A DNA stretch of 64,000 bases from Hahellaceae bacterium (GTDB taxonomy: Bacteria; Pseudomonadota; Gammaproteobacteria; Pseudomonadales; Oleiphilaceae): the NCBI GenBank assembly GCA_016744695.1, contig JADGDV010000010.1, positions 62,001 through 126,000 of the forward strand, in the 5' to 3' direction. The notes beneath the pieces were generated by a model that was given only the letters and a program-made list of their open reading frames with translations, ran no database searches and had not been told where the DNA came from. Below are positions 1-64,000 of the stretch, one piece after another (the stretch's first letter is position 1; each line of letters starts with the position of its first letter). A program made the position numbers and the translations under genes.

Positions 1-1363
1 AGCGGGTATTACTGAAGATAAGCCTCTGGGCTATGAGTTGCTAGATCAGGAGCAAGGTTTAGGCACTAGTCAGTTTATGGAAAGTTCACGTTTTAAGCGG
101 GGTCTTGAAGGTGAGCTAGCTAAAACAATATCAAGCTTGAGGAATGTCAGAAGTGCGCGTGTTCATTTAGCGATTCCAAAGCGTTCTGTTTTTGTTCGGG
201 ATATAAGAAAGCCCACAGCCTCTGTCTTTTTAGAGGTATTTACAGGTCGACCGTTAGTTAAAGGGCAGGTTGATTCAGTAGTGAATTTGGTGGCAGGCAG
301 CGTGCCTGAAATGAATAAAGATGATGTGACGGTTGTAGATCAGAAAGGCAATTTATTGTCTAGAAACGATGAAAGTGATGAAGATCGTATGGCCTTGAAA
401 GAATTTGATTACTCAAGGAAGATGGAGAAAGTGCTTAACAGCAGAGTTTCCAGCATGCTCGAGCCTATTTTAGGTAGTGGCCGTTTTAGGTCAGAGGTGA
501 CAGCCGATGTTGATTTTACCGCCATAGAGCAAGCCGAAGAAATATATAACCCCGATATGCAAGCGATTCGAAGTGAACAAACACTCGATGAGCAACGTGG
601 TGTTGCGGGAGCCTTAGGGGGCATACCTGGTGCTTTATCAAATCAACCTCCTGGTGCGGCTACAGTACCAGAGGTTGCAGGTGCTGCGGGAGAAGAAGGT
701 GGGGCAGGTGGAATGTCTGACTTGCGTAAACAAACCACGCGAAACTACGAGGTTGATAGAACGGTGAGCTACACTAAGAATCAGCAAGGCACTATTAAGC
801 GCCTTACTGTAGCCGTAGCTATTGATGATATTCGCAAAATTGACCCAGCAACAGGAGATGTTAGCTTTGTGCCATGGACAGAAAATGAACTACAGCGCCT
901 TACCTTATTGGTTCGGAATGCCGTAGGCTATTCTGCATCAAGAGGGGATAGTGTAAATGTAATAAACACGCCTTTTGCTGCAGAAGAAATTGTGCCTTTT
1001 GAAGAAACACCGATATGGCAGCAGCAGTGGTTGCTAGATTTTGTAAAACCAATAATGGCCGGTATCGTATTATTGATTTTAGTGCTTGGTTTAGTTCGTC
1101 CAACGCTTAAAAGTCTTGCTCAAAGTGGACAGAATGCTAAAGAGCTTGCTTTGGCAGGTGATGAAGATGGCTTGGCTGAGCTAGATCAGTTAGGTGCTGG
1201 TTCGCCAGAAGGGAAAGTGACACTCAGCTCTACGGATGAATTTCTTTTACCTGGTGCCTCAGAGGGGTATGATAAACAACTAAATGCCCTTAAAGGACTT
1301 GTAGTGGAAGATCCGGCAAGAGTAGCGCAGGTAGTAAGACAATGGGTAAATGCAGATGACTGA
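1..1363 (+). CDS. fliF: Flagellar MS-ring protein FliF (5' end outside window)
   Basis: This is the C-terminal part of FliF, the inner-membrane MS-ring protein that houses the export gate and carries the rotor. The reading frame is open from base 2, so the true start lies upstream. About 450 codons are present, including the periplasmic ring-building region, a low-complexity Gly/Ala loop near nt 600-720, the second membrane segment near nt 1025-1110 and the cytoplasmic tail that binds FliG. The acidic end (VNADD) is typical of the FliG-binding helix. The stop codon overlaps the start of fliG by 14 bases, the normal fliF-fliG arrangement. Identification is secure from sequence and context. Confidence 0.95.
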   Translation, partial: AGITEDKPLGYELLDQEQGLGTSQFMESSRFKRGLEGELAKTISSLRNVRSARVHLAIPKRSVFVRDIRKPTASVFLEVFTGRPLVKGQVDSVVNLVAGSVPEMNKDDVTVVDQKGNLLSRNDESDEDRMALKEFDYSRKMEKVLNSRVSSMLEPILGSGRFRSEVTADVDFTAIEQAEEIYNPDMQAIRSEQTLDEQRGVAGALGGIPGALSNQPPGAATVPEVAGAAGEEGGAGGMSDLRKQTTRNYEVDRTVSYTKNQQGTIKRLTVAVAIDDIRKIDPATGDVSFVPWTENELQRLTLLVRNAVGYSASRGDSVNVINTPFAAEEIVPFEETPIWQQQWLLDFVKPIMAGIVLLILVLGLVRPTLKSLAQSGQNAKELALAGDEDGLAELDQLGAGSPEGKVTLSSTDEFLLPGASEGYDKQLNALKGLVVEDPARVAQVVRQWVNADD

Positions 1364-2387
1364 TGAGCAGGCTGGTGGGGCGGATAAGAAAGTAACCAAG
1401 GTTGGTCGTGTGGATGCTGCCGCAATGCTATTGATGTCTTTAGGTGAAGCGGATGCCGCACAAATACTAAAGCACATGGGGCCAAAGGAAGTACAGCGAG
1501 TCGGTACGGCAATGACTCAGTTAGCCGACGTGACTCAAGAGCAGGTAGAAGCGGTTACTGGTGAGTTTCTTGAAGCCGTGGGTGATCAGACCGGAATGGG
1601 AATCGGGGCTGATGACTATATTCGTACCATGCTGACCCAAGCCTTGGGTGAAGATAAAGCGTCTAGCCTAATTGACCGTATTCTTATTGGCGGAAACACC
1701 ACCGGACTCGACACTTTAAAATGGATGGATGCGAGAGCCGTTTCAGATATTATTCGTTACGAACACCCTCAAATACAAGCTATTGTTATATCATACCTTG
1801 ACCCAGACCAGGCTGCAGAGATCCTCGCTAACTTTGATGAAAAAGTCCGTCTTGACATTGTATTGCGTGTCGCTGCGTTAGACTCCGTTCATCCGCAGGC
1901 ATTACAAGAATTAAATGCTATTCTAGAAAAACAGTTCTCAGGCAGCTCATCAACGAAAACCAGCAAAATTGGTGGTGTAAAACGTGCGGCAGATATCATG
2001 AACTTCTTCGATAGTACTATTGAAGGTGAGTTGATGGATAGCATCAAAGAAACTGATGCTGATTTGGGTGGTGAGATTGAAGACTTAATGTTTGTATTTG
2101 ATAACCTTAAAGAAGTTGATGATCGCGGCATACAAGCCTTGCTTCGCGAAGTGTCTTCGGAGGTGTTGATTATTGCCCTTAAGGGCTCTGATGAAGAAAT
2201 GAAAGAAAAAATATTCAAGAACATGTCTAAACGAGCGGCAGAGTTGCTACGGGATGACCTAGAGGCCAAGGGGCCTGTTAAGGTCAGTGAAGTTGAAGGC
2301 TCACAAAAAGATATTCTTACTATTGCTCGTCGTATGGCTGATGCTGGTGAAATATCATTGGGTGGTTCTGGCGAAGAGATGATTTAA
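1350..2387 (+). CDS. fliG: Flagellar motor switch protein FliG
   Basis: FliG forms the top of the C-ring, binds FliF and contacts the stators, converting ion flow into rotation. The 345-residue product has the usual length. The middle domain contains the EHPQ sequence (near residue 138) of the FliG/FliM interface, and the C-terminal domain carries the charged torque helix (DDRGIQALLREV, near residues 256-267). The start overlaps fliF, implying translational coupling; a second ATG two codons in is an alternative. FliH follows after a short gap. Confidence 0.97.
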   Translation: MQMTDEQAGGADKKVTKVGRVDAAAMLLMSLGEADAAQILKHMGPKEVQRVGTAMTQLADVTQEQVEAVTGEFLEAVGDQTGMGIGADDYIRTMLTQALGEDKASSLIDRILIGGNTTGLDTLKWMDARAVSDIIRYEHPQIQAIVISYLDPDQAAEILANFDEKVRLDIVLRVAALDSVHPQALQELNAILEKQFSGSSSTKTSKIGGVKRAADIMNFFDSTIEGELMDSIKETDADLGGEIEDLMFVFDNLKEVDDRGIQALLREVSSEVLIIALKGSDEEMKEKIFKNMSKRAAELLRDDLEAKGPVKVSEVEGSQKDILTIARRMADAGEISLGGSGEEMI

Positions 2388-2411
2388 TTATGAGCCGTAA
2401 TGAGGTTCTGA

Positions 2412-3401
2412 GTGACTGATAAAAAAAGTAAGCGCATTCCAGCTGATGAACTAACGGCCTATGAGCGTTGGGAATTACCTGCCATGGAAATGGGAGGCAA
2501 TGACATCGTGAGAACTCGAGTCTCAACGGTTGAGATGGCCGTTAAACCACTGACGGCGGCGGATTTAGAAAATATCCGCAAAGAGGCTTACCAAGAAGGT
2601 TTGGAGCAGGGTAAGACGGAAGGTTTTTCTGCAGGCCATAAAGAGGGCTTTGATAAAGGGCATCAAGAAGGTCTGGAGAGTGGAACGCAACAAGGCTTGG
2701 AAGAAGGAAGGGCAACAGGTCAGCAATTAAAACAAGCAGAAGTTGATGAGAATTTAAAGCAGCTGCGCAGCATAATGGAGCAGCTTCTAGACCCTATACG
2801 GCTTCATGATGATGAAATAGAAGAAGCACTACTGAATTTAGTCTTAGCTATCAGTCGTTCAGTTATCAAGAGAGAAGTATCGCTTGATAGTCAGCAGATT
2901 ACGGCTGTGATAAGCGATGCACTTGCATTACTTCCCCCTACCGCAAGTAATATAAAAATATCAATTAATGCGAGCGATATCGATAGCGTATCAACCATTG
3001 TTGAATCCATTTCCGGTGGTGCTCAATTGATCTCATCGGATGAAATTCTTCCGGGTGGCTGTAAAGTTGAAACCTTACACAGTCTGATTGATTTCACTAT
3101 TGAAAAACGATTTCAGAAAACAGTTCAGCAAATGTTAGATCGACATTCGTCAAGTGTCCCATTAGATGAAGCGCCCGATCTTGCTGAATCAATGGATGAT
3201 ATGACTGATTTTCATCGGGAAATACTTGAAGAGCCTATAGTTGAGGCTGCTGAAGTTGAAACTCCGATAATTGAAGAGCCTATGGTTGAAGCTACTGAAG
3301 TTGAAGCTCCGATAATTGAAGAGCCTATAGTTGAGGCCGTTGAAGTTGAAACTCCAATAGTAGAGCCCCCAATTACTGAAATGCCTAATGAACCTTCCTG
3401 A
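2412..3401 (+). CDS. fliH: Flagellar export ATPase regulator FliH
   Basis: FliH binds FliI at the export gate and restrains its ATPase activity. The 329-residue protein starts with GTG, as no ATG is available in frame. It carries the typical Gly-repeat helix (repeated EG.xxG heptad-like units, residues about 58-102), then the FliH C-terminal domain (about 115-245). It is longer than usual because of an acidic C-terminal tail built from three 15-residue tandem repeats rich in E, P, I and V. Its last 14 bases overlap fliI. Confidence 0.9.
3228..3362 (+). repeat. Three 45-bp tandem repeats in the fliH tail
   Basis: Units at 3228-3272, 3273-3317 and 3318-3362 each encode a 15-residue unit (first copy [15 protein letters not shown]) with a few substitutions. 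The period is a multiple of three, so copy-number change would keep the reading frame. The repeat lies after the conserved FliH domain. Confidence 0.9.
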
Positions 3402-4749
3402 CCGCATTAAGAAGTATCAAGAGCAGGTTCCTAGTGACATCTTGCCTGAGGTTACCGGGCGCTTAACGCGTATGGTGGGCTTAACGCTAGAAGCGGTTGG
3501 TTGCCCTATGGTAGTGGGTGAGCGTTGCCTGATTGCGGGTAGTGGTTTGAAGCCTGTAGAAGCTGAAGTGGTTGGCTTTGATGGGGATCGAATGTTTTTA
3601 ATGCCATTAACTGCAATTGATGGTTTGAAGCCAGGTGCGCGTGTAATCCCCATTGATAGTGCAGGACATATTCCTGTTGGATTTAATCTTTTGGGTCGAG
3701 TGATTAACGGCGCGGCAGAGCCTTTAGATAGTAAAGGTCCGCTACTACCCGACTCTCATGTTCCTTATAACGGCGAAAGTATAAACCCATTGGATCGAGC
3801 ACCTATTCGAACATCTATGGATGTGGGAATTCGAGCAATTAATAGTATGCTCTCGGTGGGAACTGGCCAGCGATTGGGTTTGTTCGCTGGAAGCGGCGTG
3901 GGCAAGAGTATGCTGCTAGGCATGATGACCAAGTTTACATCAGCAGATATTACTATTGTGGGGTTGATCGGTGAGCGTGGCCGAGAGGTTAAAGAATTTA
4001 TTGAAGATATACTTGGGCCAGAAGGGTTGGCTAAGTCAGTAGTGGTTGCTGCACCCGCAGATGACTCTCCATTAATGCGCTTAAGAGCAGCGATGTTAAC
4101 GACACGTATAGCGGAGTATTTTAGAGACCAAGGAAAGAATGTGCTGCTATTGATGGATTCTCTAACACGTTATGCTCAGGCTCAGCGAGAAATAGCGTTG
4201 GCTGTGGGTGAACCTCCCGCGACAAAAGGGTACCCGCCTTCAGTGTTTGCCAAGTTACCTCAATTAGTTGAGCGAGCAGGGAATGGCGTGCCAGGTGGTG
4301 GCTCAATTACTGCGTTTTATACCGTATTAACGGAAGGTGATGATCAGCAGGACCCTATTGCCGATGCATCAAGAGCCATACTGGATGGTCATATTGTTTT
4401 ATCCCGAAGCTTGGCTGAAGAGGGACATTACCCTGCCATTGATGTTGAGGCATCAATCAGTCGAGTGATGCCTCACATTGTAAGTGAAGAGCATATGAAA
4501 GCAGCGCAAAAATTTAAGCAGGTTTATGCGCGCTATCAGCAGGCGCGTGATCTTATTAGTGTTGGCGCCTATGTGCCGGGTTCAGACCCTGAAACAGACT
4601 TTGCTATTGAGCGAATAGACATAATGAAAGCTTTTCTGCAACAAAGCCTAGAGGGTAGTTCTCCTTATTCAGAAAGTGTTGAGCAACTTATTCAAGTGAT
4701 GAATATGCCACCTTCTGGTGGTCAGGTTGCTCCGTCGAGGCCTGTTTAA
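3388..4749 (+). CDS. fliI: Flagellum-specific export ATPase FliI
   Basis: FliI is the hexameric ATPase of the flagellar type III export apparatus, related to the F1 beta subunit. The 453-residue product shows Walker A (GSGVGKS, residues 168-174), the [10 protein letters not shown] segment, and the Walker B region ending in [14 protein letters not shown]. The length is normal. The start lies inside the end of fliH, and fliJ follows after 12 bases, giving the standard fliH-fliI-fliJ unit. Confidence 0.97.
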
Positions 4750-4761
4750 GGAATTTAAATA

Positions 4762-5193
4762 ATGAGACGATCAAAGCGCTTGCAAGTGGTGCTGGATTTA
4801 GCAAAAAGAAAAGAAGACGAAGTGCTGAAAGCATTACAGGTAGCGCAGGGTAGTCTTATGAGTCAGAAGCAGAAGCTGCAAGAGCTGACTCAATATCAAC
4901 GTGATTATCAACAATCTTTACGAGAAGCCTATCAAACACACGCTACTGCAGAGAGTTGTGCGACGTATCAGCATTTTTTAGCTCAGGTAGGTGATGCCAT
5001 TGAACAGCAACAGCAAACAGTCGCTTTGGCCGAACATCAGTTTGATAACGTTAGAAAGCACTGGCTAACGTTACATGAAAAGCAGCAGGGTATGGGCAGT
5101 TTGATCGATCGCTTTAAATATGAAGAAGATAAAGAGCTAGATAAAAAAGAACAAAAAATGATTGATGAGTTGTCACAACGCAAAAGGCCTTAA
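4762..5193 (+). CDS. fliJ: Flagellar export chaperone FliJ
   Basis: FliJ is the small coiled-coil stalk protein of the export ATPase complex. The 143-residue product is almost entirely predicted helix, rich in Q, K, E and L, starts with MRRSKRLQVVLDLAKRKED in the style of the family, and has the usual length. It sits directly after fliI. Sequence conservation in this family is low, so the call rests on N-terminal pattern, helical character and position. Confidence 0.9.
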   Translation: MRRSKRLQVVLDLAKRKEDEVLKALQVAQGSLMSQKQKLQELTQYQRDYQQSLREAYQTHATAESCATYQHFLAQVGDAIEQQQQTVALAEHQFDNVRKHWLTLHEKQQGMGSLIDRFKYEEDKELDKKEQKMIDELSQRKRP

Positions 5194-5354
5194 GCCTTAG
5201 TCCCCCTCTCTTCTATATATAGTTTTCAATTTACTTGTTTTTCTTAGCAAATTCTTAAAATCCTACTAAAGTTATTAAAAGAGCCGAAGATATTTCTGAC
5301 CAGGTGTTTAGTTGCGTGGTTTTTATAGCTATTAACTTAAAGTGAATTGTGTTG

Positions 5355-5636
5355 ATGAGTGATCAATTGGAAATTCTACTGGAAAGTAACTCTGGAATTG
5401 CACAGGCTGAATTATTAGCCGGACGACTAGAGGAAGCCTTCCAAAAAAGTATCCCAATTATTATTGATGGATCTGCCATTACACGCGTAGATACGTCTGT
5501 ACTTCAGCTGCTTTATTCCTTTTGTGCGGCAATGAAAGAAACAGGTGTGAGTGTCTCGTGGAAAGAGCCTTCCGATGAACTTTGCCAGGCTGCAGATAAC
5601 TTAGGCGTTAAAACACTGTTAGGTTTACCGTTTTAA
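5355..5636 (+). CDS. STAS-domain protein of the chemotaxis cluster
   Basis: A 93-residue single STAS domain (MlaB/SpoIIAA-like fold). The beta strand IIIDGSAITRVDTSVLQLL carries the D-T-S motif where SpoIIAA-type proteins have the phosphorylated serine (D-S-S). Upstream GTG and TTG codons are in frame, but the ATG at 5355 is the simplest start; no strong ribosome site is visible. It is the first gene of the cheYAWRDB cluster, a position where STAS proteins occur in other gammaproteobacteria. Its precise role is unknown; docking to or regulating the signalling complex is possible. Confidence 0.8.
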   Translation: MSDQLEILLESNSGIAQAELLAGRLEEAFQKSIPIIIDGSAITRVDTSVLQLLYSFCAAMKETGVSVSWKEPSDELCQAADNLGVKTLLGLPF

Positions 5637-5683
5637 TATTTTAAAAAATAAACAAGAACTTAAAATACAAACTGGAGTTACAA

Positions 5684-6046
5684 ATGGCAAGAATTTTGGC
5701 TGTGGATGATTCAGCGTCAATGCGCCAAATGGTTAGTTTTACCTTAAAAGGTGCAGGTCATGATGTGATTGAAGCATCTGATGGTAAAGAAGCATTAGGT
5801 AAAGCAAAAGGGACTCAAGTAGACCTTGTATTGTCGGATGTAAACATGCCTGTTATGGATGGTCTTACTTTAGTAAAGGAATTGCGAGCATTACCAAATT
5901 ATAAGTTCATTCCCATCCTGATGTTGACCACTGAGTCAACAGGAGACAAGAAGATGGAGGGGAAGCAGGCTGGAGCGACAGGGTGGTTAGTAAAGCCATT
6001 TAACCCTGATCAGCTGTTGGCAACTATTAAAAAAGTTTTAGGGTAA
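5684..6046 (+). CDS. cheY: Chemotaxis response regulator CheY (system 1)
   Basis: A 120-residue single receiver domain. The acidic pocket D8-D9, phospho-acceptor D52 (in LSDVNMP), the Thr pair near residues 82-83 and K104 (VKPF) are all present. It precedes a CheA with a P2-type region and is probably phosphorylated by it. It differs from the second CheY in this window (26857-27243), which carries the DFSTMRRI signature of the motor-controlling type; whether this copy binds the motor is not known. Confidence 0.93.
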   Translation: MARILAVDDSASMRQMVSFTLKGAGHDVIEASDGKEALGKAKGTQVDLVLSDVNMPVMDGLTLVKELRALPNYKFIPILMLTTESTGDKKMEGKQAGATGWLVKPFNPDQLLATIKKVLG

Positions 6047-6111
6047 CTGATTGTTATTGTTGGTTAAAACTTATTTATTATAAATATTAATATAAATATT
6101 GGATCAGGGCG

Positions 6112-8235
6112 ATGGGTATTGATCTCAGCCAGTTTCACCAAGTGTTCTTCGAAGAGAGTTATGAAGGTCTGGATGTTATGGAGTCTGCGTTGCTTAATTT
6201 GCAGCCAGATACCGTTGATTCAGAAACCATTAACGAGATTTTCAGGGCCGCTCATTCAATAAAGGGTGGTAGCGGAACATTCGGCTTTATTGATGTCGCT
6301 GACTTTACGCATGTTATCGAGACTTTACTTGATGAAATCCGAAGTGGAACGCGAAAAATCACTTCTGAAACGGTTGATCTGTTTCTTCAGTCGGTAGACT
6401 GTATACGTAAGCTGATTCAACAGCATGATGCTGGCGAGCCTTGTGTAATACCAGAGGCTGTAGAGCTTAAAAAAGTATTTGAAGGTATTCTTTCTGGTGG
6501 TGATTCAGAAAATGAAAGTGTCTCATCACCTGAACCCGCGAGTACTATTACAGAGATTGACGATCAAACGGGTGATGGTTCGCAGGCTGATAGCCCGTTA
6601 ACTCATGGTTGGAAAATCTACTTTAAACCTGAGCTTGATATTCTTAAAACAGGTAACGATCCACTGCGCATGTTTCGTGAGTTAGCGTCTTTGGGCGCTT
6701 TAAGTATCACCGCAGACATATCACAAGTTCCCCCTATTGGCTCTATAGACCCTGAAGCCTGTTATATGGCTTGGGAACTAGAACTTGATGCTGATGTGAG
6801 TAAATCAGCGGTTGATGAAGTGTTCGAGTGGGTTGTTGATGAAAGTGAGTTGCGTATAGAGCCCTTGGGTTCTGACGATGCGGTGTCTGACGTTAAGCCT
6901 GAAGTATTGGTTGAAACGGCGATTGAAGAAATAACACTTGCGCCTACTGCTTCTACCCCTGAAGTGGTTGTACAGCCAGAAGAAATGACCAGCAAGCCTA
7001 AAAAAGATGCCTCTAAAGTTGAAGTATCTTCTATTCGTGTTGGCATTGATAAGGTTGATGACCTGATAAATATGGTGGGTGAGTTGGTGATCACTCAGTC
7101 CATGCTCGGTGAGCTTGGTCTTGATTTTACCATGGATAGTCTTCCTCGCTTACTCGAAGGTATAGAGCAGTTAAGTCAGAATACGAGAGAGTTACAAGAG
7201 AGTGTGATGCGTATTCGAATGCTGCCTATTAGCTTCACGTTTAGCCGATTCCCTCGTTTGGTTCATGATTTAAGTCGCACAATGAACAAAAAAATAGAGC
7301 TTAAATTAACGGGTGAGCAAACAGAGCTTGATAAAACGGTGATGGAGAAAATAGGCGACCCTCTGGTTCATTTGGTTCGTAATTCTCTCGATCATGGTAT
7401 AGAAATGCCTGAAGACCGAGTAAAGGCTGGCAAGCCTGAAACAGGTACCATTACATTAAATGCATTTCATCAAAGTGGCAATATTGTCATTCAAATTATT
7501 GATGACGGTGCAGGGCTAAATAAACCAAGAATTCTCCAAAAAGCAATAGAGAAGGAACTTGTTTCAGAAAATGACAATCTATCGGACGATCAGATTCATG
7601 ATTTGATTTTCAAACCCGGTTTTTCAACCGCAGATCAAGTCTCTGATATTTCTGGTCGAGGCGTAGGTATGGATGTTGTCCGACGGAATATAAATGAGCT
7701 TAATGGTTCCGTCGAAGTAGAGTCAACGGAAGGTCAGGGCAGTGTCTTTACTATCCGGTTACCCTTGACCTTAGCTATTTTAGATGGGCAATTAATTAGA
7801 GTAGGGGACAAGGTTTATATCTTACCACTGATTTCTATTGTTGAATCTATTCAATCATTTCAGGGTATGCTACATCGCGTGGTAGGTGGTTGTGACCTCT
7901 TACGACTTCGTGATGAATATGTACCTATTATCAAGCTTTCAAGCATCTTTAATATTAAGTCAACAACGCAAGAGATGGAGGATGGGCTACTGGTTGTAGT
8001 GGAAGGTGACAATATGAAAGTAGCGATTCTAATTGATGACCTTGAAGCGCAGCAGCAAGTGGTTATTAAGAGCCTTGAAGAAAACTACAAACGGGTTGAT
8101 GGTGTATCAGGTGCAACTATTTTAGGAAACGGAACGGTATCTCTTATTTTAGATATCCCAGGCTTAATAAAGCTTGCTGGGGTGCAGCGCTATGAATATA
8201 AAATGGCAAACAATGATGATGATCGCGCGGCATGA
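6112..8235 (+). CDS. cheA: Chemotaxis histidine kinase CheA (system 1)
   Basis: A 707-residue CheA. Domains in order: Hpt/P1 with phospho-accepting H48 (AAHSIKGGSGTFGF); an acidic linker; a P2-like CheY-binding region (about 165-250, with the GNDPLRMFREL and CYMAWELELD patterns); dimerisation P3 (about 300-370); ATP-binding P4 with N box (HLVRNSLDHGIE) and GRGVGMDVV; and CheW-like P5 (about 555-690). Spacing to cheW is 16 bases. It should phosphorylate the neighbouring CheY and CheB. No receptor gene is present in this cluster. Confidence 0.95.
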   Translation: MGIDLSQFHQVFFEESYEGLDVMESALLNLQPDTVDSETINEIFRAAHSIKGGSGTFGFIDVADFTHVIETLLDEIRSGTRKITSETVDLFLQSVDCIRKLIQQHDAGEPCVIPEAVELKKVFEGILSGGDSENESVSSPEPASTITEIDDQTGDGSQADSPLTHGWKIYFKPELDILKTGNDPLRMFRELASLGALSITADISQVPPIGSIDPEACYMAWELELDADVSKSAVDEVFEWVVDESELRIEPLGSDDAVSDVKPEVLVETAIEEITLAPTASTPEVVVQPEEMTSKPKKDASKVEVSSIRVGIDKVDDLINMVGELVITQSMLGELGLDFTMDSLPRLLEGIEQLSQNTRELQESVMRIRMLPISFTFSRFPRLVHDLSRTMNKKIELKLTGEQTELDKTVMEKIGDPLVHLVRNSLDHGIEMPEDRVKAGKPETGTITLNAFHQSGNIVIQIIDDGAGLNKPRILQKAIEKELVSENDNLSDDQIHDLIFKPGFSTADQVSDISGRGVGMDVVRRNINELNGSVEVESTEGQGSVFTIRLPLTLAILDGQLIRVGDKVYILPLISIVESIQSFQGMLHRVVGGCDLLRLRDEYVPIIKLSSIFNIKSTTQEMEDGLLVVVEGDNMKVAILIDDLEAQQQVVIKSLEENYKRVDGVSGATILGNGTVSLILDIPGLIKLAGVQRYEYKMANNDDDRAA

Positions 8236-8251
8236 TTGATGGGACAGATAT

Positions 8252-8803
8252 ATGGTAAATAATGAAACAGAAAGCTCATCAATAACGCGTATTAACGATG
8301 ATACTGAGGACTCTGTTGCTCATGAACCTTCTGAGCAGTACCTGACTTTCTATATCGAAGATGAAATATATGGTGTTGATATTTTATCTGTGCAAGAAAT
8401 AAGAGGGTGGGAACCCGCCACTGAAATCCCCAATGCACCTGAGTACATTAAAGGTGTTATTAACTTACGGGGAACAGTAGTGCCTATTACTGATTTACGC
8501 TGCCGATTTGGGATTAAACAATTTGAATACAGTGGTGTAACCGTGGTTATCATTGTAAAAGTTCAATCGGGAAAAAGTGACAAAACGATGGGGGTTGTTG
8601 TTGATGCTGTCTCAGATGTGAGTAATTTTAACAAAAGTGAGATCCACCCCGCACCAGAGTTGAGTGAAAATAAAAATACAGCCTTTGTTAAAGGCTTAGG
8701 GAGTACTGAGAATAAAATGGTCATACTCTTGGATATTAATAAGTTGATGAATACGTCTGATGATACCGATTTAAGTCGTGTAAGTCAGGTAGTGTCAGCA
8801 TGA
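8252..8803 (+). CDS. cheW: Chemotaxis coupling protein CheW (system 1)
   Basis: A CheW-domain protein of 183 residues that links CheA to receptors. After a polar, acidic N-terminal extension of about 28 residues comes the CheW fold with the YLTFYIEDEIYGVDILSVQE start and the conserved GVINLRGTVVPITDLR core. Its last four bases overlap cheR (ATGA), so translation is probably coupled. Confidence 0.94.
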   Translation: MVNNETESSSITRINDDTEDSVAHEPSEQYLTFYIEDEIYGVDILSVQEIRGWEPATEIPNAPEYIKGVINLRGTVVPITDLRCRFGIKQFEYSGVTVVIIVKVQSGKSDKTMGVVVDAVSDVSNFNKSEIHPAPELSENKNTAFVKGLGSTENKMVILLDINKLMNTSDDTDLSRVSQVVSA

Positions 8804-9675
8804 CAGAAATGGAACATCAAATAAAAGCGCTCAGGGCAAACCATAAGCCAACCGAAGAGCGTGAATTCCCTATGACGGATGAGAACTTCACTGTTATTAG
8901 TGAGCTGTCTCATAATTACACTGGCATTGTTTTAGGTGCCCATAAGCGAGATATGGTTTATGGGCGTCTCGCGAGGCGAACACGTTCACTAGGCTTATCT
9001 AATTTTGATCAATATTGTGCGCTAATTTCAGACCCATCATCTACAGAGATTAGTTTCTTTATAAATGCCATAACAACTAACCTTACATCCTTTTTTCGAG
9101 AATCGCATCATTTTGACTATTTGAGAGAAACGGTGTTCCCAGAACTTAAAAAGAAAAATGCTCATAGTAAACGGCTCCGAATTTGGTCAGCTGGAAGCTC
9201 TACAGGAGAGGAGCCTTATAGTCTTTCTGTTGTAATGAATGAGTGCATGGACATGAGAACTTGGGACTGCAAAATATTGGCAACCGACCTTGATTCTAAC
9301 GTGTTAGCTCACGGCCAGCAGGGCGTTTATGACATTGCAAGAGTTGATACCGTTTCAGAAAAAAGCAAAAAACGCTGGTTTTTAAAAGATACTCATAACC
9401 CAGAGCAGGTTAAGGTTAAGCCAGATTTACAAGAATGCTTGAGCTTTAAGCGATTGAATTTATTAGAAGAATGGCCAATGAAAGGGCCCTTTGATATTAT
9501 TTTTTGTCGAAATGTAGTGATTTATTTTAATAAAGATACTCAAAGAAAGTTATTTGATCGTTATGCCAATATTCTTGCAGATGGCGGGTATTTATTTATT
9601 GGGCATTCAGAATCACTTCATAAAGTAACGGATAGATTTACTTTGCTTGGAAAAACAATTTATCAGAAAAAGTAA
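8800..9675 (+). CDS. cheR: Chemoreceptor methyltransferase CheR
   Basis: CheR methylates glutamates of chemoreceptors using S-adenosylmethionine. The 291-residue protein has the N-terminal helical domain with NAITTNLTSFFRESHHF, then the SAM-binding motif with AGSSTGEEPYS (most relatives have C in place of the first S) and IIFCRNVVIYF near the end. An in-frame ATG 25 codons in could be an alternative start. The gene is coupled to cheW and followed by cheD. Confidence 0.95.
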   Translation: MTEMEHQIKALRANHKPTEEREFPMTDENFTVISELSHNYTGIVLGAHKRDMVYGRLARRTRSLGLSNFDQYCALISDPSSTEISFFINAITTNLTSFFRESHHFDYLRETVFPELKKKNAHSKRLRIWSAGSSTGEEPYSLSVVMNECMDMRTWDCKILATDLDSNVLAHGQQGVYDIARVDTVSEKSKKRWFLKDTHNPEQVKVKPDLQECLSFKRLNLLEEWPMKGPFDIIFCRNVVIYFNKDTQRKLFDRYANILADGGYLFIGHSESLHKVTDRFTLLGKTIYQKK

Positions 9676-9729
9676 AGAGTCTGAAGCGGAGAAAATATTA
9701 ACGAGTATGTATATATTAACGGATAGTGC

Positions 9730-10374
9730 ATGACGCAAATAGCTACAGGGTATCAGAGTCCTCGGGTATTACCGGGATTTGAGCATATTAATCGATACTG
9801 GGATAAACGAATGAACCTGGCTGCTGCGAAAATAATGCCAGGGGAGTTCTATGTTAGTTTGCATGGAGAAATGATTGTTACTGTACTCGGCTCGTGTGTG
9901 TCAGCTTGTATTAGAGATAGGGTGCATGGAATTGGTGGTATGAATCATTTTATGTTGCCCATGCAGGGGGAGCATTCTTCCGCTCAGTGGGGTAGTAGTA
10001 CTGTTAGTTCTGCCTCCCGTTATGGTAATTGGGCAATGGAGTTTTTGATTAATGAAATTCTAAAAGCGGGAGGAGAAAAGAAAAACCTTGAAGTTAAGGT
10101 GTTTGGCGGAGGAAATATACTTTCCAACATGACCAATATAGGAAAACGAAATATTGAATTTGTTAAAGGTTACCTTGCCAATGAAAACCTAGAGGTTGTT
10201 GCCGCTGATGTGGGTGATTTATACCCTCGCAAAGTGTTGTACTTCCCTGATACCGGTGCAGTAAAAATCAGGAAAATGCGCCAGATGAGAAATGACACGG
10301 TCATGCAACGAGAGAAAGCGTACATTGAAGACATTAATAAGAAACCAAAAAGTGGTGATGTTGAGTTATTTTAA
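9730..10374 (+). CDS. cheD: Chemoreceptor glutamine deamidase CheD
   Basis: CheD deamidates glutamines of chemoreceptors. The 214-residue protein carries the catalytic Cys in VLGSCVSACI, the His in GGMNHFMLP and the downstream FGGGNIL segment with conserved glycines. N- and C-terminal extensions of about 40 and 30 residues flank the core domain. It lies between cheR and cheB, the usual order for this class of cluster. Confidence 0.94.
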   Translation: MTQIATGYQSPRVLPGFEHINRYWDKRMNLAAAKIMPGEFYVSLHGEMIVTVLGSCVSACIRDRVHGIGGMNHFMLPMQGEHSSAQWGSSTVSSASRYGNWAMEFLINEILKAGGEKKNLEVKVFGGGNILSNMTNIGKRNIEFVKGYLANENLEVVAADVGDLYPRKVLYFPDTGAVKIRKMRQMRNDTVMQREKAYIEDINKKPKSGDVELF

Positions 10375-10410
10375 CGACTTCTGATTTTTTAACTGCGTAG
10401 AGGAAAGTAG

Positions 10411-11466
10411 GTGCGTAAAATACAAGTGCTGGTTGTAGATGACTCCGAGTTAATTCGTCAAATATTAAGTCAGATAATTAACTCAGCTGATGATATGGAA
10501 GTCGTCGGAGTGGCTGTAGACCCTTACGATGCAAGGGATAAAATAAAACAACTGAAGCCCGATGTGCTTACATTGGATATTGAAATGCCTAAAATGGATG
10601 GTATTTCGTTTCTTCGTAATTTAATGAAGCTCAGGCCTATGCCTGTCATTATGATCTCTACGCTTACCGAAAATGGGGCTCCTGCTACATTAGAGGCATT
10701 GGAGCTAGGTGCAGTTGACTATTTACCGAAACCTAAAGCGGGTGACTTACACGGTCTGCAAGCCTATTCACAAGAGATTCAGGAGAAAATAAAAGCAGCA
10801 GCTTCTGCTAATATGTATTCGATGGAGCGAAGCCAGCGAGCGCGTACTGATATCCCTGTAGAAAGAGAAAAAGCGTCGCCCTTTAGTTTTAGCCCAGGAC
10901 GTATAATTGCTATTGGCGCTTCAACAGGCGGTACCGAGGCGATTAAAGAAGTGCTTTTAGGGATGCCTACAGATTGCCCTCCGGTTGTACTTGCTCAGCA
11001 TATTCCTCCGGTTTTTAGCACAACGTATGCGGAGCGAATGGACCGCCTTTGCGATATTACTGTCTATGAGGCAGAAGACGGTATGAAACTGGAAAATGGC
11101 TGTGCCTACTTAGCTCCCGGTGATTATCATTTGAAGATTGAGCGAAAGGGGAATGCTTATTATACAAAGCTCGACCATTCAGACCTTGTGAATCGTCACA
11201 GGCCGGCGGTTGAAGTTTTATTTGATTCAGTAGCCGACGTGGCTGCAACCAAAGCGATAGGAATAATACTGACCGGTATGGGAAGAGATGGTGCCGAGGC
11301 TTTATTAAGAATGCGAGAGCTTGGTTGCCACACCATTGCGCAAGATGAGGAAAGTAGTGTTGTATGGGGAATGCCTGGAGCGGCGGTCAAAATAGGTGCT
11401 GCTTGTGATGTTCTACCGCTTGAGAAGATATTCTTAAAAGCACTTCACTATTGTAGGAAAATCTAA
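10411..11466 (+). CDS. cheB: Chemotaxis methylesterase/response regulator CheB (system 1)
   Basis: CheB removes methyl groups from receptors when its receiver domain is phosphorylated. The 351-residue protein starts with GTG, eight bases or so after an AGAGGAAAG ribosome site. The receiver has the DD pocket and DIEMPKMDG phospho-site; the esterase triad is visible as S in IGASTGGTEAI, H in AQHIPP and D in TGMGRDGAE. It closes the first che cluster. Confidence 0.95.
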   Translation: MRKIQVLVVDDSELIRQILSQIINSADDMEVVGVAVDPYDARDKIKQLKPDVLTLDIEMPKMDGISFLRNLMKLRPMPVIMISTLTENGAPATLEALELGAVDYLPKPKAGDLHGLQAYSQEIQEKIKAAASANMYSMERSQRARTDIPVEREKASPFSFSPGRIIAIGASTGGTEAIKEVLLGMPTDCPPVVLAQHIPPVFSTTYAERMDRLCDITVYEAEDGMKLENGCAYLAPGDYHLKIERKGNAYYTKLDHSDLVNRHRPAVEVLFDSVADVAATKAIGIILTGMGRDGAEALLRMRELGCHTIAQDEESSVVWGMPGAAVKIGAACDVLPLEKIFLKALHYCRKI

Positions 11467-11561
11467 ATGCTGGTCACTTTGATGTAGCAAAAATTATTTA
11501 GATATAGTAAAAGTGGTTTTAATTGCTGTATTTACGCAGCGTATTTTGTTTAGGGGACAAT

Positions 11562-11864
11562 ATGTCTATAACAACGAGCAAGTCAACGGATGGTAGTGTT
11601 TTAACTATACTAATTCAGGGACGTTTTGACTTTAGTTCTCATCAAGAGTTTAGAGACTCTTATGAACATGATGAAAGCATTAAAGAGTATTTAATTGATA
11701 TGAGAGAAACAACGTACCTCGATAGCTCTGCTTTAGGTATGTTGTTATTACTAAGAGATTTTGCAGGTGGTGATCATGCTAATGTATCCATCACAAACTG
11801 TAATAGCGACGTTAAGAAAATATTGACTATTTCAAATTTTGAGCAATTATTTGCTATAAAATAG
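11562..11864 (+). CDS. hsbA: HsbA-like anti-sigma factor antagonist (STAS)
   Basis: A 100-residue single STAS domain. ATG at 11562 is preferred over an upstream TTG because an AGGGGA site lies five bases before it. The motif LDSSALGMLLLL places a serine at position 56, matching the regulatory phosphoserine of the Pseudomonas HsbA family. The next two genes encode an HsbR-like regulator and an HptB-like phosphotransfer protein, so this is the HptB-HsbR-HsbA partner switch that, in Pseudomonas aeruginosa, links swimming and biofilm decisions through FlgM. The function here is inferred from this match. Confidence 0.82.
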   Translation: MSITTSKSTDGSVLTILIQGRFDFSSHQEFRDSYEHDESIKEYLIDMRETTYLDSSALGMLLLLRDFAGGDHANVSITNCNSDVKKILTISNFEQLFAIK

Positions 11865-11912
11865 ACGGTCAATTAGCTTGGGTCTTGTCGCATAATAATA
11901 AAAGGTGAGTCA

Positions 11913-13616
11913 ATGAGTGCAGAACCACTTAAAATTTTGATCGCCGATGATAATGACTCTGACCGAATGATCTTGCAGGCGATTGTTCGTAAGCAAGGCC
12001 ATAAGGTTGTGACTGCTAGAGATGGTGTTGAAGCGGTAGAGCAATTTAAGACCACCTCTCCAGAAATTATTTTACTGGATGCCTTAATGCCCCGAATGGA
12101 TGGCTTTGAGGCAGCTAGAATAATTAAACAATTGGCAGGGGAAGAGTTAGTCCCTATTATCTTTTTAACTTCTCTTACCGATGCAAAATCACTAGCGCAA
12201 TGCTTGGACGCGGGTGGCGATGATTTTTTATCTAAACCTTATAATCGAGTTATTTTAGAGGCGAAGATTAACGCCTTTAACCGCATGAGAATAATGCATA
12301 GTACTTTGCAGTCTCAACGAGATCTTATTGCGGAAAACAATGACCACCTTTTGCAAGAGCAGCAGGTTGCGAAAACCGTTTTTGATAACGTTGCTCACCT
12401 TGGTTGCCTCCATGCCAAGAATATCAAACATTTACTTTCTCCTTTATCTGTTTTTAATGGTGATGTTTTATTCGCCTGCCAAAAGCCTTCTGGTGGTATG
12501 CATGTATTGTTAGGTGATTTTACCGGGCATGGTTTGCCTGCTGCTATTGGTGCCATGCCCATTGCCGAAATCTTTTATGGTATGACTAATAAAGGATTTG
12601 CTATGACGGATGTGTTGAGGGAAATTAATCAAAAACTTAAACAAATCTTACCTGTTGGCTTCTTTTGTTGTGCTTGCATGATTGATATGAGTTTTGCTCG
12701 AGGTGATGTTGAGGTTTGGGTGGGGGGCCTGCCTGAAGCGGTTATTTATAAATCAGGTGGTGAGCTAATTAAAATCCCATCTAATCACCTTCCTTTAGGT
12801 GTATTAACTGCTAGCCGTTTTGCAACAGAAACTTATCGTTATGACATGTCAGAGGGCGATCGCATCTTCATGTGGTCTGACGGCATTATTGAAGCGAGAA
12901 ATGTTGATGGTGATATGTTCGGAGAAGATCGCCTTTATGAGGTCTACCAAGATGTAAAAAATCCCTCCACCATATTCTCAAATATCAAACAACAAGTGCA
13001 TAATTTTATTGGCGAAGGCGAGCGGGATGATGACCTGACTATCGTTGAAGTTGAAATGGTGCCAGAAGATCGGTTAGGCCTTGATGCTGACGTACATTTA
13101 TCAAAAAGTGCTTTGATGGGGCCTGTAAATTGGGGGCTAAGTTATGAGTTAAGAGGCGAAACATTAAAAGACTTTAACCCATTACCTTTATTGTTACATG
13201 TTATTATGGAAGTGCCTGGTTTACGTTTATTTAGCGGGCAGGTTTATACTGTATTGGCAGAGTTAATTTCTAATGCGCTTGAGCATGGCGTTTTAAAGTT
13301 AGACTCAAATTTAAAGACAACATCAGAAGGGTTTGCGCAATACTATGCCTTAAGAATGCAACGATTATCTTCTTTAGACGATGCTTGGGTGAGAATAAGC
13401 ATTGATCATCAGCCAGAAAAATCAGGTGGTGTGCTGTCTATAAAAATTGAAGATAGTGGTGAAGGTTTTGATTACTCTGGCTTTAAAGACGCGAAGATGA
13501 ATAAAGACCGCTACTCTGGGAGAGGGATCCCTTTACTCGATTCCCTTTGTCGTCGTTTTGAATATATGGGTGCAGGAAACATAGTTGAGGCAGAGTTTGC
13601 CTGGAAGACTGAATAG
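11913..13616 (+). CDS. hsbR: HsbR-like response regulator with PP2C phosphatase and serine-kinase domains
   Basis: A 567-residue protein with a receiver domain (D12, D13, phospho-site D56 in LLDALMP, K at SKPYN), a short helix linker, a SpoIIE/PP2C-type phosphatase (about 170-380, metal-binding DFTGHGLPAA and ERDDDLTIVEVE) and a C-terminal HATPase anti-sigma-type kinase (about 440-565, N box ELISNALEHG, GRGIPLLDSL). This three-domain layout is that of HsbR, which dephosphorylates or phosphorylates HsbA depending on the receiver state. The flanking STAS and Hpt genes support the assignment. Confidence 0.87.
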   Translation: MSAEPLKILIADDNDSDRMILQAIVRKQGHKVVTARDGVEAVEQFKTTSPEIILLDALMPRMDGFEAARIIKQLAGEELVPIIFLTSLTDAKSLAQCLDAGGDDFLSKPYNRVILEAKINAFNRMRIMHSTLQSQRDLIAENNDHLLQEQQVAKTVFDNVAHLGCLHAKNIKHLLSPLSVFNGDVLFACQKPSGGMHVLLGDFTGHGLPAAIGAMPIAEIFYGMTNKGFAMTDVLREINQKLKQILPVGFFCCACMIDMSFARGDVEVWVGGLPEAVIYKSGGELIKIPSNHLPLGVLTASRFATETYRYDMSEGDRIFMWSDGIIEARNVDGDMFGEDRLYEVYQDVKNPSTIFSNIKQQVHNFIGEGERDDDLTIVEVEMVPEDRLGLDADVHLSKSALMGPVNWGLSYELRGETLKDFNPLPLLLHVIMEVPGLRLFSGQVYTVLAELISNALEHGVLKLDSNLKTTSEGFAQYYALRMQRLSSLDDAWVRISIDHQPEKSGGVLSIKIEDSGEGFDYSGFKDAKMNKDRYSGRGIPLLDSLCRRFEYMGAGNIVEAEFAWKTE

Positions 13617-13667
13617 TACGATTTGAAGACCTAATGTCAGTAAGGCACTGTATGAGTGGGGTAGGGT

Positions 13668-14012
13668 ATGAACGATAAAGTGGAGCACCTAGATTTTTCA
13701 GCATTAGCTGAGTTGCGAGAGGTTATGGAAGATGAATTTGAAATCCTCATAGAAACGTATTTACATGATTCTGCTGAACGGGTAATACAGATAAAAGAAG
13801 CCGCTCAAGCAAGGGATGCTGAGGCATTATCTCGTGCTGCTCATAGTTTTAAAGGGAGTTGCACTAATGTTGGGGTGCCAGTGCTTGCTAACCTTTGTAT
13901 GGAAGTAGAGCAAAAAGGAAAAATAGATAACCTTGAAGGTATTGATGAACTTGTTGCATCTATAGAGCAGGCTTTTTTAGAAGTATCTGAATTAATGAAA
14001 GATCAAATTTGA
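13668..14012 (+). CDS. hptB: HptB-like histidine phosphotransfer protein
   Basis: A 114-residue single Hpt domain with phospho-accepting H59 (AAHSFKGSC). It begins after a GGGGTAGGG purine stretch and follows the HsbR-like gene. In Pseudomonas, HptB passes phosphate from hybrid sensor kinases to HsbR. No hybrid kinase is encoded in this window, so the input must come from elsewhere. Confidence 0.85.
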   Translation: MNDKVEHLDFSALAELREVMEDEFEILIETYLHDSAERVIQIKEAAQARDAEALSRAAHSFKGSCTNVGVPVLANLCMEVEQKGKIDNLEGIDELVASIEQAFLEVSELMKDQI

Positions 14013-14115
14013 ATATATTTCACTCTAGGCATACAAATATCACTCTAGCTTAAATGTATTGTGTTGTTATTCCCTTCCCGTTAAAAGTACGTACAAATGA
14101 TCAGCATTAAAAAGC

Positions 14116-14131
14116 TGGTCTGCATTTTGCA
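14116..14131 (+). promoter_or_regulatory. Sigma-54 promoter candidate for fliK
   Basis: TGGTCTGCATTTTGCA: GG (14117-14118) and GC (14129-14130) are exactly ten bases apart, and the -12 element TTGCA is perfect; the -24 element has T for C at one position. It lies about 55 bases before the preferred fliK start. Confidence 0.6.
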
Positions 14132-14184
14132 ATTAGATCTAATTATTAATTTTGATTTTATCATTGTCATTTGTAGAGCAGCTT

Positions 14185-15378
14185 ATGAATCCGCAACCAG
14201 TATCTCTAGATTTCACAAAGAATGTAGCAAGTAACGCTTCAGCAAATTCTTCTAAGTCCTCTGCGGACAGCAGTAAGACTGAAGATAATCAATTTAAAAA
14301 AGAGTTAAGCAAGCAAGAAACTAATCATCGCTCAGATGAAGAGGTTAAAGCCAAGCCTCAAAATAATACTGATAAAAAAGAAACTGAACCGGTGTCTGAA
14401 ACAGAAAGAAGGGCATCTGTTGCCGCTGAAGAGGTTCAAAACGGCGAAGCGTTGCCAGAATCTGAGGTGGCTACTGAAGTTTTAATTGAACATGTTCTGC
14501 CTGCATCACTGATTAATGAAATCCCCCCTGAAACCTTGGTGTCTGTGCCTGATTCAGTATTAGCTCTGCCTTTAGATTCTGACTTCTCCGCCGTAATGGC
14601 TGAGTTGAATACTTCCACAATTGATGACCCGGGAGCAACGAGTCTCCTTGAAAGTCAAAGTGCTTATCTAGTTACTCCTGGTGCCGTTCCTGGCTTGGTG
14701 CCTGTGAGTTCCAAAATAAATACTGATGCCAAGTTGAATACACTTGATTCCGTTTTAGGTTCAGAGGCTCAGCCTGTTGATAAATTGATGACCTTGAATC
14801 AAATTAAGGCGTCACTTGAAAATAGCCTTGAAACGATGACTGAGTTAGAAATTGATGTGGATATTGATACAGAGAGCTCAGTAAAAGAAGTTATGCGGTT
14901 TAATGATATTCAATTAAAAGAAAATCAATCTACGCTTAAATCTTACACTACATCAGTGCCATTACCCATGTCTCAATCGGCGTGGGGAGAGCAGGTTAGT
15001 GATAAAGTTGTTTGGCTAGCGAATCAAAAAATCCAATTTGCTGAAATTCATATTAATCCTCAGGAGCTAGGGCCTGTTGAGGTTAAAATTAATATGCAAA
15101 ATGAACAGACTGCTATTACATTCACTAGCCCGCATCAAGGTGTACGTGATTTGCTTGAAATGAATGTAAATAGACTTCGTGAAATGATGAGTGAAAACGG
15201 CGTAGATTTGACGCATGTGGATGTTTCAGATCAGTCTTCTCAGCATGAGCCCCAAGAAGAGGACGAGTCTGGCGGTACAGGCTTGGTTGGCGCCGAGGGA
15301 GAGTTGGTTGGGTTAGAGGGAGAAGAGGCCAATGTTTTGGCCATTGAACAGGTAAACCTTGTTGATTATTATGCTTAA
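14185..15378 (+). CDS. fliK: Flagellar hook-length control protein FliK
   Basis: FliK measures hook length and switches export specificity through FlhB. The preferred start is ATG at 14185 (397 residues); an in-frame TTG 11 codons upstream is less likely. The N-terminal two thirds is low-complexity and rich in S, E, K and T, as expected for the secreted ruler. The C-terminal Flg_hook domain is clear at about residues 275-365 (WGEQVSDKVVWLANQK, then HINPQELGPVEVKI). A sigma-54 site precedes it, and fliL starts a new unit downstream. Confidence 0.92.
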   Translation: MNPQPVSLDFTKNVASNASANSSKSSADSSKTEDNQFKKELSKQETNHRSDEEVKAKPQNNTDKKETEPVSETERRASVAAEEVQNGEALPESEVATEVLIEHVLPASLINEIPPETLVSVPDSVLALPLDSDFSAVMAELNTSTIDDPGATSLLESQSAYLVTPGAVPGLVPVSSKINTDAKLNTLDSVLGSEAQPVDKLMTLNQIKASLENSLETMTELEIDVDIDTESSVKEVMRFNDIQLKENQSTLKSYTTSVPLPMSQSAWGEQVSDKVVWLANQKIQFAEIHINPQELGPVEVKINMQNEQTAITFTSPHQGVRDLLEMNVNRLREMMSENGVDLTHVDVSDQSSQHEPQEEDESGGTGLVGAEGELVGLEGEEANVLAIEQVNLVDYYA

Positions 15379-15580
15379 GTTGTAATTCACTTTAAATGCA
15401 CAACGTAGGTTGGAGCTATATGCTAGCCCAGCCTGCGATGAAACTTTCATTCAGTACCTTTTATTTACCCTCTTGTTAAACAACCTTCAGATTTATCTCT
15501 TAGCTCGCGGACTTTAGTTATAATTGCGCTACAATGAATATTAGAAACAGGTTCTAACTGTTTGAATAATCATAATATGT

Positions 15581-15598
15581 TGGCATAAGGCTTGCTTT
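15581..15598 (+). promoter_or_regulatory. Sigma-54 promoter of the fliL operon
   Basis: TGGCATAAGGCTTGCTTT matches the -24/-12 consensus closely, with GG (15582-15583) and GC (15594-15595) ten bases apart. It lies about 48 bases before the fliL ATG in a 267-base gap after fliK and fits FleQ/RpoN-type control of the fliLMNOPQR-flhB operon. The rest of the gap shows no gene. Confidence 0.8.
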
Positions 15599-15645
15599 AT
15601 TAGCTATATACTCGATGTCAGCAATAATAAAGACGAGAAATTGAC

Positions 15646-16182
15646 ATGGCAAAAAAAGAAAAAAAAGCAGAAGATCAAGCTGAAGGTGCTGGCGAAGAAG
15701 GTTCTGAAGGCGGAAAATCCAAGAAAAAATTAATTATTATCGTAGCAATAGCGGTACTAATTTCTATTGGTTTAGCTGTTGGAGCTACTTTATTCTTTTT
15801 GAATGGAGACAATAGCGAAGAAAGTGGAGCTGAAGATGACGCCCCTGTTGAAGAAGTTAAATTGCCAGCTGTGTACTTAGATATTAAACCACCTTTTGTA
15901 GTAACGTATGATGTGTCGGGTAAGCAGCGGTATATGCAAGTATTTGTTTCTGCACAAAGTCGTGATCAAGCTTCTCTTGATGCTATGGAGTTGCATATGC
16001 CTTTAATTCGAAATAAATTAATTATGTTGTTCAGCGGAGAAAACTTCGAGGGATTACAAACCCCTGAAGGAAAAGAAAGTTTAAGAGCGAGTTCTTTAAC
16101 TCTGATAAATGAAATGCTTGAAAAAGAATCCAGTGGCTCATCAATTGAGCAAGTATTATTCACTAACTTTGTAATGCAGTAG
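15646..16182 (+). CDS. fliL: Flagellar basal body-associated protein FliL
   Basis: FliL is a single-pass inner-membrane protein that surrounds and stabilises the stators. The 178-residue protein has a very basic/acidic cytoplasmic start, a membrane segment at about residues 28-51, an acidic linker and a periplasmic SPFH-like domain (YLDIKPPFVVTYDVSGKQRY onward). It is the first gene after the sigma-54 site and is followed by fliM. Confidence 0.95.
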   Translation: MAKKEKKAEDQAEGAGEEGSEGGKSKKKLIIIVAIAVLISIGLAVGATLFFLNGDNSEESGAEDDAPVEEVKLPAVYLDIKPPFVVTYDVSGKQRYMQVFVSAQSRDQASLDAMELHMPLIRNKLIMLFSGENFEGLQTPEGKESLRASSLTLINEMLEKESSGSSIEQVLFTNFVMQ

Positions 16183-16193
16183 CGAGTAAGCCC

Positions 16194-17198
16194 GTGCAAG
16201 ATTTACTTTCACAAGACGAAATTGATGCGCTCTTACATGGCGTTGATGACGGTGACATTGATACAGATGAGGACCTTGACGAAGAGGGTGTTAGGTCGTA
16301 TGACCTTGCCAGTCAAGATCGAATAGTTCGTGGGCGAATGCCTACATTGGAGATGATCAATGAGCGATTCTCCCGCTATACTCGAATTAGTCTGTTTAAT
16401 TTATTGCGACGTAATGCTGACGTGGCCACCGGTGGAATACAGATACTGAAGTTTGGAGAGTACATTCACACGCTTTATGTACCTACCAGTTTGAATCTTG
16501 TAAAAATACGTCCTCTTCGGGGGACCGCTTTATTTATTTTTGATGCTAAATTAGTGTTTAAATTAGTGGATAACTTTTTTGGTGGTGATGGCCGCCATGC
16601 AAAAATTGAAGGACGTGAATTTACGCCCACTGAAATTCGAATTGTGCAAATGGTACTTGAACAAGTTTTTATTGACATGAAAGAAGCATGGACAGCTGTG
16701 ATGAAGGTTGATTTTGAGTATGTAAACTCTGAAGTTAACCCTGCTATGGCGAACATTGTAAGTCCGAGCGAAGTGGTTGTTGTGAGCACCTTTCATATAG
16801 AGTTAGATGGAGGAGGAGGTGACTTACATGTTGCTATTCCTTACTCCATGATTGAGCCTATTCGTGAAGTGTTGGATGCGGGGGTTCAAAGTGATATAGA
16901 TGATGTAGATGAACGCTGGGTTACTTCGCTTCAAAGAGATATTCTTGATGCTAAAGTGCCTATCAACGCGACATTGGTAAAGAAACAGATCTCATTGAGA
17001 GATATTTCAAACCTTGAAGCGGGTGACGTTATTCCGATTGATATACCTGATACGGTGACGATGACTGCTAATAACGTTCCTATGTTTGAGGCAAAAGTCG
17101 GGAGTTTAGGCGAAAGTTTAGCCCTTAAAGTGATGAGCAGAGTTAAGCGCCCAGGGTCCTTCCTTAGTAAAGCTGAGAGTGATAAAAGTGATGAGTGA
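16194..17198 (+). CDS. fliM: Flagellar motor switch protein FliM
   Basis: FliM is the C-ring protein that binds phospho-CheY. The 334-residue product starts with GTG. The CheY-binding peptide (LSQDEIDALLHG, residues 5-16) is at the N-terminus, followed by the FliM middle domain (about 45-225) and the SpoA/FliN-like C-terminal domain (about 250-320). It overlaps fliN by eight bases. The N-terminal peptide closely resembles repeats in the second CheA and the C-terminus of CheZ. Confidence 0.97.
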   Translation: MQDLLSQDEIDALLHGVDDGDIDTDEDLDEEGVRSYDLASQDRIVRGRMPTLEMINERFSRYTRISLFNLLRRNADVATGGIQILKFGEYIHTLYVPTSLNLVKIRPLRGTALFIFDAKLVFKLVDNFFGGDGRHAKIEGREFTPTEIRIVQMVLEQVFIDMKEAWTAVMKVDFEYVNSEVNPAMANIVSPSEVVVVSTFHIELDGGGGDLHVAIPYSMIEPIREVLDAGVQSDIDDVDERWVTSLQRDILDAKVPINATLVKKQISLRDISNLEAGDVIPIDIPDTVTMTANNVPMFEAKVGSLGESLALKVMSRVKRPGSFLSKAESDKSDE

Positions 17199-17685
17199 TA
17201 ATGAAGAGCAAGAGGGGCAAAGTAACGACGCCATGAGTGAAGATGAAAAGTTGGCAGATGAGTGGGGCGCCGCAATGGAGGAGTCCGGCGACAGTGAAAA
17301 TAGTGTGGATGATGAATGGGCTGCAGCGATGGCTGAAGCTGATGCGGTTGAAGATGAGCCAGTACAAGCCGCCCCGCTAGAAAGTTTTGAAAATACTGGG
17401 GATCAAAGTGGGGGCTTAGGTGCTAACCCTGATTTAGATGTGATTCTTGATATACCAGTAATGATTTCCATGGAAGTGGGAAGCACACAAATACCTATTC
17501 GTAATTTATTACAACTTAATCAAGGCTCAGTGGTTGAACTGGATCGTCTGGCGGGTGAGCCCTTGGATGTTTTAGTGAACGGCACCTTAATTGCCCATGG
17601 CGAAGTGGTTATGGTTAATGAAAAATTTGGTATTCGTTTAACTGATGTTGTTAGTCCATCAGAAAGAATTAAGCGGCTAAATTAG
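17191..17685 (+). CDS. fliN: Flagellar motor switch protein FliN
   Basis: FliN completes the lower C-ring. The preferred start is ATG at 17191, giving 164 residues and an eight-base overlap with fliM; an in-frame GTG four codons upstream is possible. The N-terminal half is acidic with repeated DEWAAAM-like sequence, and the SpoA domain occupies about residues 85-160 (LDVILDIPVMISMEVG, then LDVLVNGTLIAHGEVVMV). The length fits the Pseudomonas-type FliN with its long N-terminal part. Confidence 0.95.
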   Translation: MSDNEEQEGQSNDAMSEDEKLADEWGAAMEESGDSENSVDDEWAAAMAEADAVEDEPVQAAPLESFENTGDQSGGLGANPDLDVILDIPVMISMEVGSTQIPIRNLLQLNQGSVVELDRLAGEPLDVLVNGTLIAHGEVVMVNEKFGIRLTDVVSPSERIKRLN

Positions 17686-17688
17686 AAC

Positions 17689-18249
17689 ATGAAGAAAATT
17701 GATCCACTAATAGCGCAACCATTTTTATGGGTGCTTATCGTTTTAGTTGCCTTGGGAAGCCCGTTTTCTTTTGCTGAAGACGTACCCATAATGGATCCGA
17801 GTGAGTCTTCTGCCGTTTTAGATGAAGTTGATAAAACGGCTGCTACTAATAGCGTGCTAAAAGGTTTTTCTAAACCCTTTACCGCTGGAATTACACCTTC
17901 CCCTGGTGTAGATTCAGGGGCATGGGTTAATGCTATTTTAGGTTTAATTGCCGTTGTCTCGCTTATTTTTCTGGTTGCCTGGTTTGTAAAACGCTTTACA
18001 GGGTTTGCAGTGAGTAATCAGCAGCAAATGCGTATTGTGTCAGCCATCCCCGTGGGGACAAGAGAGCGCATTGCTTTGGTTGAGATTGCAGATAAGCAGA
18101 TTTTAGTTGGCATTACCCAGCACAATATAAACTTACTCCATTCTTTTGAAGAGCCGGTTGTTAATAAAAATGATAAAACAGGACCTGACTTTGCGAGCCG
18201 TTTGCAGTCTATTCTCTCTAAAGGTAGCGCAGATACTAAAAGCACATAG
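17689..18249 (+). CDS. fliO: Flagellar export protein FliO
   Basis: FliO helps assemble the FliP export-gate pore. The 186-residue protein has an N-terminal hydrophobic segment or signal (residues 11-28), an acidic periplasmic stretch, a second membrane segment (about 80-104) and a cytoplasmic FliO domain ([20 protein letters not shown]). Position between fliN and fliP supports the call. Confidence 0.92.
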
Positions 18250-18253
18250 GCGA

Positions 18254-19012
18254 ATGTTCCAGGCAGTGAGTAATTCGCTGCCTTTCGTGCTTTTATTTAG
18301 TGTGTGTTCTCTTCCACTTTCTGCCATGGCGGAAGGCACAGGTATTCCGGCATTAACGCTGGTAACAAACGAAGAGGGTGGTCAGCAGTATACGGTAACG
18401 ATACAAATACTTGCCTTAATGACTGCATTGACGTTTTTGCCTGCAGCGTTAATGATGATGACATCGTTTACTCGTATAATTATTTCATTTTCAATATTAC
18501 GTCAGGCGATAGGTTTACAACAAACGCCATCTAATCAAATTCTTATTGGCCTCTCGCTTTTTTTGACCATATTTATCATGTCCCCTGTATTAGAGGAGGC
18601 AAACCGAACCGCTATTCAGCCTTACCTTGAAGAAAAGCTAGCGCCAGCTGAAGCTTTGGAGAAAGCGAGCTTACCTTTTAGAGAGTTTATGTTAGCTCAA
18701 ACCCGTATGGATGATCTTGACCTATTTGTGCGGATTTCTGGTAAGGAATACGAGACGGTAGAAGACGTATCATTTTGGGTTTTAATGCCTGCCTTTGTGA
18801 CGAGTGAGCTTAAAACGGCTTTTCAGATTGGTTTTATCTTGTTTATTCCCTTTTTAATTATCGATATGGTCGTGGCCAGTGTATTAATGGCAATGGGTAT
18901 GATGATGTTGTCACCCATGATTATATCTTTGCCATTTAAAATAATGTTGTTTGTATTGGTTGATGGCTGGGCGCTTATTATTGGCACGCTGGCCGCTAGT
19001 TTTGGTCTTTAA
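18254..19012 (+). CDS. fliP: Flagellar export gate protein FliP
   Basis: FliP forms the pentameric export pore. ATG at 18254 (252 residues) is chosen because the longer reading frame would begin deep inside fliO and an AGG lies just before this ATG. A signal peptide ends near residue 26, and four membrane segments follow. Family patterns [16 protein letters not shown] and [15 protein letters not shown] are present. fliQ starts 30 bases downstream. Confidence 0.96.
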
Positions 19013-19042
19013 ACAGTCTTAATAATTTAATAGGAGGGCGTA

Positions 19043-19312
19043 ATGACACCTGCTGTTGCAATAGAAATTGTACGTGAAGCACTTTATTTAATACTGCTAA
19101 TGGTTTCTGTCATTGTTACTCCAAGCCTTATTGTAGGTTTAATGGTAAGTGTGTTTCAGGCGGCGACTCAAATTAACGAGCAAACCTTAAGTTTTTTGCC
19201 ACGATTACTCGTTACGCTTACGGTGATTATTGTTATGGGGCCGTGGATGGTACAGCGTTTAATGGAGTTTATTGAACGCCTTATCAGTAATATACCTATT
19301 TTAATTGGTTAA
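19043..19312 (+). CDS. fliQ: Flagellar export gate protein FliQ
   Basis: An 89-residue, two-pass membrane protein that wraps the FliP/FliR gate. The length is typical, and the sequences ATQINEQTLSFLPR and GPWMVQRLMEF are family hallmarks. A strong AGGAGG ribosome site lies just before the ATG. Confidence 0.96.
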   Translation: MTPAVAIEIVREALYLILLMVSVIVTPSLIVGLMVSVFQAATQINEQTLSFLPRLLVTLTVIIVMGPWMVQRLMEFIERLISNIPILIG

Positions 19313-19361
19313 CTTTACGTTTTTCTGAACGTTACAGACATTCATGTATTAGGCGTCAGAC

Positions 19362-20150
19362 ATGGAAATGACAGATCAGGCTATTATAGACTGGATTAGC
19401 AGGTATTTATGGCCGCTGTTTCGAATAGCCAGTTTCTTTATGATCATACCTATTATCGGCACACAATTAGTGCCTGCAAGAATCCGCTTAGGGTTGGCAT
19501 TACTAGTGACTATTTTAGTTGCGCCCTTAATAGAAGAAATACCTTCTATCGACCCCTTGTCACTATCTGCCGTTACTGTTCTGCTTCAGCAGGTGTTCAT
19601 TGGTGGCATGCTTGGGTTTATGTTTATTCTATTTGTTCAGTTGTTTGCAGTGGCTGGCCAGATAATCGCTATGCAGATGGGCTTGGGGTTTGCCTCTATG
19701 GTAGACCCGACTAACGGTGTTTCTGTACCTGTTTTATCTCAAATTTTTCTTATTTGTGTCACTTTATTGTTCTTGGCCACCAATGGTCATTTAGTGATGA
19801 TTGAGGTTTTTATTGAAAGTTTTCGAGCGTGGCCGATTACTGAGACATTTTATTCGGAGGGTGGTTTCTCACCAGAAATGATTTGGCTGATGGTGCATCG
19901 AATATCTTGGCTATTTGCTTCGGCATTGCTGGTTGCCTTGCCGGTTATTACCTCTGTTTTGGTGATTAATATTTCATTTGGCATTATGTCGCGTGCATCC
20001 CCTCAAATGAATATCTTTGCTTTAGGTTTTCCTATATCACAGCTATTTGGAATGTTAATTATCTGGGTTGGTTTTGTAGGTTTTTTACCTCAGTATCATC
20101 GATTTACGGGTGATGTTTTTATCTTTTTACGCACGTTGTTGGGAGCCTGA
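19362..20150 (+). CDS. fliR: Flagellar export gate protein FliR
   Basis: FliR is the single-copy gate component that closes the FliP ring. The 262-residue protein has about six membrane segments and the conserved MQMGLGFASMVDPTNG loop and SRASPQMNIFALGFP. It follows fliQ and precedes flhB by five bases. Confidence 0.96.
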   Translation: MEMTDQAIIDWISRYLWPLFRIASFFMIIPIIGTQLVPARIRLGLALLVTILVAPLIEEIPSIDPLSLSAVTVLLQQVFIGGMLGFMFILFVQLFAVAGQIIAMQMGLGFASMVDPTNGVSVPVLSQIFLICVTLLFLATNGHLVMIEVFIESFRAWPITETFYSEGGFSPEMIWLMVHRISWLFASALLVALPVITSVLVINISFGIMSRASPQMNIFALGFPISQLFGMLIIWVGFVGFLPQYHRFTGDVFIFLRTLLGA

Positions 20151-20155
20151 TTTAA

Positions 20156-21289
20156 ATGTCAGAAGGTAAAGACAGCAGCGCAGACAAAAGTGAGGAACCC
20201 ACCCCCAAACGGCTTGAAAAGGCTCGGGAAGACGGGCAACTGCCTCGGTCTAAAGAGCTTAATACCATGGCTGTACTTATGGCGGGGGCTGGCGGCCTGA
20301 TTATTTTTGGTGAAGACCTTGGTTTGGCGCTTAAAAATGTAATGGTGCATAGTTTTTCGTTCCCGAGAGAGGTTTTGTTTGATATTAGGCAGATGCCTCT
20401 TTTTCTTGGCGCTAGTTTTTTTGAAGTGGCTTGGGCCATTGCCCCTTTTTTGGGTGTGTTATTAGCGGCGGCGATCATTGGTCCTATAGGGTTAGGTGGT
20501 TGGAATTTTTCAACGAAAGCATTAGCGCCTAAAGCCAGTAGAATGAACCCTATTGAAGGCCTAAAGCGTATGTTTTCAGTTAAAGCGCTGGTTGAGTTGG
20601 TTAAGGCGGTTGCCAAGGTCACAGTGGTGGTTACGATTGCTGTATTGTTACTTGACCTTCATACAGCAGAATTACTAGCTATTGGTGCAGAGCCTGTTAT
20701 TCCGGCTATGGGGCATGCCCTTGAGGTGCTTAAGTGGATTGTATTTTGGCTTGCGTGTTCCATGATTGTTATTGCTGCGGTGGATGTTCCATTCCAGATA
20801 TATGATCACACTAAAAAGTTAAAAATGACCAAGCAAGAGGTTAAAGATGAATATAAAGACACCGAAGGAAAGCCTGAAGTTAAGCAAAAAATCAGACAGT
20901 TGCAGATGGAGATGTCTCAGCGTCGTATGATGCAAGATGTTCCTCAGGCTGACGTTGTTATTACTAACCCTACGCACTTTTCTGTCGCCTTAAAATATGA
21001 TGGTGATTCAATGGCTGCGCCTATCGTACTAGCAAAAGGGGGGGATGAAATAGCCTTAAAAATTCGGGAAATTGCTAACGAACATAATGTTGAAATTGTA
21101 GCGGCCCCGCCTTTGGCTCGTGCCATTTTTTATAACTCTGAAATTGGGGAAGAGATTCCAGAAGGCTTATATGTAGCCATTGCCCAGATATTAGCTTACA
21201 TATTTCAGTTACGACGCTTCCGACAAGGTGGAAACCCTAAGCCACAAATGCCTGATTTACCTATCCCTAATGATTTAAAACATGATTAA
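20156..21289 (+). CDS. flhB: Flagellar export switch protein FlhB
   Basis: FlhB controls the change from rod/hook to filament export. The 377-residue protein starts SEGKDSSADKSEEPTPKRLEKA-like with a basic amphipathic region, has four membrane segments (about 32-210) and a cytoplasmic domain with the autocleavage site NPTH (residues 271-274). A free-standing homologue of the cleaved C-terminal domain is encoded at 39224-39535. Confidence 0.97.
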   Translation: MSEGKDSSADKSEEPTPKRLEKAREDGQLPRSKELNTMAVLMAGAGGLIIFGEDLGLALKNVMVHSFSFPREVLFDIRQMPLFLGASFFEVAWAIAPFLGVLLAAAIIGPIGLGGWNFSTKALAPKASRMNPIEGLKRMFSVKALVELVKAVAKVTVVVTIAVLLLDLHTAELLAIGAEPVIPAMGHALEVLKWIVFWLACSMIVIAAVDVPFQIYDHTKKLKMTKQEVKDEYKDTEGKPEVKQKIRQLQMEMSQRRMMQDVPQADVVITNPTHFSVALKYDGDSMAAPIVLAKGGDEIALKIREIANEHNVEIVAAPPLARAIFYNSEIGEEIPEGLYVAIAQILAYIFQLRRFRQGGNPKPQMPDLPIPNDLKHD

Positions 21290-21298
21290 GTCGTAAAC

Positions 21299-21314
21299 CG
21301 GTACAGTTCCTGCA
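21299..21314 (+). promoter_or_regulatory. Sigma-54 promoter candidate for flhA
   Basis: CGGTACAGTTCCTGCA has GG (21300-21301) and GC (21312-21313) ten bases apart, with AC in the -24 box and TGCA at -12, about 60 bases before the flhA ATG. The leading T of the -24 element is C and C is T, so the match is weaker than at fliL. Relatives control flhA through RpoN. Confidence 0.45.
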
Positions 21315-21374
21315 GTACACGTATTTGTACGTATTTAGCATTTAAAACGTCAATAAAGCGTCGACAGGAAAAGT

Positions 21375-23537
21375 ATGGAACGGGCATTCAATATAAATTC
21401 ATTAAAAGGCTTGGCTCAAGGTAACCTGGGTATTCCTGCACTGCTGTTAATTATACTGGGCATGATGGTGTTGCCCATGCCTCCCATTCTGTTAGATTTA
21501 TTATTTACTTTTAATATTGCTTTAGCGATTGTCGTGCTTCTGGTTTGTGTTTATGCCATGAGGCCTGTTGATTTTGCCGTTTTCCCTACCGTATTACTTG
21601 TTGCTACTTTACTTCGTCTTGCACTAAACGTTGCTTCTACTCGTGTCGTTCTTTTATGGGGACATGAGGGTGGTGATGCTGCTGGTAAAGTGATTGAAGC
21701 TTTTGGTGAGGTGGTTATTGGCGGTAACTATGCGGTCGGTTTGGTTGTGTTTGCCATTTTAATGATTATTAACTTTGCCGTAGTAACTAAGGGTGCCGGT
21801 AGGGTATCTGAAGTAAGTGCTCGTTTTACGCTGGATGCAATGCCGGGTAAGCAGATGGCTATTGATGCCGACTTAAATGCAGGTCTTATAGATCAGGAGC
21901 AGGCAAAAGAGCGTCGAGAAGATATTGCAAAGGATGCTGAGTTTTATGGATCAATGGATGGTGCCAGTAAATTTGTGCGGGGTGATGCGGTTGCAGGTCT
22001 GATGATACTGGTTATCAACCTTGTAGGCGGTTTGGCAATAGGTATCATGCAGCATGATCTTGCGTTTGCTGATGCCATGCAAAAGTATTCATTACTAACC
22101 ATTGGTGATGGCTTGGTTGCACAAATACCTTCTCTTTTATTGTCGACTGCTGCTGCGATAATGGTAACGCGGGTTAGTACGACCCAGGATATGTCAGAGC
22201 AAATTTTTAGTCAGATGTTTTCGTCACCTAAGTCTTTGGCTATTGCCGCAAGTATTTTGTTTATTATGGGTATTATTCCTGGTATGCCACATATGGCGTT
22301 TTTAGGCTTGGCTTCATTGGCTGGAGCAGGTGCCTATTTTATTTGGTATAAACAAAATAGAGGGCAAGTAGAAGAGGGTATTGCAAGACCAGGAAAACCG
22401 ATGGGTGGTGCGCCTGGTAACGCGTCAGCGACACCTTCTGGGGGCGGCCAGCCTATTGCTCCACCACCTACTGAGACTAAAGAACTTGGTTGGGATGATG
22501 TGTTGACCGTTGATGTGGTGGGCTTAGAGGTTGGATATCGGCTTATCCCGTTAGTGGATAAGTCACAGGGTGGTCAGTTGTTGGGTCGCATTAAAGGCGT
22601 GAGAAAGAAGCTATCACAAGAGTTGGGTTTCCTTATGCCTTCCGTTCACATTAGAGATAATCTTGATTTAATGCCTAATGTTTATCGAATTACATTAATG
22701 GGCGTTAACCTGGCAGAGGCCGAAATTCATCCAGATAGAGAGTTGGCGATTAACCCTGGTCAGGTGTTTGGTAAGTTAGAAGGTATTGAAGGTAAGGACC
22801 CTGCATTTGGTTTAGATGCCATTTGGATTGAGTCTAGTCAGAAAGACCATGCTCAAACGCTAGGTTATACCGTAGTGGATGCAAGTACAGTGGTTGCAAC
22901 GCATTTAAATCAAGTTTTGCAAAAGCATGCTCATGAGTTAATAGGTCATGAAGAAGTTCAGCAGTGGCTTGAGCAGTTAATTAAAGCCTCTCCAAAGTTA
23001 GGTGAAGAGTTAGTTCCAGCCACACTTTCAGTGAGTGTATTGTTGAAAGTATTGCAGAGTCTTTTAATTGAAAATGTACCTGTACGCGATATGCGAAGCA
23101 TTGCAGAGGCTATTGTGAATGCTACACCTAAAAGCCAAGACCCTATCGCATTAACCGGTGCTGCACGTAAAGCTTTGAAGCGCATGATTATTCAAAACAT
23201 CTGTGGCGCGGAAGATGAGATACCTGTAATTACCCTAGACCCTGAACTGGAACAACTATTGCTTAAGTCTGTACAACAGGCACAAAAATCTGGCATAGGT
23301 GATGATGTGGGGCTTGTTCTTGAGCCCAAGATGATAGAGAAGCTGCAGCGATCTTTAAGTGATGCGGCTCAGCGTCAGGAAATGATTGGTAAGCCACCAA
23401 TCCTGCTGGTATCGGCACCTTTAAGGCCTGTACTGGCAAAGTTTGTAAGGTTTGGGATAGAAAGTTTACATGTATTGTCGTATCAGGAAGTACCTGATAA
23501 TAAGCAAATCACTATTGTTGCGACGGTAGGACAGTAA
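21375..23537 (+). CDS. flhA: Flagellar export gate protein FlhA
   Basis: FlhA is the nonameric export platform. The 720-residue protein has about eight membrane segments in residues 20-330, with the conserved FHIPEP-type cytoplasmic loop including VSEVSARFTLDAMPGKQMAID, followed by a Pro/Gly-rich linker (about 340-370) and a soluble C-terminal domain that binds chaperones. The length is slightly above the usual 690-700 because of the linker. It is followed by flhF. Confidence 0.97.
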   Translation: MERAFNINSLKGLAQGNLGIPALLLIILGMMVLPMPPILLDLLFTFNIALAIVVLLVCVYAMRPVDFAVFPTVLLVATLLRLALNVASTRVVLLWGHEGGDAAGKVIEAFGEVVIGGNYAVGLVVFAILMIINFAVVTKGAGRVSEVSARFTLDAMPGKQMAIDADLNAGLIDQEQAKERREDIAKDAEFYGSMDGASKFVRGDAVAGLMILVINLVGGLAIGIMQHDLAFADAMQKYSLLTIGDGLVAQIPSLLLSTAAAIMVTRVSTTQDMSEQIFSQMFSSPKSLAIAASILFIMGIIPGMPHMAFLGLASLAGAGAYFIWYKQNRGQVEEGIARPGKPMGGAPGNASATPSGGGQPIAPPPTETKELGWDDVLTVDVVGLEVGYRLIPLVDKSQGGQLLGRIKGVRKKLSQELGFLMPSVHIRDNLDLMPNVYRITLMGVNLAEAEIHPDRELAINPGQVFGKLEGIEGKDPAFGLDAIWIESSQKDHAQTLGYTVVDASTVVATHLNQVLQKHAHELIGHEEVQQWLEQLIKASPKLGEELVPATLSVSVLLKVLQSLLIENVPVRDMRSIAEAIVNATPKSQDPIALTGAARKALKRMIIQNICGAEDEIPVITLDPELEQLLLKSVQQAQKSGIGDDVGLVLEPKMIEKLQRSLSDAAQRQEMIGKPPILLVSAPLRPVLAKFVRFGIESLHVLSYQEVPDNKQITIVATVGQ

Positions 23538-23611
23538 TTTGACACTTTAACTTTTTTTGACGGTTTACCGTTTGTGTCACTGAAACATTTTTTGAATTTA
23601 GGAGAATTATC

Positions 23612-24958
23612 ATGAAAGTAAAACGTTTTTTTGCAGCAACGATGCAGGAAGCGCTGCGCCTAGTTCGTGACGAAATGGGTGCCGATGCGGTGATTCTTTC
23701 TAATCAAAAAGTGGATGGTGGTGTTGAAATAGTAACAGCGCTTGACTACGACGAACAGTTAGCCATGAGTCAGGTAGATCTGGCTGATAAGACTGACAGC
23801 GCCCCATCACCGACTCAGCTAGGAAAAATGCAGGCTGATAAACATGTACGCTTACAGGAAGAAATGGATAGAGCCCGAGAAAAGATAAGTGGCGTTAAAA
23901 AGCAGCGTGCTCACCATGAACCTGTTAACAAATATTCTGCTGAGCCAACTTACAAACAAAACCTAAGTGTTGTTCCTGATTCTGAAATGGAAATGATGAA
24001 AGCAGAGATCCTTCAGTTGAAAGATTTGCTAGATCAGCAGGTGCGCATGAGTAATAAGGTCGCAGTGGGAAGTGAATCTGAAAGTTCTATTGTAAAAAAG
24101 AATATATCTGAACGTTTGGTCGGTATGGGGGTTGAGAAAAGATTAGTCGATTTGTTAATGCCTACAATCAAGGCCGGTGCTGATATTACACAAGCCTGGA
24201 ATCGAATTTTAGCCGAACTGTCTCACGTATTGGCGGTTGAAGAAAATGAGCTGATTGAGCAGGGCGGTATTTATGCGCTGGTAGGTCAGACGGGTGCTGG
24301 TAAGACTACAACGATTGGGAAGTTGGCGGCTCGGTATACGCTTGAGTATGGTGCCGAATCTATCGCGTTAATTACTACAGATCGATATAGAATTGCGGCA
24401 CATGAGCAGCTTATGGTTTTTGGTCGTATTTTGAACATACCCGTGAGAGTGGTTGATGAGCAGAATTCACTTGATGATGTTATTGAGTCACTATCGGATA
24501 AAAAGCTCGTACTTATCGATACGGCAGGATTAAACCATCAGGACCCAGATTGGGCTGAACAACTGCATGAGATCAGAGACTCAAAGTTTAATATTAAAAG
24601 CTATTTAGTAATTTCTGCCATTACTCAAACACAAATCATGAAGTCAACGTACCACTATTATAAAATGGTAGGTTTGTCGGGTTGCTTGGTAACTAAGCTA
24701 GATGAGGCTGTGAGCTTGGGAGAGGTGATTAGCTTTTTGTACTTAAGTAGCTTACCTGTTGCTTACATTACTGACGGACAAAAAATTCCTGATGATATTC
24801 ATTTGGCAAAATCGCATGCTATAGTCAGTCGAGCGGTGAGTTTATTTAAAGAACAAGAGAAGTTTGAAGCCGAATTATTATCCAGTAGCCATGGTCGTTT
24901 ACAGAGCTCTGAGCGTGTTTCTGAACAAAATGCCATGTATTTTGGAAGCACTGCTTGA
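23612..24958 (+). CDS. flhF: Flagellar placement GTPase FlhF
   Basis: FlhF is an SRP-type GTPase that marks the cell pole for flagellum assembly. The 448-residue protein has the N-terminal basic B domain (MKVKRFFAATMQEALRLVRD), a coiled linker, and the NG GTPase with P-loop GQTGAGKTTTIGKLAA, TTDRYRIAA, DTAGL and TKLDE motifs. A good AGGAGAA ribosome site precedes it. With flhG downstream it indicates polar flagellation. Confidence 0.96.
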   Translation: MKVKRFFAATMQEALRLVRDEMGADAVILSNQKVDGGVEIVTALDYDEQLAMSQVDLADKTDSAPSPTQLGKMQADKHVRLQEEMDRAREKISGVKKQRAHHEPVNKYSAEPTYKQNLSVVPDSEMEMMKAEILQLKDLLDQQVRMSNKVAVGSESESSIVKKNISERLVGMGVEKRLVDLLMPTIKAGADITQAWNRILAELSHVLAVEENELIEQGGIYALVGQTGAGKTTTIGKLAARYTLEYGAESIALITTDRYRIAAHEQLMVFGRILNIPVRVVDEQNSLDDVIESLSDKKLVLIDTAGLNHQDPDWAEQLHEIRDSKFNIKSYLVISAITQTQIMKSTYHYYKMVGLSGCLVTKLDEAVSLGEVISFLYLSSLPVAYITDGQKIPDDIHLAKSHAIVSRAVSLFKEQEKFEAELLSSSHGRLQSSERVSEQNAMYFGSTA

Positions 24959-24986
24959 AATTAAAAACAAAAAACTAAATGCTCTG

Positions 24987-25020
24987 CTAAACTGATGAAA
25001 AGTTTAGTTGTTTTGTATTT
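24987..25020 (+). terminator. Weak terminator-like hairpin between flhF and flhG
   Basis: CTAAACT and AGTTTAG (24987-24993 and 25001-25007) form a perfect 7-bp stem with a 7-base loop, followed by a T-rich run (TTGTTTTGTATTT). The stem is AT-rich, so attenuation rather than full termination is more likely, and flhG may still be co-transcribed. Confidence 0.3.
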
Positions 25021-25098
25021 AAGGTCGATTATTTTTTAACCTGTATTTATATCTTTTTTTGATAAATATTGGTTGTAGCGAAGGGGTCACATTTCTGC

Positions 25099-25911
25099 AT
25101 GAGTAATTCTAACCCTGTTCAGGTTATTGCTGTTACCGGTGGTAAGGGTGGTATTGGCAAAAGCAATGTTTCTATTAACCTTTCTCTGGCTTTGTCTGCG
25201 CTAGGGAGGCGGGTTGTTGTATTGGATGCCGACCTTGGGCTGGCAAATATTGATGTACTTCTGGGTATTACGGCGAATAGAAATCTAGCCGATGTACTGT
25301 CTGGAGATTGCAGCCTTAGAGAGGTTATGGTTGAAGGGCCTGGTGGTATAAAGGTAGTGCCTGCTACTTCTGGAACGCAGAAAATGGTGTCTTTAAGCCC
25401 TATGGAGCATGCAGGGCTTATTCATGCGTTTAGTGAAATATCGAGTGAACTTGATGTGCTTATTATTGATACGGCTGCCGGAATATCGGAGGGTGTGATT
25501 AGTTTTCTTCGTGCCGCTCAGGAAATTCTGGTAGTAGTTGTTGATGAGCCAACTTCAATTACTGATTCATATGCATTGATAAAATTGTTGAACAGAGATT
25601 ACGGTGTACAACGTTTTCGAGTTTTAGCAAATATGGTTAAAACACAACAGGAAGGTAGGCATCTTTATTCAAAGTTAACAAAGGTGACCGATCGCTTTCT
25701 TGATGTTGCTCTTCAATACGCAGGCAGTATCCCATTCGATGAGGCCGTTAAAAAGGCGGTTCAGCGTCAGAGAGCAGTATTGGATGCCTATCCACGTGCG
25801 AAGGCGTCTTTAGCGTATAAATCTTTAGCACAGCGAGTAGAGGGTTGGCCCCTTCCTTCATCCCCGAGAGGTCATCTTGAGTTTTTTGTTGAGCGATTAT
25901 TACAGGCTTAA
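25099..25911 (+). CDS. flhG: Flagellar number regulator FlhG (FleN)
   Basis: FlhG/FleN is a MinD-like ATPase that limits flagella to one and antagonises the master regulator FleQ. ATG at 25099 gives 270 residues; relatives begin at the same place just before PVQVIAVTGGKGG. The deviant Walker A is KGGIGKS, Walker B-type DADLGLANID and DTAAGI follow, and the end has the SPRGHLEFFVERL pattern of FleN. A GGGG site lies 12 bases before the ATG. Confidence 0.95.
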   Translation: MSNSNPVQVIAVTGGKGGIGKSNVSINLSLALSALGRRVVVLDADLGLANIDVLLGITANRNLADVLSGDCSLREVMVEGPGGIKVVPATSGTQKMVSLSPMEHAGLIHAFSEISSELDVLIIDTAAGISEGVISFLRAAQEILVVVVDEPTSITDSYALIKLLNRDYGVQRFRVLANMVKTQQEGRHLYSKLTKVTDRFLDVALQYAGSIPFDEAVKKAVQRQRAVLDAYPRAKASLAYKSLAQRVEGWPLPSSPRGHLEFFVERLLQA

Positions 25912-25946
25912 TTTATTGATTTTTTGGGCTGTCATACGGTTGGATA

Positions 25947-26654
25947 ATGTATAGCGATTCAAATATAGAAAGAGCAGATGGTTTAGTTCGTCAACATGCG
26001 TCTTTAGTAAAGCGTATTGCTTTTCATTTAATGGCTCGGCTTCCTTCTAGTGTTCAGGTTGATGACCTTATTCAGGCAGGAATGATAGGTTTACTTGAAG
26101 CTTCAAGAAAATATGAGCCATCTAAAGGTGCGTCATTTGAAACCTATGCGGGTATTCGAATTCGGGGTTCAATGATGGATGAAATTCGCAAAGGTGATTG
26201 GGTTCCCCGCTCAGTACATAGAAATGCTCGTAAAATATCCGAAGCTATAAAGGTGGTAGAGGGTCGGGAAAGTCGTGATGCAAAAGATCATGAAGTTGCC
26301 AAAGAGCTTGAGATGTCTTTAGATGATTACCATGTCTGCCTGAAAGATAGCGCGAGTGGAAAATTATTTAGTTATGATGAAGTGCTCGAGGGTGGGGATG
26401 GTTCCGTTGATCAGTTGGAAAGTCATTCAGAAAACCCGTATTTAGAGATTCAAGGTGATGCGTTTAAGGAAGGGCTTGCCAAAGCAATTTTGACATTACC
26501 TGAACGAGAGCGAATTGTTCTTTCATTATACTATGATGAAGAGTTAAACCTTAAAGAGATTGGCGCAGTGCTATCTGTTAGCGAGTCAAGAGTGAGTCAA
26601 ATTCACAGCCAGGCTGCATTACGCCTGAGGTCACGGTTGACGGAATGGACCTAG
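25947..26654 (+). CDS. fliA: Flagellar sigma factor FliA (sigma-28)
   Basis: FliA directs RNA polymerase to late flagellar and chemotaxis genes. The 235-residue protein has region 2 (LVKRIAFHLMARLPSSVQVD, then GMIGLLEASRKYEP), region 3 (GDWVPRSVHRNARK) and region 4 with the helix-turn-helix ENLKEIGAVLSVSESRVSQ-like sequence. It lies 35 bases after flhG. The anti-sigma gene flgM is not in this window. Confidence 0.97.
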   Translation: MYSDSNIERADGLVRQHASLVKRIAFHLMARLPSSVQVDDLIQAGMIGLLEASRKYEPSKGASFETYAGIRIRGSMMDEIRKGDWVPRSVHRNARKISEAIKVVEGRESRDAKDHEVAKELEMSLDDYHVCLKDSASGKLFSYDEVLEGGDGSVDQLESHSENPYLEIQGDAFKEGLAKAILTLPERERIVLSLYYDEELNLKEIGAVLSVSESRVSQIHSQAALRLRSRLTEWT

Positions 26655-26856
26655 ATAAATGCTTGAAATGGATGTGAATAAAATTCTTAGCGTGCAGTAA
26701 TAAACGCTTACTGATATTAAACATTAAAAAAAACTGGATACCCGTCGAACTCAAGCTAGACTACAGTTATACAATTACTTTAAACACGTAATGCTATGAA
26801 ATTAAACAGGGTTCTGAATTTTTTGGGGTTCCAGCTTCGGCATTTTGGAGGTCGAC

Positions 26857-27243
26857 TTGGATAAGAATATGAAAATCTTGGTGGTTGATGATTTTTCGAC
26901 CATGAGGAGAATTATTAAAAACCTGCTGAGAGATCTTGGCTTTACCAATGCAGATGAAGCAGATGATGGTAATACCGCTTTACCTATGCTTCAAACGGGG
27001 AAATATGATTTTCTCGTGACTGATTGGAATATGCCAGGTATGACCGGTATAGATTTGTTGCGAGCAGTAAGAGCTGATGATAGTTTGAAGAGTTTGCCCG
27101 TTTTGATGGTTACGGCGGAAGCAAAGCGAGATCAAATTGTAGCTGCAGCTCAAGCTGGCGTTAATGGTTATGTTGTTAAACCGTTTACCGCAGCAGTACT
27201 TAAAGAAAAAATCGATAAGATTTTCGAGCGAATCGATTCATGA
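26857..27243 (+). CDS. cheY: Chemotaxis response regulator CheY (system 2, motor type)
   Basis: This CheY is the likely motor-binding regulator. TTG at 26857 is chosen as start because a perfect GGAGG lies five bases before it and relatives begin MxKNMKIL; the ATG at 26869 has poor spacing. The 128-residue receiver contains [11 protein letters not shown], phospho-acceptor Asp in [10 protein letters not shown], the Thr in VTAEAK and the Lys in VVKPFTA. It heads the cheYZAB-motCD operon. No clear promoter element was identified in the 200 bases before it. Confidence 0.95.
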
Positions 27244-27257
27244 TCGCAGGCTAGGGC

Positions 27258-28052
27258 ATGACAAATAAAGAAGATGACTTGCAAAACATGTCAGGATTTG
27301 AAGAACAATTAAAAAGTCAGGCGGCTAACCTAAAAGATCTAGTTGACTCTGGAGATATCTCTGAAGCACTAAAAGTCATTGCTGACTTAAATGCGACAAG
27401 AGATCAAAGCCTTTATCAGGAAGTAGGGCGGCTTACCCGGACCCTGCATGAGTCAATACGTAATTTTCATATTGATACGGCCGGTCAGAGTGATGGTCAG
27501 GATGATCTTTCTAAAATTGATGATGCGTCTGATAGGTTGTCTTATGTTGTTGACATGACAAATAAGGCTGCAAACAGAACGTTAGACTTAGTTGAAGAGA
27601 GTATGCCAATTGCTTCAGAAATGAAGGAGGAGGCTAGTATTCTCAAAAGCGACTGGGGTAAGTTGCGTCGTCGTGAAATGAAACCTGATGAATTTCGTTT
27701 GTTGTATAAACGCATGGATTTGTTTCTTGATAAATTAAGTAAACAATCTGATCAAGTTTATCGCAATTTGTCCGACATACTATTAGCACAAGACTTTCAG
27801 GATCTTACTGGTCAGGTTATTAAACGAGTAACCGGCCTGGTTCAGGAAGTTGAAGAAAATTTAGTAAGTTTAGTTACTATGGCCGGTAAGGTGGATCAAA
27901 TTACCGGAACCGTTCATGAAGGATTTGAAAAAGAACAACAACAAGAAGATATTGAACGTGGCGAAGGACCTCAAATGCATGCTGAAGAGCGTGTTGATGT
28001 GGTTTCAAGTCAGGACGATGTGGATGATTTACTCTCCAGTCTTGGTTTTTGA
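27258..28052 (+). CDS. cheZ: CheY-P phosphatase CheZ
   Basis: CheZ dephosphorylates CheY-P. The 264-residue, mostly helical protein has the catalytic motif LAQDFQDLTGQVIKRV with the active Gln, and ends with the CheY-tethering peptide SQDDVDDLLSSLGF. It lies 14 bases after cheY, and its end overlaps the ribosome site of cheA. The C-terminal peptide strongly resembles FliM residues 5-16. Confidence 0.96.
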   Translation: MTNKEDDLQNMSGFEEQLKSQAANLKDLVDSGDISEALKVIADLNATRDQSLYQEVGRLTRTLHESIRNFHIDTAGQSDGQDDLSKIDDASDRLSYVVDMTNKAANRTLDLVEESMPIASEMKEEASILKSDWGKLRRREMKPDEFRLLYKRMDLFLDKLSKQSDQVYRNLSDILLAQDFQDLTGQVIKRVTGLVQEVEENLVSLVTMAGKVDQITGTVHEGFEKEQQQEDIERGEGPQMHAEERVDVVSSQDDVDDLLSSLGF

Positions 28053-28063
28053 GGAGTGCTTGC

Positions 28064-30274
28064 ATGGGGTTTGAAGCGGATGAAGAGATTCTTCAGGATT
28101 TTTTAGTTGAATCTGGAGAAATTCTTGAGCTTCTGTCAGAACAACTGGTGGATTTGGAGCGTGATCCTGATGATTCGGATTTGCTCAATGCGATATTTCG
28201 CGGGTTTCATACAGTAAAAGGCGGAGCAGGCTTTTTACAATTAGATGCGCTAGTTGAATGTTGCCACGTGGCTGAGAATGTTTTTGACATTCTTCGTAAT
28301 GGTAAACGCAGAGTTAATGCAGAGTTAATGGATGTAGTGCTACAGGCACTTGATGTCGTTAATGAAATGTTTGAGCAATGTCGAAACAGAGAACCTCTTG
28401 TTTCTGCGTCGCCAGAACTTCTTGCTGCACTGGCTATATATGCTGTGCCAGAAGCAGATGCTCCTGCTCCTGTCGTTGAAGAATCAGCACCTACGCCATC
28501 AGTTGAAGAGCCTAAAGGTGACATTACAGACGATGAATTCGAGCAATTATTAAATGCTTTAGATGAGCCCGAATCTACGGAAGGAACTGATGTTGTTGAT
28601 GACTCTACACCTAAATCAGCTGCTTCTGATGAAGAAATAACCGATGACGAGTTTGAAAAACTACTTGATGACCTTCATGGTTCAGGTAAGCATGGAAACG
28701 TTGAAGCGGCTAAACCTACGCCGCCGGCCTCGGAGCCTGAGTCTGGTGAAATTACAGATGATGAGTTTGAACGGCTGTTAGATGATTTACATGGTAAAGG
28801 ACAGTTTAGTGAAGATTCGGTTTCGGGTAGTGCTGACACTACATCCGAGTCTAAGCCTGCTTCACCTGCTGCCGGTACACCAGAATTAATTGATGATAAT
28901 GAGTTTGATCAATTACTTGATGAGCTTCATGGTCAGGGTAAAGGGCCTACAATCAATGGGCCTGATAGCGGGGGTTCTAAACCTAAACCTAAACCTCCTG
29001 TTCCGCCAAAACCTACGCCAGTTCCTAAGCCTAAAGTTGCTGCAAAACCTCCTGCAGCACCTAAACCAGAGGCCGCTGCGAAAAAGCCAGCAGGTAAAGA
29101 GCAGTCCATTGCTACAGAGACAACCGTTCGTGTAGATACCCGCCGACTTGATGATATTATGAATATGGTTGGCGAGCTGGTATTAGTTCGAAACCGTTTA
29201 AAACGTCTTGGGGATGAAAGCGAAGAGGAAGCCATGCAGAAAGCGGTTTCCAACCTTGATGTGGTAACCGGAGATCTTCAATCTGCAGTTATGCAGACTC
29301 GAATGCAACCTATTAAAAAGGTGTTTGGTCGTTTTCCACGTGTTGTACGTGATTTGGCTAGAAACCTTAAAAAAGAAGTTAATCTTGTTCTACAGGGTGA
29401 AGAAACAGACTTAGATAAAAACCTTGTTGAAGCATTATCCGATCCACTTGTTCACTTGGTGCGTAACTCGGTTGACCATGGTATTGAAACACCTGATGTT
29501 AGAGAGGCTGCAGGTAAACCTCGCATTGGTCGTGTTATTTTAGCGGCTGAACAAGAAGGTGATCATATTCTGTTATCTATAGACGATGACGGTGCAGGAA
29601 TGGAACCTGATGTTCTTAGGCGAAAAGCCGTAGAAAAAGGTTTATATGATGAAGATGCCGCTGAACGATTAACGGACAATGAATGTTTTAATCTTATATT
29701 TGCAGCAGGCTTCTCAACCAAGACGGAAATCTCTGAAGTTTCCGGTCGTGGTGTGGGTATGGACGTTGTTAAAACTAAGATCTCACAGTTAAACGGAACA
29801 ATATCAATTGATTCAGAGAGCGGAAAAGGCTCACGTATTGTTATTAAGGTCCCATTAACACTGGCTATTATGCCTACGTTGATGGTGAATCTAGATCAAC
29901 AGTCATTTGCTTTTCCTCTTGTGAGTGTTGTCGAAATTTTCCACTTGGATCTGTCTCAAACAAACATTGTTGATGGCCAGGAGTGTATTGTTGTTAGAGA
30001 CAATGTATACCCTCTTTTTCATATAAAACGATGGTTAGTTAAAGGCGCTGCCGGTGAGGAAGATGGAGAGTCTGCACATGTGGTTATTGTTTCGGTGGGA
30101 ACCAAGCGTGTAGGATTTGTGGTTGACCAGTTGGTCGGCCAGGAAGAAGTGGTTATTAAGCCCTTAGGTCAAATGTTGCATGGTACAGCTGGAATGGCTG
30201 GAGCGACTATTACCGGTGATGGACGAATTGCCCTGATTCTTGATATTCCAAGCTTGCTGCAACGTTATGTATAG
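28064..30274 (+). CDS. cheA: Chemotaxis histidine kinase CheA (system 2)
   Basis: CheA of the main motility pathway. ATG at 28064, seven bases after GAGGAG, is preferred over an upstream in-frame codon (736 residues). Domains: Hpt/P1 with the His in FHTVKGGAGFL (residues near 50); a long linker (about 125-345) with four copies of an acidic LL motif and then a Pro/Lys-rich stretch; P3 (about 350-420); P4 kinase with HLVRNSVDHGIE and GRGVGMDVVKTK; and P5 (about 600-735). No folded P2 domain is apparent in the linker, unlike in the CheA of system 1. Confidence 0.95.
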   Translation: MGFEADEEILQDFLVESGEILELLSEQLVDLERDPDDSDLLNAIFRGFHTVKGGAGFLQLDALVECCHVAENVFDILRNGKRRVNAELMDVVLQALDVVNEMFEQCRNREPLVSASPELLAALAIYAVPEADAPAPVVEESAPTPSVEEPKGDITDDEFEQLLNALDEPESTEGTDVVDDSTPKSAASDEEITDDEFEKLLDDLHGSGKHGNVEAAKPTPPASEPESGEITDDEFERLLDDLHGKGQFSEDSVSGSADTTSESKPASPAAGTPELIDDNEFDQLLDELHGQGKGPTINGPDSGGSKPKPKPPVPPKPTPVPKPKVAAKPPAAPKPEAAAKKPAGKEQSIATETTVRVDTRRLDDIMNMVGELVLVRNRLKRLGDESEEEAMQKAVSNLDVVTGDLQSAVMQTRMQPIKKVFGRFPRVVRDLARNLKKEVNLVLQGEETDLDKNLVEALSDPLVHLVRNSVDHGIETPDVREAAGKPRIGRVILAAEQEGDHILLSIDDDGAGMEPDVLRRKAVEKGLYDEDAAERLTDNECFNLIFAAGFSTKTEISEVSGRGVGMDVVKTKISQLNGTISIDSESGKGSRIVIKVPLTLAIMPTLMVNLDQQSFAFPLVSVVEIFHLDLSQTNIVDGQECIVVRDNVYPLFHIKRWLVKGAAGEEDGESAHVVIVSVGTKRVGFVVDQLVGQEEVVIKPLGQMLHGTAGMAGATITGDGRIALILDIPSLLQRYV
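28520..28933 (+). repeat. Four copies of a FliM/CheZ-like motif in the CheA linker
   Basis: The copies start at CheA residues 153, 191, 229 and 274 (nt 28520, 28634, 28748 and 28883). The pattern is [I]-[TD]-D-[DN]-E-F-[ED]-x-L-L-x-x-L-(H-G); copies 2-4 end in LHG and copy 1 in ALD. The spacing is 38, 38 and 45 residues, separated by Pro/Ser/Glu-rich linkers. At the DNA level the copies are diverged, so this is protein-level conservation rather than recent duplication. Confidence 0.88.
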
Positions 30275-30331
30275 TCAACAGCAATCGTGTCGGTAAATCA
30301 TGGAGACTCGCACTTTTCTGGAGATTCATGA

Positions 30332-31498
30332 ATGACGGTTTCCGTCTTAATTGTCGACGATTCAGGTTTTTTCAGACGTCGTGTCTGTGAAATACTTGAA
30401 TCAGTAGGTTCAATCAAGGTCGTAGGCACGGCTAGCAATGGACGTGAAGGCGTTGAGCTGGTAAAAAAGCTCAAACCTGATGTTGTGACGATGGATTACG
30501 AAATGCCAGTTATGAATGGCGTTGCGGCTGTTAAACAGATTATGCAGGAAGCACCCACTCCCGTTCTTATGTTTTCATCCCTCACTTATGAAGGTGCCAG
30601 AGTTACTCTTGACGCTCTGGATGCCGGGGCTGTCGATTTTTTACCCAAAAACTTCGAAGATATTTCTAGAGATTCCAGCAGGATGCAGGAAGTGCTTAAG
30701 CAACGGATACTTACCGTAGCTGCAAGTGGAAAAAAGAAAGGGGTTCCTGCCTCAACGAGGCAAGCGGAACCACAGAGCGTGGCGACAAATATTAAAGTTT
30801 CTTCTGAGCGACACGCTATTGCGACACCTGTTGCCAAAAAACGGACTCGTAATACCACTTTGGTGCCACCTAAACGTGCCGCTGCTCAAGATATAGGGGG
30901 GCGAGTTTCAACTAATAAAATTATGCACCCTATAAGTTTAGTCGCTATCGGGACCTCTACTGGAGGGCCCATCGCGTTGCAAAAAGTAATATCAGGTTTA
31001 CCGGGCAATTTTCCAAAACCAATCATTCTTGTTCAGCATATGCCAGCCTCATTCACCCCCGCTTTTGCAGAACGTCTTAACCGTCAGAGCCAGATAACCG
31101 TTAAGCAGGCAGAGGATGGTGATTTGCTTAAACCCGGTGTTGCACTTTTGGCTCCTGGCGGCAAGCAAATGTTGATTGAATCACGGTCGGGCACTGCACG
31201 CATTAAAATACTAGAAGGTGACGATCGCTTGAATTATAAGCCATGTGTTGATGTGACATTTGGATCCGCTGCAAGAAGTTTCCCAGGAAAGACGCTAGGT
31301 ATTATTCTCACTGGAATGGGGGCTGATGGCAAAGAGGGTTGCCGTTTAATGAAGCAATCAGGTTCAACTGTTTGGGCTCAGGATGAGAAGAGTAGTGTTA
31401 TCTATGGGATGCCTATGGCCGTGGCTAAGGCTGGCTTGGCTGATGAAGTTCTGAGCTTGAATGATGTTGCAGGGCGAATAGTCGAGGGGCTTAAGTAA
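30332..31498 (+). CDS. cheB: Chemotaxis methylesterase/response regulator CheB (system 2)
   Basis: Second CheB, 388 residues. The receiver carries VDDSGFFRRRV and the phospho-site in MDYEMPVMNG. A longer, basic linker (about residues 135-195) leads to the esterase with Ser in IGTSTGGPIAL, His in VQHMPASF and Asp in TGMGADGKEG. GGAG lies eight bases before the ATG. Its stop overlaps the motC start. CheR for this system is not adjacent, so the CheR at 8800-9675 or one elsewhere must serve it. Confidence 0.95.
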   Translation: MTVSVLIVDDSGFFRRRVCEILESVGSIKVVGTASNGREGVELVKKLKPDVVTMDYEMPVMNGVAAVKQIMQEAPTPVLMFSSLTYEGARVTLDALDAGAVDFLPKNFEDISRDSSRMQEVLKQRILTVAASGKKKGVPASTRQAEPQSVATNIKVSSERHAIATPVAKKRTRNTTLVPPKRAAAQDIGGRVSTNKIMHPISLVAIGTSTGGPIALQKVISGLPGNFPKPIILVQHMPASFTPAFAERLNRQSQITVKQAEDGDLLKPGVALLAPGGKQMLIESRSGTARIKILEGDDRLNYKPCVDVTFGSAARSFPGKTLGIILTGMGADGKEGCRLMKQSGSTVWAQDEKSSVIYGMPMAVAKAGLADEVLSLNDVAGRIVEGLK

Positions 31499-32238
31499 TG
31501 GATTTACTGAGTATCATCGGAGTTATATTAGCCTTTGGTGCGATCATTGGCGGTAATTTTATTGAGGGCGGTAGTATTGATGCCCTAATAAATCTGCCTG
31601 CTAGTATTATTGTGGTGGGCGGTACGTTTGCTGCTATTATGCTGCAAACAACCGTTAAGCTGCTTAAGCACTCTGCTGGCATGTTGACATGGGTTTTCAT
31701 GCCTCCTTATGTCAGCCTTGAAGACGGCATAGATAAGGTCGTTAAGTGGAGCATGAGAGCAAGGAAAGAGGGGTTATTAGGACTTGAGGCTTTAGCCAGT
31801 AAAGAGGGAGAGCCCTTTGCTAAAAAAGGCTTGCAACTGTTAGTTGATGGTGCCGAGTCAGATACGATCCGAAGTGTAATGGAAGTTGATTTAATCGCAA
31901 AAGAGAATCGGGATATAGACGGTGCTAAGGTCTATGAAAGTATGGGCGGGTATTCCCCTACTATTGGTATTATCGGTGCGGTGATGGGTCTTATTCATGT
32001 CATGAGTAATCTTGCAGACCCTTCAACATTAGGTACCGGTATTGCTACTGCATTTGTTGCGACTATTTACGGGGTTGCCTTTGCCAACTTGTTCTTATTT
32101 CCTGTCGCGAATAAGTTAAAATCGGTCATTAAGCTAGAGTCGTTATATCGTGAGTTGATGATAGAGGGCTTGGTTTCCATTTCTGAAGGTGAAAACCCTC
32201 GCTCTATTGAGTTAAAGCTAAAAGGCTTTATACATTGA
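31498..32238 (+). CDS. motC: Flagellar stator protein MotC (MotA family)
   Basis: MotC is a four-pass membrane stator subunit. The 246-residue protein has membrane segments near residues 5-25, 30-52, 150-170 and 180-203, with the family patterns GGYSPTIGIIGAVMGLIHVM and GTGIATAFVATIYGVAFANL. The order cheB-motC-motD matches Pseudomonas, where MotCD is the stator needed for swarming. The start overlaps the cheB stop (TAATG). Confidence 0.95.
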   Translation: MDLLSIIGVILAFGAIIGGNFIEGGSIDALINLPASIIVVGGTFAAIMLQTTVKLLKHSAGMLTWVFMPPYVSLEDGIDKVVKWSMRARKEGLLGLEALASKEGEPFAKKGLQLLVDGAESDTIRSVMEVDLIAKENRDIDGAKVYESMGGYSPTIGIIGAVMGLIHVMSNLADPSTLGTGIATAFVATIYGVAFANLFLFPVANKLKSVIKLESLYRELMIEGLVSISEGENPRSIELKLKGFIH

Positions 32239-33029
32239 TCAGACGGCAGCGAGATGAGGAAGAGGCGCATAATAAAGAGCGCTGGCTTATTTCTTACGCC
32301 GACTTCATTACTCTGCTATTTGCTTTTTTTGTCGTAATGTACTCAATATCATCGGTTAATGAAGGCAAGTACAAAGTACTTTCTGAGACACTTGACGGTG
32401 CTTTTAATTCAGTGCAGCGAACTACAAACCCCATTCAAATTGGCGAGCATATTCCGCGTTCCGACGGTGAAGATGTAGGTGAGACAAAAATACAGGAAGT
32501 AGACACTATTCCCCGTGGAAGCGAAGGGCAGCTTAAAGATCGTACTAAAGGTATGCGTGAAGTTGCTGACAAATTTGCGGCTGAGTTTTCTGGCATGATT
32601 ACGGACGGGTTGGTGTCGGTCAATGAAAATGAGGATTGGGTTGAGGTGTCCTTATCAAATAAAATTCTATTTAAGAGCGGTGAGGTAGAGCTGTCTTATG
32701 ATGCCTTTCCTGTTCTAGAAAAAATTGCTTCAACAATAAAGGGGTATGATAATGCCGTTTTGGTTGAGGGATTCACAGATAACACGCCTATTCGAAACCG
32801 TTCTCATGCATCTAATTGGGAGTTGTCGACAGCACGTTCAGCGGCTGTTGTTAGAATGCTGGCTTATGAGGGTGTTGCCCCTTCAAGAATGGCAGCAATC
32901 GGTTACGGACAACATCAGCCTATTGTTCGAAATGACACGGCTCAAGGTCGAAGTCGTAATCGACGTGTTGTTTTAATCATATCTAAAGATCCTAATGCCA
33001 GAGTCACTTTGCGTAATAGCGGCTCGTGA
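32235..33029 (+). CDS. motD: Flagellar stator protein MotD (MotB family)
   Basis: MotD anchors the stator to peptidoglycan. The 264-residue protein starts with TTG overlapping the motC stop. The single membrane helix (about 18-40) begins WLISYADFITLLFAFFVVMY, containing the Asp essential for ion flow; the OmpA-like peptidoglycan-binding domain occupies about residues 125-255 (VEGFTDNTPI, QGRSRNRRVVL). It closes the che-mot unit. Confidence 0.95.
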   Translation: MIRRQRDEEEAHNKERWLISYADFITLLFAFFVVMYSISSVNEGKYKVLSETLDGAFNSVQRTTNPIQIGEHIPRSDGEDVGETKIQEVDTIPRGSEGQLKDRTKGMREVADKFAAEFSGMITDGLVSVNENEDWVEVSLSNKILFKSGEVELSYDAFPVLEKIASTIKGYDNAVLVEGFTDNTPIRNRSHASNWELSTARSAAVVRMLAYEGVAPSRMAAIGYGQHQPIVRNDTAQGRSRNRRVVLIISKDPNARVTLRNSGS

Positions 33030-33050
33030 TTTTTTTGTAATAATTCTCTA

Positions 33051-33066
33051 TGGCATGATTCCTGCT
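33051..33066 (+). promoter_or_regulatory. Sigma-54 promoter candidate before parC
   Basis: TGGCATGATTCCTGCT has GG (33052-33053) and GC (33064-33065) ten bases apart, with a full TGGCA -24 core and TGCT at -12. It predicts transcription from about 33077 and thus a leader of about 160 bases before the preferred parC GTG, which includes a possible 20-codon open frame (33137-33199) without a clear ribosome site. Confidence 0.6.
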
Positions 33067-33235
33067 ATTTATTTAATACGTGCTAATAAGCATACATAAA
33101 CGCGTCAAAATAACGTTTCAATTGGTTATCAATAATATGAGTGGCAATATTGTGCCCATTGATAAACTATTTAAGTTATTTGGTGAGTTGTCGATATAAG
33201 TTATTCATATAAAAACAATGATAAGAGGTTACGCT

Positions 33236-34018
33236 GTGCGTATCTGGGCAATTGCAAATCAGAAGGGTGGTGTTGGGAAAACAACAACAACCGTTGCATT
33301 AGGTGGGTTATTGGCCAAGGAAGGAAAGAGAGTCTTGTTGATGGACTTAGACCCTCATGGCTCATTAACCAGCTATTTTAGATATGACCCTGATACGATT
33401 GAGCACAGTGCATTTGACCTGTTCTTACATCAGGGAAAGGTACCCAAAGACTTACCATCAACCCTTATTGTTAAAACCAGTATGCCAGGATTAAAATTAT
33501 TGCCTGCATCAACCGCTCTCGCAACATTAGAGCGAAGAATGGTCGGAGTTGATGGCATGGGTTTGATAATTTCACGTGCGTTAGCCGTTCTTTGGGATGA
33601 TTTCGACTATGTGCTTATAGATAATACGCCTTCACTCGGTGTATTAATGATCAACGCGCTAGCCGCAAGTCAGCATCTGATGATACCCGTGCAGACTGAA
33701 TTTCTGGCCCTTAAGGGTTTAGAAAGAATGATGCATACCTTGGATATGGTAATAAAATCTCAAAAGAGCAAGTTGACCTACACCATTATACCGACCATGT
33801 TTGATAGACGAACTCAGGCATCTCTTCAAAGTCTGCGTGCGGTTAAAAATACATGGGGTGAACAAGTATGGCGATATGCAATTCCGGTGGACACCAAGTT
33901 TCGGGATGCCAGTAGAATGGGAATAACACCTTCAGAGTTAGATGAGTCAACACATGGTGTTAGAGCCTACAAAAAGCTGCTTGAAAACCTAAAGGAAAAA
34001 CAAACAGCCAACGTTTGA
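33236..34018 (+). CDS. parC: ParA-like ATPase ParC for polar localisation of chemotaxis arrays
   Basis: A 260-residue ParA/Soj-type ATPase. GTG at 33236 is preferred over ATG at 33218 because AAGAGG lies seven bases before it and relatives start MRxWAxANQ. Walker A is KGGVGKTTT, the A' Asp lies in LMDLDPHGS, and Walker B is in YVLIDNTPS. Genes of this type between motD and cheW in Vibrio and Pseudomonas encode ParC, which recruits chemotaxis arrays to the old pole together with ParP. The role here is inferred from family and place. Confidence 0.88.
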   Translation: MRIWAIANQKGGVGKTTTTVALGGLLAKEGKRVLLMDLDPHGSLTSYFRYDPDTIEHSAFDLFLHQGKVPKDLPSTLIVKTSMPGLKLLPASTALATLERRMVGVDGMGLIISRALAVLWDDFDYVLIDNTPSLGVLMINALAASQHLMIPVQTEFLALKGLERMMHTLDMVIKSQKSKLTYTIIPTMFDRRTQASLQSLRAVKNTWGEQVWRYAIPVDTKFRDASRMGITPSELDESTHGVRAYKKLLENLKEKQTANV

Positions 34019-34060
34019 TATCAGTAGTTCGGAGTAAACATTCGAAATGTGTAGTTTGAT

Positions 34061-34456
34061 ATGAAAGATAAGGGTAAACAGTCAACTGTCATATCGCCTG
34101 AAGAGGCTATGAATAGTTATTTTGGTGATCTTTTTAGTGAAGGTTGCTCTGTTGTGCCTGATGAAGTTGGTTTGCTTTCACCCGCATTAGAATTTTTGCC
34201 TTCTGCATCGGTAGAGTCTGGATACTGTTTAATACCTATTATCAATTTAAGCACACGAATAGTTGATTTTACAAAACCTCAGCGATCGTTAGTAGAGTCA
34301 TTTATTTTACTTTTATGGGGGGGGTACCTTTTACGTCAACCTGTTTATGGAAAGCTACGTATTTATGTGCATGAATACTGTAATGAAATGAGTATGGAGT
34401 ACCACCTGTTACTTGATTTAGCTAATAAAAATCAGGCTGGGGGAGAGGGGAAATGA
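34061..34456 (+). CDS. Unrecognised 131-residue protein between parC and parP
   Basis: Not recognised. The 131-residue product has no signal peptide or clear membrane segment, though residues 90-102 are hydrophobic (FILLLWGGYLL). Residues 13-25 read PEEAMNSYFGDLF, matching residues 12-24 of the following ParP-like protein (PQLAVQDYLNDLL) at the P, A, Y, D and L positions and in spacing. The ATG at 34061 has a poor ribosome site; its stop overlaps the next start by four bases (ATGA), so the two are coupled. A part in ParC/ParP array positioning is plausible but unproven. Confidence 0.7.
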   Translation: MKDKGKQSTVISPEEAMNSYFGDLFSEGCSVVPDEVGLLSPALEFLPSASVESGYCLIPIINLSTRIVDFTKPQRSLVESFILLLWGGYLLRQPVYGKLRIYVHEYCNEMSMEYHLLLDLANKNQAGGEGK

Positions 34457-35574
34457 GTCGTAAACGATACAGCGAGACCATTAATCCTCAGTTAGCGGTG
34501 CAAGATTACCTTAATGATTTGTTACAGCAAATGCCAACAACCTCTGTGCTTGATGAACTAAAAAAAGCAGATGATGAAAAGGCCGCGTTAGATGCTGAGA
34601 TATTGGCTAAAGTAACGGCAGAAAAACGTGCAAAAACACAAAGCAAGGCTCAGAAGTCAGTAGTGCGACGTTCAAAAAATTCAGTTTTACTTAATCCTGC
34701 CGTAAACTCAAGCTCCACTGAGCCTGATAAATCATTAGCCTCTCAACGTTTGGAGAAGAAAAGAGCGCGTGCGCGCGCCCCTCAAACAGAATTCCGAGAG
34801 CCTTTAATATTAAAAACAGCTCCTGTATTAAATAGTGTATTTAAAACGGCCCCGACTCATGTAGCTCAAGAGGGTGATGGCACTGCATTACCTGAATTAA
34901 ATGTAGTGACAGAAAATCGTCAAGATAAGAGTTTGGCTAAAGCGCGTAACGACAAAGAATTGACTGCTAAAAAAAGAGTTGCAGAGCCTTGGCCAAAGAA
35001 AGAGACAGAGCCAGAAATGCAACCAGCTAATAGGTCTGGCTCAGCACATAAAGAGGGTAGATTAAAATCAGAACTTCTTGAGCCCACTAAGCAGTGGCTT
35101 ACAACAGGCAAGCCAGAATGGGCTAAGGGGCGTTTTGAATGTTTGATTTTTACCGTGGCAGGGTTAAAACTAGCGGTTCCATTAGTCTCATTAGGCGCTA
35201 TTCATACAATAGAAAAGGAGCTAACCCCTTTAGTAGGAAGGCCCTCTTGGTTTTTAGGGTTATTAACCTTAGGAGACCGAAATATTCGCGTTGTTGATTC
35301 CGCTCAATGGATTATGCCTGAAAGATACAATGAAAATGTTAAAGATAATTATAAATTTGTTATCCGGTTAAATGACAGTGATTGGGGAATGGCTTGTGAC
35401 TCTGTCGCGCAATCCTTTTCTATAGCACCAGAAGAAGTCCGGTGGCGTACTAATCGAGGAAAAAGACCTTGGCTAGCTGGAACCGTTATTGAGCATATGT
35501 GTGCATTGATGGATGTAGCCGCAGTATCTTGGTTGCTTGATGACGCTGAAAAAAATGAATTTTCTCCTATTTAA
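34453..35574 (+). CDS. parP: ParP-like CheW-domain protein
   Basis: A 373-residue protein with a short conserved start (residues 12-24), a long basic, low-complexity middle (about 40-215) and a C-terminal CheW-like (AIF) domain (about 225-360: FECLIFTVAGLKLAVPLVSL, then GLLTLGDRNIRVVDSAQWI). This layout is that of ParP, which links ParC to receptors and CheA at the pole. It stands between parC and cheW as in Pseudomonas and Vibrio. The N-terminal half is too variable to assign by sequence. Confidence 0.83.
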   Translation: MSRKRYSETINPQLAVQDYLNDLLQQMPTTSVLDELKKADDEKAALDAEILAKVTAEKRAKTQSKAQKSVVRRSKNSVLLNPAVNSSSTEPDKSLASQRLEKKRARARAPQTEFREPLILKTAPVLNSVFKTAPTHVAQEGDGTALPELNVVTENRQDKSLAKARNDKELTAKKRVAEPWPKKETEPEMQPANRSGSAHKEGRLKSELLEPTKQWLTTGKPEWAKGRFECLIFTVAGLKLAVPLVSLGAIHTIEKELTPLVGRPSWFLGLLTLGDRNIRVVDSAQWIMPERYNENVKDNYKFVIRLNDSDWGMACDSVAQSFSIAPEEVRWRTNRGKRPWLAGTVIEHMCALMDVAAVSWLLDDAEKNEFSPI

Positions 35575-35657
35575 ACGTTAATCTTATTAAGATTCTGTCA
35601 CTTATCTAAAGTCTGTCTATACTATACCTAAGCATTTCTATCTATAGATCAATAAAC

Positions 35658-35673
35658 TGGCATAATAAATGCT
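35658..35673 (+). promoter_or_regulatory. Sigma-54 promoter candidate before cheW
   Basis: TGGCATAATAAATGCT has GG (35659-35660) and GC (35671-35672) ten bases apart with a perfect TGGCA; the -12 box is ATGCT instead of TTGCT. It sits about 75 bases before the cheW ATG in a 174-base AT-rich gap. Confidence 0.55.
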
Positions 35674-35748
35674 TTGATCTATGATAATAATGAAAATGAT
35701 GAAAAGTTGACATTAGATTATTAAAAATAGGTTCAAGAGGTTCGAAAT

Positions 35749-36237
35749 ATGGCATCTAGTACAGGGCACAGCGGTCAAACTACAGAAGATCCTATTTTCC
35801 AGTATGTAACCTTCCGATTGGATGATGAAACGTACGGAATTAACGTAATGCAGATTCAGGAAGTATTACGATACACTGAAATTGCTCCGGTACCTGGTGC
35901 GCCGGATTATGTGCTAGGGATTATTAACCTTCGCGGTAACGTTGTAACCGTTATTGATACACGCAAGCGCTTCGGCCTTAGCGAGTCAGAGGTGAGTGAT
36001 CACACTCGTATTGTGGTGTTAGAGATAGAAGGACAGGTAGTAGGTGTTTTGGTTGATTCAGTAGCTGAAGTGGTTTACTTGAAACAGTCAGAAGTTGAAA
36101 CAGCACCTAATGTAGGGAACGATGAAAGTGCACGCTTTATTCAGGGTGTTTGCAATAAAAATGGCGAGCTTATTATTTTGGTTGAGTTTGAAAAAATGCT
36201 CAGCGAAGATGAGTGGTCTGATATGACTGATCTATAA
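35749..36237 (+). CDS. cheW: Chemotaxis coupling protein CheW (system 2)
   Basis: A 162-residue CheW of the motility pathway: YVTFRLDDETYGINVMQIQE at the start of the fold, VPGAPDYVLGIINLRGNVVT and the conserved Asp/Thr-rich TVIDTRKRFGL follow. It likely couples CheA of system 2 to receptors. It follows parP and precedes the DUF2802 gene by 27 bases. Confidence 0.96.
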   Translation: MASSTGHSGQTTEDPIFQYVTFRLDDETYGINVMQIQEVLRYTEIAPVPGAPDYVLGIINLRGNVVTVIDTRKRFGLSESEVSDHTRIVVLEIEGQVVGVLVDSVAEVVYLKQSEVETAPNVGNDESARFIQGVCNKNGELIILVEFEKMLSEDEWSDMTDL

Positions 36238-36264
36238 AGTAGATCGGTTAAGAGGGTTGTACCA

Positions 36265-36663
36265 ATGCTGGAAACATATGCTCCTTTACTCAGCGCGGCA
36301 CTCACTGCAGTTTTTGCAGCGTATGTTGTGTTTTTAAGAGTTTCAATAAACAAGCAAGCTATAAAACATAGTGACTCGTTTAAGGCGATTAACCAAGAGC
36401 TACAGGCGGTTAGTAACGGCTCAATGGGTGTTGGCCGGAAACTAATGCAGCTTGAAAAGCAAATAGCTGAATTGAAAAATAGCCAAGAAGAAATGCTCAG
36501 AAACGACCCTAATAGAGTTTCTTATACTGAGGCTACGCGCTTAGTTGAACTAGGCGCAGATGTTGAAGACCTAATGAATAGTTGTGGGATTTCACGACCC
36601 GAGGCTGAACTGGTGACGGCTTTAAGTCATAAAAGCCAGATGAGTGAAATTACGGTCAACTAA
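36265..36663 (+). CDS. DUF2802 membrane-anchored protein
   Basis: A 132-residue protein with one N-terminal membrane segment (about residues 7-25), a coiled-coil part (about 38-75) and a C-terminal helix-turn-helix-like segment (VSYTEATRLVELGADVEDLM, then CGISRPEAELVTAL) characteristic of DUF2802. Homologues sit directly after cheW in Pseudomonas-type flagellar loci. Its function is unknown. It is the last gene before a strong terminator. Confidence 0.85.
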   Translation: MLETYAPLLSAALTAVFAAYVVFLRVSINKQAIKHSDSFKAINQELQAVSNGSMGVGRKLMQLEKQIAELKNSQEEMLRNDPNRVSYTEATRLVELGADVEDLMNSCGISRPEAELVTALSHKSQMSEITVN

Positions 36664-36669
36664 GAGTGT

Positions 36670-36702
36670 ATCTCCACTGGGGGCAGTGGAGATTTAGTTT
36701 TT
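36670..36702 (+). terminator. Rho-independent terminator after the che-par-cheW block
   Basis: ATCTCCACTG and CAGTGGAGAT form a perfect 10-bp stem with a GGGG loop, followed by TTAGTTTTT on the plus strand. It also lies just past the end of the minus-strand gene at 36717, so it may serve both. Confidence 0.9.
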
Positions 36703-36716
36703 AACGCTTTTATATA

Positions 36717-39125
36717 TTAGGTTGAAAAAGTAAGGCTTGGTTTTGCATCAATATCCGAGTTTATTTGTGGTGTGCAAAGCAGCAATCGAGAAGATTCTAT
36801 TTTTTCTTTTTTTATCATATATTCTTTAAAAGCCTTCGCTCTTTTTGTTGATATTCTTTTCAGCTTTTTAATATCAGATTTGTCAGTGATTTCACTTCCT
36901 GCTTGTTTAGATATGTCGGCTGCGGTGGCAACAGGGCAAAGCTTCACTTGAATATCTTCTTTATCTCTCATTAATTCAGCAAACTGATTTAAAAATTCAC
37001 TTTGTTCTGGCTGTAAGTCTACCTTGCCAGGAGGGTAATTCATGTCATTAATTCGAACCTTGAGGGCGAACTCCCCAGCCGCAATACTAATACTTACAAC
37101 ACTGGCATAAGGTACAAATGTCGTTATTAGGTAATCTTTAGCAGCTGCTATGGTAGCTTGCTTGATTAGTAATGTCATGAACCCCGATAGACCAAAAGAA
37201 GGGCTATTTATATCACCGCTAAGGGGTAAGGATAATTCAACATTACCATCACTATCTTTAAGCATTCCCAATGCAATATTAAAAGGTACTGAGGTTTGGT
37301 CATTAAGGCTGCCTGACTCATGGTCATCAGCTGCCGTCAGTTCGATGCCTCTTAATAGAACATCGGCATCTCCATCGATTTCATTGCCGTTTAAGCTTAC
37401 ATTGATACCTAAATCAAGTTGTCCGCTTTGAATTTCATATTGAAGTGCTTCTTTTATATAGGCAGATATGCCTGGCAGGCTGACTTCTTTAATAAATCCA
37501 TCTAAGTGGTAAGCAGGCATTTCAGCAAAGGGTTTTGCTGTACCTGAAAATTCAAAGTTAGCGTATTTGTCACTCTTGCCTAGAAGGCTAAAAGGGCTCT
37601 CTTTATCAGGGGTCTGACTATCAAAAGGACCTGCGTCCAAGGTGTTAATTATCACATGTCTTTGGTAAACGGGTTGAACGCTGCTATCGGTAACGTGAAT
37701 ATTGATATCATTAGCGAGTTTGAATTTCCCTAGTGCAATTGAAAAATCCCTATTCCCTTCTGAATCAACGGCTGCTTTTGACTCAATTTTTTCTTCTAAT
37801 GATGCAATTCTTGCAGGTTCACCACTTTCATCAGGCCCGTTGGGGTTCATACCCATATCAACTAAATTAAGTAATTCTTTTTCTTTATTTAGTTGTGCGT
37901 CAATAGAAAGACCCGCAACATTAATTTCATTAAAAGACACGCCCTTAGGTGAAAGCTTTGTTTGTTTAATATTCAATAATGAGAATTTAGCTAGAGCTGG
38001 GATATCATTTCTAATGTTATCGGAGAAAAATGCATCAGATAAGCTAATATCACCTACCGCAAGGTTATTAATGCCTTCAGGTGATGTGAGTTCAATTTCC
38101 GTTAAATGCAATCGGGAAAATGCAGCTAGGGTTTGTTCTTCAGATTTATAAAACGTTTTATAGTCGCTTAATGATAAAGTGGCTTTGCCATCAACAAGCA
38201 AGTCATCTTCAGTGGTGGATGTGATTTGAAGCGCGTTACTATTAAACTGCTTCTGACCAAGAGTGAGATGATAACCATCTTGCTCAATATCAATATTTTC
38301 AGAAAGCAGTGATAATTCTTTAACAGAGACTTCTATGTTTTTGTCTTTAAAGTTAATCGTATGTTTACCTTCATAGCTAACCAATCCTTCAAATATTGTC
38401 ACTGACTCAGGAAGAAAGTGCTTAAAACGATTCAGTTCTATTTTGCTTAATTTGAGATCAACAGATACCAGTCCATTCCCTTTATCAAGGTCTGCTTTAA
38501 TATCTAACGATAGGGATGACTGGTCTACTTCACTATCAATTTGTAGTAGCAAATCTTGCTCGTTAAGAGTGGCACCCAAATCAGTAATCACAAAAGACTT
38601 GAGTTTGAGTGAGTGTGGAGAGTCGTCAACAAAGAGTTCAAGTTTTGAGTTTTTTAATGTTAGCTCTGGCATATCCAATCTAAATGGGAGTGCAATATCA
38701 TCACTTTTGTTGGTTTCTGTTGGTGTATCAAGTTCTGATGAAAGTGGCAGGTTTACACCTGCCACTTCAATATCACCCTTAATAGATTGGATGTTCAAAT
38801 ACAAACCATCAATAATAAATTCTGACACGTATACCTGCTCTTTAAAAAGCTGATAAAGCCTGACTTCTAAATCGAGCTCTTTTAGCGAAAATACAGGTGT
38901 TTCTAGGTCAGAAACTTTGGCAACTTGTAAGTCATTGATTTCTAAGTGAGCTAAAAATGGGTTGTAACGAATAGATGATTCATTTGATAAAACCAACTGG
39001 TATTGCTCTAAGTAGTCAGAAATATAATACTGGATGATCGTCGGGGAAATGGCCCAAATGAAGCAATATAAAGTGAAATAAAATAACAGAAAATACATTG
39101 TGATTTTTTTGATAGTGCTGCCCAT
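36717..39125 (-). CDS. AsmA-like DUF748 envelope protein
   Basis: An 802-residue protein of the AsmA/DUF748 type: one N-terminal membrane anchor (about residues 5-30) followed by a long beta-rich region with repeated LxISDLxL-like strands, the C-terminal hallmark KDSDGNVELSLPLSGDINSP, then a final part (about 715-790) with a charged, OmpA-like flavour. ATG at 39125 is chosen (AAAAGGG lies seven bases before it). AsmA-like proteins take part in lipid transfer between membranes. The exact role here is not known. Confidence 0.78.
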   Translation of the reverse strand: MGSTIKKITMYFLLFYFTLYCFIWAISPTIIQYYISDYLEQYQLVLSNESSIRYNPFLAHLEINDLQVAKVSDLETPVFSLKELDLEVRLYQLFKEQVYVSEFIIDGLYLNIQSIKGDIEVAGVNLPLSSELDTPTETNKSDDIALPFRLDMPELTLKNSKLELFVDDSPHSLKLKSFVITDLGATLNEQDLLLQIDSEVDQSSLSLDIKADLDKGNGLVSVDLKLSKIELNRFKHFLPESVTIFEGLVSYEGKHTINFKDKNIEVSVKELSLLSENIDIEQDGYHLTLGQKQFNSNALQITSTTEDDLLVDGKATLSLSDYKTFYKSEEQTLAAFSRLHLTEIELTSPEGINNLAVGDISLSDAFFSDNIRNDIPALAKFSLLNIKQTKLSPKGVSFNEINVAGLSIDAQLNKEKELLNLVDMGMNPNGPDESGEPARIASLEEKIESKAAVDSEGNRDFSIALGKFKLANDINIHVTDSSVQPVYQRHVIINTLDAGPFDSQTPDKESPFSLLGKSDKYANFEFSGTAKPFAEMPAYHLDGFIKEVSLPGISAYIKEALQYEIQSGQLDLGINVSLNGNEIDGDADVLLRGIELTAADDHESGSLNDQTSVPFNIALGMLKDSDGNVELSLPLSGDINSPSFGLSGFMTLLIKQATIAAAKDYLITTFVPYASVVSISIAAGEFALKVRINDMNYPPGKVDLQPEQSEFLNQFAELMRDKEDIQVKLCPVATAADISKQAGSEITDKSDIKKLKRISTKRAKAFKEYMIKKEKIESSRLLLCTPQINSDIDAKPSLTFST

Positions 39126-39223
39126 TAACATCCCTTTTGCTCAAGTTTTATATTTTTTTAATGCCCTATATTAATGCAATAAGTGTATCATAGAATTTTT
39201 ATTTTCTTGGAATAGCATGTCCG

Positions 39224-39535
39224 TTAATTAACAGGATTTTCTTTCTTCTTATCTTTATTATTAAAGTCTTCAGGCGTTTTCCCTTGTAAGTAATAAGCAA
39301 AAGCAATGATCTCAGCAATCACTCGGTATAACATTTCGGGAATGTGATCACCCAGCTCCAGTTTGGATAGTAACTCAACCAAATCAGCATTTTCATAAAG
39401 AGGAATGTTGGCCTCTTTTGCTATTCGAATAATTTCTTCTGCTATAGATCCTTCACCCGTCGCGGTGATAGTTGGCGCCTCATCACCATCATATTTTAAT
39501 GCTACGGCCGTTGGTATGTTTTTGTTTTTTTGCAT
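39224..39535 (-). CDS. Free-standing FlhB C-terminal domain protein
   Basis: A 103-residue protein matching only the cytoplasmic C-terminal half of FlhB (compare PTAVALKYDGDEAPTITATG with the NPTHFSVALKYDGD segment of FlhB). The cleavage motif is reduced to I-P-T-A, so the His and Asn of NPTH are absent; the protein begins almost exactly where FlhB would be cut. It lacks the membrane domain and ends in a KKE-rich tail. Its gene follows the FliK-like gene on the same strand by six bases. It may act as a stand-in for cleaved FlhB in substrate switching. Confidence 0.85.
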   Translation of the reverse strand: MQKNKNIPTAVALKYDGDEAPTITATGEGSIAEEIIRIAKEANIPLYENADLVELLSKLELGDHIPEMLYRVIAEIIAFAYYLQGKTPEDFNNKDKKKENPVN

Positions 39536-39541
39536 GTTGAA

Positions 39542-41017
39542 TTACGCCTTAATATCTACAATTTGTTGGTCGAGGCGGGTTTTTTTAAGGTTGGGCTGAC
39601 CGTGCCTGCAGCTAATATCATCCACTTTTAAACCTATATTGGTTAAGCTTTCACGAAGATTATGGGTTTCATCATTGACGAGCTTTAGTGTTTCTTTTCG
39701 CTCAGCCCAAATAGTTGATGATACTTGTGGCGGCATTAAATTAATTTGTACCACTAAAGGCCCTAAGCGATCAAAATCGAAGGCCAATGTTACTTTCCAT
39801 TTTGATTTTTTCTCAGATTCTGAGGCTTCATTATCATTTGTGTCTTCCTGATCAATTCTAACCTGAATAGGGTCAATTTCTTTTTGTTGATTAATGAAAG
39901 GTATTTCCATTTGCCATGTTTGAACTAAAGGGGAGTCTGGACTATTGCTTTGAGACTGATAAAGGCTATTCAGCTGGTTAAATTGAATTCTGTTAAGTGC
40001 ACCTGCTAGAAGCTTAAGCATATCTCCCACAGATAAATCTTCTTTGCTGCTTCTTAGTGCTGTACTTGAGATTAACTTAGAAGGGAAATCAAAAGGGTTT
40101 ACCAGTAAATTAAGATCAGCTTCTGCTATTGGTTTTGTTAGTTGCACTCCACCAACAGTGGTATTTATATTATTTAAAAGAGTGATTGATTGACTAATTG
40201 TCGCTTTTAAATCAGGTATTTCAGTAGTGGTAGTGAGCCCTGGGATTGACGATGCCGCGGGTGTCGTCAACAGGCTCTGTGCTGCTGCAGGGGCTTTTGC
40301 TGTTTGTACACTTTGAAGTGCTGGCGCAGGAGGCAAACTAGCTGTTTTACCTAGGTTTGCTAATTTGTTTTCCATAAAAACACCAGAACGCTCCATCGCC
40401 TGTTTTATTAATATTAATGAATTTGAAGTTGGTGCGCCCTGCTGAGTTTGTATCGGTGGTGGTGAGGCTGCAGATGCAGAAGTAGGAGTGTTTGCCATGT
40501 TGGCGGGCTTTAAATTGGCAGCATTGGGCAATGCCTGAGCAAGTTGTTCAGTCAATATTTTGGCCTGAGGGGTGTTTCCTCCTAAGAGTGAGAGGTTGTT
40601 TAGCAGTTGAGCAACAACTTTTCCTACGGGTTGCTGAAAAGGAAGGACTTTTGAAAGAGCCTTTATTAGTTGGTCAATCTCCTGATGGGCTGGTTTTGGT
40701 AGGGTAAGTTCGCCTTTTTCATTAATTTTTACTTCTATTAACTGACCTGGCTGTAACTGGATGTTTGTCTTAACTAATATTGTTTTTCCTGCCAGTTCAA
40801 GACTTACATTAAACTGAGCCTGTCCAGGCTTGGCGGGTTCCGAGTTAAAAACTTCTAGTACCTTTGCTTGTATAGCTTGACCTGTTTTTATCTTGATATT
40901 TTCGAGTGTTGTTTCTATTTTAGGTGTGCTGGTTTGAGCAGGCTTAGTTTGGCTGGAAGCGTGCTGTTGAGTGAATTTTATATCTGCTTTTTGATTGTTT
41001 GGAGCATCTATAGCCAT
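39542..41017 (-). CDS. Second FliK-like hook-length control family protein
   Basis: A 491-residue protein with a variable, Ala/Pro/Gln/Thr-rich N-terminal part and a C-terminal region (about 395-480: KWKVTLAFDFDRLGPLVVQI, then a helix with TIWAERKETLKLV) like the FliK C-terminal domain. It is distinct from fliK at 14185-15378. Residues 45-120 hold a beta-rich region (VLEVFNSEPAKPGQAQFNVS). Together with the FlhB-C gene it forms a likely minus-strand operon. Its role is uncertain; a hook-length or export-switch accessory is one option. Confidence 0.75.
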   Translation of the reverse strand: MAIDAPNNQKADIKFTQQHASSQTKPAQTSTPKIETTLENIKIKTGQAIQAKVLEVFNSEPAKPGQAQFNVSLELAGKTILVKTNIQLQPGQLIEVKINEKGELTLPKPAHQEIDQLIKALSKVLPFQQPVGKVVAQLLNNLSLLGGNTPQAKILTEQLAQALPNAANLKPANMANTPTSASAASPPPIQTQQGAPTSNSLILIKQAMERSGVFMENKLANLGKTASLPPAPALQSVQTAKAPAAAQSLLTTPAASSIPGLTTTTEIPDLKATISQSITLLNNINTTVGGVQLTKPIAEADLNLLVNPFDFPSKLISSTALRSSKEDLSVGDMLKLLAGALNRIQFNQLNSLYQSQSNSPDSPLVQTWQMEIPFINQQKEIDPIQVRIDQEDTNDNEASESEKKSKWKVTLAFDFDRLGPLVVQINLMPPQVSSTIWAERKETLKLVNDETHNLRESLTNIGLKVDDISCRHGQPNLKKTRLDQQIVDIKA

Positions 41018-41193
41018 TATTTATGAACTCTATTACCTGCACCCTAAATCAACGTGAGTTATGTCAAGGGTATAATTAAAAACCATACTATATAATAGGC
41101 CCGCGTTATTCATTAGGGAAGTTTATTCTGTGTGTGTATACTGTCGAGCAGAATTTATCTCATGTGCTTATTTACTGTTGTTGAAGGAAGTTA

Positions 41194-41865
41194 ATGTCTG
41201 CTCCCAAAGAACTATTAAGGGTAGAGTCGCTATTTTGTGAACGTGATGAGCGTGTTTTATTTGAAGGTCTCAATTTCTCTGTTGGACAAGGTGAAATTAT
41301 TCAAATAGAAGGGCCTAATGGGTCGGGTAAAACCACGTTGCTACGTATACTCAGTGGTTTATCTGGTGCTTATGACGGAGAGCTGTTCTGGAAAGGCGAA
41401 ATAATTTCCTCAGCACGAATTGATTTTCTTTCTAACTTACTTTATCTCGGACATAAACCGGGTGTAAAAACCATATTAACCCCTGTTGAGAATTTGAGAG
41501 CATTAATGGGAATGCGTCAAAATATCAATGATAAACAAATTCATGAGGCACTTGAAAAAGTAGGGCTTTATGGTTACGAAGACACGCCATGCCATAATTT
41601 ATCTGCAGGCCAGCATCGGCGCGTATCTCTTGCTCGTTTATATTTATCAAATGATGCCTTATGGATTCTAGATGAAGCATTTACAGCGATAGATAAAGCT
41701 GGTGTTAAAGCCCTTGAAAATTTATTTGAACAAAGAGCAGGGCAGGGTGGAACCGTTATTCTAACCACGCATCATGAGCTCCAGCTTAAAAAGGGCTTTA
41801 GAAAAATCACATTAGGCCAAAAGCAAGAGTTGCAGCCATCTGAATTATTGATGGAGGGAGCGTGA
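41194..41865 (+). CDS. ccmA: Cytochrome c maturation ABC transporter ATPase CcmA
   Basis: CcmA powers the CcmABCD complex that releases holo-CcmE. The 223-residue ATPase has Walker A GPNGSGKTTL, signature LSAGQHRR and Walker B LWILDEAF. AAGGAAG lies just before the ATG. It overlaps ccmB by four bases. The 176-base divergent gap upstream contains two TATAAT-like boxes but no convincing -35 partner. Confidence 0.95.
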   Translation: MSAPKELLRVESLFCERDERVLFEGLNFSVGQGEIIQIEGPNGSGKTTLLRILSGLSGAYDGELFWKGEIISSARIDFLSNLLYLGHKPGVKTILTPVENLRALMGMRQNINDKQIHEALEKVGLYGYEDTPCHNLSAGQHRRVSLARLYLSNDALWILDEAFTAIDKAGVKALENLFEQRAGQGGTVILTTHHELQLKKGFRKITLGQKQELQPSELLMEGA

Positions 41866-42548
41866 ATACCCCTTCCCTTTCTCATGTGTTTATTACTGTA
41901 TTAAAACGTGATTTAACGTTGGCGTATAGGCGTCGGCAAGATCTGGTAAACCCCATGATTTTTTTTGTTATCGTGGTGAGTCTGTTCCCTTTAGGGGTTA
42001 GCCCTGAAAAGAGTTTTTTACAAGAAGCGGGTGCGGGGGTTGTTTGGGTTGCAGCTCTATTGGCTACTTTATTATCGCTAGATAGTTTATTTCGTTCAGA
42101 TTACGAAGATGGCTCTCTTGAGCAATTAATTTTGACGCCTCAGCCATTGTTTCTTATTGTACTGGCAAAAATATTGTCTCACTGGCTAGTGACAGGAGTG
42201 CCTTTGTTAATTTTGTCCCCCGTATTAGGGGTGATGATGCATCTGGAGTTTGAGACAATTAAGGTATTAATGCTGACTCTCTTGTTAGGCACGCCTGTAC
42301 TCAGTCTTATCGGAGCTATTGGTGCTGCTTTAACCGTAGGATTAAAGTCGGGAGGAGTATTGATTTCGTTACTTATTTTACCCTTATATATCCCTATACT
42401 TATATTTGGTACGGGGACTGTGCAGGCTGCAACTAATCTGTTGCCTATTGATGGTTATATAGCTTTGATGGGGGCTATTTTGGCGTTGTCATTAACATTG
42501 TCACCCATAGCTGCGGCAGCGGCTTTAAGAATTAGTTTGTCAAATTAG
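41862..42548 (+). CDS. ccmB: Cytochrome c maturation membrane protein CcmB
   Basis: The membrane subunit that partners CcmA: 228 residues, six membrane segments, starting FITVLKRDLTLAYRRRQDL with the conserved FFVIVVSLFPLGVSPE segment. It is coupled to ccmA by an ATGA-type overlap. Confidence 0.95.
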   Translation: MNTPSLSHVFITVLKRDLTLAYRRRQDLVNPMIFFVIVVSLFPLGVSPEKSFLQEAGAGVVWVAALLATLLSLDSLFRSDYEDGSLEQLILTPQPLFLIVLAKILSHWLVTGVPLLILSPVLGVMMHLEFETIKVLMLTLLLGTPVLSLIGAIGAALTVGLKSGGVLISLLILPLYIPILIFGTGTVQAATNLLPIDGYIALMGAILALSLTLSPIAAAAALRISLSN

Positions 42549-42625
42549 TGTGTCTAGTGTTATTGCATTAACAATAATTTAGACAAAAAAAAGTGAATTT
42601 AATTTAAAGTACGAGAAATAAACAG

Positions 42626-43369
42626 ATGTGGACATTTTTTCATAAGCTTGGCTCTCCTAAATGGTTTTATGAGATATCGGGTAAATGGCTTCCCTGGCTT
42701 GCGGTTTTATCGGCGATATTATTAGTAGCCGGTAGTGTTTGGGCGCTTGCATTTGCACCTGCTGATTATCAGCAGGGTAACAGCTTTCGTATTATTTATA
42801 TTCATGTGCCAGCCGCTTTTTTAGCGCAGTCTTGTTTTATTATGATGGCTATATCAGGTGCAATTGGCTTGATATGGAAAATGAAAATTGCAGATGTATT
42901 TGTTAAGGCTGCAGCACCTATAGGTGCATCATTTACATTTCTTGCATTGCTAACTGGTGCTATTTGGGGGAAGCCCACCTGGGGAACTTGGTGGATATGG
43001 GATGCACGTTTAACCTCCATGTTGATTTTGCTATTTTTGTATTTTGGCGTAATGGCATTACAGTCAGCCATTGAGGATGCAACGACCGCAGCGAAGGCTA
43101 GCGCAATACTGGCGCTAGTCGGTATGGTTAATATTCCGATTATTAAATATTCGGTGGAGTGGTGGAACACATTACATCAACCCGCCACCTTTACCCTCAC
43201 AGAAAAACCGGCAATGCCGGCTGAAATGTGGGTGCCATTACTCGTGATGGTGATTGGCTATTATTGTTTCTTTACTACGGTTCTTTTCTTGCGTGCAAGG
43301 AATGAAATACTGGAACGGGAAAGACGTACTAACTGGGTGAAGAAATTAGTGTCTAAAGAGGCCGCTTAA
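42626..43369 (+). CDS. ccmC: Cytochrome c maturation heme-handling protein CcmC
   Basis: CcmC loads heme onto CcmE. The 247-residue, six-pass protein contains the tryptophan-rich [18 protein letters not shown] signature and flanking His residues (YIHVP and WWNTLHQP) for heme. Its stop overlaps the ccmD start (TAATG). Confidence 0.96.
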
Positions 43370-43548
43370 TGAATTTCGAAAATTTTTCAGACTTTATAGC
43401 GATGGGTGGGCATGGTCTTTACGTCTGGATGGCTTACGGTGCTGCTTTAATAGTTTTTGTGGCAAATATAGTCGGCCCTGTACTTAAGAAAAAAGATATT
43501 TTGAAAAAACATGCTCAACGATTAAAGCGGGAGAAATTGGCATCATGA
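43369..43548 (+). CDS. ccmD: Cytochrome c maturation small membrane protein CcmD
   Basis: A 59-residue protein with one membrane segment (about residues 17-41) and a basic C-terminal tail ([20 protein letters not shown]). The N-terminal [19 protein letters not shown] is the CcmD family pattern. It overlaps ccmC by one base and ccmE by four bases. CcmD is needed for release of holo-CcmE from CcmC. Confidence 0.93.
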
Positions 43549-44015
43549 ATCCAAAACGTAAACAACGGTTAATATTAGTACTATTTCTTGTTATTGGTTT
43601 TTCGTCTGTAGTCGCTTTAGTATTATCTGCCTTAAATGAAAACATAAATCTCTTTTATAACCCAACTCAAATTGCCAATGGGGAAGCACCAGAAGGGGCT
43701 AGAATTCGTGCTGGCGGTATGGTTCTCGAGGGAAGTATTAAGCGGGATGAATCAAGCTTACTCGTTATCTTTGAAGTAACTGATTATAACGCAAGTATTC
43801 CTGTCGCCTTTACAGGGATCTTGCCTGACCTATTTCGTGAAGGGCAAGGTATTGTCGCAATGGGGCGAATGGATGGTGATGGTATTTTTCAGGCAGATGA
43901 AGTACTTGCCAAGCATGATGAAAATTATATGCCTCCAGAAGTGACTGATGCACTAGAGAAAGCTGGCAAGTTGCCTGACGGACAAGATGCAATTAAAACA
44001 GACGCTGTAAAATAA
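43545..44015 (+). CDS. ccmE: Periplasmic heme chaperone CcmE
   Basis: CcmE carries heme covalently to the CcmF/H ligase. The 156-residue protein has one N-terminal membrane anchor (about 8-29), an OB-fold, and the heme-binding His in [13 protein letters not shown]. The length is normal. Confidence 0.96.
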
Positions 44016-44053
44016 ACTGTAAAGTTAAATTGAAGTACCAATAGGAAACTAAT

Positions 44054-45997
44054 ATGCTACCTGAGCTAGGCCATTTTGCTTTAATACTCGCCTTCGCATT
44101 GTCGATTATTCAGGCAGTGGTTCCTCTTTTTGGAACCATTAATAAAAGTGAATTATGGATGAGTTTTGCCAGACCCATGGCAACAGGGCAGTTTGTTTTT
44201 TATATTATAAGTTTTATTTGCCTTGCTTATGCGTTTGTTACGGATGATTTTTCGGTGCAATATGTGGCGGCACATTCAAATTCACATATGCCATCTTACT
44301 TTAAGTTCAGTGCTGTCTGGGGTGGCCATGAAGGCTCATTATTACTTTGGGGGTTAATTCTTGCTGGCTGGAGTTGGGCGGTAGCTCAGTTTAGTCGAGA
44401 TTTACCTCTTGATATGGTTGCTAGAGTATTATCAGTGATGGGTATGATTAGTGTCGGTATAACTCTGTTTATTCTGGCGACGTCCAACCCTTTCTCTCGT
44501 TACCTTCCTGAATTTCCATTAGATGGCGCAGACCTTAACCCTTTATTACAAGACTTCGGTTTAATAATACATCCTCCTATGCTTTACATGGGATATGTTG
44601 GTTTCTCAGTTGCTTTCGCCTTCGCGTTAGCGGCGCTTATGAGTGGGCGCTTAGACGCCGCATGGGCTAAGTGGTCAAGACCTTGGACAACCGTAGCATG
44701 GGCATTTCTTACGCTGGGTATTGCACTCGGTAGCTGGTGGGCATATTACGAGCTAGGGTGGGGTGGTTGGTGGTTCTGGGACCCTGTTGAAAATGCCTCA
44801 TTTATGCCCTGGTTAGTGGGTACTGCATTAATGCACTCCCTAGCCGCTACCGAAAAGCGAGGTGTATTTAAAAGCTGGACGGTATTACTCGCTATTATTG
44901 CTTTCTCTTTGAGTCTGTTAGGTACCTTTTTGGTCCGTTCAGGTGTGTTGACGTCGGTACATGCTTTTGCTGCAGACCCTGCACGAGGTACCTTTATCTT
45001 AGGCTTGCTGGCTATTACGTTAACGGGTGCTTTAACACTATACGCATTAAGAGCACCGTCAGTAAGTAGTCGCTCTAGTCATACCCTGTTATCAAGAGAG
45101 ACTTTTCTTTTGCTTAACAATGTACTGCTAATGGTGGCAACGGTAACGGTGTTTCTAGGCACCTTATATCCATTGTTTGTTGAGTTTTTCGGTGGAGGAA
45201 AGCTCTCGGTTGGTGCTCCATACTTTAATATGTTATTCGTCCCTATTGTTTCTGTGTTAGTGGCAGTGATGGGTGTTGGTATGTTTAGTCGTTGGAAAGA
45301 CACTAAGGCTAACTATCTTATTAAACAGTTATGGGTTGCCGCACTTCTAAGTACTATTCTTGCCTTAATCTTTCCGTTTTTGTTTGGCGGTGAATTTAAC
45401 GGAGCAGTATTTTTAGGCGTATGGCTTGGCTTATGGTTAACAAGTGCTACAGCTAAAGACTTATGGAATAAAACGTCCTCTAAGCAAGGTCGCGTACATG
45501 GTTTTTCTAAGTTAACGCGGTCTTATATTGGCATGGTGTTAGGTCATTTAGGCTTGGCGGTTTCTATAGTCGGGGTTTGTCTTGTCTCTAATTATGAAGA
45601 AGAGAGGGATCTTCGCTTAGCGCCCGGTGATAAGGTGGCTGTGGCTGGTTATGAGTTTCACTTTGATGCTCTTACACATAAAACTGGACCCAATTACGAA
45701 GCGGACAAAGCCATAATTTCTATTTGGTCTGGTGAAGACAAAATAGCGACCCTAAAACCTGAAAAGCGGATTTATAATGCTCAGCGAAATATGATGACAG
45801 AGGCCGCGATTGACCCTGGTTTGTTTAGAGATCTTTATGTGGCAATGGGTGAGCCTTTAGGTGGCGATGCTTGGGCTATAAGAGTCCATTACAAGCCGTT
45901 TGTTCGTTGGATATGGCTAGGTGCATTGATGATGGGGATAGGTGGGTTTGTGGCGATATATGATCGACGTTACCGTATTCGTAAGCAAACCGCATAA
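44054..45997 (+). CDS. ccmF: Heme lyase CcmF
   Basis: CcmF is the cytochrome c heme ligase. The 647-residue, multi-pass protein contains WGGHEGSLLLW and the WWD-type signature WWFWDPVENASFMPWL, with conserved His around both. It lies between ccmE and the ccmG/dsbE gene, which starts 18 bases later. Confidence 0.97.
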   Translation: MLPELGHFALILAFALSIIQAVVPLFGTINKSELWMSFARPMATGQFVFYIISFICLAYAFVTDDFSVQYVAAHSNSHMPSYFKFSAVWGGHEGSLLLWGLILAGWSWAVAQFSRDLPLDMVARVLSVMGMISVGITLFILATSNPFSRYLPEFPLDGADLNPLLQDFGLIIHPPMLYMGYVGFSVAFAFALAALMSGRLDAAWAKWSRPWTTVAWAFLTLGIALGSWWAYYELGWGGWWFWDPVENASFMPWLVGTALMHSLAATEKRGVFKSWTVLLAIIAFSLSLLGTFLVRSGVLTSVHAFAADPARGTFILGLLAITLTGALTLYALRAPSVSSRSSHTLLSRETFLLLNNVLLMVATVTVFLGTLYPLFVEFFGGGKLSVGAPYFNMLFVPIVSVLVAVMGVGMFSRWKDTKANYLIKQLWVAALLSTILALIFPFLFGGEFNGAVFLGVWLGLWLTSATAKDLWNKTSSKQGRVHGFSKLTRSYIGMVLGHLGLAVSIVGVCLVSNYEEERDLRLAPGDKVAVAGYEFHFDALTHKTGPNYEADKAIISIWSGEDKIATLKPEKRIYNAQRNMMTEAAIDPGLFRDLYVAMGEPLGGDAWAIRVHYKPFVRWIWLGALMMGIGGFVAIYDRRYRIRKQTA

Positions 45998-46015
45998 AAG
46001 ATTCGAGAAAGAATT

Positions 46016-46552
46016 ATGAAAAGAGCATTACTTTTTTTACCGCTGCTTGTTGCTGCGGTTATCGGTGTTGTTTTATTTTGGGGCTTGGGGAATGATCCGA
46101 CAAAACTAGAGTCAGCTAGAATTGATGACCCTGTTCCTGCTTTTAGTCTACCTAGCTTGCAAGATCCATCAAAACTGTTTTCTGAAGAAGAGTTTAAAGG
46201 CAAGGTTGCTCTTCTTAATGTGTGGGCGACTTGGTGCCCTTCTTGTAGGGTTGAACACCCTTATTTATTAAAAATAGCCAAAGAATATGGTGTTCCCGTT
46301 ATTGGTCTTAATTATAAAGATGACAGACAAGCGGCTAAGCAATGGTTGATTAAGCTTGATGACCCTTACTTGTTTAATATTTTTGATGAAAAAGGGCGTC
46401 TTGGTTTAGATTTGGGAGTCTATGGCGCGCCTGAAACCTATATTGTTGACAGCGAAGGTATTGTTCGATATCGCCATGTTGGCGTGGTTGATGATAGGGT
46501 CTGGAAAACGATTCTTGAACCTAGAGTAAAGCAGTACACAAACGAAGGTTAG
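46016..46552 (+). CDS. dsbE: Thiol:disulfide oxidoreductase CcmG (DsbE)
   Basis: A membrane-anchored thioredoxin-like protein that keeps apocytochrome cysteines reduced. The 178-residue protein has an N-terminal anchor (about 4-22) and the active site WCPSC in VWATWCPSCRVEHP, with the GAPETY segment holding the cis-Pro. Confidence 0.95.
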   Translation: MKRALLFLPLLVAAVIGVVLFWGLGNDPTKLESARIDDPVPAFSLPSLQDPSKLFSEEEFKGKVALLNVWATWCPSCRVEHPYLLKIAKEYGVPVIGLNYKDDRQAAKQWLIKLDDPYLFNIFDEKGRLGLDLGVYGAPETYIVDSEGIVRYRHVGVVDDRVWKTILEPRVKQYTNEG

Positions 46553-46570
46553 TGTCGAAGGAACTGAGTG

Positions 46571-47041
46571 ATGAAAAAAATAGTGATTATTCTGTTGGCA
46601 TTAATGTCTACAAATACCTTTGCAATAGATACGCTGGAATTCGATACAAGCGCCCAGCGAGTGCAATTCCAAGTATTAACAGAAGAGCTGCGTTGTCCTA
46701 AATGTCAGAACCAGAATATTGCCGATTCAAATGCACCTATTGCTATAGATTTGCGTAATGAAGTGCACCGTATGATTCTGGAAGGAAATAACGAAGACCA
46801 AGTGATCGATTTTATGGTTGAACGTTATGGGGACTTCGTCGTGTATAAACCAAAATTTGATACCTCCACTTATTTACTATGGCTAGGGCCTGCATTTATT
46901 GCATTTTTGGGGTTTATTATTGTATTGGTGACAGCAAGAAAAAAACGCCTGCCTGCCAGTCGAACGGCTAGCGAAAATGAACTGTCGCAAGAAGAAAAAA
47001 AGCAGTTAAATACTATTCTTTCTGAAAAAGAGAAGGTTTAA
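46571..47041 (+). CDS. ccmH: Cytochrome c maturation protein CcmH (CcmL-type)
   Basis: CcmH is a thiol reductase that presents the apocytochrome. ATG at 46571 is preferred over GTG one codon upstream, because AAGGA lies eight bases before it (156 residues). There is a signal peptide (residues 1-18), the redox motif LRCPKCQNQNIADS and a C-terminal membrane segment (about 98-116). It is followed at once by ccmI. Confidence 0.95.
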   Translation: MKKIVIILLALMSTNTFAIDTLEFDTSAQRVQFQVLTEELRCPKCQNQNIADSNAPIAIDLRNEVHRMILEGNNEDQVIDFMVERYGDFVVYKPKFDTSTYLLWLGPAFIAFLGFIIVLVTARKKRLPASRTASENELSQEEKKQLNTILSEKEKV

Positions 47042-48298
47042 ATGATCGATTTTTGGGTTTTATCCGCACTGCTTGTAGTGCTTTCATCTGGTTTTGTTCT
47101 TTATCCTTTCTTAAAACGAAAAAAGCAGGAGGCAGTGCTTGATCGTCGTTCACAAAATATCGCGGCTTTTAAGGCGCGCTTGATTGAAATAGATGCGGAA
47201 AAACAAGCAGGAACGTTATCAGACGAACAGTTCCAACAGTTAAAAACTGAGCTCGAGGCGAGTTTAATAACGGATGTTGATGGTCTAGAGCATGATACGC
47301 AATCGAATAACGCCTTGTCTTCAGCTGCGCCGTCTTCAATCCCAAAGGTTGCTGTGGGCTTAATGGTTATTTCTTTACCTTTGATTGCTTACTCTCTTTA
47401 TATGAAGTGGGGTGCTTTGGATGGTGTAGAGCAATATAGAGAGTGGGGTAATGCTGTTCCCTCTGTAGATAATGGAATGCCGCAAGGTGATATTGAAGAT
47501 TTACTGATTACGTTAAGGGAGAAGTTAGAAAAGAACCCTGACAACCCTGACGGTTGGTTTATGTTAGCTCGCTCAAGCATGAAGTTAGAAAAATATGACC
47601 AGGCATCATATGCTTTCTTGAAAATGGCTGTTCTGCTTGAAAAGCAACAAGAAGATCCTTCTGCTATATACGGTTTAGCTGCACAAGCTTTATTTTTTGC
47701 AAAGGACGCGCAAATGACCGATGAGGTTAAAGCCATACTTGATAAAGCGTTTGCTGTTAACCCTGATGAAACGAATGGCTTAGGCTTGTTAGGCATTGAT
47801 GCGTTTCAATCGGGTCGTTATGAAGAGGCAATTAAGTACTGGTCTCGTATTTTAGATGTGCAACCTGACAATCCGAGTCGTGATGCAATCGTTGCAGGTA
47901 TTAATAAGTCAAGGGCTGCTTTAGGGCTCCCCGCTCAAACTAAGGCCGTGGATGCGAGTGTACAAGTGCGGGTTGAGCTAGCCCCCTCTTTGGCCGCAAA
48001 AGTATCACCTAATGATGTATTGTTTATCGTAGCAAAAGCGGTGAATGGTTCACCTATGCCTTTAGCGGCTAGTCGGTTAACGGTTGCAGACTTACCTGTG
48101 CAGCTTACCTTGAATGACGCGATGGCAATGGGGCCTATGGCTAAAATATCATCGGCTAAAGAGGTAACTATTGTTGCTAGGGTATCTAAAAGTGGTCAGC
48201 CTGTCGCGCAAATAGGTGACTTACAAGGAATACTGTCGCCGGTTGAAGTAGGAACGGGTGTGATGGTGAACGTATTGATTAGTGAAGAAGTTAAGTAA
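47042..48298 (+). CDS. ccmI: Cytochrome c maturation TPR protein CcmI
   Basis: CcmI (CycH-like) chaperones apocytochromes for the ligase. The 418-residue protein has two membrane segments (about 3-22 and 100-117), a TPR domain (about 155-285, NPDNPDGWFMLARSSMKLEKY-type) and a C-terminal beta domain (about 300-415) typical of the longer gammaproteobacterial form. It ends the ccm operon before a strong hairpin. Confidence 0.93.
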   Translation: MIDFWVLSALLVVLSSGFVLYPFLKRKKQEAVLDRRSQNIAAFKARLIEIDAEKQAGTLSDEQFQQLKTELEASLITDVDGLEHDTQSNNALSSAAPSSIPKVAVGLMVISLPLIAYSLYMKWGALDGVEQYREWGNAVPSVDNGMPQGDIEDLLITLREKLEKNPDNPDGWFMLARSSMKLEKYDQASYAFLKMAVLLEKQQEDPSAIYGLAAQALFFAKDAQMTDEVKAILDKAFAVNPDETNGLGLLGIDAFQSGRYEEAIKYWSRILDVQPDNPSRDAIVAGINKSRAALGLPAQTKAVDASVQVRVELAPSLAAKVSPNDVLFIVAKAVNGSPMPLAASRLTVADLPVQLTLNDAMAMGPMAKISSAKEVTIVARVSKSGQPVAQIGDLQGILSPVEVGTGVMVNVLISEEVK

Positions 48299-48307
48299 AA
48301 GAGTGCT

Positions 48308-48327
48308 CCTGCGGCTAAGGCCGCAGG
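48308..48327. terminator. Hairpin between ccmI and yciK
   Basis: CCTGCGGC and GCCGCAGG form an 8-bp GC-rich stem with a TAAG loop between two converging genes. On the minus strand a TCTTTT stretch follows a few bases after the stem; on the plus strand no T-run is immediate. It likely works as a bidirectional terminator. Confidence 0.75.
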
Positions 48328-48344
48328 TAGATTGAATATAATTA

Positions 48345-49097
48345 TTATTTCTTCTTTTGGGCATCGAGTGCCTGACCAGTAATACCTGTGCTATCTTTTC
48401 CCATTAAATATAGGTAAGTCCCCATAATATCTTCAGGCAGAGGGTTATGAATAGGGTTTTCTGCAGGGTAGGCATGAGTACGCATATTGGTTCGTGTCGC
48501 ACCAGGGTTGATACTGTTGACTCTAATGTTGTGGTGTTCATCATCAAGCTCGTCTGCAAGAACCTGCATTAAGCCCTCAATGCCAAATTTTGATACGGCG
48601 TATGCTCCCCAATAAGCTTTTCCTTTTCTCCCAACGCTGGATGACGTAAAGATAACAGATGCATCATCAGATTCTCGGAGTAGAGAAATTAAAGCCTGTG
48701 TCATCAAAAACGGGGCGTTAAGATTAACCTGCATGATTTGTAACCATGTATCTGCATCATATTGGTCAATTGGGGTAATCGACCCTAAGAGTGCCGCATT
48801 ATGAAGAATACCGTCTAATCGGCCAAATTCCTTTTCAATGGTTGCAGCCATATCATCATAATCTTTAGCGACGGCGCCTTCGAGGTTCATAGGGTAAATC
48901 GCGGGTTGAGCACTGCCAGCGGACTCTATTTCATCGTATACATCTTCTAATTTCTTGATGGTTCGCCCAAGCAGAATAACCGTTGCTCCATGAGCAGAAA
49001 ATGACAATGCAGCGGCACGGCCTATACCTGCACCTGCACCCGTAACGAGAATAACCTTACCTTCTAATAGATCTTTTGGCGCTTGGTAGTTTTGCAT
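48345..49097 (-). CDS. yciK: YciK-type short-chain dehydrogenase
   Basis: A 250-residue NAD(P)-dependent SDR with TGAGAGIGRAAA, NAALLG (the NNAG-type motif) and the YAVSK active site. Its sequence and place after mupP and ubiG match the YciK family of unknown substrate in Pseudomonas. The start has AAGGGG a few bases before it on the minus strand. Confidence 0.88.
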   Translation of the reverse strand: MQNYQAPKDLLEGKVILVTGAGAGIGRAAALSFSAHGATVILLGRTIKKLEDVYDEIESAGSAQPAIYPMNLEGAVAKDYDDMAATIEKEFGRLDGILHNAALLGSITPIDQYDADTWLQIMQVNLNAPFLMTQALISLLRESDDASVIFTSSSVGRKGKAYWGAYAVSKFGIEGLMQVLADELDDEHHNIRVNSINPGATRTNMRTHAYPAENPIHNPLPEDIMGTYLYLMGKDSTGITGQALDAQKKK

Positions 49098-49138
49098 ATT
49101 AATCCCCTTATTTCTTAACCGTATTCTTTAAACTATTT

Positions 49139-49810
49139 TTAAGATAACGCTTTTAACCATTCAGTTAACTCATTGCCATGATCAATGACAAAGTCAGCCT
49201 TCCAGTCTGCTATTCGTTCGGGCTTATCAATATATCCATATCGCGCAGCAATGGTTGTCATTCCTGCTTGTTGACCAGCCTCTATATCTCTAATGTGGTC
49301 ACCTACATAAATGGTTCTATCTGGAGCGCAGGAGATTCTTTCGCAAGCCAAGAACAGAGGTTCTGGATCTGGCTTTCGTTTGCTCACGTCATCAGGGCAA
49401 ATTGTGACACTGCATCGTTCAGAAAGTTGAAGCTTATCTAACAGCGGTAAAGTAAACCGTGAGGGTTTGTTGGTTACAATTCCCCAAGGGATAGATTGAT
49501 GCTCAAGCTCTTTTAAGAATAGATCAATACCTGGGAAGAAGACGGTTTCGTCAGCAATAGACTGCTCATAAAGTTCCAATAGTTCACTGTGCCTACTGGT
49601 AAAGTATTCATCACCTTCATCTAATCCAAAGGCTAGGTTGATGAGTGCTTTGGCTCCGTTTGATACTGTTTCCCTTATGCGCTCTGGGTCGGCACTTTCC
49701 ATATTGTGAAGGCGTAGCTGCTGATTAACGACACGAACAAAATCGGGGGCGGTATCAAGCAGCGTGCCATCGAGGTCAAACAAAACAGCTTCAGGCTTAT
49801 AACTTAACAC
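49139..49810 (-). CDS. mupP: N-acetylmuramate 6-phosphate phosphatase MupP (HAD family)
   Basis: A 223-residue HAD hydrolase with DLDGTLLDT (the nucleophile and acid Asp pair), TNKPSRF, KRKPDPEP and VGDHIRDIEAG. Annotated often as phosphoglycolate phosphatase (Gph), but in Pseudomonas the gene in this ubiG-mupP-yciK order encodes MupP, which works in peptidoglycan recycling. Substrate assignment rests on this gene order and overall similarity. Confidence 0.82.
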   Translation of the reverse strand: MLSYKPEAVLFDLDGTLLDTAPDFVRVVNQQLRLHNMESADPERIRETVSNGAKALINLAFGLDEGDEYFTSRHSELLELYEQSIADETVFFPGIDLFLKELEHQSIPWGIVTNKPSRFTLPLLDKLQLSERCSVTICPDDVSKRKPDPEPLFLACERISCAPDRTIYVGDHIRDIEAGQQAGMTTIAARYGYIDKPERIADWKADFVIDHGNELTEWLKALS

Positions 49811-49823
49811 GTAATTTTCTCGC

Positions 49824-50537
49824 TTATTCAGGTTTTACTGCATACATAAGGTAATTCACATCAACATCGTGCCCAAGCTTATAACGCTTGGTCAATGGGT
49901 TAAATGTCATGCCTGTAATATCTTTGAGTTCAAATCCTGCCGATCGTACATAGCTAGCAAGCTCAGAAGGGCGGATGAATTTTTTGAATTCATGGGTACC
50001 TTTAGGCATCATTTTAAGAATATGTTCTGCACCCACAATGGCAAATAAAAATGATTTTGGGTTTCGGTTAAGGGTTGATAAAAATAACTGTCCCCCTGGT
50101 TTTAATAGGTCGAAACAAGCCTTAATAACCGATGCGGGTTCTGGAACATGTTCTAGCATTTCAAGACAGCTGACTACATCGTAGCTACCAGGTTCTTGAC
50201 TTGCCAGCTCTTCTACAAGGATTTTTCTGTATTCAACTTTAACGCCGGATTCTAAGCCATGAAGTTTAGCAACAGAGAGAGGTGCCTCCCCCATATCTAT
50301 ACCCGTTACATGGGCTCCGCGTTGAGATAAACCTTCAGATAAAATTCCACCGCCACAGCCAACATCAAGCACTTTTTTGCCTGGTAGGTTTGCTCTTTCA
50401 TCAATATAGTTAACTCTGAGCGGGTTAATATCATGAAGTGGCTTGAATTCACTTTCTTTATCCCACCAACGACTGGCTAATGCTTCAAATTTAGCGATTT
50501 CTTGGCTATCTACATTCTTGTATGCGGGGTTAGTCAT
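49824..50537 (-). CDS. ubiG: Ubiquinone biosynthesis O-methyltransferase UbiG
   Basis: UbiG performs the two O-methylation steps of ubiquinone synthesis with S-adenosylmethionine. The 237-residue protein has the SAM motif [24 protein letters not shown] and [10 protein letters not shown]. It lies six bases after mtaD on the same strand. Confidence 0.96.
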
Positions 50538-50543
50538 TAATTT

Positions 50544-51887
50544 TTAACCTTTATTTTCCGAATCTGACGCTTTAATTTTTTCAGCCCAGTTATGAACTCG
50601 TTCTGAGAGGTGTAGTGTATCTATCATTGTTAACTGGCGGTCTTTCATATGAATGCTACCACCAATCCAGCTATGTGTGACCTGGTGACTATTGGTCGCA
50701 TAGACAATATGCGAGGGGGCATCGTAAACAGGTTGGCAATCAAGAAAACCAAGATCAATAGCAATAATATCAGCCCATTTACCTTTTTCAAGTGACCCTA
50801 TTTTCTCTTCAAGCCCCATGGCTTTTGCACCATTAATAGTAGCCATTTCTATGGCTTCATGAGCATTAACTGCAGATGCATTACCTGATACCGCTTTTGC
50901 AATCAGTGCTGCTGTTTTTATCTCACCAAGCATATCAAGGTCATTATTACTGGCCGCTCCATCGGTGCCTAATGATACATTAATACCGGCTTTAAGCATT
51001 TTATCTACGGGAGAGAAACCACTGGCTAGCTTCAAGTTAGACTCAGGGCAATGTATTACATGAACACCGTTGCGAGCAAGTAACTCAAGGTCTTGATCAT
51101 TTATCTGAGTCATATGAACGCATTGCAAGGCGGGTGAAAGTAAGCCTAAATCAGCTAAGCGCTGAAGTGGACGTACACCGAATTTATCAATAGATTCTTG
51201 AACTTCAAATTCAGTTTCATGTAAATGAATTTGTACTTGAGCGTTGAGCTGCTCCGAAAGCATTGCGACTTGTTTTAATGGCTCATCAGACACGGTATAA
51301 GGCGCATGAGGCCCAAATGCGACAGAAACATAGTCACAATTTTTATACTGGTCGAACAGCTCTAGCCCTTTATGAATGTATTCTTCTGCGTTGTTAGCCC
51401 AGGCGGTGGGGAAATCGATAACAGGGAAGCAAATTTGTGTACGTATTTTATGATCAACAGCGACTTTTGCACTAATATTCGGAAAAAAGTACATATCACT
51501 ATAACAGGTTGTACCACTTCTTATCATTTCGGCTATAGCGAGTAGTGTGCCATCAGCAACGAATGCTTCATCTACCCACTTATCTTCTGCTGGCCAGATG
51601 TGGTCATTCAGCCACTCCATTAATGGAAGATCATCGGCCAAGCCCCGAAATAAAGTCATTGCACTGTGTCCATGGGCGTTGATCAGACCTGGCAAAAGGG
51701 CATGATTTTCAAGGCTGTATTCTTCTTTTGCTGTGTATTTAGCGGTCACTTCGTCAGAAGGTAGAATTTCAATGATCTGTTGTCCTGAAATAACCACACT
51801 GTGATTCTCTAGAACACAGTTTTTAGGTACTACAGGAATGACCCAGCGAGCATGTATTATAGTATTTACGGATTGATTAGCAGACAT
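50544..51887 (-). CDS. mtaD: 5-methylthioadenosine/S-adenosylhomocysteine deaminase MtaD
   Basis: An amidohydrolase of 447 residues. The metal-binding HGHS (the first HxH), the HLHET segment and the SLGTDGAASNNDLDM motif with the catalytic Asp are present. An upstream in-frame TTG is less likely than the ATG at 51887. In Pseudomonas the orthologue deaminates methylthioadenosine to methylthioinosine; MtnA divergent to it uses the next phosphorolysis product. Confidence 0.88.
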   Translation of the reverse strand: MSANQSVNTIIHARWVIPVVPKNCVLENHSVVISGQQIIEILPSDEVTAKYTAKEEYSLENHALLPGLINAHGHSAMTLFRGLADDLPLMEWLNDHIWPAEDKWVDEAFVADGTLLAIAEMIRSGTTCYSDMYFFPNISAKVAVDHKIRTQICFPVIDFPTAWANNAEEYIHKGLELFDQYKNCDYVSVAFGPHAPYTVSDEPLKQVAMLSEQLNAQVQIHLHETEFEVQESIDKFGVRPLQRLADLGLLSPALQCVHMTQINDQDLELLARNGVHVIHCPESNLKLASGFSPVDKMLKAGINVSLGTDGAASNNDLDMLGEIKTAALIAKAVSGNASAVNAHEAIEMATINGAKAMGLEEKIGSLEKGKWADIIAIDLGFLDCQPVYDAPSHIVYATNSHQVTHSWIGGSIHMKDRQLTMIDTLHLSERVHNWAEKIKASDSENKG

Positions 51888-52062
51888 AAAATCCAAACGA
51901 ATTAGCTAGTTATATTTAGACAAAGTATACCCTTAAAGATTCCACCTGTCTTATGGGTTTAAGCGAGATTTTAAAAGTCGCTATGATTAATTCTGTGTTT
52001 CTATAAAATAGCCCCTATTAGTACGACTTTTGTATGCAATTACCCTAAAAATGAGATGTTGA

Positions 52063-53112
52063 ATGAAAAGCCAAGTTGAAGCCATTAAGTGGGAAGACGA
52101 TCGATTAAGCTTATTAGATCAGCGTGTGTTACCAGAGCGAGTACTTTACCTTGAATACACTCACTCAGGTGACGTAGCACTAGCGATTACTGATATGGTT
52201 GTTCGAGGGGCGCCTGCGATTGGTGTTACCGCAGCATATGGTGTGGTTTTAGCGGGTCGAGTGGCATTTGAAATTGCGAATAAAGAATGGAAGCAATACA
52301 TTAGCGCGGCGATAGACGAATTAGCTAAATCCAGGCCTACAGCCGTTAATTTATTTTGGGCTATTGACCGAATGAAGGACTTAATGGCCAAGCTGAGTGA
52401 TACTGAAAATCCTACTCAAGCTTTATTAGATGAAGCCATTGCGATTCATAAGGAAGATATTGCCGCCAATAAAGCGATGGGGAAGCTTGGCTTCGAATTG
52501 ATGGCTGCAAGTGCTGATCAGCCTTTTGCTGTAATCACTCATTGTAATACCGGATCACTTGCAACGGGAGGTTTTGGTACCGCTTTAGGTGTTATTAGGC
52601 ATGCATGGAATGATAAGCTGATAAGTCATGTTCATGCGGATGAAACACGGCCATGGCTGCAAGGTTCTCGCTTAACGGCTTGGGAGCTTGAGCAGGATGG
52701 CATCGATGTGACCCTAAATGTAGACTCTGCGGCGGCGCATATTATGAAGCAGGGGCAGGTGAAGTGGGTGATTGTAGGGGCGGATCGAATCACGGCTAAT
52801 GGTGATGCAGCTAATAAAATTGGTACTTATAGTCTTGCGGTCTTAGCTAAATTCCATGGTATAAAATTTATGGTGGTAGCGCCTTCTACTACAGTTGATA
52901 TGTCGCTTCCGACGGGAGACCTAATACCCATAGAGCAACGAACAGGTACTGAGGTTACGTCTATTAAAGGTTACCAACTTGCACCTGAAACGGTAGAAGC
53001 GTTTAATCCAGTATTTGATGTGACACCCGCTGAGTTGATCGATGCCATCGTGACGGAGAAGGGGGTTGTTGAAAACCCTACGACCGAAAAAATGAAGGCT
53101 TTATTAGGTTAA
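52063..53112 (+). CDS. mtnA: Methylthioribose-1-phosphate isomerase MtnA
   Basis: MtnA converts methylthioribose-1-phosphate to methylthioribulose-1-phosphate in methionine salvage. The 349-residue protein has [14 protein letters not shown], the catalytic Cys in [11 protein letters not shown] and the Asp in [11 protein letters not shown]. It is transcribed away from mtaD, suggesting shared control by the 175-base gap, where no clear operator was found. Confidence 0.96.
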
Positions 53113-53163
53113 ATATAAAATACCTTACAGGGTTAAACATAAATTGAAGAGAACTTGTTAAAA

Positions 53164-54963
53164 ATGATGCAGGAAGCATACAGAATATTAGAATCCGTAT
53201 TCGGGTACACCGCATTTCGATCGCCACAGGATGAGGTGATTGGTGCGATACTAGAGGGAAAAGATGCCTTTGTTTTAATGCCAACAGGTGGCGGTAAATC
53301 GCTCTGTTTTCAAATACCCGCTTTGGTAAGACCAGGGGTAGGTATTGTTATTTCTCCCTTGATTGCGCTCATGCAAGATCAGGTTTCAGCGATGTGCCAG
53401 GCTGGTGTAAAGGCGGCTTGCATGAACTCTTCTATGCCACCAGGCCATAACTATGAGGTTGAAAATCAGGCACGAAGGGGTGAGTTAGACCTTATTTATA
53501 TTGCTCCTGAACGGTTGGCACTTAACCAAACCATTGAATGGCTGGGCCAATGTGATGTTTCTTTATTTGCTATTGATGAGGCTCACTGTGTTTCTCAGTG
53601 GGGGCATGATTTCCGGTCAGACTACTTACAATTAAGCTTGTTGCATGAGCGTTTCCCTAATGTTCCTAGAGTGGCTTTAACGGCAACTGCAGATGCAAAA
53701 ACTCGTGAAGAGATTATTTCGCGTTTAGGCTTGGAGCAGGCATCTGTCTTTGTCTCAGGCTTTGATCGCCCAAACATTCAATATCGCATTACTCAAAAGC
53801 AGAATGCTCGTCAGCAATTATTGAGTTTTATCAATTCAGAACATGCATCTGATGCGGGTGTGGTTTATTGTCTCTCACGTAAAAAAGTAGATGCTACGGC
53901 AAAGTGGTTAAGTGAGCAGGGAATAAAAGCGTACCCTTATCATGCGGGGTTAAGTAAGGATGTTCGATACCAGAATCAAGCGCGTTTTTTAAAAGAAGAA
54001 AGTATTGTGATTGTTGCTACGATTGCATTTGGTATGGGGATTGACAAACCTGATGTGCGATTTGTAGCGCACTTGGACTTACCCAAAAATATTGAAGCTT
54101 ATTATCAAGAGACTGGAAGGGCAGGACGTGATGGCCTGCCTTCTACTGCCTGGATGGTTTATGGCTTAGAAGATGTTATTAAGTTGAAGCAGATGATGGC
54201 AGGATCAGAGGCCAACGAGCAATTTAAGCGCATAGAGCAGCGCAAGCTTGACTCTATGTTGGGGCTTGCAGAAATTACCAGTTGTAGAAGACAAACAATA
54301 ATGAACTATTTCGGGGATGATATGCCCGAACCTTGCGGTAATTGCGATAATTGTTTAAACCCTGCTAAAACATGGGATGGTACCGAGGCCGCAAGAAAAG
54401 CGTTAAGTTGCGTTTATAGAACAGATCAGCGTTTTGGTGTTGTGCACTTAATTAGTGTGCTGCGTGGAAAATTAACTGAAAAAATAACACAGTTTAATCA
54501 CCAGAATGTATCGACTTTTGGTATTGGTAGTGACTTGAGTGAGTCGCAATGGCGTTCAGTTTACCGTCAGTTGGTAGCAAGAGGTTACCTGAGTGTTAAT
54601 TTTGATTATGGGCAAGTGTACTTAGCCGATAAATGCCGAGCTTTACTTCGAGGAGATGAAACGATTGAATTGAGACTTGATGCGGACAAGGGGAAGCAAA
54701 AAACAGCTTCGTCAGGTAAAGCAAAGTTTACTCCGGTGAAAGATGAAGATATTGACTTATGGGAAGCCCTAAGGGCTTGCCGTAAACGCTTGGCGGATGA
54801 CCAAGGTGTACCCCCGTTTGTCATTTTTCATGATGCTACACTTAAGGAGATGATTGAGAGTAAACCTGATGGCTTACAGGCATTTTCAACCTTAAGTGGC
54901 GTGGGGCAAAAGAAGCTGGATAAATACGGTAGTGAGTTTCTTTTGGTGTTAGCTGAATATTGA
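53164..54963 (+). CDS. recQ: ATP-dependent DNA helicase RecQ
   Basis: A 599-residue RecQ. ATG at 53164 is preferred over an upstream TTG. Domains: helicase with Walker A PTGGGKS, DEAH in AIDEAHCVSQWGHDF, motif VI QETGRAGRDGLPS; the zinc-binding Cys cluster (CRRQTIMNYF ... CGNCDNC); a winged helix; and an HRDC domain at the end (about 525-595). The length is typical. Unrelated to neighbours, it precedes rmuC. Confidence 0.96.
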   Translation: MMQEAYRILESVFGYTAFRSPQDEVIGAILEGKDAFVLMPTGGGKSLCFQIPALVRPGVGIVISPLIALMQDQVSAMCQAGVKAACMNSSMPPGHNYEVENQARRGELDLIYIAPERLALNQTIEWLGQCDVSLFAIDEAHCVSQWGHDFRSDYLQLSLLHERFPNVPRVALTATADAKTREEIISRLGLEQASVFVSGFDRPNIQYRITQKQNARQQLLSFINSEHASDAGVVYCLSRKKVDATAKWLSEQGIKAYPYHAGLSKDVRYQNQARFLKEESIVIVATIAFGMGIDKPDVRFVAHLDLPKNIEAYYQETGRAGRDGLPSTAWMVYGLEDVIKLKQMMAGSEANEQFKRIEQRKLDSMLGLAEITSCRRQTIMNYFGDDMPEPCGNCDNCLNPAKTWDGTEAARKALSCVYRTDQRFGVVHLISVLRGKLTEKITQFNHQNVSTFGIGSDLSESQWRSVYRQLVARGYLSVNFDYGQVYLADKCRALLRGDETIELRLDADKGKQKTASSGKAKFTPVKDEDIDLWEALRACRKRLADDQGVPPFVIFHDATLKEMIESKPDGLQAFSTLSGVGQKKLDKYGSEFLLVLAEY

Positions 54964-54986
54964 AATTTGAATAAATAGGGCATTTT

Positions 54987-56303
54987 ATGGACTGGTATTT
55001 ACTATCAGCAGGTTTGGTCATCGCGTTACTTTTTCTATTAATAGGCCTAATTTTAGGCCGAAGCTTGGCTCGTTCTGAGTTTAATGTTCGTGAAACCGAG
55101 CTAAAAAGCCAGCTAAGTTTGAAAGATCATCAGCTCACGCAAGCAGAAACCATGTATGTGGAGTTGAATGAGCAGGAGCGCCAGCATACGGCAGAAAAAA
55201 TCAGTCTATTAGAAGGTAATAAAACTCAGTTAAAGCAGGAGTTTGAAAACCTTGCGCATAAAATATTTCAAGAAAAACAGAAACACTTTTCTGATCAAAG
55301 TAAGCAAGGGTTAGATGCTTTACTTAACCCCTTTAAAGAACAGCTAAATGGCTTCCGTCAAAAAATTGATGAAGTTTATGTTAATGAGGCGAAAGAACGT
55401 GCCTCTTTAAAAACACAGATAGATACACTTCATAAACTAAATCAGCGTATTACTGATGAAGCATCTAATCTGACTCAAGCGTTAAAGGGTGATAAAAAAC
55501 TGCAAGGTAACTGGGGGGAAATTCAAGTAGAAATGATCCTTGAACAGTCTGGCTTGAAGAAAGGACGAGAGTTTGAACGTGAGCCCAATTTTAAAGATGA
55601 TGATTTAAAAAATAAGCGTCCTGATTTTATAATTCACTTGCCTGAGAATAAACATCTTATTATTGATAGTAAGGTGTCTCTGATTGACTATGTCCGTTAT
55701 ATTGAAGCAGACACCGAAGATATGAAAGAAAGTGCAATGAAAGCCTATGTGCAGTGCATTAGAAATCATATAAAAGGGCTGAGCGAAAAAGGCTATCCAA
55801 AACTAAATGGTATTAACTCACCTGATTTTGTGTTTATGTTCTTGCCTGTAGAGCCCGCGTTTATTGCGGCATTCGATTATGATCAGAAATTGTTTAACGA
55901 TGCCTTTGATAGTCGTATTGTGGTGGTAACGCCCACCACACTGTTGGCAACACTTAGAACTGTTGCAAGTCTTTGGTCCATTGAACGACAAAATCAAAGT
56001 GCTCAAAAACTGGCTGATCAGGCTGGAAAAGTATATGACAAATTGCGAATTTTTATTGATAAAATGGAAAAACTCGGTGGTCAGCTAAATACGGCAAACA
56101 TCACGTACCATGATGCTTGGGATTCATTAAAAGAGGGACGTGGAAATCTTGTGAGTCAGGCTCAGCAATTTCTTGATCTTGGTGTGAGGGTAAAAAAAGA
56201 ATTACCATCATCAGTGCTTGAATCAGTAAAAGTTGAACCCGTAGATGATGAAACTGAAAATATAGATATAATAGATGGTGTTGAACTTACTGACACAGAA
56301 TGA
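54987..56303 (+). CDS. rmuC: DNA recombination protein RmuC
   Basis: A 438-residue RmuC-family protein: one N-terminal membrane segment (about 4-24), a coiled-coil region (about 35-160) and the RmuC nuclease-like domain (about 170-370, with NWGEIQVEMILEQSGL and the acidic IIDSKVSL motif). It limits inversion at short inverted repeats in Escherichia coli. It lies 23 bases after recQ, likely co-transcribed. Confidence 0.93.
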   Translation: MDWYLLSAGLVIALLFLLIGLILGRSLARSEFNVRETELKSQLSLKDHQLTQAETMYVELNEQERQHTAEKISLLEGNKTQLKQEFENLAHKIFQEKQKHFSDQSKQGLDALLNPFKEQLNGFRQKIDEVYVNEAKERASLKTQIDTLHKLNQRITDEASNLTQALKGDKKLQGNWGEIQVEMILEQSGLKKGREFEREPNFKDDDLKNKRPDFIIHLPENKHLIIDSKVSLIDYVRYIEADTEDMKESAMKAYVQCIRNHIKGLSEKGYPKLNGINSPDFVFMFLPVEPAFIAAFDYDQKLFNDAFDSRIVVVTPTTLLATLRTVASLWSIERQNQSAQKLADQAGKVYDKLRIFIDKMEKLGGQLNTANITYHDAWDSLKEGRGNLVSQAQQFLDLGVRVKKELPSSVLESVKVEPVDDETENIDIIDGVELTDTE

Positions 56304-56406
56304 CAAATGTCAGCAAGCCTTGGGTGATGGTCTACAATTAAATAGGCTATTGCTTAAACCCACAGAAATTGCCAAATAAAATACTAAAGACAAGCACCCA
56401 GGAATT

Positions 56407-59400
56407 ATGCAAAGTCACCCGTCCGAAATTGATAGTCAACGCAAAGCTCAGGTTCGTGAGAAGCTATTATTAAACTATCGTCAGCTTATACTTGAAAGCC
56501 TCCCGATAGCGATTGAGCGTGCTATTAAAGAAGCTGAAGTAAAACTGATGCTGTCCGTTAATGAATCTCTTGATGGCTCTCTTCGTTCGGATTTCTCCGT
56601 TAGTCTGCAAATGTTGGAAACCCGTTCTCATTGGCTCTCTGAGCAAGTCTGCGATAGTGTTGTAGCCGCACTAAGGCTTATTGCACTGAATAAAACGCTA
56701 CATTTAGATCATCAACAAAAAATAGCAGTAGATAAGAGTCTTTCCGTCGTTGAAAAGCATGATTTTGAAGACTGGCTTGCAATGAATTCTGCAATCAGAA
56801 TGATAGGGGAAGACCTAGGGTATGAGCTCAATCGTATTTGCTACATATTTGAAAGAATATCTGATCAGACGGTTGATGTTGTCGACTGTCCTGTTGGTCC
56901 AACAAATATTATAAGAGCGTTTCAGCTAGGGTGTAATGCCTTAGAAATACCGTCAACGGCTTACCCCATCATTTATAAAGTTATTGGGCAAATACTTAAG
57001 ACAGAATTAAAAGACATTTATGGTGTATTAATTTCCTCTGCTGAACGTTACGGTATTAAAGGCAGTGCAAGCCAAGAATCTTCACGGTTAGCTGAAGACG
57101 TTTCTTTGGGGAATACGAATAACCATGTGGTAAACACTGCGTCGGGTGAAGTACAAAGTGAAGTAAATACAACAGAACACAATGAGGTATTGTTATCAGA
57201 TTCTAGCCCTCTTATGGAAGATGAGGCACTTTTTGGTCAAACCAAAAGGAAGCAAAAGCAAGGTGATACTTATTCTACTCTACAAACACTCATCAACCTT
57301 AAAACAACGGTTGAGGGTGGGGGCGCTGTTACTGTTGCGGCTGACCGTTTAAATGAAGAGGCCCTTCGGAGTCAGAAAACGTCTTATAACGTACATGATA
57401 TTGTTAATGCGGTTAGCCAACTTCAGTCAGTACAACTTGATGCTAAGTCTGATGATAGTAATGTGGTTGAGCTTCCTCTGAAGGATGTCGTTAAGAAGCG
57501 GCTGCAAGAGAGAAATGATTCCGGTGTTCAGTTGGGTGAAAAAGAAGATGAGTTAATTGACATTACTGATCGTTTATTTGGAGCAATTCTTGAGCAAATA
57601 GGCATTAGTGATGTATTAAAAAAGTGGCTTAAAAAACTTAAGTTATCTGTTTTAAAAGTGGTGCTGCTAGATGACACTTTTTTCTCTGAGCACAATCACC
57701 CTGCTCGGCAGGTTATCAATCAATTAGCAAGGTTAGCTGGAACGAAGCGCACACCAAATAGAAGTGTAGAGCGCTCACTGGAACACTTTACAAATCGCAT
57801 TATTAATGATTACAACGGTGATAATCAGCTTTTTGAAGAGATACTGATTGAAATAAATCACCTGGTTTCAAGGCAAGAAGAAGCTTATAAACGTAATGCA
57901 GAGCGTATTGCCCGGGCGTACGAAGGGCAGCAAAGACTTGTAGAAGCACGAGAAATTGTTGTTCAGGAAATTAACAATCGCATCGCAGGAAAGAAGGTAC
58001 CCAAGATCCTTATTTCATTGCTGGAAGAAGGCGGGTGGCGTCAGTTACTTCTTGTGACCTTGCTAAGGGAAGGGCAGGAAAGTGAAAGCTTTCAAGAATC
58101 TCTAGGGGTTGTTGATCAGCTTATGACTTGGCTAGGCGAACCGGTAGATGAAGTGTCTTCCGTAGGGGCTAGCTTAGAAAAAGATTTAGAAGCTCCCACA
58201 CTCTTAACCATGATAGATCGAGAGTTACGCTCCTCAGGGCAAACCTCTCATCAGAGAATTGTTAATAAGCTTGAAGAATATTTATTGCAAGGCAAGAAGG
58301 CCAGACTACATGTTTTAGAACAGTATGAATGGTTAGTCAATCCAAAGGAGTGTCCAGGCCCTGCCGCTCGCCCGGAACTCAGCCCATTAAGCAATACGTC
58401 GACAAATAAGGAATCCGGTCGCTGGCATAAACGCGCTAGACAGATGACGATTGGCGACTGGATTGAGATTGTTGATGAAGATGGTGACGCGCAGAGAATG
58501 AGGCTAGCCTGGTCTGGCAGTAAGTCTTACCGCTTTGTGTTCGTTGATAGCCAAGGGATGAAAGATATTGATATTTCTCTTGATATATTAGCAGGCCGAA
58601 TGGATAACGGTGATGTCACTCTGTTAGAGAAAGCAGATGTGCCAGTTATTGATCAAGGTTTACACCAAATGGTGCAGTCGGTATATGAAGATTTAGCCAG
58701 TCAGGCAAGTTGCGACCCTCTTACAGGCTTGTTGAATAGACAGTCATTTGAGCGAAGTATGGAACGGGCCATAGCCGATGCAATGTCTAATCAGACGTCA
58801 CAAATTATTTCTTATCTTGATATCGACCAGTTTAAAGTCGTAAACAATACTTATGGACATATTGCTGGAGACCAGCTTCTCAAGCATATTGCATCGGTTA
58901 TTAAGAATGCTTCTGGTGCATTGGCTACGTGTGGCCGGCTTGGTGGTAACGAGTTTGGAATGATATTCAACCATTGTGCATTAAAAGAAGGTCAGGTTCT
59001 TGCTGAAAATATAAGAAAAGCAGTGGAAGAATCTGTTTTTACCTGGCAAGACAATACGTTAGTCGTAACGGTTAGTGTAGGGGTCGCAGAGGTCGATTCT
59101 TCTAGTGATAATATTGATACTGTCATGAAGAAGGCTAGCGTAGCTTGCAACTTGTCTAAAGAGCATGGTCGAAACAGAGTAACGATATATACTCGCCAAG
59201 ATCGTGATCAAATGCATCATGATGAAATGACATCGTGGATTCAAAAAATTGATCACTCATTAGAAGAATTGTTAATGCTGCGTTGTCAGGAGATACGTCC
59301 AATTAATGATGCAGCTAACAAACCATCCCATTACGAGATTTTGTTGGGGATTTATGATGAAGATAAAAATATTCTGCCCCCTGTTGCATTAATAGAGGCC

Positions 59401-59985
59401 GCGGAGCATTTTGGTCGAATGTCACGGATTGACCGTTGGGTTATACATAATACGTTGCTGTGGATGGAGGAGCATGCAGATATTGTGGAAACGGTTCATG
59501 GCTTTTCTATTAATCTGTCAGGCACTTCTATTAACGAAGAACATTTTCTTGATTTTGTATTAGGTGAACTATCTGCTACGTCTGTTCCGAGGCATAAAAT
59601 TTGTTTTGAAATTACTGAAACTGCGGCAATTACTAACCTGTCAGATGCAGATGACTTCATTAATGTTTTGAAAAAAACTGGGTGTAAATTCTCCTTAGAT
59701 GATTTTGGTACCGGATTATCCTCTTACGCTTATATTCAAAAACTATCAGTAGACTATATTAAGATAGACGGTGTGTTTATTAAAAACATTGTTAATAATC
59801 CAAAAGATCAGGCATTAGTGAAATCAATTAACGAATTAGCTCATTTTATGGGAATGGAAACGATTGCTGAGTTTGTTGAGAATACTGAGATTCTTTCCAT
59901 GCTGGAACTAATAGGTGTTGATAATGCTCAAGGGTATGGGATTCAACGTCCTGTTCCTTTAAACGAGGCATTCATATCCAATTAA
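56407..59985 (+). CDS. DUF1631-GGDEF-EAL protein
   Basis: A 1192-residue protein. Residues about 20-760 are DUF1631 (helical, with a C-terminal beta part MTIGDWIEIVDEDGDAQRMR). A GGDEF domain follows (about 765-920) with DPLTGLLNR and YLDIDQFKVVNNTYGH, but the signature is GGNEF (846-850), so cyclase activity is doubtful. The EAL domain (about 955-1190) has EIL at 977-979, the NLS Asn, ITET, DDFGTG (1098-1103), KIDG and QGYG, so phosphodiesterase residues appear present. It is probably a c-di-GMP sensor or phosphodiesterase. CAGGAATT precedes the ATG. Confidence 0.87.
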   Translation: MQSHPSEIDSQRKAQVREKLLLNYRQLILESLPIAIERAIKEAEVKLMLSVNESLDGSLRSDFSVSLQMLETRSHWLSEQVCDSVVAALRLIALNKTLHLDHQQKIAVDKSLSVVEKHDFEDWLAMNSAIRMIGEDLGYELNRICYIFERISDQTVDVVDCPVGPTNIIRAFQLGCNALEIPSTAYPIIYKVIGQILKTELKDIYGVLISSAERYGIKGSASQESSRLAEDVSLGNTNNHVVNTASGEVQSEVNTTEHNEVLLSDSSPLMEDEALFGQTKRKQKQGDTYSTLQTLINLKTTVEGGGAVTVAADRLNEEALRSQKTSYNVHDIVNAVSQLQSVQLDAKSDDSNVVELPLKDVVKKRLQERNDSGVQLGEKEDELIDITDRLFGAILEQIGISDVLKKWLKKLKLSVLKVVLLDDTFFSEHNHPARQVINQLARLAGTKRTPNRSVERSLEHFTNRIINDYNGDNQLFEEILIEINHLVSRQEEAYKRNAERIARAYEGQQRLVEAREIVVQEINNRIAGKKVPKILISLLEEGGWRQLLLVTLLREGQESESFQESLGVVDQLMTWLGEPVDEVSSVGASLEKDLEAPTLLTMIDRELRSSGQTSHQRIVNKLEEYLLQGKKARLHVLEQYEWLVNPKECPGPAARPELSPLSNTSTNKESGRWHKRARQMTIGDWIEIVDEDGDAQRMRLAWSGSKSYRFVFVDSQGMKDIDISLDILAGRMDNGDVTLLEKADVPVIDQGLHQMVQSVYEDLASQASCDPLTGLLNRQSFERSMERAIADAMSNQTSQIISYLDIDQFKVVNNTYGHIAGDQLLKHIASVIKNASGALATCGRLGGNEFGMIFNHCALKEGQVLAENIRKAVEESVFTWQDNTLVVTVSVGVAEVDSSSDNIDTVMKKASVACNLSKEHGRNRVTIYTRQDRDQMHHDEMTSWIQKIDHSLEELLMLRCQEIRPINDAANKPSHYEILLGIYDEDKNILPPVALIEAAEHFGRMSRIDRWVIHNTLLWMEEHADIVETVHGFSINLSGTSINEEHFLDFVLGELSATSVPRHKICFEITETAAITNLSDADDFINVLKKTGCKFSLDDFGTGLSSYAYIQKLSVDYIKIDGVFIKNIVNNPKDQALVKSINELAHFMGMETIAEFVENTEILSMLELIGVDNAQGYGIQRPVPLNEAFISN

Positions 59986-60054
59986 AAGTGTCTTTAACTA
60001 TAAGAAAAATATAAAATTGTTATTCAATCATATTCAGGTGGATAGAGAGGTATT

Positions 60055-60888
60055 ATGCAACCTATAAAGCCTAAAGCTAGCTTATTAGCTCTTCTAATAT
60101 TAGCCCTTTTATTTTCAACAAACTCATTGTCGAGCGGTCTACCACCGATACATGAGGCAAAAAGATTAATGCTGGCGGCACAAAACGCGATTAACTTAGA
60201 GCAGTGGGATAGCGCTGAACAGCAACTGAAAAATTTAACTGAACTTGATGTTGCGCTACCCGCTAAGTTTCATTATATGCATGGTCAGGTATTATTTCAT
60301 CATTCTGAATTCAATATGGCTCAAAAGTCATTTGAAGTTTATGTACTCCAAGCGGAAGAGGAAGGTGAGTTTTATATCAGTGCATTGGAGATGATAACTG
60401 AGGCTGATAAAAAGAAGAAAATAATAAAACCGAAAGCGGCTAATGTAGAGGCTTTGGCATTAGATAAAGCAAAAGATGAATATTTGGAATCACTTAAAAA
60501 ACTCTATTTAACGAATGATCCTAAAAAGGCTTTAGTGCTCCAAATTAATAATATCCTTTCAACTCACCCTTACTACGGTTCTCGTATTAAGCAGCAGGAT
60601 GTTAATAAGGGGGCTCATTATTCTATAAACTTAATAGGCAGTGAGCTTCAGATTCAAGAAAAACGATATGATAAAAAGGGTGCTCCCTCGTTGCTTGTTA
60701 ATCGAATGGATGTATATGGCGTTGATCCATTTATTAAATACAGCTGTGACTATGACCGCTATATTTGCTGGTTGTACCACCCAATTAACCAGTACGACCG
60801 CTGGATACTTCTTGATCGAAATGAGGACGCCGCTAAAGAGTTAAGTGAAGCAATGGGGCGTTTGATTCAATCCGTGCAGGGCGGTTGA
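60055..60888 (+). CDS. Exported protein of unknown function
   Basis: Not recognised. The 277-residue product has an N-terminal signal (hydrophobic residues about 11-27, ending near LSSG), then a TPR-like helical part (about 30-115, AAQNAINLEQWDSAEQQLK, HSEFNMAQKSFEVYV), a basic stretch, and a compact C-terminal part with several Tyr, Cys and Trp (YSCDYDRYICWLY). GAGAGG precedes the ATG. It may be a periplasmic protein with a scaffold role; no function can be assigned. Confidence 0.7.
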   Translation: MQPIKPKASLLALLILALLFSTNSLSSGLPPIHEAKRLMLAAQNAINLEQWDSAEQQLKNLTELDVALPAKFHYMHGQVLFHHSEFNMAQKSFEVYVLQAEEEGEFYISALEMITEADKKKKIIKPKAANVEALALDKAKDEYLESLKKLYLTNDPKKALVLQINNILSTHPYYGSRIKQQDVNKGAHYSINLIGSELQIQEKRYDKKGAPSLLVNRMDVYGVDPFIKYSCDYDRYICWLYHPINQYDRWILLDRNEDAAKELSEAMGRLIQSVQGG

Positions 60889-60917
60889 AGTCTGACTTCG
60901 GTCAAGGGCTCAATTTT

Positions 60918-60947
60918 TTGGTCATAGTATGATCTTGCTTTTATAAT
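60918..60947 (+). promoter_or_regulatory. Possible sigma-70 promoter before the NorQ-like gene
   Basis: TTGGTC (60918-60923) and TATAAT (60942-60947) are 18 bases apart, about 26 bases before the ATG at 60973. The -10 box is perfect and the -35 box is fair. Confidence 0.45.
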
Positions 60948-60972
60948 CATATGATCTTATTTTTAGAATTTT

Positions 60973-61809
60973 ATGCCCCGGACCCATTTTATGAATGCTT
61001 TTGAAGCGCAAAAAAAACAGAAAGATGAACTTTTTTACCAGGCTCAGGGCAATGAAGAAGCACTATTTGAGCATGCGTATAACCATCAGTTGCCTTTGCT
61101 TATTAAAGGGCCAACTGGGTGTGGTAAAACACGGTTCATACAGCATATGGCAAAGAAACTAGGCAGACCTATTTATACTGTTTCTTGTCATGATGATTTA
61201 ACCGCTGCAGATTTGGTTGGCCGTCATTTAATTGGTAAGGATGGTACTTTTTGGCAAGATGGTCCACTTACTCGAGCGGTAAGAGAAGGGGCTATTTGCT
61301 ACCTTGATGAAGTCATTGAGGCCCGAAAAGATACAACGGTTGTTTTACACCCTCTGGCTGATGATCGAAGAGTATTACCTATTGAGCGAACAGGTGAGTA
61401 CTTAGAGGCTGCACCGGGCTTTATGCTTGTTGTTTCTTACAACCCTGGCTATCAGAATTTATTAAAAGGAATGAAACCAAGTACGAGGCAACGATTTGTT
61501 GCGCTTAGATTTGACTATCCTGATGAAGCGTCTGAAACAGCGATCGTTGTAAAAGAAAGTGGGATCGATGAGAATAAAGCAAAGGTTCTTGTTAAGTTGG
61601 CAAATAGTTTGAGAAACTTAAAAGATCATGACCTTGAAGAAGCCGCATCAACCCGACTCGTTATTTATGCAGCTAAGTTGATTAAGAGCGGCATTGCGCC
61701 ATTAGAAGCTTGTCGTATTACTATGGCAGAGCCTTTAACGGATGATCAGGCAACAGTTGATGCATTAACAGAGGTGATATATGCCATCTTCGGTGGCGAG
61801 CAAACATAA
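60973..61809 (+). CDS. CbbQ/NirQ/NorQ-family AAA+ ATPase
   Basis: A 278-residue MoxR-type AAA+ ATPase of the CbbQ/NirQ/NorQ/GpvN group: Walker A GPTGCGKT (46-53), TVSCHDDLTAADLVGRHLI, Walker B ICYLDEV, and the ASTRLVIYAAKLI sensor region. These proteins activate partner enzymes, usually with a VWA-domain protein (NorD, CbbO). No such partner is adjacent; the next gene is a small membrane protein overlapping by 29 bases. ATG at 60991 is another possible start. The target is unknown. Confidence 0.88.
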   Translation: MPRTHFMNAFEAQKKQKDELFYQAQGNEEALFEHAYNHQLPLLIKGPTGCGKTRFIQHMAKKLGRPIYTVSCHDDLTAADLVGRHLIGKDGTFWQDGPLTRAVREGAICYLDEVIEARKDTTVVLHPLADDRRVLPIERTGEYLEAAPGFMLVVSYNPGYQNLLKGMKPSTRQRFVALRFDYPDEASETAIVVKESGIDENKAKVLVKLANSLRNLKDHDLEEAASTRLVIYAAKLIKSGIAPLEACRITMAEPLTDDQATVDALTEVIYAIFGGEQT

Positions 61810-62197
61810 CCCACGTAAGCCTTATGGCTCAACGTCTGTTAAAAAAGAGCAACAAGCGCTCGCGCAGCAAGCAGAAGGCTGGTACCTCTGTAATTTATTA
61901 GTTTTACCGGGGATATCTTTTCTGTTTTTATTACGACTTTTTTTGAAACATGGTCGTGGTGATAAATCGTCATTAGCGACGAACCATATCCGGCAAACAT
62001 TTTTTATGTCGTTGCTTGGGGGTGGGTTAGTGGCTTCTGGTTGTGTTTCTTTGTACATGTTACTAGGGAATACACCAAATGGTTGGATGTGGGTTATTAT
62101 GTATTTTACCCTTGTTCATACTAGCTTTGTTCTATGGGGACTGATAGGTCTTGCATGGGCTGTTGCTAAGAAAAATGTATTATTTCCAAATTTTTAA
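61781..62197 (+). CDS. Small membrane protein overlapping the NorQ-like gene
   Basis: Not recognised as a named family. The 138-residue product has a polar, basic N-terminus (about 1-33) and three membrane segments (about 37-54, 71-92 and 100-128), with positively charged loops. It overlaps the ATPase gene by 29 bases, implying coupled translation and possibly a joint function. A strong terminator follows. Confidence 0.72.
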   Translation: MPSSVASKHNPRKPYGSTSVKKEQQALAQQAEGWYLCNLLVLPGISFLFLLRLFLKHGRGDKSSLATNHIRQTFFMSLLGGGLVASGCVSLYMLLGNTPNGWMWVIMYFTLVHTSFVLWGLIGLAWAVAKKNVLFPNF

Positions 62198-62221
62198 ATT
62201 AGTTTGATGTTTTTTATAACG

Positions 62222-62264
62222 ACTCCTACGAGTTAAATTTAAACTTTGTAGGAGTGCGTTTTTT
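62222..62264 (+). terminator. Rho-independent terminator after the NorQ-like unit
   Basis: ACTCCTAC and GTAGGAGT pair over 8 bp, with an inner AGTT/AACT extension and an AT loop, followed by GCGTTTTTTAG on the plus strand. It lies between two converging genes. Confidence 0.88.
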
Positions 62265-62295
62265 AGTGTGTAAAATTGTTAAGAGAAAGCATTGG

Positions 62296-63813
62296 TTAAG
62301 CCGCCTTTTTACTCTTCACGACTTCTTTTTTCGCTTCTTTTATTGCATATTTTTCAAGCCCGGCAAGATGGGTTTTACCGAAGTATTCTTTCCAGTTAAT
62401 CAGTCCTGCATCTACTGCAAATTCACCGTCTGTTGCTTCTCCAAGCTCCTCTGCTAATGACAGAAGCTTTCCGTTGTGGAACCGGTACTTTGGGAAGCCA
62501 TAAAAGGAAAATGTGGTAGACAATGTTAAAGCCGTATCAATGTTCTTTAGCATTTTATTCTTAGTTTCGACCTTACCAAAAATAGACTTAACATCATGCA
62601 GAAGACCCAAAGGCATCTGCACTGCTTTCATAGCGGCTTCAAAAACAGACTTTGAAACAAAAGGAAAATCTTTAGCGGGTTTTTTCTTCTTGAATAGTTT
62701 TGGATATGCTTTGTAATTTGATAGAGCTTCTTCAACCATAGCATCTCGTAATTCACCGGTAGTTGCGGGGTTAGAACCGCTACTACAGCATTGATAAATA
62801 TTTGTTTCACCGGGTGATGTAAGTACCTTGGCCATTGAAAGAATGATGCTGTTTGCTACGAGGTCTGCAGGGATAATATCCATCACACCGTTTGCATCGG
62901 CAGGGAAGAACGCGATTTTACCACGGGCATAAGCAAACACAATCGCATCAGCAACCTTAATACCTTCTATCCAACCAGGCATTGGGCCTTGCAGAGTACT
63001 TTCAATAATAGAAGGACGAACAATAGCCAGTGACTTGCCGTCAAGCTTCTCTAATAGTAATTGCTCACCCATCCATTTTGTAAATGTATAGGTGTCATTC
63101 CATCCGTACTTATTGGCTTCCTCAATCCCCAAATCAACAAGTGATTGTGTTAACTCTTCATTGTTTTTGGCAGGGAAGCGTACATTATTAATTTTATCTT
63201 TTAGAAGGTTAACAACACCTTCTACTAGGTACTGACCTTTTTCGTTACGTGGGATCTTAGCCCCGAAAGGTGCTTTTGTTTCTTCGTAGATATCGCCTTT
63301 ATTTAAACCGTGTACATAGCAGGTAGATACCTGAACAACGGGTATATCACCGCCTTTTTTAGAAAATTCAACGACATTGTTAAGGCATAAAGTATTTATT
63401 TTCAACGCCTTATCAAGTGCTTCACGAAAATTCACACTGGCGGCGGAATTTACAATGAGGTCAATTTTATTGGCGAGATCATTGAATTCTTTAGGTGCTA
63501 TGCCAAATTGAGGTTCGGTTAACTCGCCTGTTATAATATTTAATTTTGTTTCACAGAATGTATTGAATGAAGCGGGATCTTCTGATTTTAGATGATTAAA
63601 GATTGAGGACGTGAGCACTTCATTAACAAAGCGTTCTCTTCCACTTTTATACTTTGAGCTACCTCTAACCAATACGTTAACTGATGCAATGTCTGGTACT
63701 GATCTTATTATTTTCTCTAGTAATACCTTGCCCAAAAAACCTGTACAGCCAGTAATAAGAACATCCTTTCCTTTCAAACTTTTCTTAACTACTGAGTTTT
63801 TTGTAATATTCAT
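62296..63813 (-). CDS. Fatty acyl-CoA reductase (alcohol-forming type)
   Basis: A 505-residue NAD(P)-dependent reductase. The nucleotide-binding motif is TGCTGFLGK (21-29) and the active-site pair is YTFTK (Y242, K246). The order and spacing of motifs (VNSAASVNFRE, QVSTCYVHG, RPSIIES, a C-terminal domain ending in HLAGLEKYA) closely follow the Marinobacter enzyme Maqu_2220, which reduces fatty acyl-CoA to fatty alcohol for wax esters. The tail is Lys/Ala-rich. AGGA lies six bases before the ATG on the minus strand. No wax ester synthase gene is in the window, so the pathway role is inferred. Confidence 0.85.
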   Translation of the reverse strand: MNITKNSVVKKSLKGKDVLITGCTGFLGKVLLEKIIRSVPDIASVNVLVRGSSKYKSGRERFVNEVLTSSIFNHLKSEDPASFNTFCETKLNIITGELTEPQFGIAPKEFNDLANKIDLIVNSAASVNFREALDKALKINTLCLNNVVEFSKKGGDIPVVQVSTCYVHGLNKGDIYEETKAPFGAKIPRNEKGQYLVEGVVNLLKDKINNVRFPAKNNEELTQSLVDLGIEEANKYGWNDTYTFTKWMGEQLLLEKLDGKSLAIVRPSIIESTLQGPMPGWIEGIKVADAIVFAYARGKIAFFPADANGVMDIIPADLVANSIILSMAKVLTSPGETNIYQCCSSGSNPATTGELRDAMVEEALSNYKAYPKLFKKKKPAKDFPFVSKSVFEAAMKAVQMPLGLLHDVKSIFGKVETKNKMLKNIDTALTLSTTFSFYGFPKYRFHNGKLLSLAEELGEATDGEFAVDAGLINWKEYFGKTHLAGLEKYAIKEAKKEVVKSKKAA

Positions 63814-64000
63814 AGCGTTCCTGCTGTTTATTATGATTTATAAAGTGTTGATAGTGTTCACCGAATATCTACTTCCATCCGTTAAGGAGATTGTTCGGTC
63901 GCTAAATGATTAAGCAGGCGGGATTCTACATTTTTAACAGGGAATACATATGACAGAATGTTGTAATTAGCAGGTTTTAAGAAGGTGATTTTAAAAGCTG
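63814..64000. other. Upstream region of the reductase gene, window edge
   Basis: 187 bases before the minus-strand reductase start contain a TATAAA-like box on the minus strand near 63833-63838 but no -35 match I trust. A short plus-strand frame here is not supported by composition or a ribosome site. Confidence 0.3.

Follow-up and report, generated by a model that had tools for sequence, protein, structure and literature searches.

Repeated FliM-like helices in the P1–P3 linker of F6-type CheA kinases as candidate CheY-docking motifs

The kinase CheA of the second chemotaxis system in the window, as we call the whole 64,000-nucleotide stretch of DNA analysed here, carries four copies of a short motif, ITDDEFExLLDxLHG, in the linker between its P1 and P3 domains. 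The motif is a feature of the whole class of CheA to which this protein belongs, a point that an earlier, sequence-only reading of the window had not considered. We lean modestly towards putative docking of CheY, and perhaps of CheB, by these linker motifs, which is the best available reading of the sequence comparisons set out below.

The gene order around this cheA, flhF-flhG-fliA-cheY-cheZ-cheA-cheB-motAB-parC-parP-cheW (with flhF, flhG, fliA and motAB named by eye), fits CheA class F6, and the assignment was made from that order. F6 is what we take to be the class name for the CheA of such loci. The name is used in PMC7184735. A Pfam scan detected P1, P3, P4 and P5 in the protein and no P2. 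An AlphaFold2 model of the single chain, with an input alignment of 57 CheAs, showed a confident helix just after P1 (residues 122–131) and then a linker (about 141–361) that is disordered except for four short helices, all at motif copies; linker blocks had low pLDDT values of 36–58, and the blocks of the four motif helices reached 71–77. The sequence-only reading had seen no P2 in this kinase, and the model agrees, with no P2 fold or other folded domain between P1 and P3.

The copies follow the pattern I-[TD]-D-[DN]-E-F-[ED]-x-L-L, and three of the four run on as D-[DE]-L-H-G (Table 1). Residue numbers are counted from the TTG start at 28049 and fall by 5 if the ATG at 28064 is used; counted approximately from that ATG, the four spaced copies occupy the residues 153–290 given by the sequence-only reading, which had also rightly described three copies, here copies 2–4, as ending in LHG. 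The pattern given in that reading matched this CheA four times, as against no match in 20,000 shuffles of the same protein, and the six frames of the whole window yielded four matches. Outside the copies the linker is rich in Pro, Ala, Glu, Ser and Lys, and conservation within the P1–P3 linker is clearest at the motifs. Copy 3 also gave a Pfam match to SHOCT (1.2e-6), covering profile positions 12–27 of 28. We rejected SHOCT (PF09851) membership because the match is partial and internal to the protein, SHOCT being a C-terminal short domain, and read it as a chance likeness. A 131-aa ORF on the forward strand between parC and parP (34061–34456) had no Pfam match; phmmer found no match to it in the other 100 loci, and BLASTP no similarity to ParP.

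Table 1 Features of the window that bear on the linker motif (residue numbers of the motif-bearing CheA counted from the TTG start).
Feature	Position	Strand	Remarks
Folded P2-like domain of system 1 CheA	6607..6882	+	Residues 166-257; no motif in that CheA
fliM	16194-17198	+	FliM residues 5-16, LSQDEIDALLHG, at 16206..16241
cheY of the same system	26845..27243	+	
cheZ	27258..28052	+	Tail SSQDDVDDLLSSLGF at 28005-28049 resembles CheA motif
cheA	28049..30274	+	741 aa from TTG; alternative ATG at 28064
CheA P1/Hpt	residues 13-104		
CheA motif copy 1, ITDDEFEQLLNALDE	28523..28567	+	Residues 159-173; AlphaFold2 helix 162-170; no LHG end
CheA motif copy 2, ITDDEFEKLLDDLHG	28637..28681	+	Residues 197-211; AlphaFold2 helix 199-209
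CheA motif copy 3, ITDDEFERLLDDLHG	28751..28795	+	Residues 235-249; AlphaFold2 helix 237-248
CheA motif copy 4, IDDNEFDQLLDELHG	28889..28933	+	Residues 281-295; AlphaFold2 helix 283-294
CheA P3	residues 358-417		
CheA P4	residues 464-604		
CheA P5/CheW	residues 611-739		
parC (ParA-like ATPase)	33218..34018	+	
parP (CheW-like C-terminal domain)	34453..35574	+	

Counting motif copies in the CheA linkers of relatives had been proposed from the sequence alone. We searched 276 genomes of the window's class, taken as Gammaproteobacteria, and used 100 further high-scoring CheA loci, leaving out seven high-scoring rows (G275, G067, G044, G072, G229, G173:C293 and G190). A lower-scoring set of 41 comprised 40 of 42 listed rows (G238:C59 and G173:C237 left out) and the system 1 CheA of the window; set A3 held 57 of the 101 high-scoring CheAs and set A4 held 38 of the 41 (L191, L197 and L208 left out). 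With a strict regular expression, the motif was present in 100 of the 101 F6-type CheAs, the window included, at one to four copies each (two in 48, three in 38, one in nine and four in five). In the exception, L121, cheA is split into two ORFs (2410–3687 and 3548–4744), of which the 5′ ORF bears two copies; the split reflects either a frameshift or an assembly error. By comparison, 40 of the 41 lower-scoring CheAs were without the strict motif, the one carrier (L186) being rather close to the F6 type, and a looser expression added one divergent copy in L200. Over 240 copies, positions that the search expression leaves free were themselves conserved (E7 in 79%, D11 in 94%, L13 in 82% and G15 in 82%).

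Profile searches of whole genomes placed the motif at cheA as well. A 22-residue motif profile matched 33 of 96 genomes (E up to 0.01). All four matches in the window's own genome fell inside this cheA and none elsewhere; in 32 of the 33 matched genomes the matches lay on the contig of, and in or beside, their cheA, and in G067 they lay on a contig other than that of its cut-off cheA match. When 299 genomes of the phylum were searched (E up to 0.001), 54 had motif matches, all 54 of them in the window's class or closer among the matches listed. Among 80 named loci, 46 carried the strict motif. Those named Pseudomonas and Stutzerimonas had three to four copies in 11 of 12 loci, and further carriers were found in Marinobacter, Shewanella, Alteromonas, Photobacterium, Salinivibrio, Stenotrophomonas, Dyella and Acidithiobacillus; the Acidithiobacillus CheA is only 35% identical, yet keeps the motif, and its gene follows cheY and a short cheZ-like gene. 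In the same 80 loci the motif was not found in the CheAs of Helicobacter, Campylobacterales, Nitrospirae, Gallionella or Firmicutes, nor was it found in one low-scoring Pseudomonas CheA, L317. Two Lysobacter CheAs carry degenerate copies that retain a DxLLDxxHG-like part (DLEAILDQVHG and DFEALLDAAHG in L185; DFDSLLDAFHGKG in L304). Among titles and openings of abstracts, a scope that left subscription literature mostly outside, we found no published description of the motif, and a search of the PDB gave no precedent for it (best E 0.98, unrelated); the FliM peptide used as a PDB query returned no match either.

We then set the distribution of the motif against that of the P2 domain. Pfam P2 models found no match in 38 other CheAs scanned and were not among the 25 commonest of 34 families for 57 F6-type CheAs; because these models miss P2 elsewhere too, the lack of a Pfam match is by itself weak evidence. 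Indeed, the P2 models are described as insensitive, with P2 not found in over half of CheA homologues (PMC10782961). The sequence-only reading had also given the system 1 CheA (6112–8235) a P2-like region. The part of that claim that stands is a folded domain in the P2 position, modelled by AlphaFold2 with a pLDDT of 90.7 and a strand-helix-strand-strand-helix-strand order; its identity as P2, suggested by position and modelled topology, is a candidate one and not proven. Foldseek returned only weak alpha/beta matches to it, none with E below 0.001; the 50 listed included no CheA P2, and no solved P2 was matched when a profile of the domain's sequence served as the query. A profile seeded with this domain detected P2-like domains (E < 1e-3) in 24 of the 41 lower-scoring CheAs, a lower bound because it misses at least two P2-looking domains seen by eye (L190 and L216), versus none of the 101 F6-type CheAs. 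None of the 24 CheAs with a detected P2-like domain had the motif, and the two motif carriers of the lower-scoring set, L186 and L200, were not among them. The motif arm thus shares with P2 its place between P1 and P3 and the proposed job of holding CheY or CheB, whereas it has short repeated helices instead of a fold. The drawing of Pseudomonas putida CheA with a Pfam-based CheY-binding domain (PMC11978298) needs reconciling with a P2-less reading.

Other CheA linkers held sequence elements of their own. A different motif, [YF]G[FL]FxxAPGxP, occurred in four copies in L216 (CheA at 1477–3858, reverse strand) and in one copy each in L190 and L312, and was found in none of the 101 F6-type CheAs. 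Three beta-lineage CheAs with cheZ in the locus (L310, L311 and L315) had neither the motif nor a P2 visible by eye; a short DW[DS]AL segment common to their linkers may be a comparable site in single copy.

The resemblance of the motif to the FliM N-peptide and to CheZ, claimed from the window alone, proved to be well above background in both profile and 10-mer scans. The N-terminal EIDALL peptide of FliM docks CheY-P in the alpha4/alpha5 groove (PMC9126983), and CheZ and FliM share one face of CheY (PMC3774744). We scored 2,186 windows from alignments of CheA, CheB, CheW, CheY, CheZ, MotA, ParC and ParP with a profile of FliM N-peptides (31 in all, one of them from the window and the rest from 30 loci): the CheZ tail scored 27.4 and the CheA motifs 25.8, 25.7 and 17.5, against 14.5 for the best non-motif window. 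With a CheZ profile the motif ranked next after CheZ itself, by a narrow margin (14.2 and 13.8 versus 12.4). When a FliM N-peptide was used as query against 726,946 10-mers from 4,211 ORFs, those scoring 27 or more were 103 from CheA, 57 from CheZ and seven others, one of which belongs to the split cheA; all 103 of the CheA 10-mers are linker motifs (102 by the expression, plus ISADEFEALL of L075). At a score of 24 or more, 18 other 10-mers appeared, two of them from the split cheA. Among the ORFs of the window between 24001 and 38000, the top five 10-mers were the CheZ tail and the four motifs.

Part of this likeness is a generic helix-capping grammar. Such a grammar combines a capping box with a hydrophobic staple, that is, a hydrophobic N′ residue, Ser or Thr as N-cap, Glu at N3 and a hydrophobic residue at N4. 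Among the 65 windows with a helix-capping pattern, only the CheA motifs reached the motif's score, the best other window scoring 8.8. A degenerate DNA pattern of the short motif found 21 sites in the window's own genome, including FliM and three CheA copies, versus nine for a reversed control, so that the nine-residue pattern alone proves little; the CheA motif profile recovered neither FliM nor CheZ in that genome at E 0.01.

The three peptides nonetheless differ in detail. The FliM N-peptide and the CheA motif share [IL]-[ST]-x-[DE]-E-hydrophobic-[DE]-x-L-L and a helix within a flexible segment, but the motif sits in the kinase and not in the motor, has an extra turn (DxL) before HG and occurs in up to four copies. 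Position 6 is Phe in nearly all motif copies, although the expressions, which require Phe or Tyr there, miss degenerate copies and so cannot support a claim of an invariant Phe; FliM has Ile or Val at this position and CheZ mostly Val, and the motif is therefore not a plain copy of either. The CheZ C-terminal tail, QDDVDDLLSSLGF, matches the CheA motif in its hydrophobic spacing (6-9-10-13) and is of almost equal length, but it forms the end of a phosphatase, is present once and ends in GF; its score against the CheA motif (13.9) is weaker than that of FliM (25.6). The CheZ tail is a known CheY ligand. In one pair of loci (f52; L120 and L125) the motif has lost its LHG tail (ALLNQRD and LLQMRE), and FliM (EVDALLK/R) and CheZ (ends GI) are altered too; among some 20 genomes, a correlated change of the FliM, CheZ and CheA tails was clear in all three proteins only in this pair. 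Very short CheZ-like proteins of 157 and 163 aa immediately precede the motif-bearing CheAs of L299 (3522–3995) and L200 (2702–3193), ending in INQDDVDALLAELGI and FNQDEVDALLSELGL, respectively.

FliM- and CheZ-type helices on a flexible arm, in the place of P2 and next to cheY, make CheY docking the simplest reading. The linker would act as a flexible arm with four short, self-capped amphipathic helices, and the most likely ligand of each would be a receiver domain, that of CheY in the first place and perhaps that of CheB. The CheB receiver is a second candidate ligand by analogy with P2. Docking would take place in the alpha4-beta5-alpha5 groove, where the FliM N-peptide and the CheZ tail also bind. 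The kinase might in this way replace one folded P2 domain with one to four peptide sites on a tether and raise the receiver concentration near P1. Binding of CheY or CheB, the groove involved, the multivalent mode and a competition with both motor and phosphatase are what we infer from these comparisons; the competition between motor and kinase for CheY proposed in the sequence-only reading is possible.

The CheYs themselves are consistent with a conserved docking face. In 96 CheYs of these loci the alpha4-beta5-alpha5 face is conserved. In the transfer of an F6-type CheY to an F7 CheA, which is of the P2 type, ten CheY positions changed, of which three face P2 and five face P1, as mapped on the E. 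coli P1–P2 complex (PMC7184735); the F6 states at CheY positions 92, 94 and 103 are found in 82, 92 and 94 of our 96 CheYs, respectively. The weakest step of the CheY-docking reading is that the FliM N-peptide prefers CheY-P over CheY about 20-fold (PMC7355467); a faithful mimic of FliM would therefore favour the product over the substrate. The motif would thus need to be tuned, perhaps by Phe6, or else would act as a buffer for CheY-P at the array.

The main rival, which the sequence-only reading missed, is the published ParP-binding region of the same linker. This region of Vibrio CheA, the LID, was reportedly described by Ringgaard in 2014. The CheW-like domain of ParP binds the LID, which reportedly lies between P2 and P3 and is confined to species with ParC and ParP (PMC5706961, PMC7534058), and ParP is the sole measured partner of this linker region that we found for Vibrio (PMC5706961). 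If the motifs were a LID and nothing else, they would anchor CheA at the pole through the CheW-like domain of ParP and would not bind CheY. The setting is indeed alike: the motifs, the most clearly conserved part of the linker, lie between P1 and P3 of a CheA encoded with parC and parP, as in the same kind of CheA from Vibrio sp. HA2012, which has three motifs and parC/parP beside cheA. By eye, the linkers of Vibrio L278 and Photobacterium L263 have little in common beyond the motifs and a short segment following the final copy, so that the LID very probably includes the motifs, and in ParP-bearing species the motif arm is probably also the ParP-binding LID, in whole or in part. The motif, however, also occurs outside the ParC/ParP species to which the LID is reportedly confined. 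Ten motif-bearing genomes have no ParC (best match 108–130 bits, true ParC scoring from about 200 bits upwards and chromosomal ParA no higher than 137) and no ParP above the CheW level (38 bits, up to 43 in one scan), and they keep one to four copies. The ten are G137, G008, G001, G172, G261, G020 and G152 (no ParP above 38 bits; 3, 2, 4, 3, 2, 1 and 1 copies, several being drafts of 91–100% completeness), the complete genome of Acidithiobacillus YTS05 (a strict copy plus a looser one) and two Dyella (with two copies apiece). G023, which likewise lacks ParC and any ParP above the CheW level, has degenerate copies only, and the genome of L200 was not counted because it has both ParC and ParP. 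Since ParP diverges, and some parC loci (for example, L102, L126, L131 and L133) have no ORF above the CheW level, a divergent ParP may be missed, which makes the absence of ParP less sure than the clear-cut absence of ParC. Copy number did not differ with the presence of ParP (2.49 in 63 loci with it versus 2.29 in seven without; permutation p 0.57). As genomes without ParC keep the motif, it is unlikely to serve ParP binding alone, and we regard a LID-only role as unlikely.

Binding of the helices to another part of the array, be it the P1 or P4 domain of CheA itself, CheZ (bringing the phosphatase to the array), CheW or CheV, appears quite improbable to us. A cheZ match in 94 of the 101 loci would suit CheZ as the partner, but the CheZ tail is itself of the same type as the motif, pointing to CheY as a shared ligand, and the single-chain AlphaFold2 model leaves the helices, at moderate confidence, in a disordered linker. 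Among the seven loci with no cheZ match, L064 and L068 have no ORF just upstream, L070 and L076 have short unclassified ORFs, and in L044, L128 and L130 cheY is the gene immediately upstream of cheA, a search of the locus having shown no cheZ between them; that these last three keep the motif speaks a little for CheY over CheZ as the constant partner. We also consider it very unlikely that the linker is simply acidic and of low complexity, with a repeat that arose by chance or acts as a spacer: the SHOCT profile does match 44 of 57 F6-type CheAs (E up to 0.1), as a generic helix might, but the conservation, over 240 copies, of positions on which the search expression sets no condition and the restriction of profile matches to cheA in the window's own genome argue against it.

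A broader proposal, which we put forward only tentatively and consider rather doubtful as a whole, is that kinase linker, CheZ tail and FliM N-peptide use a single peptide grammar to address a single CheY groove. The F6 arm, with its one to four copies, would then be a multivalent CheY/CheB capture device replacing P2 in Pseudomonas, Vibrio, Shewanella and their kin; where ParP is present, the copies would also tether the kinase at the pole, and the load of CheY would then compete with anchoring of the array.

Over half of CheA homologues are without a detected P2 according to PMC10782961. The repeats described here suggest how P2-less kinases might hold CheY, and they offer a concrete candidate docking element for the polar-flagellum kinases of Gammaproteobacteria. 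Docking by the motif would give a reason for the changes in the CheY face after a move to a P2-type kinase, and its distribution suggests that the LID may have a second partner.
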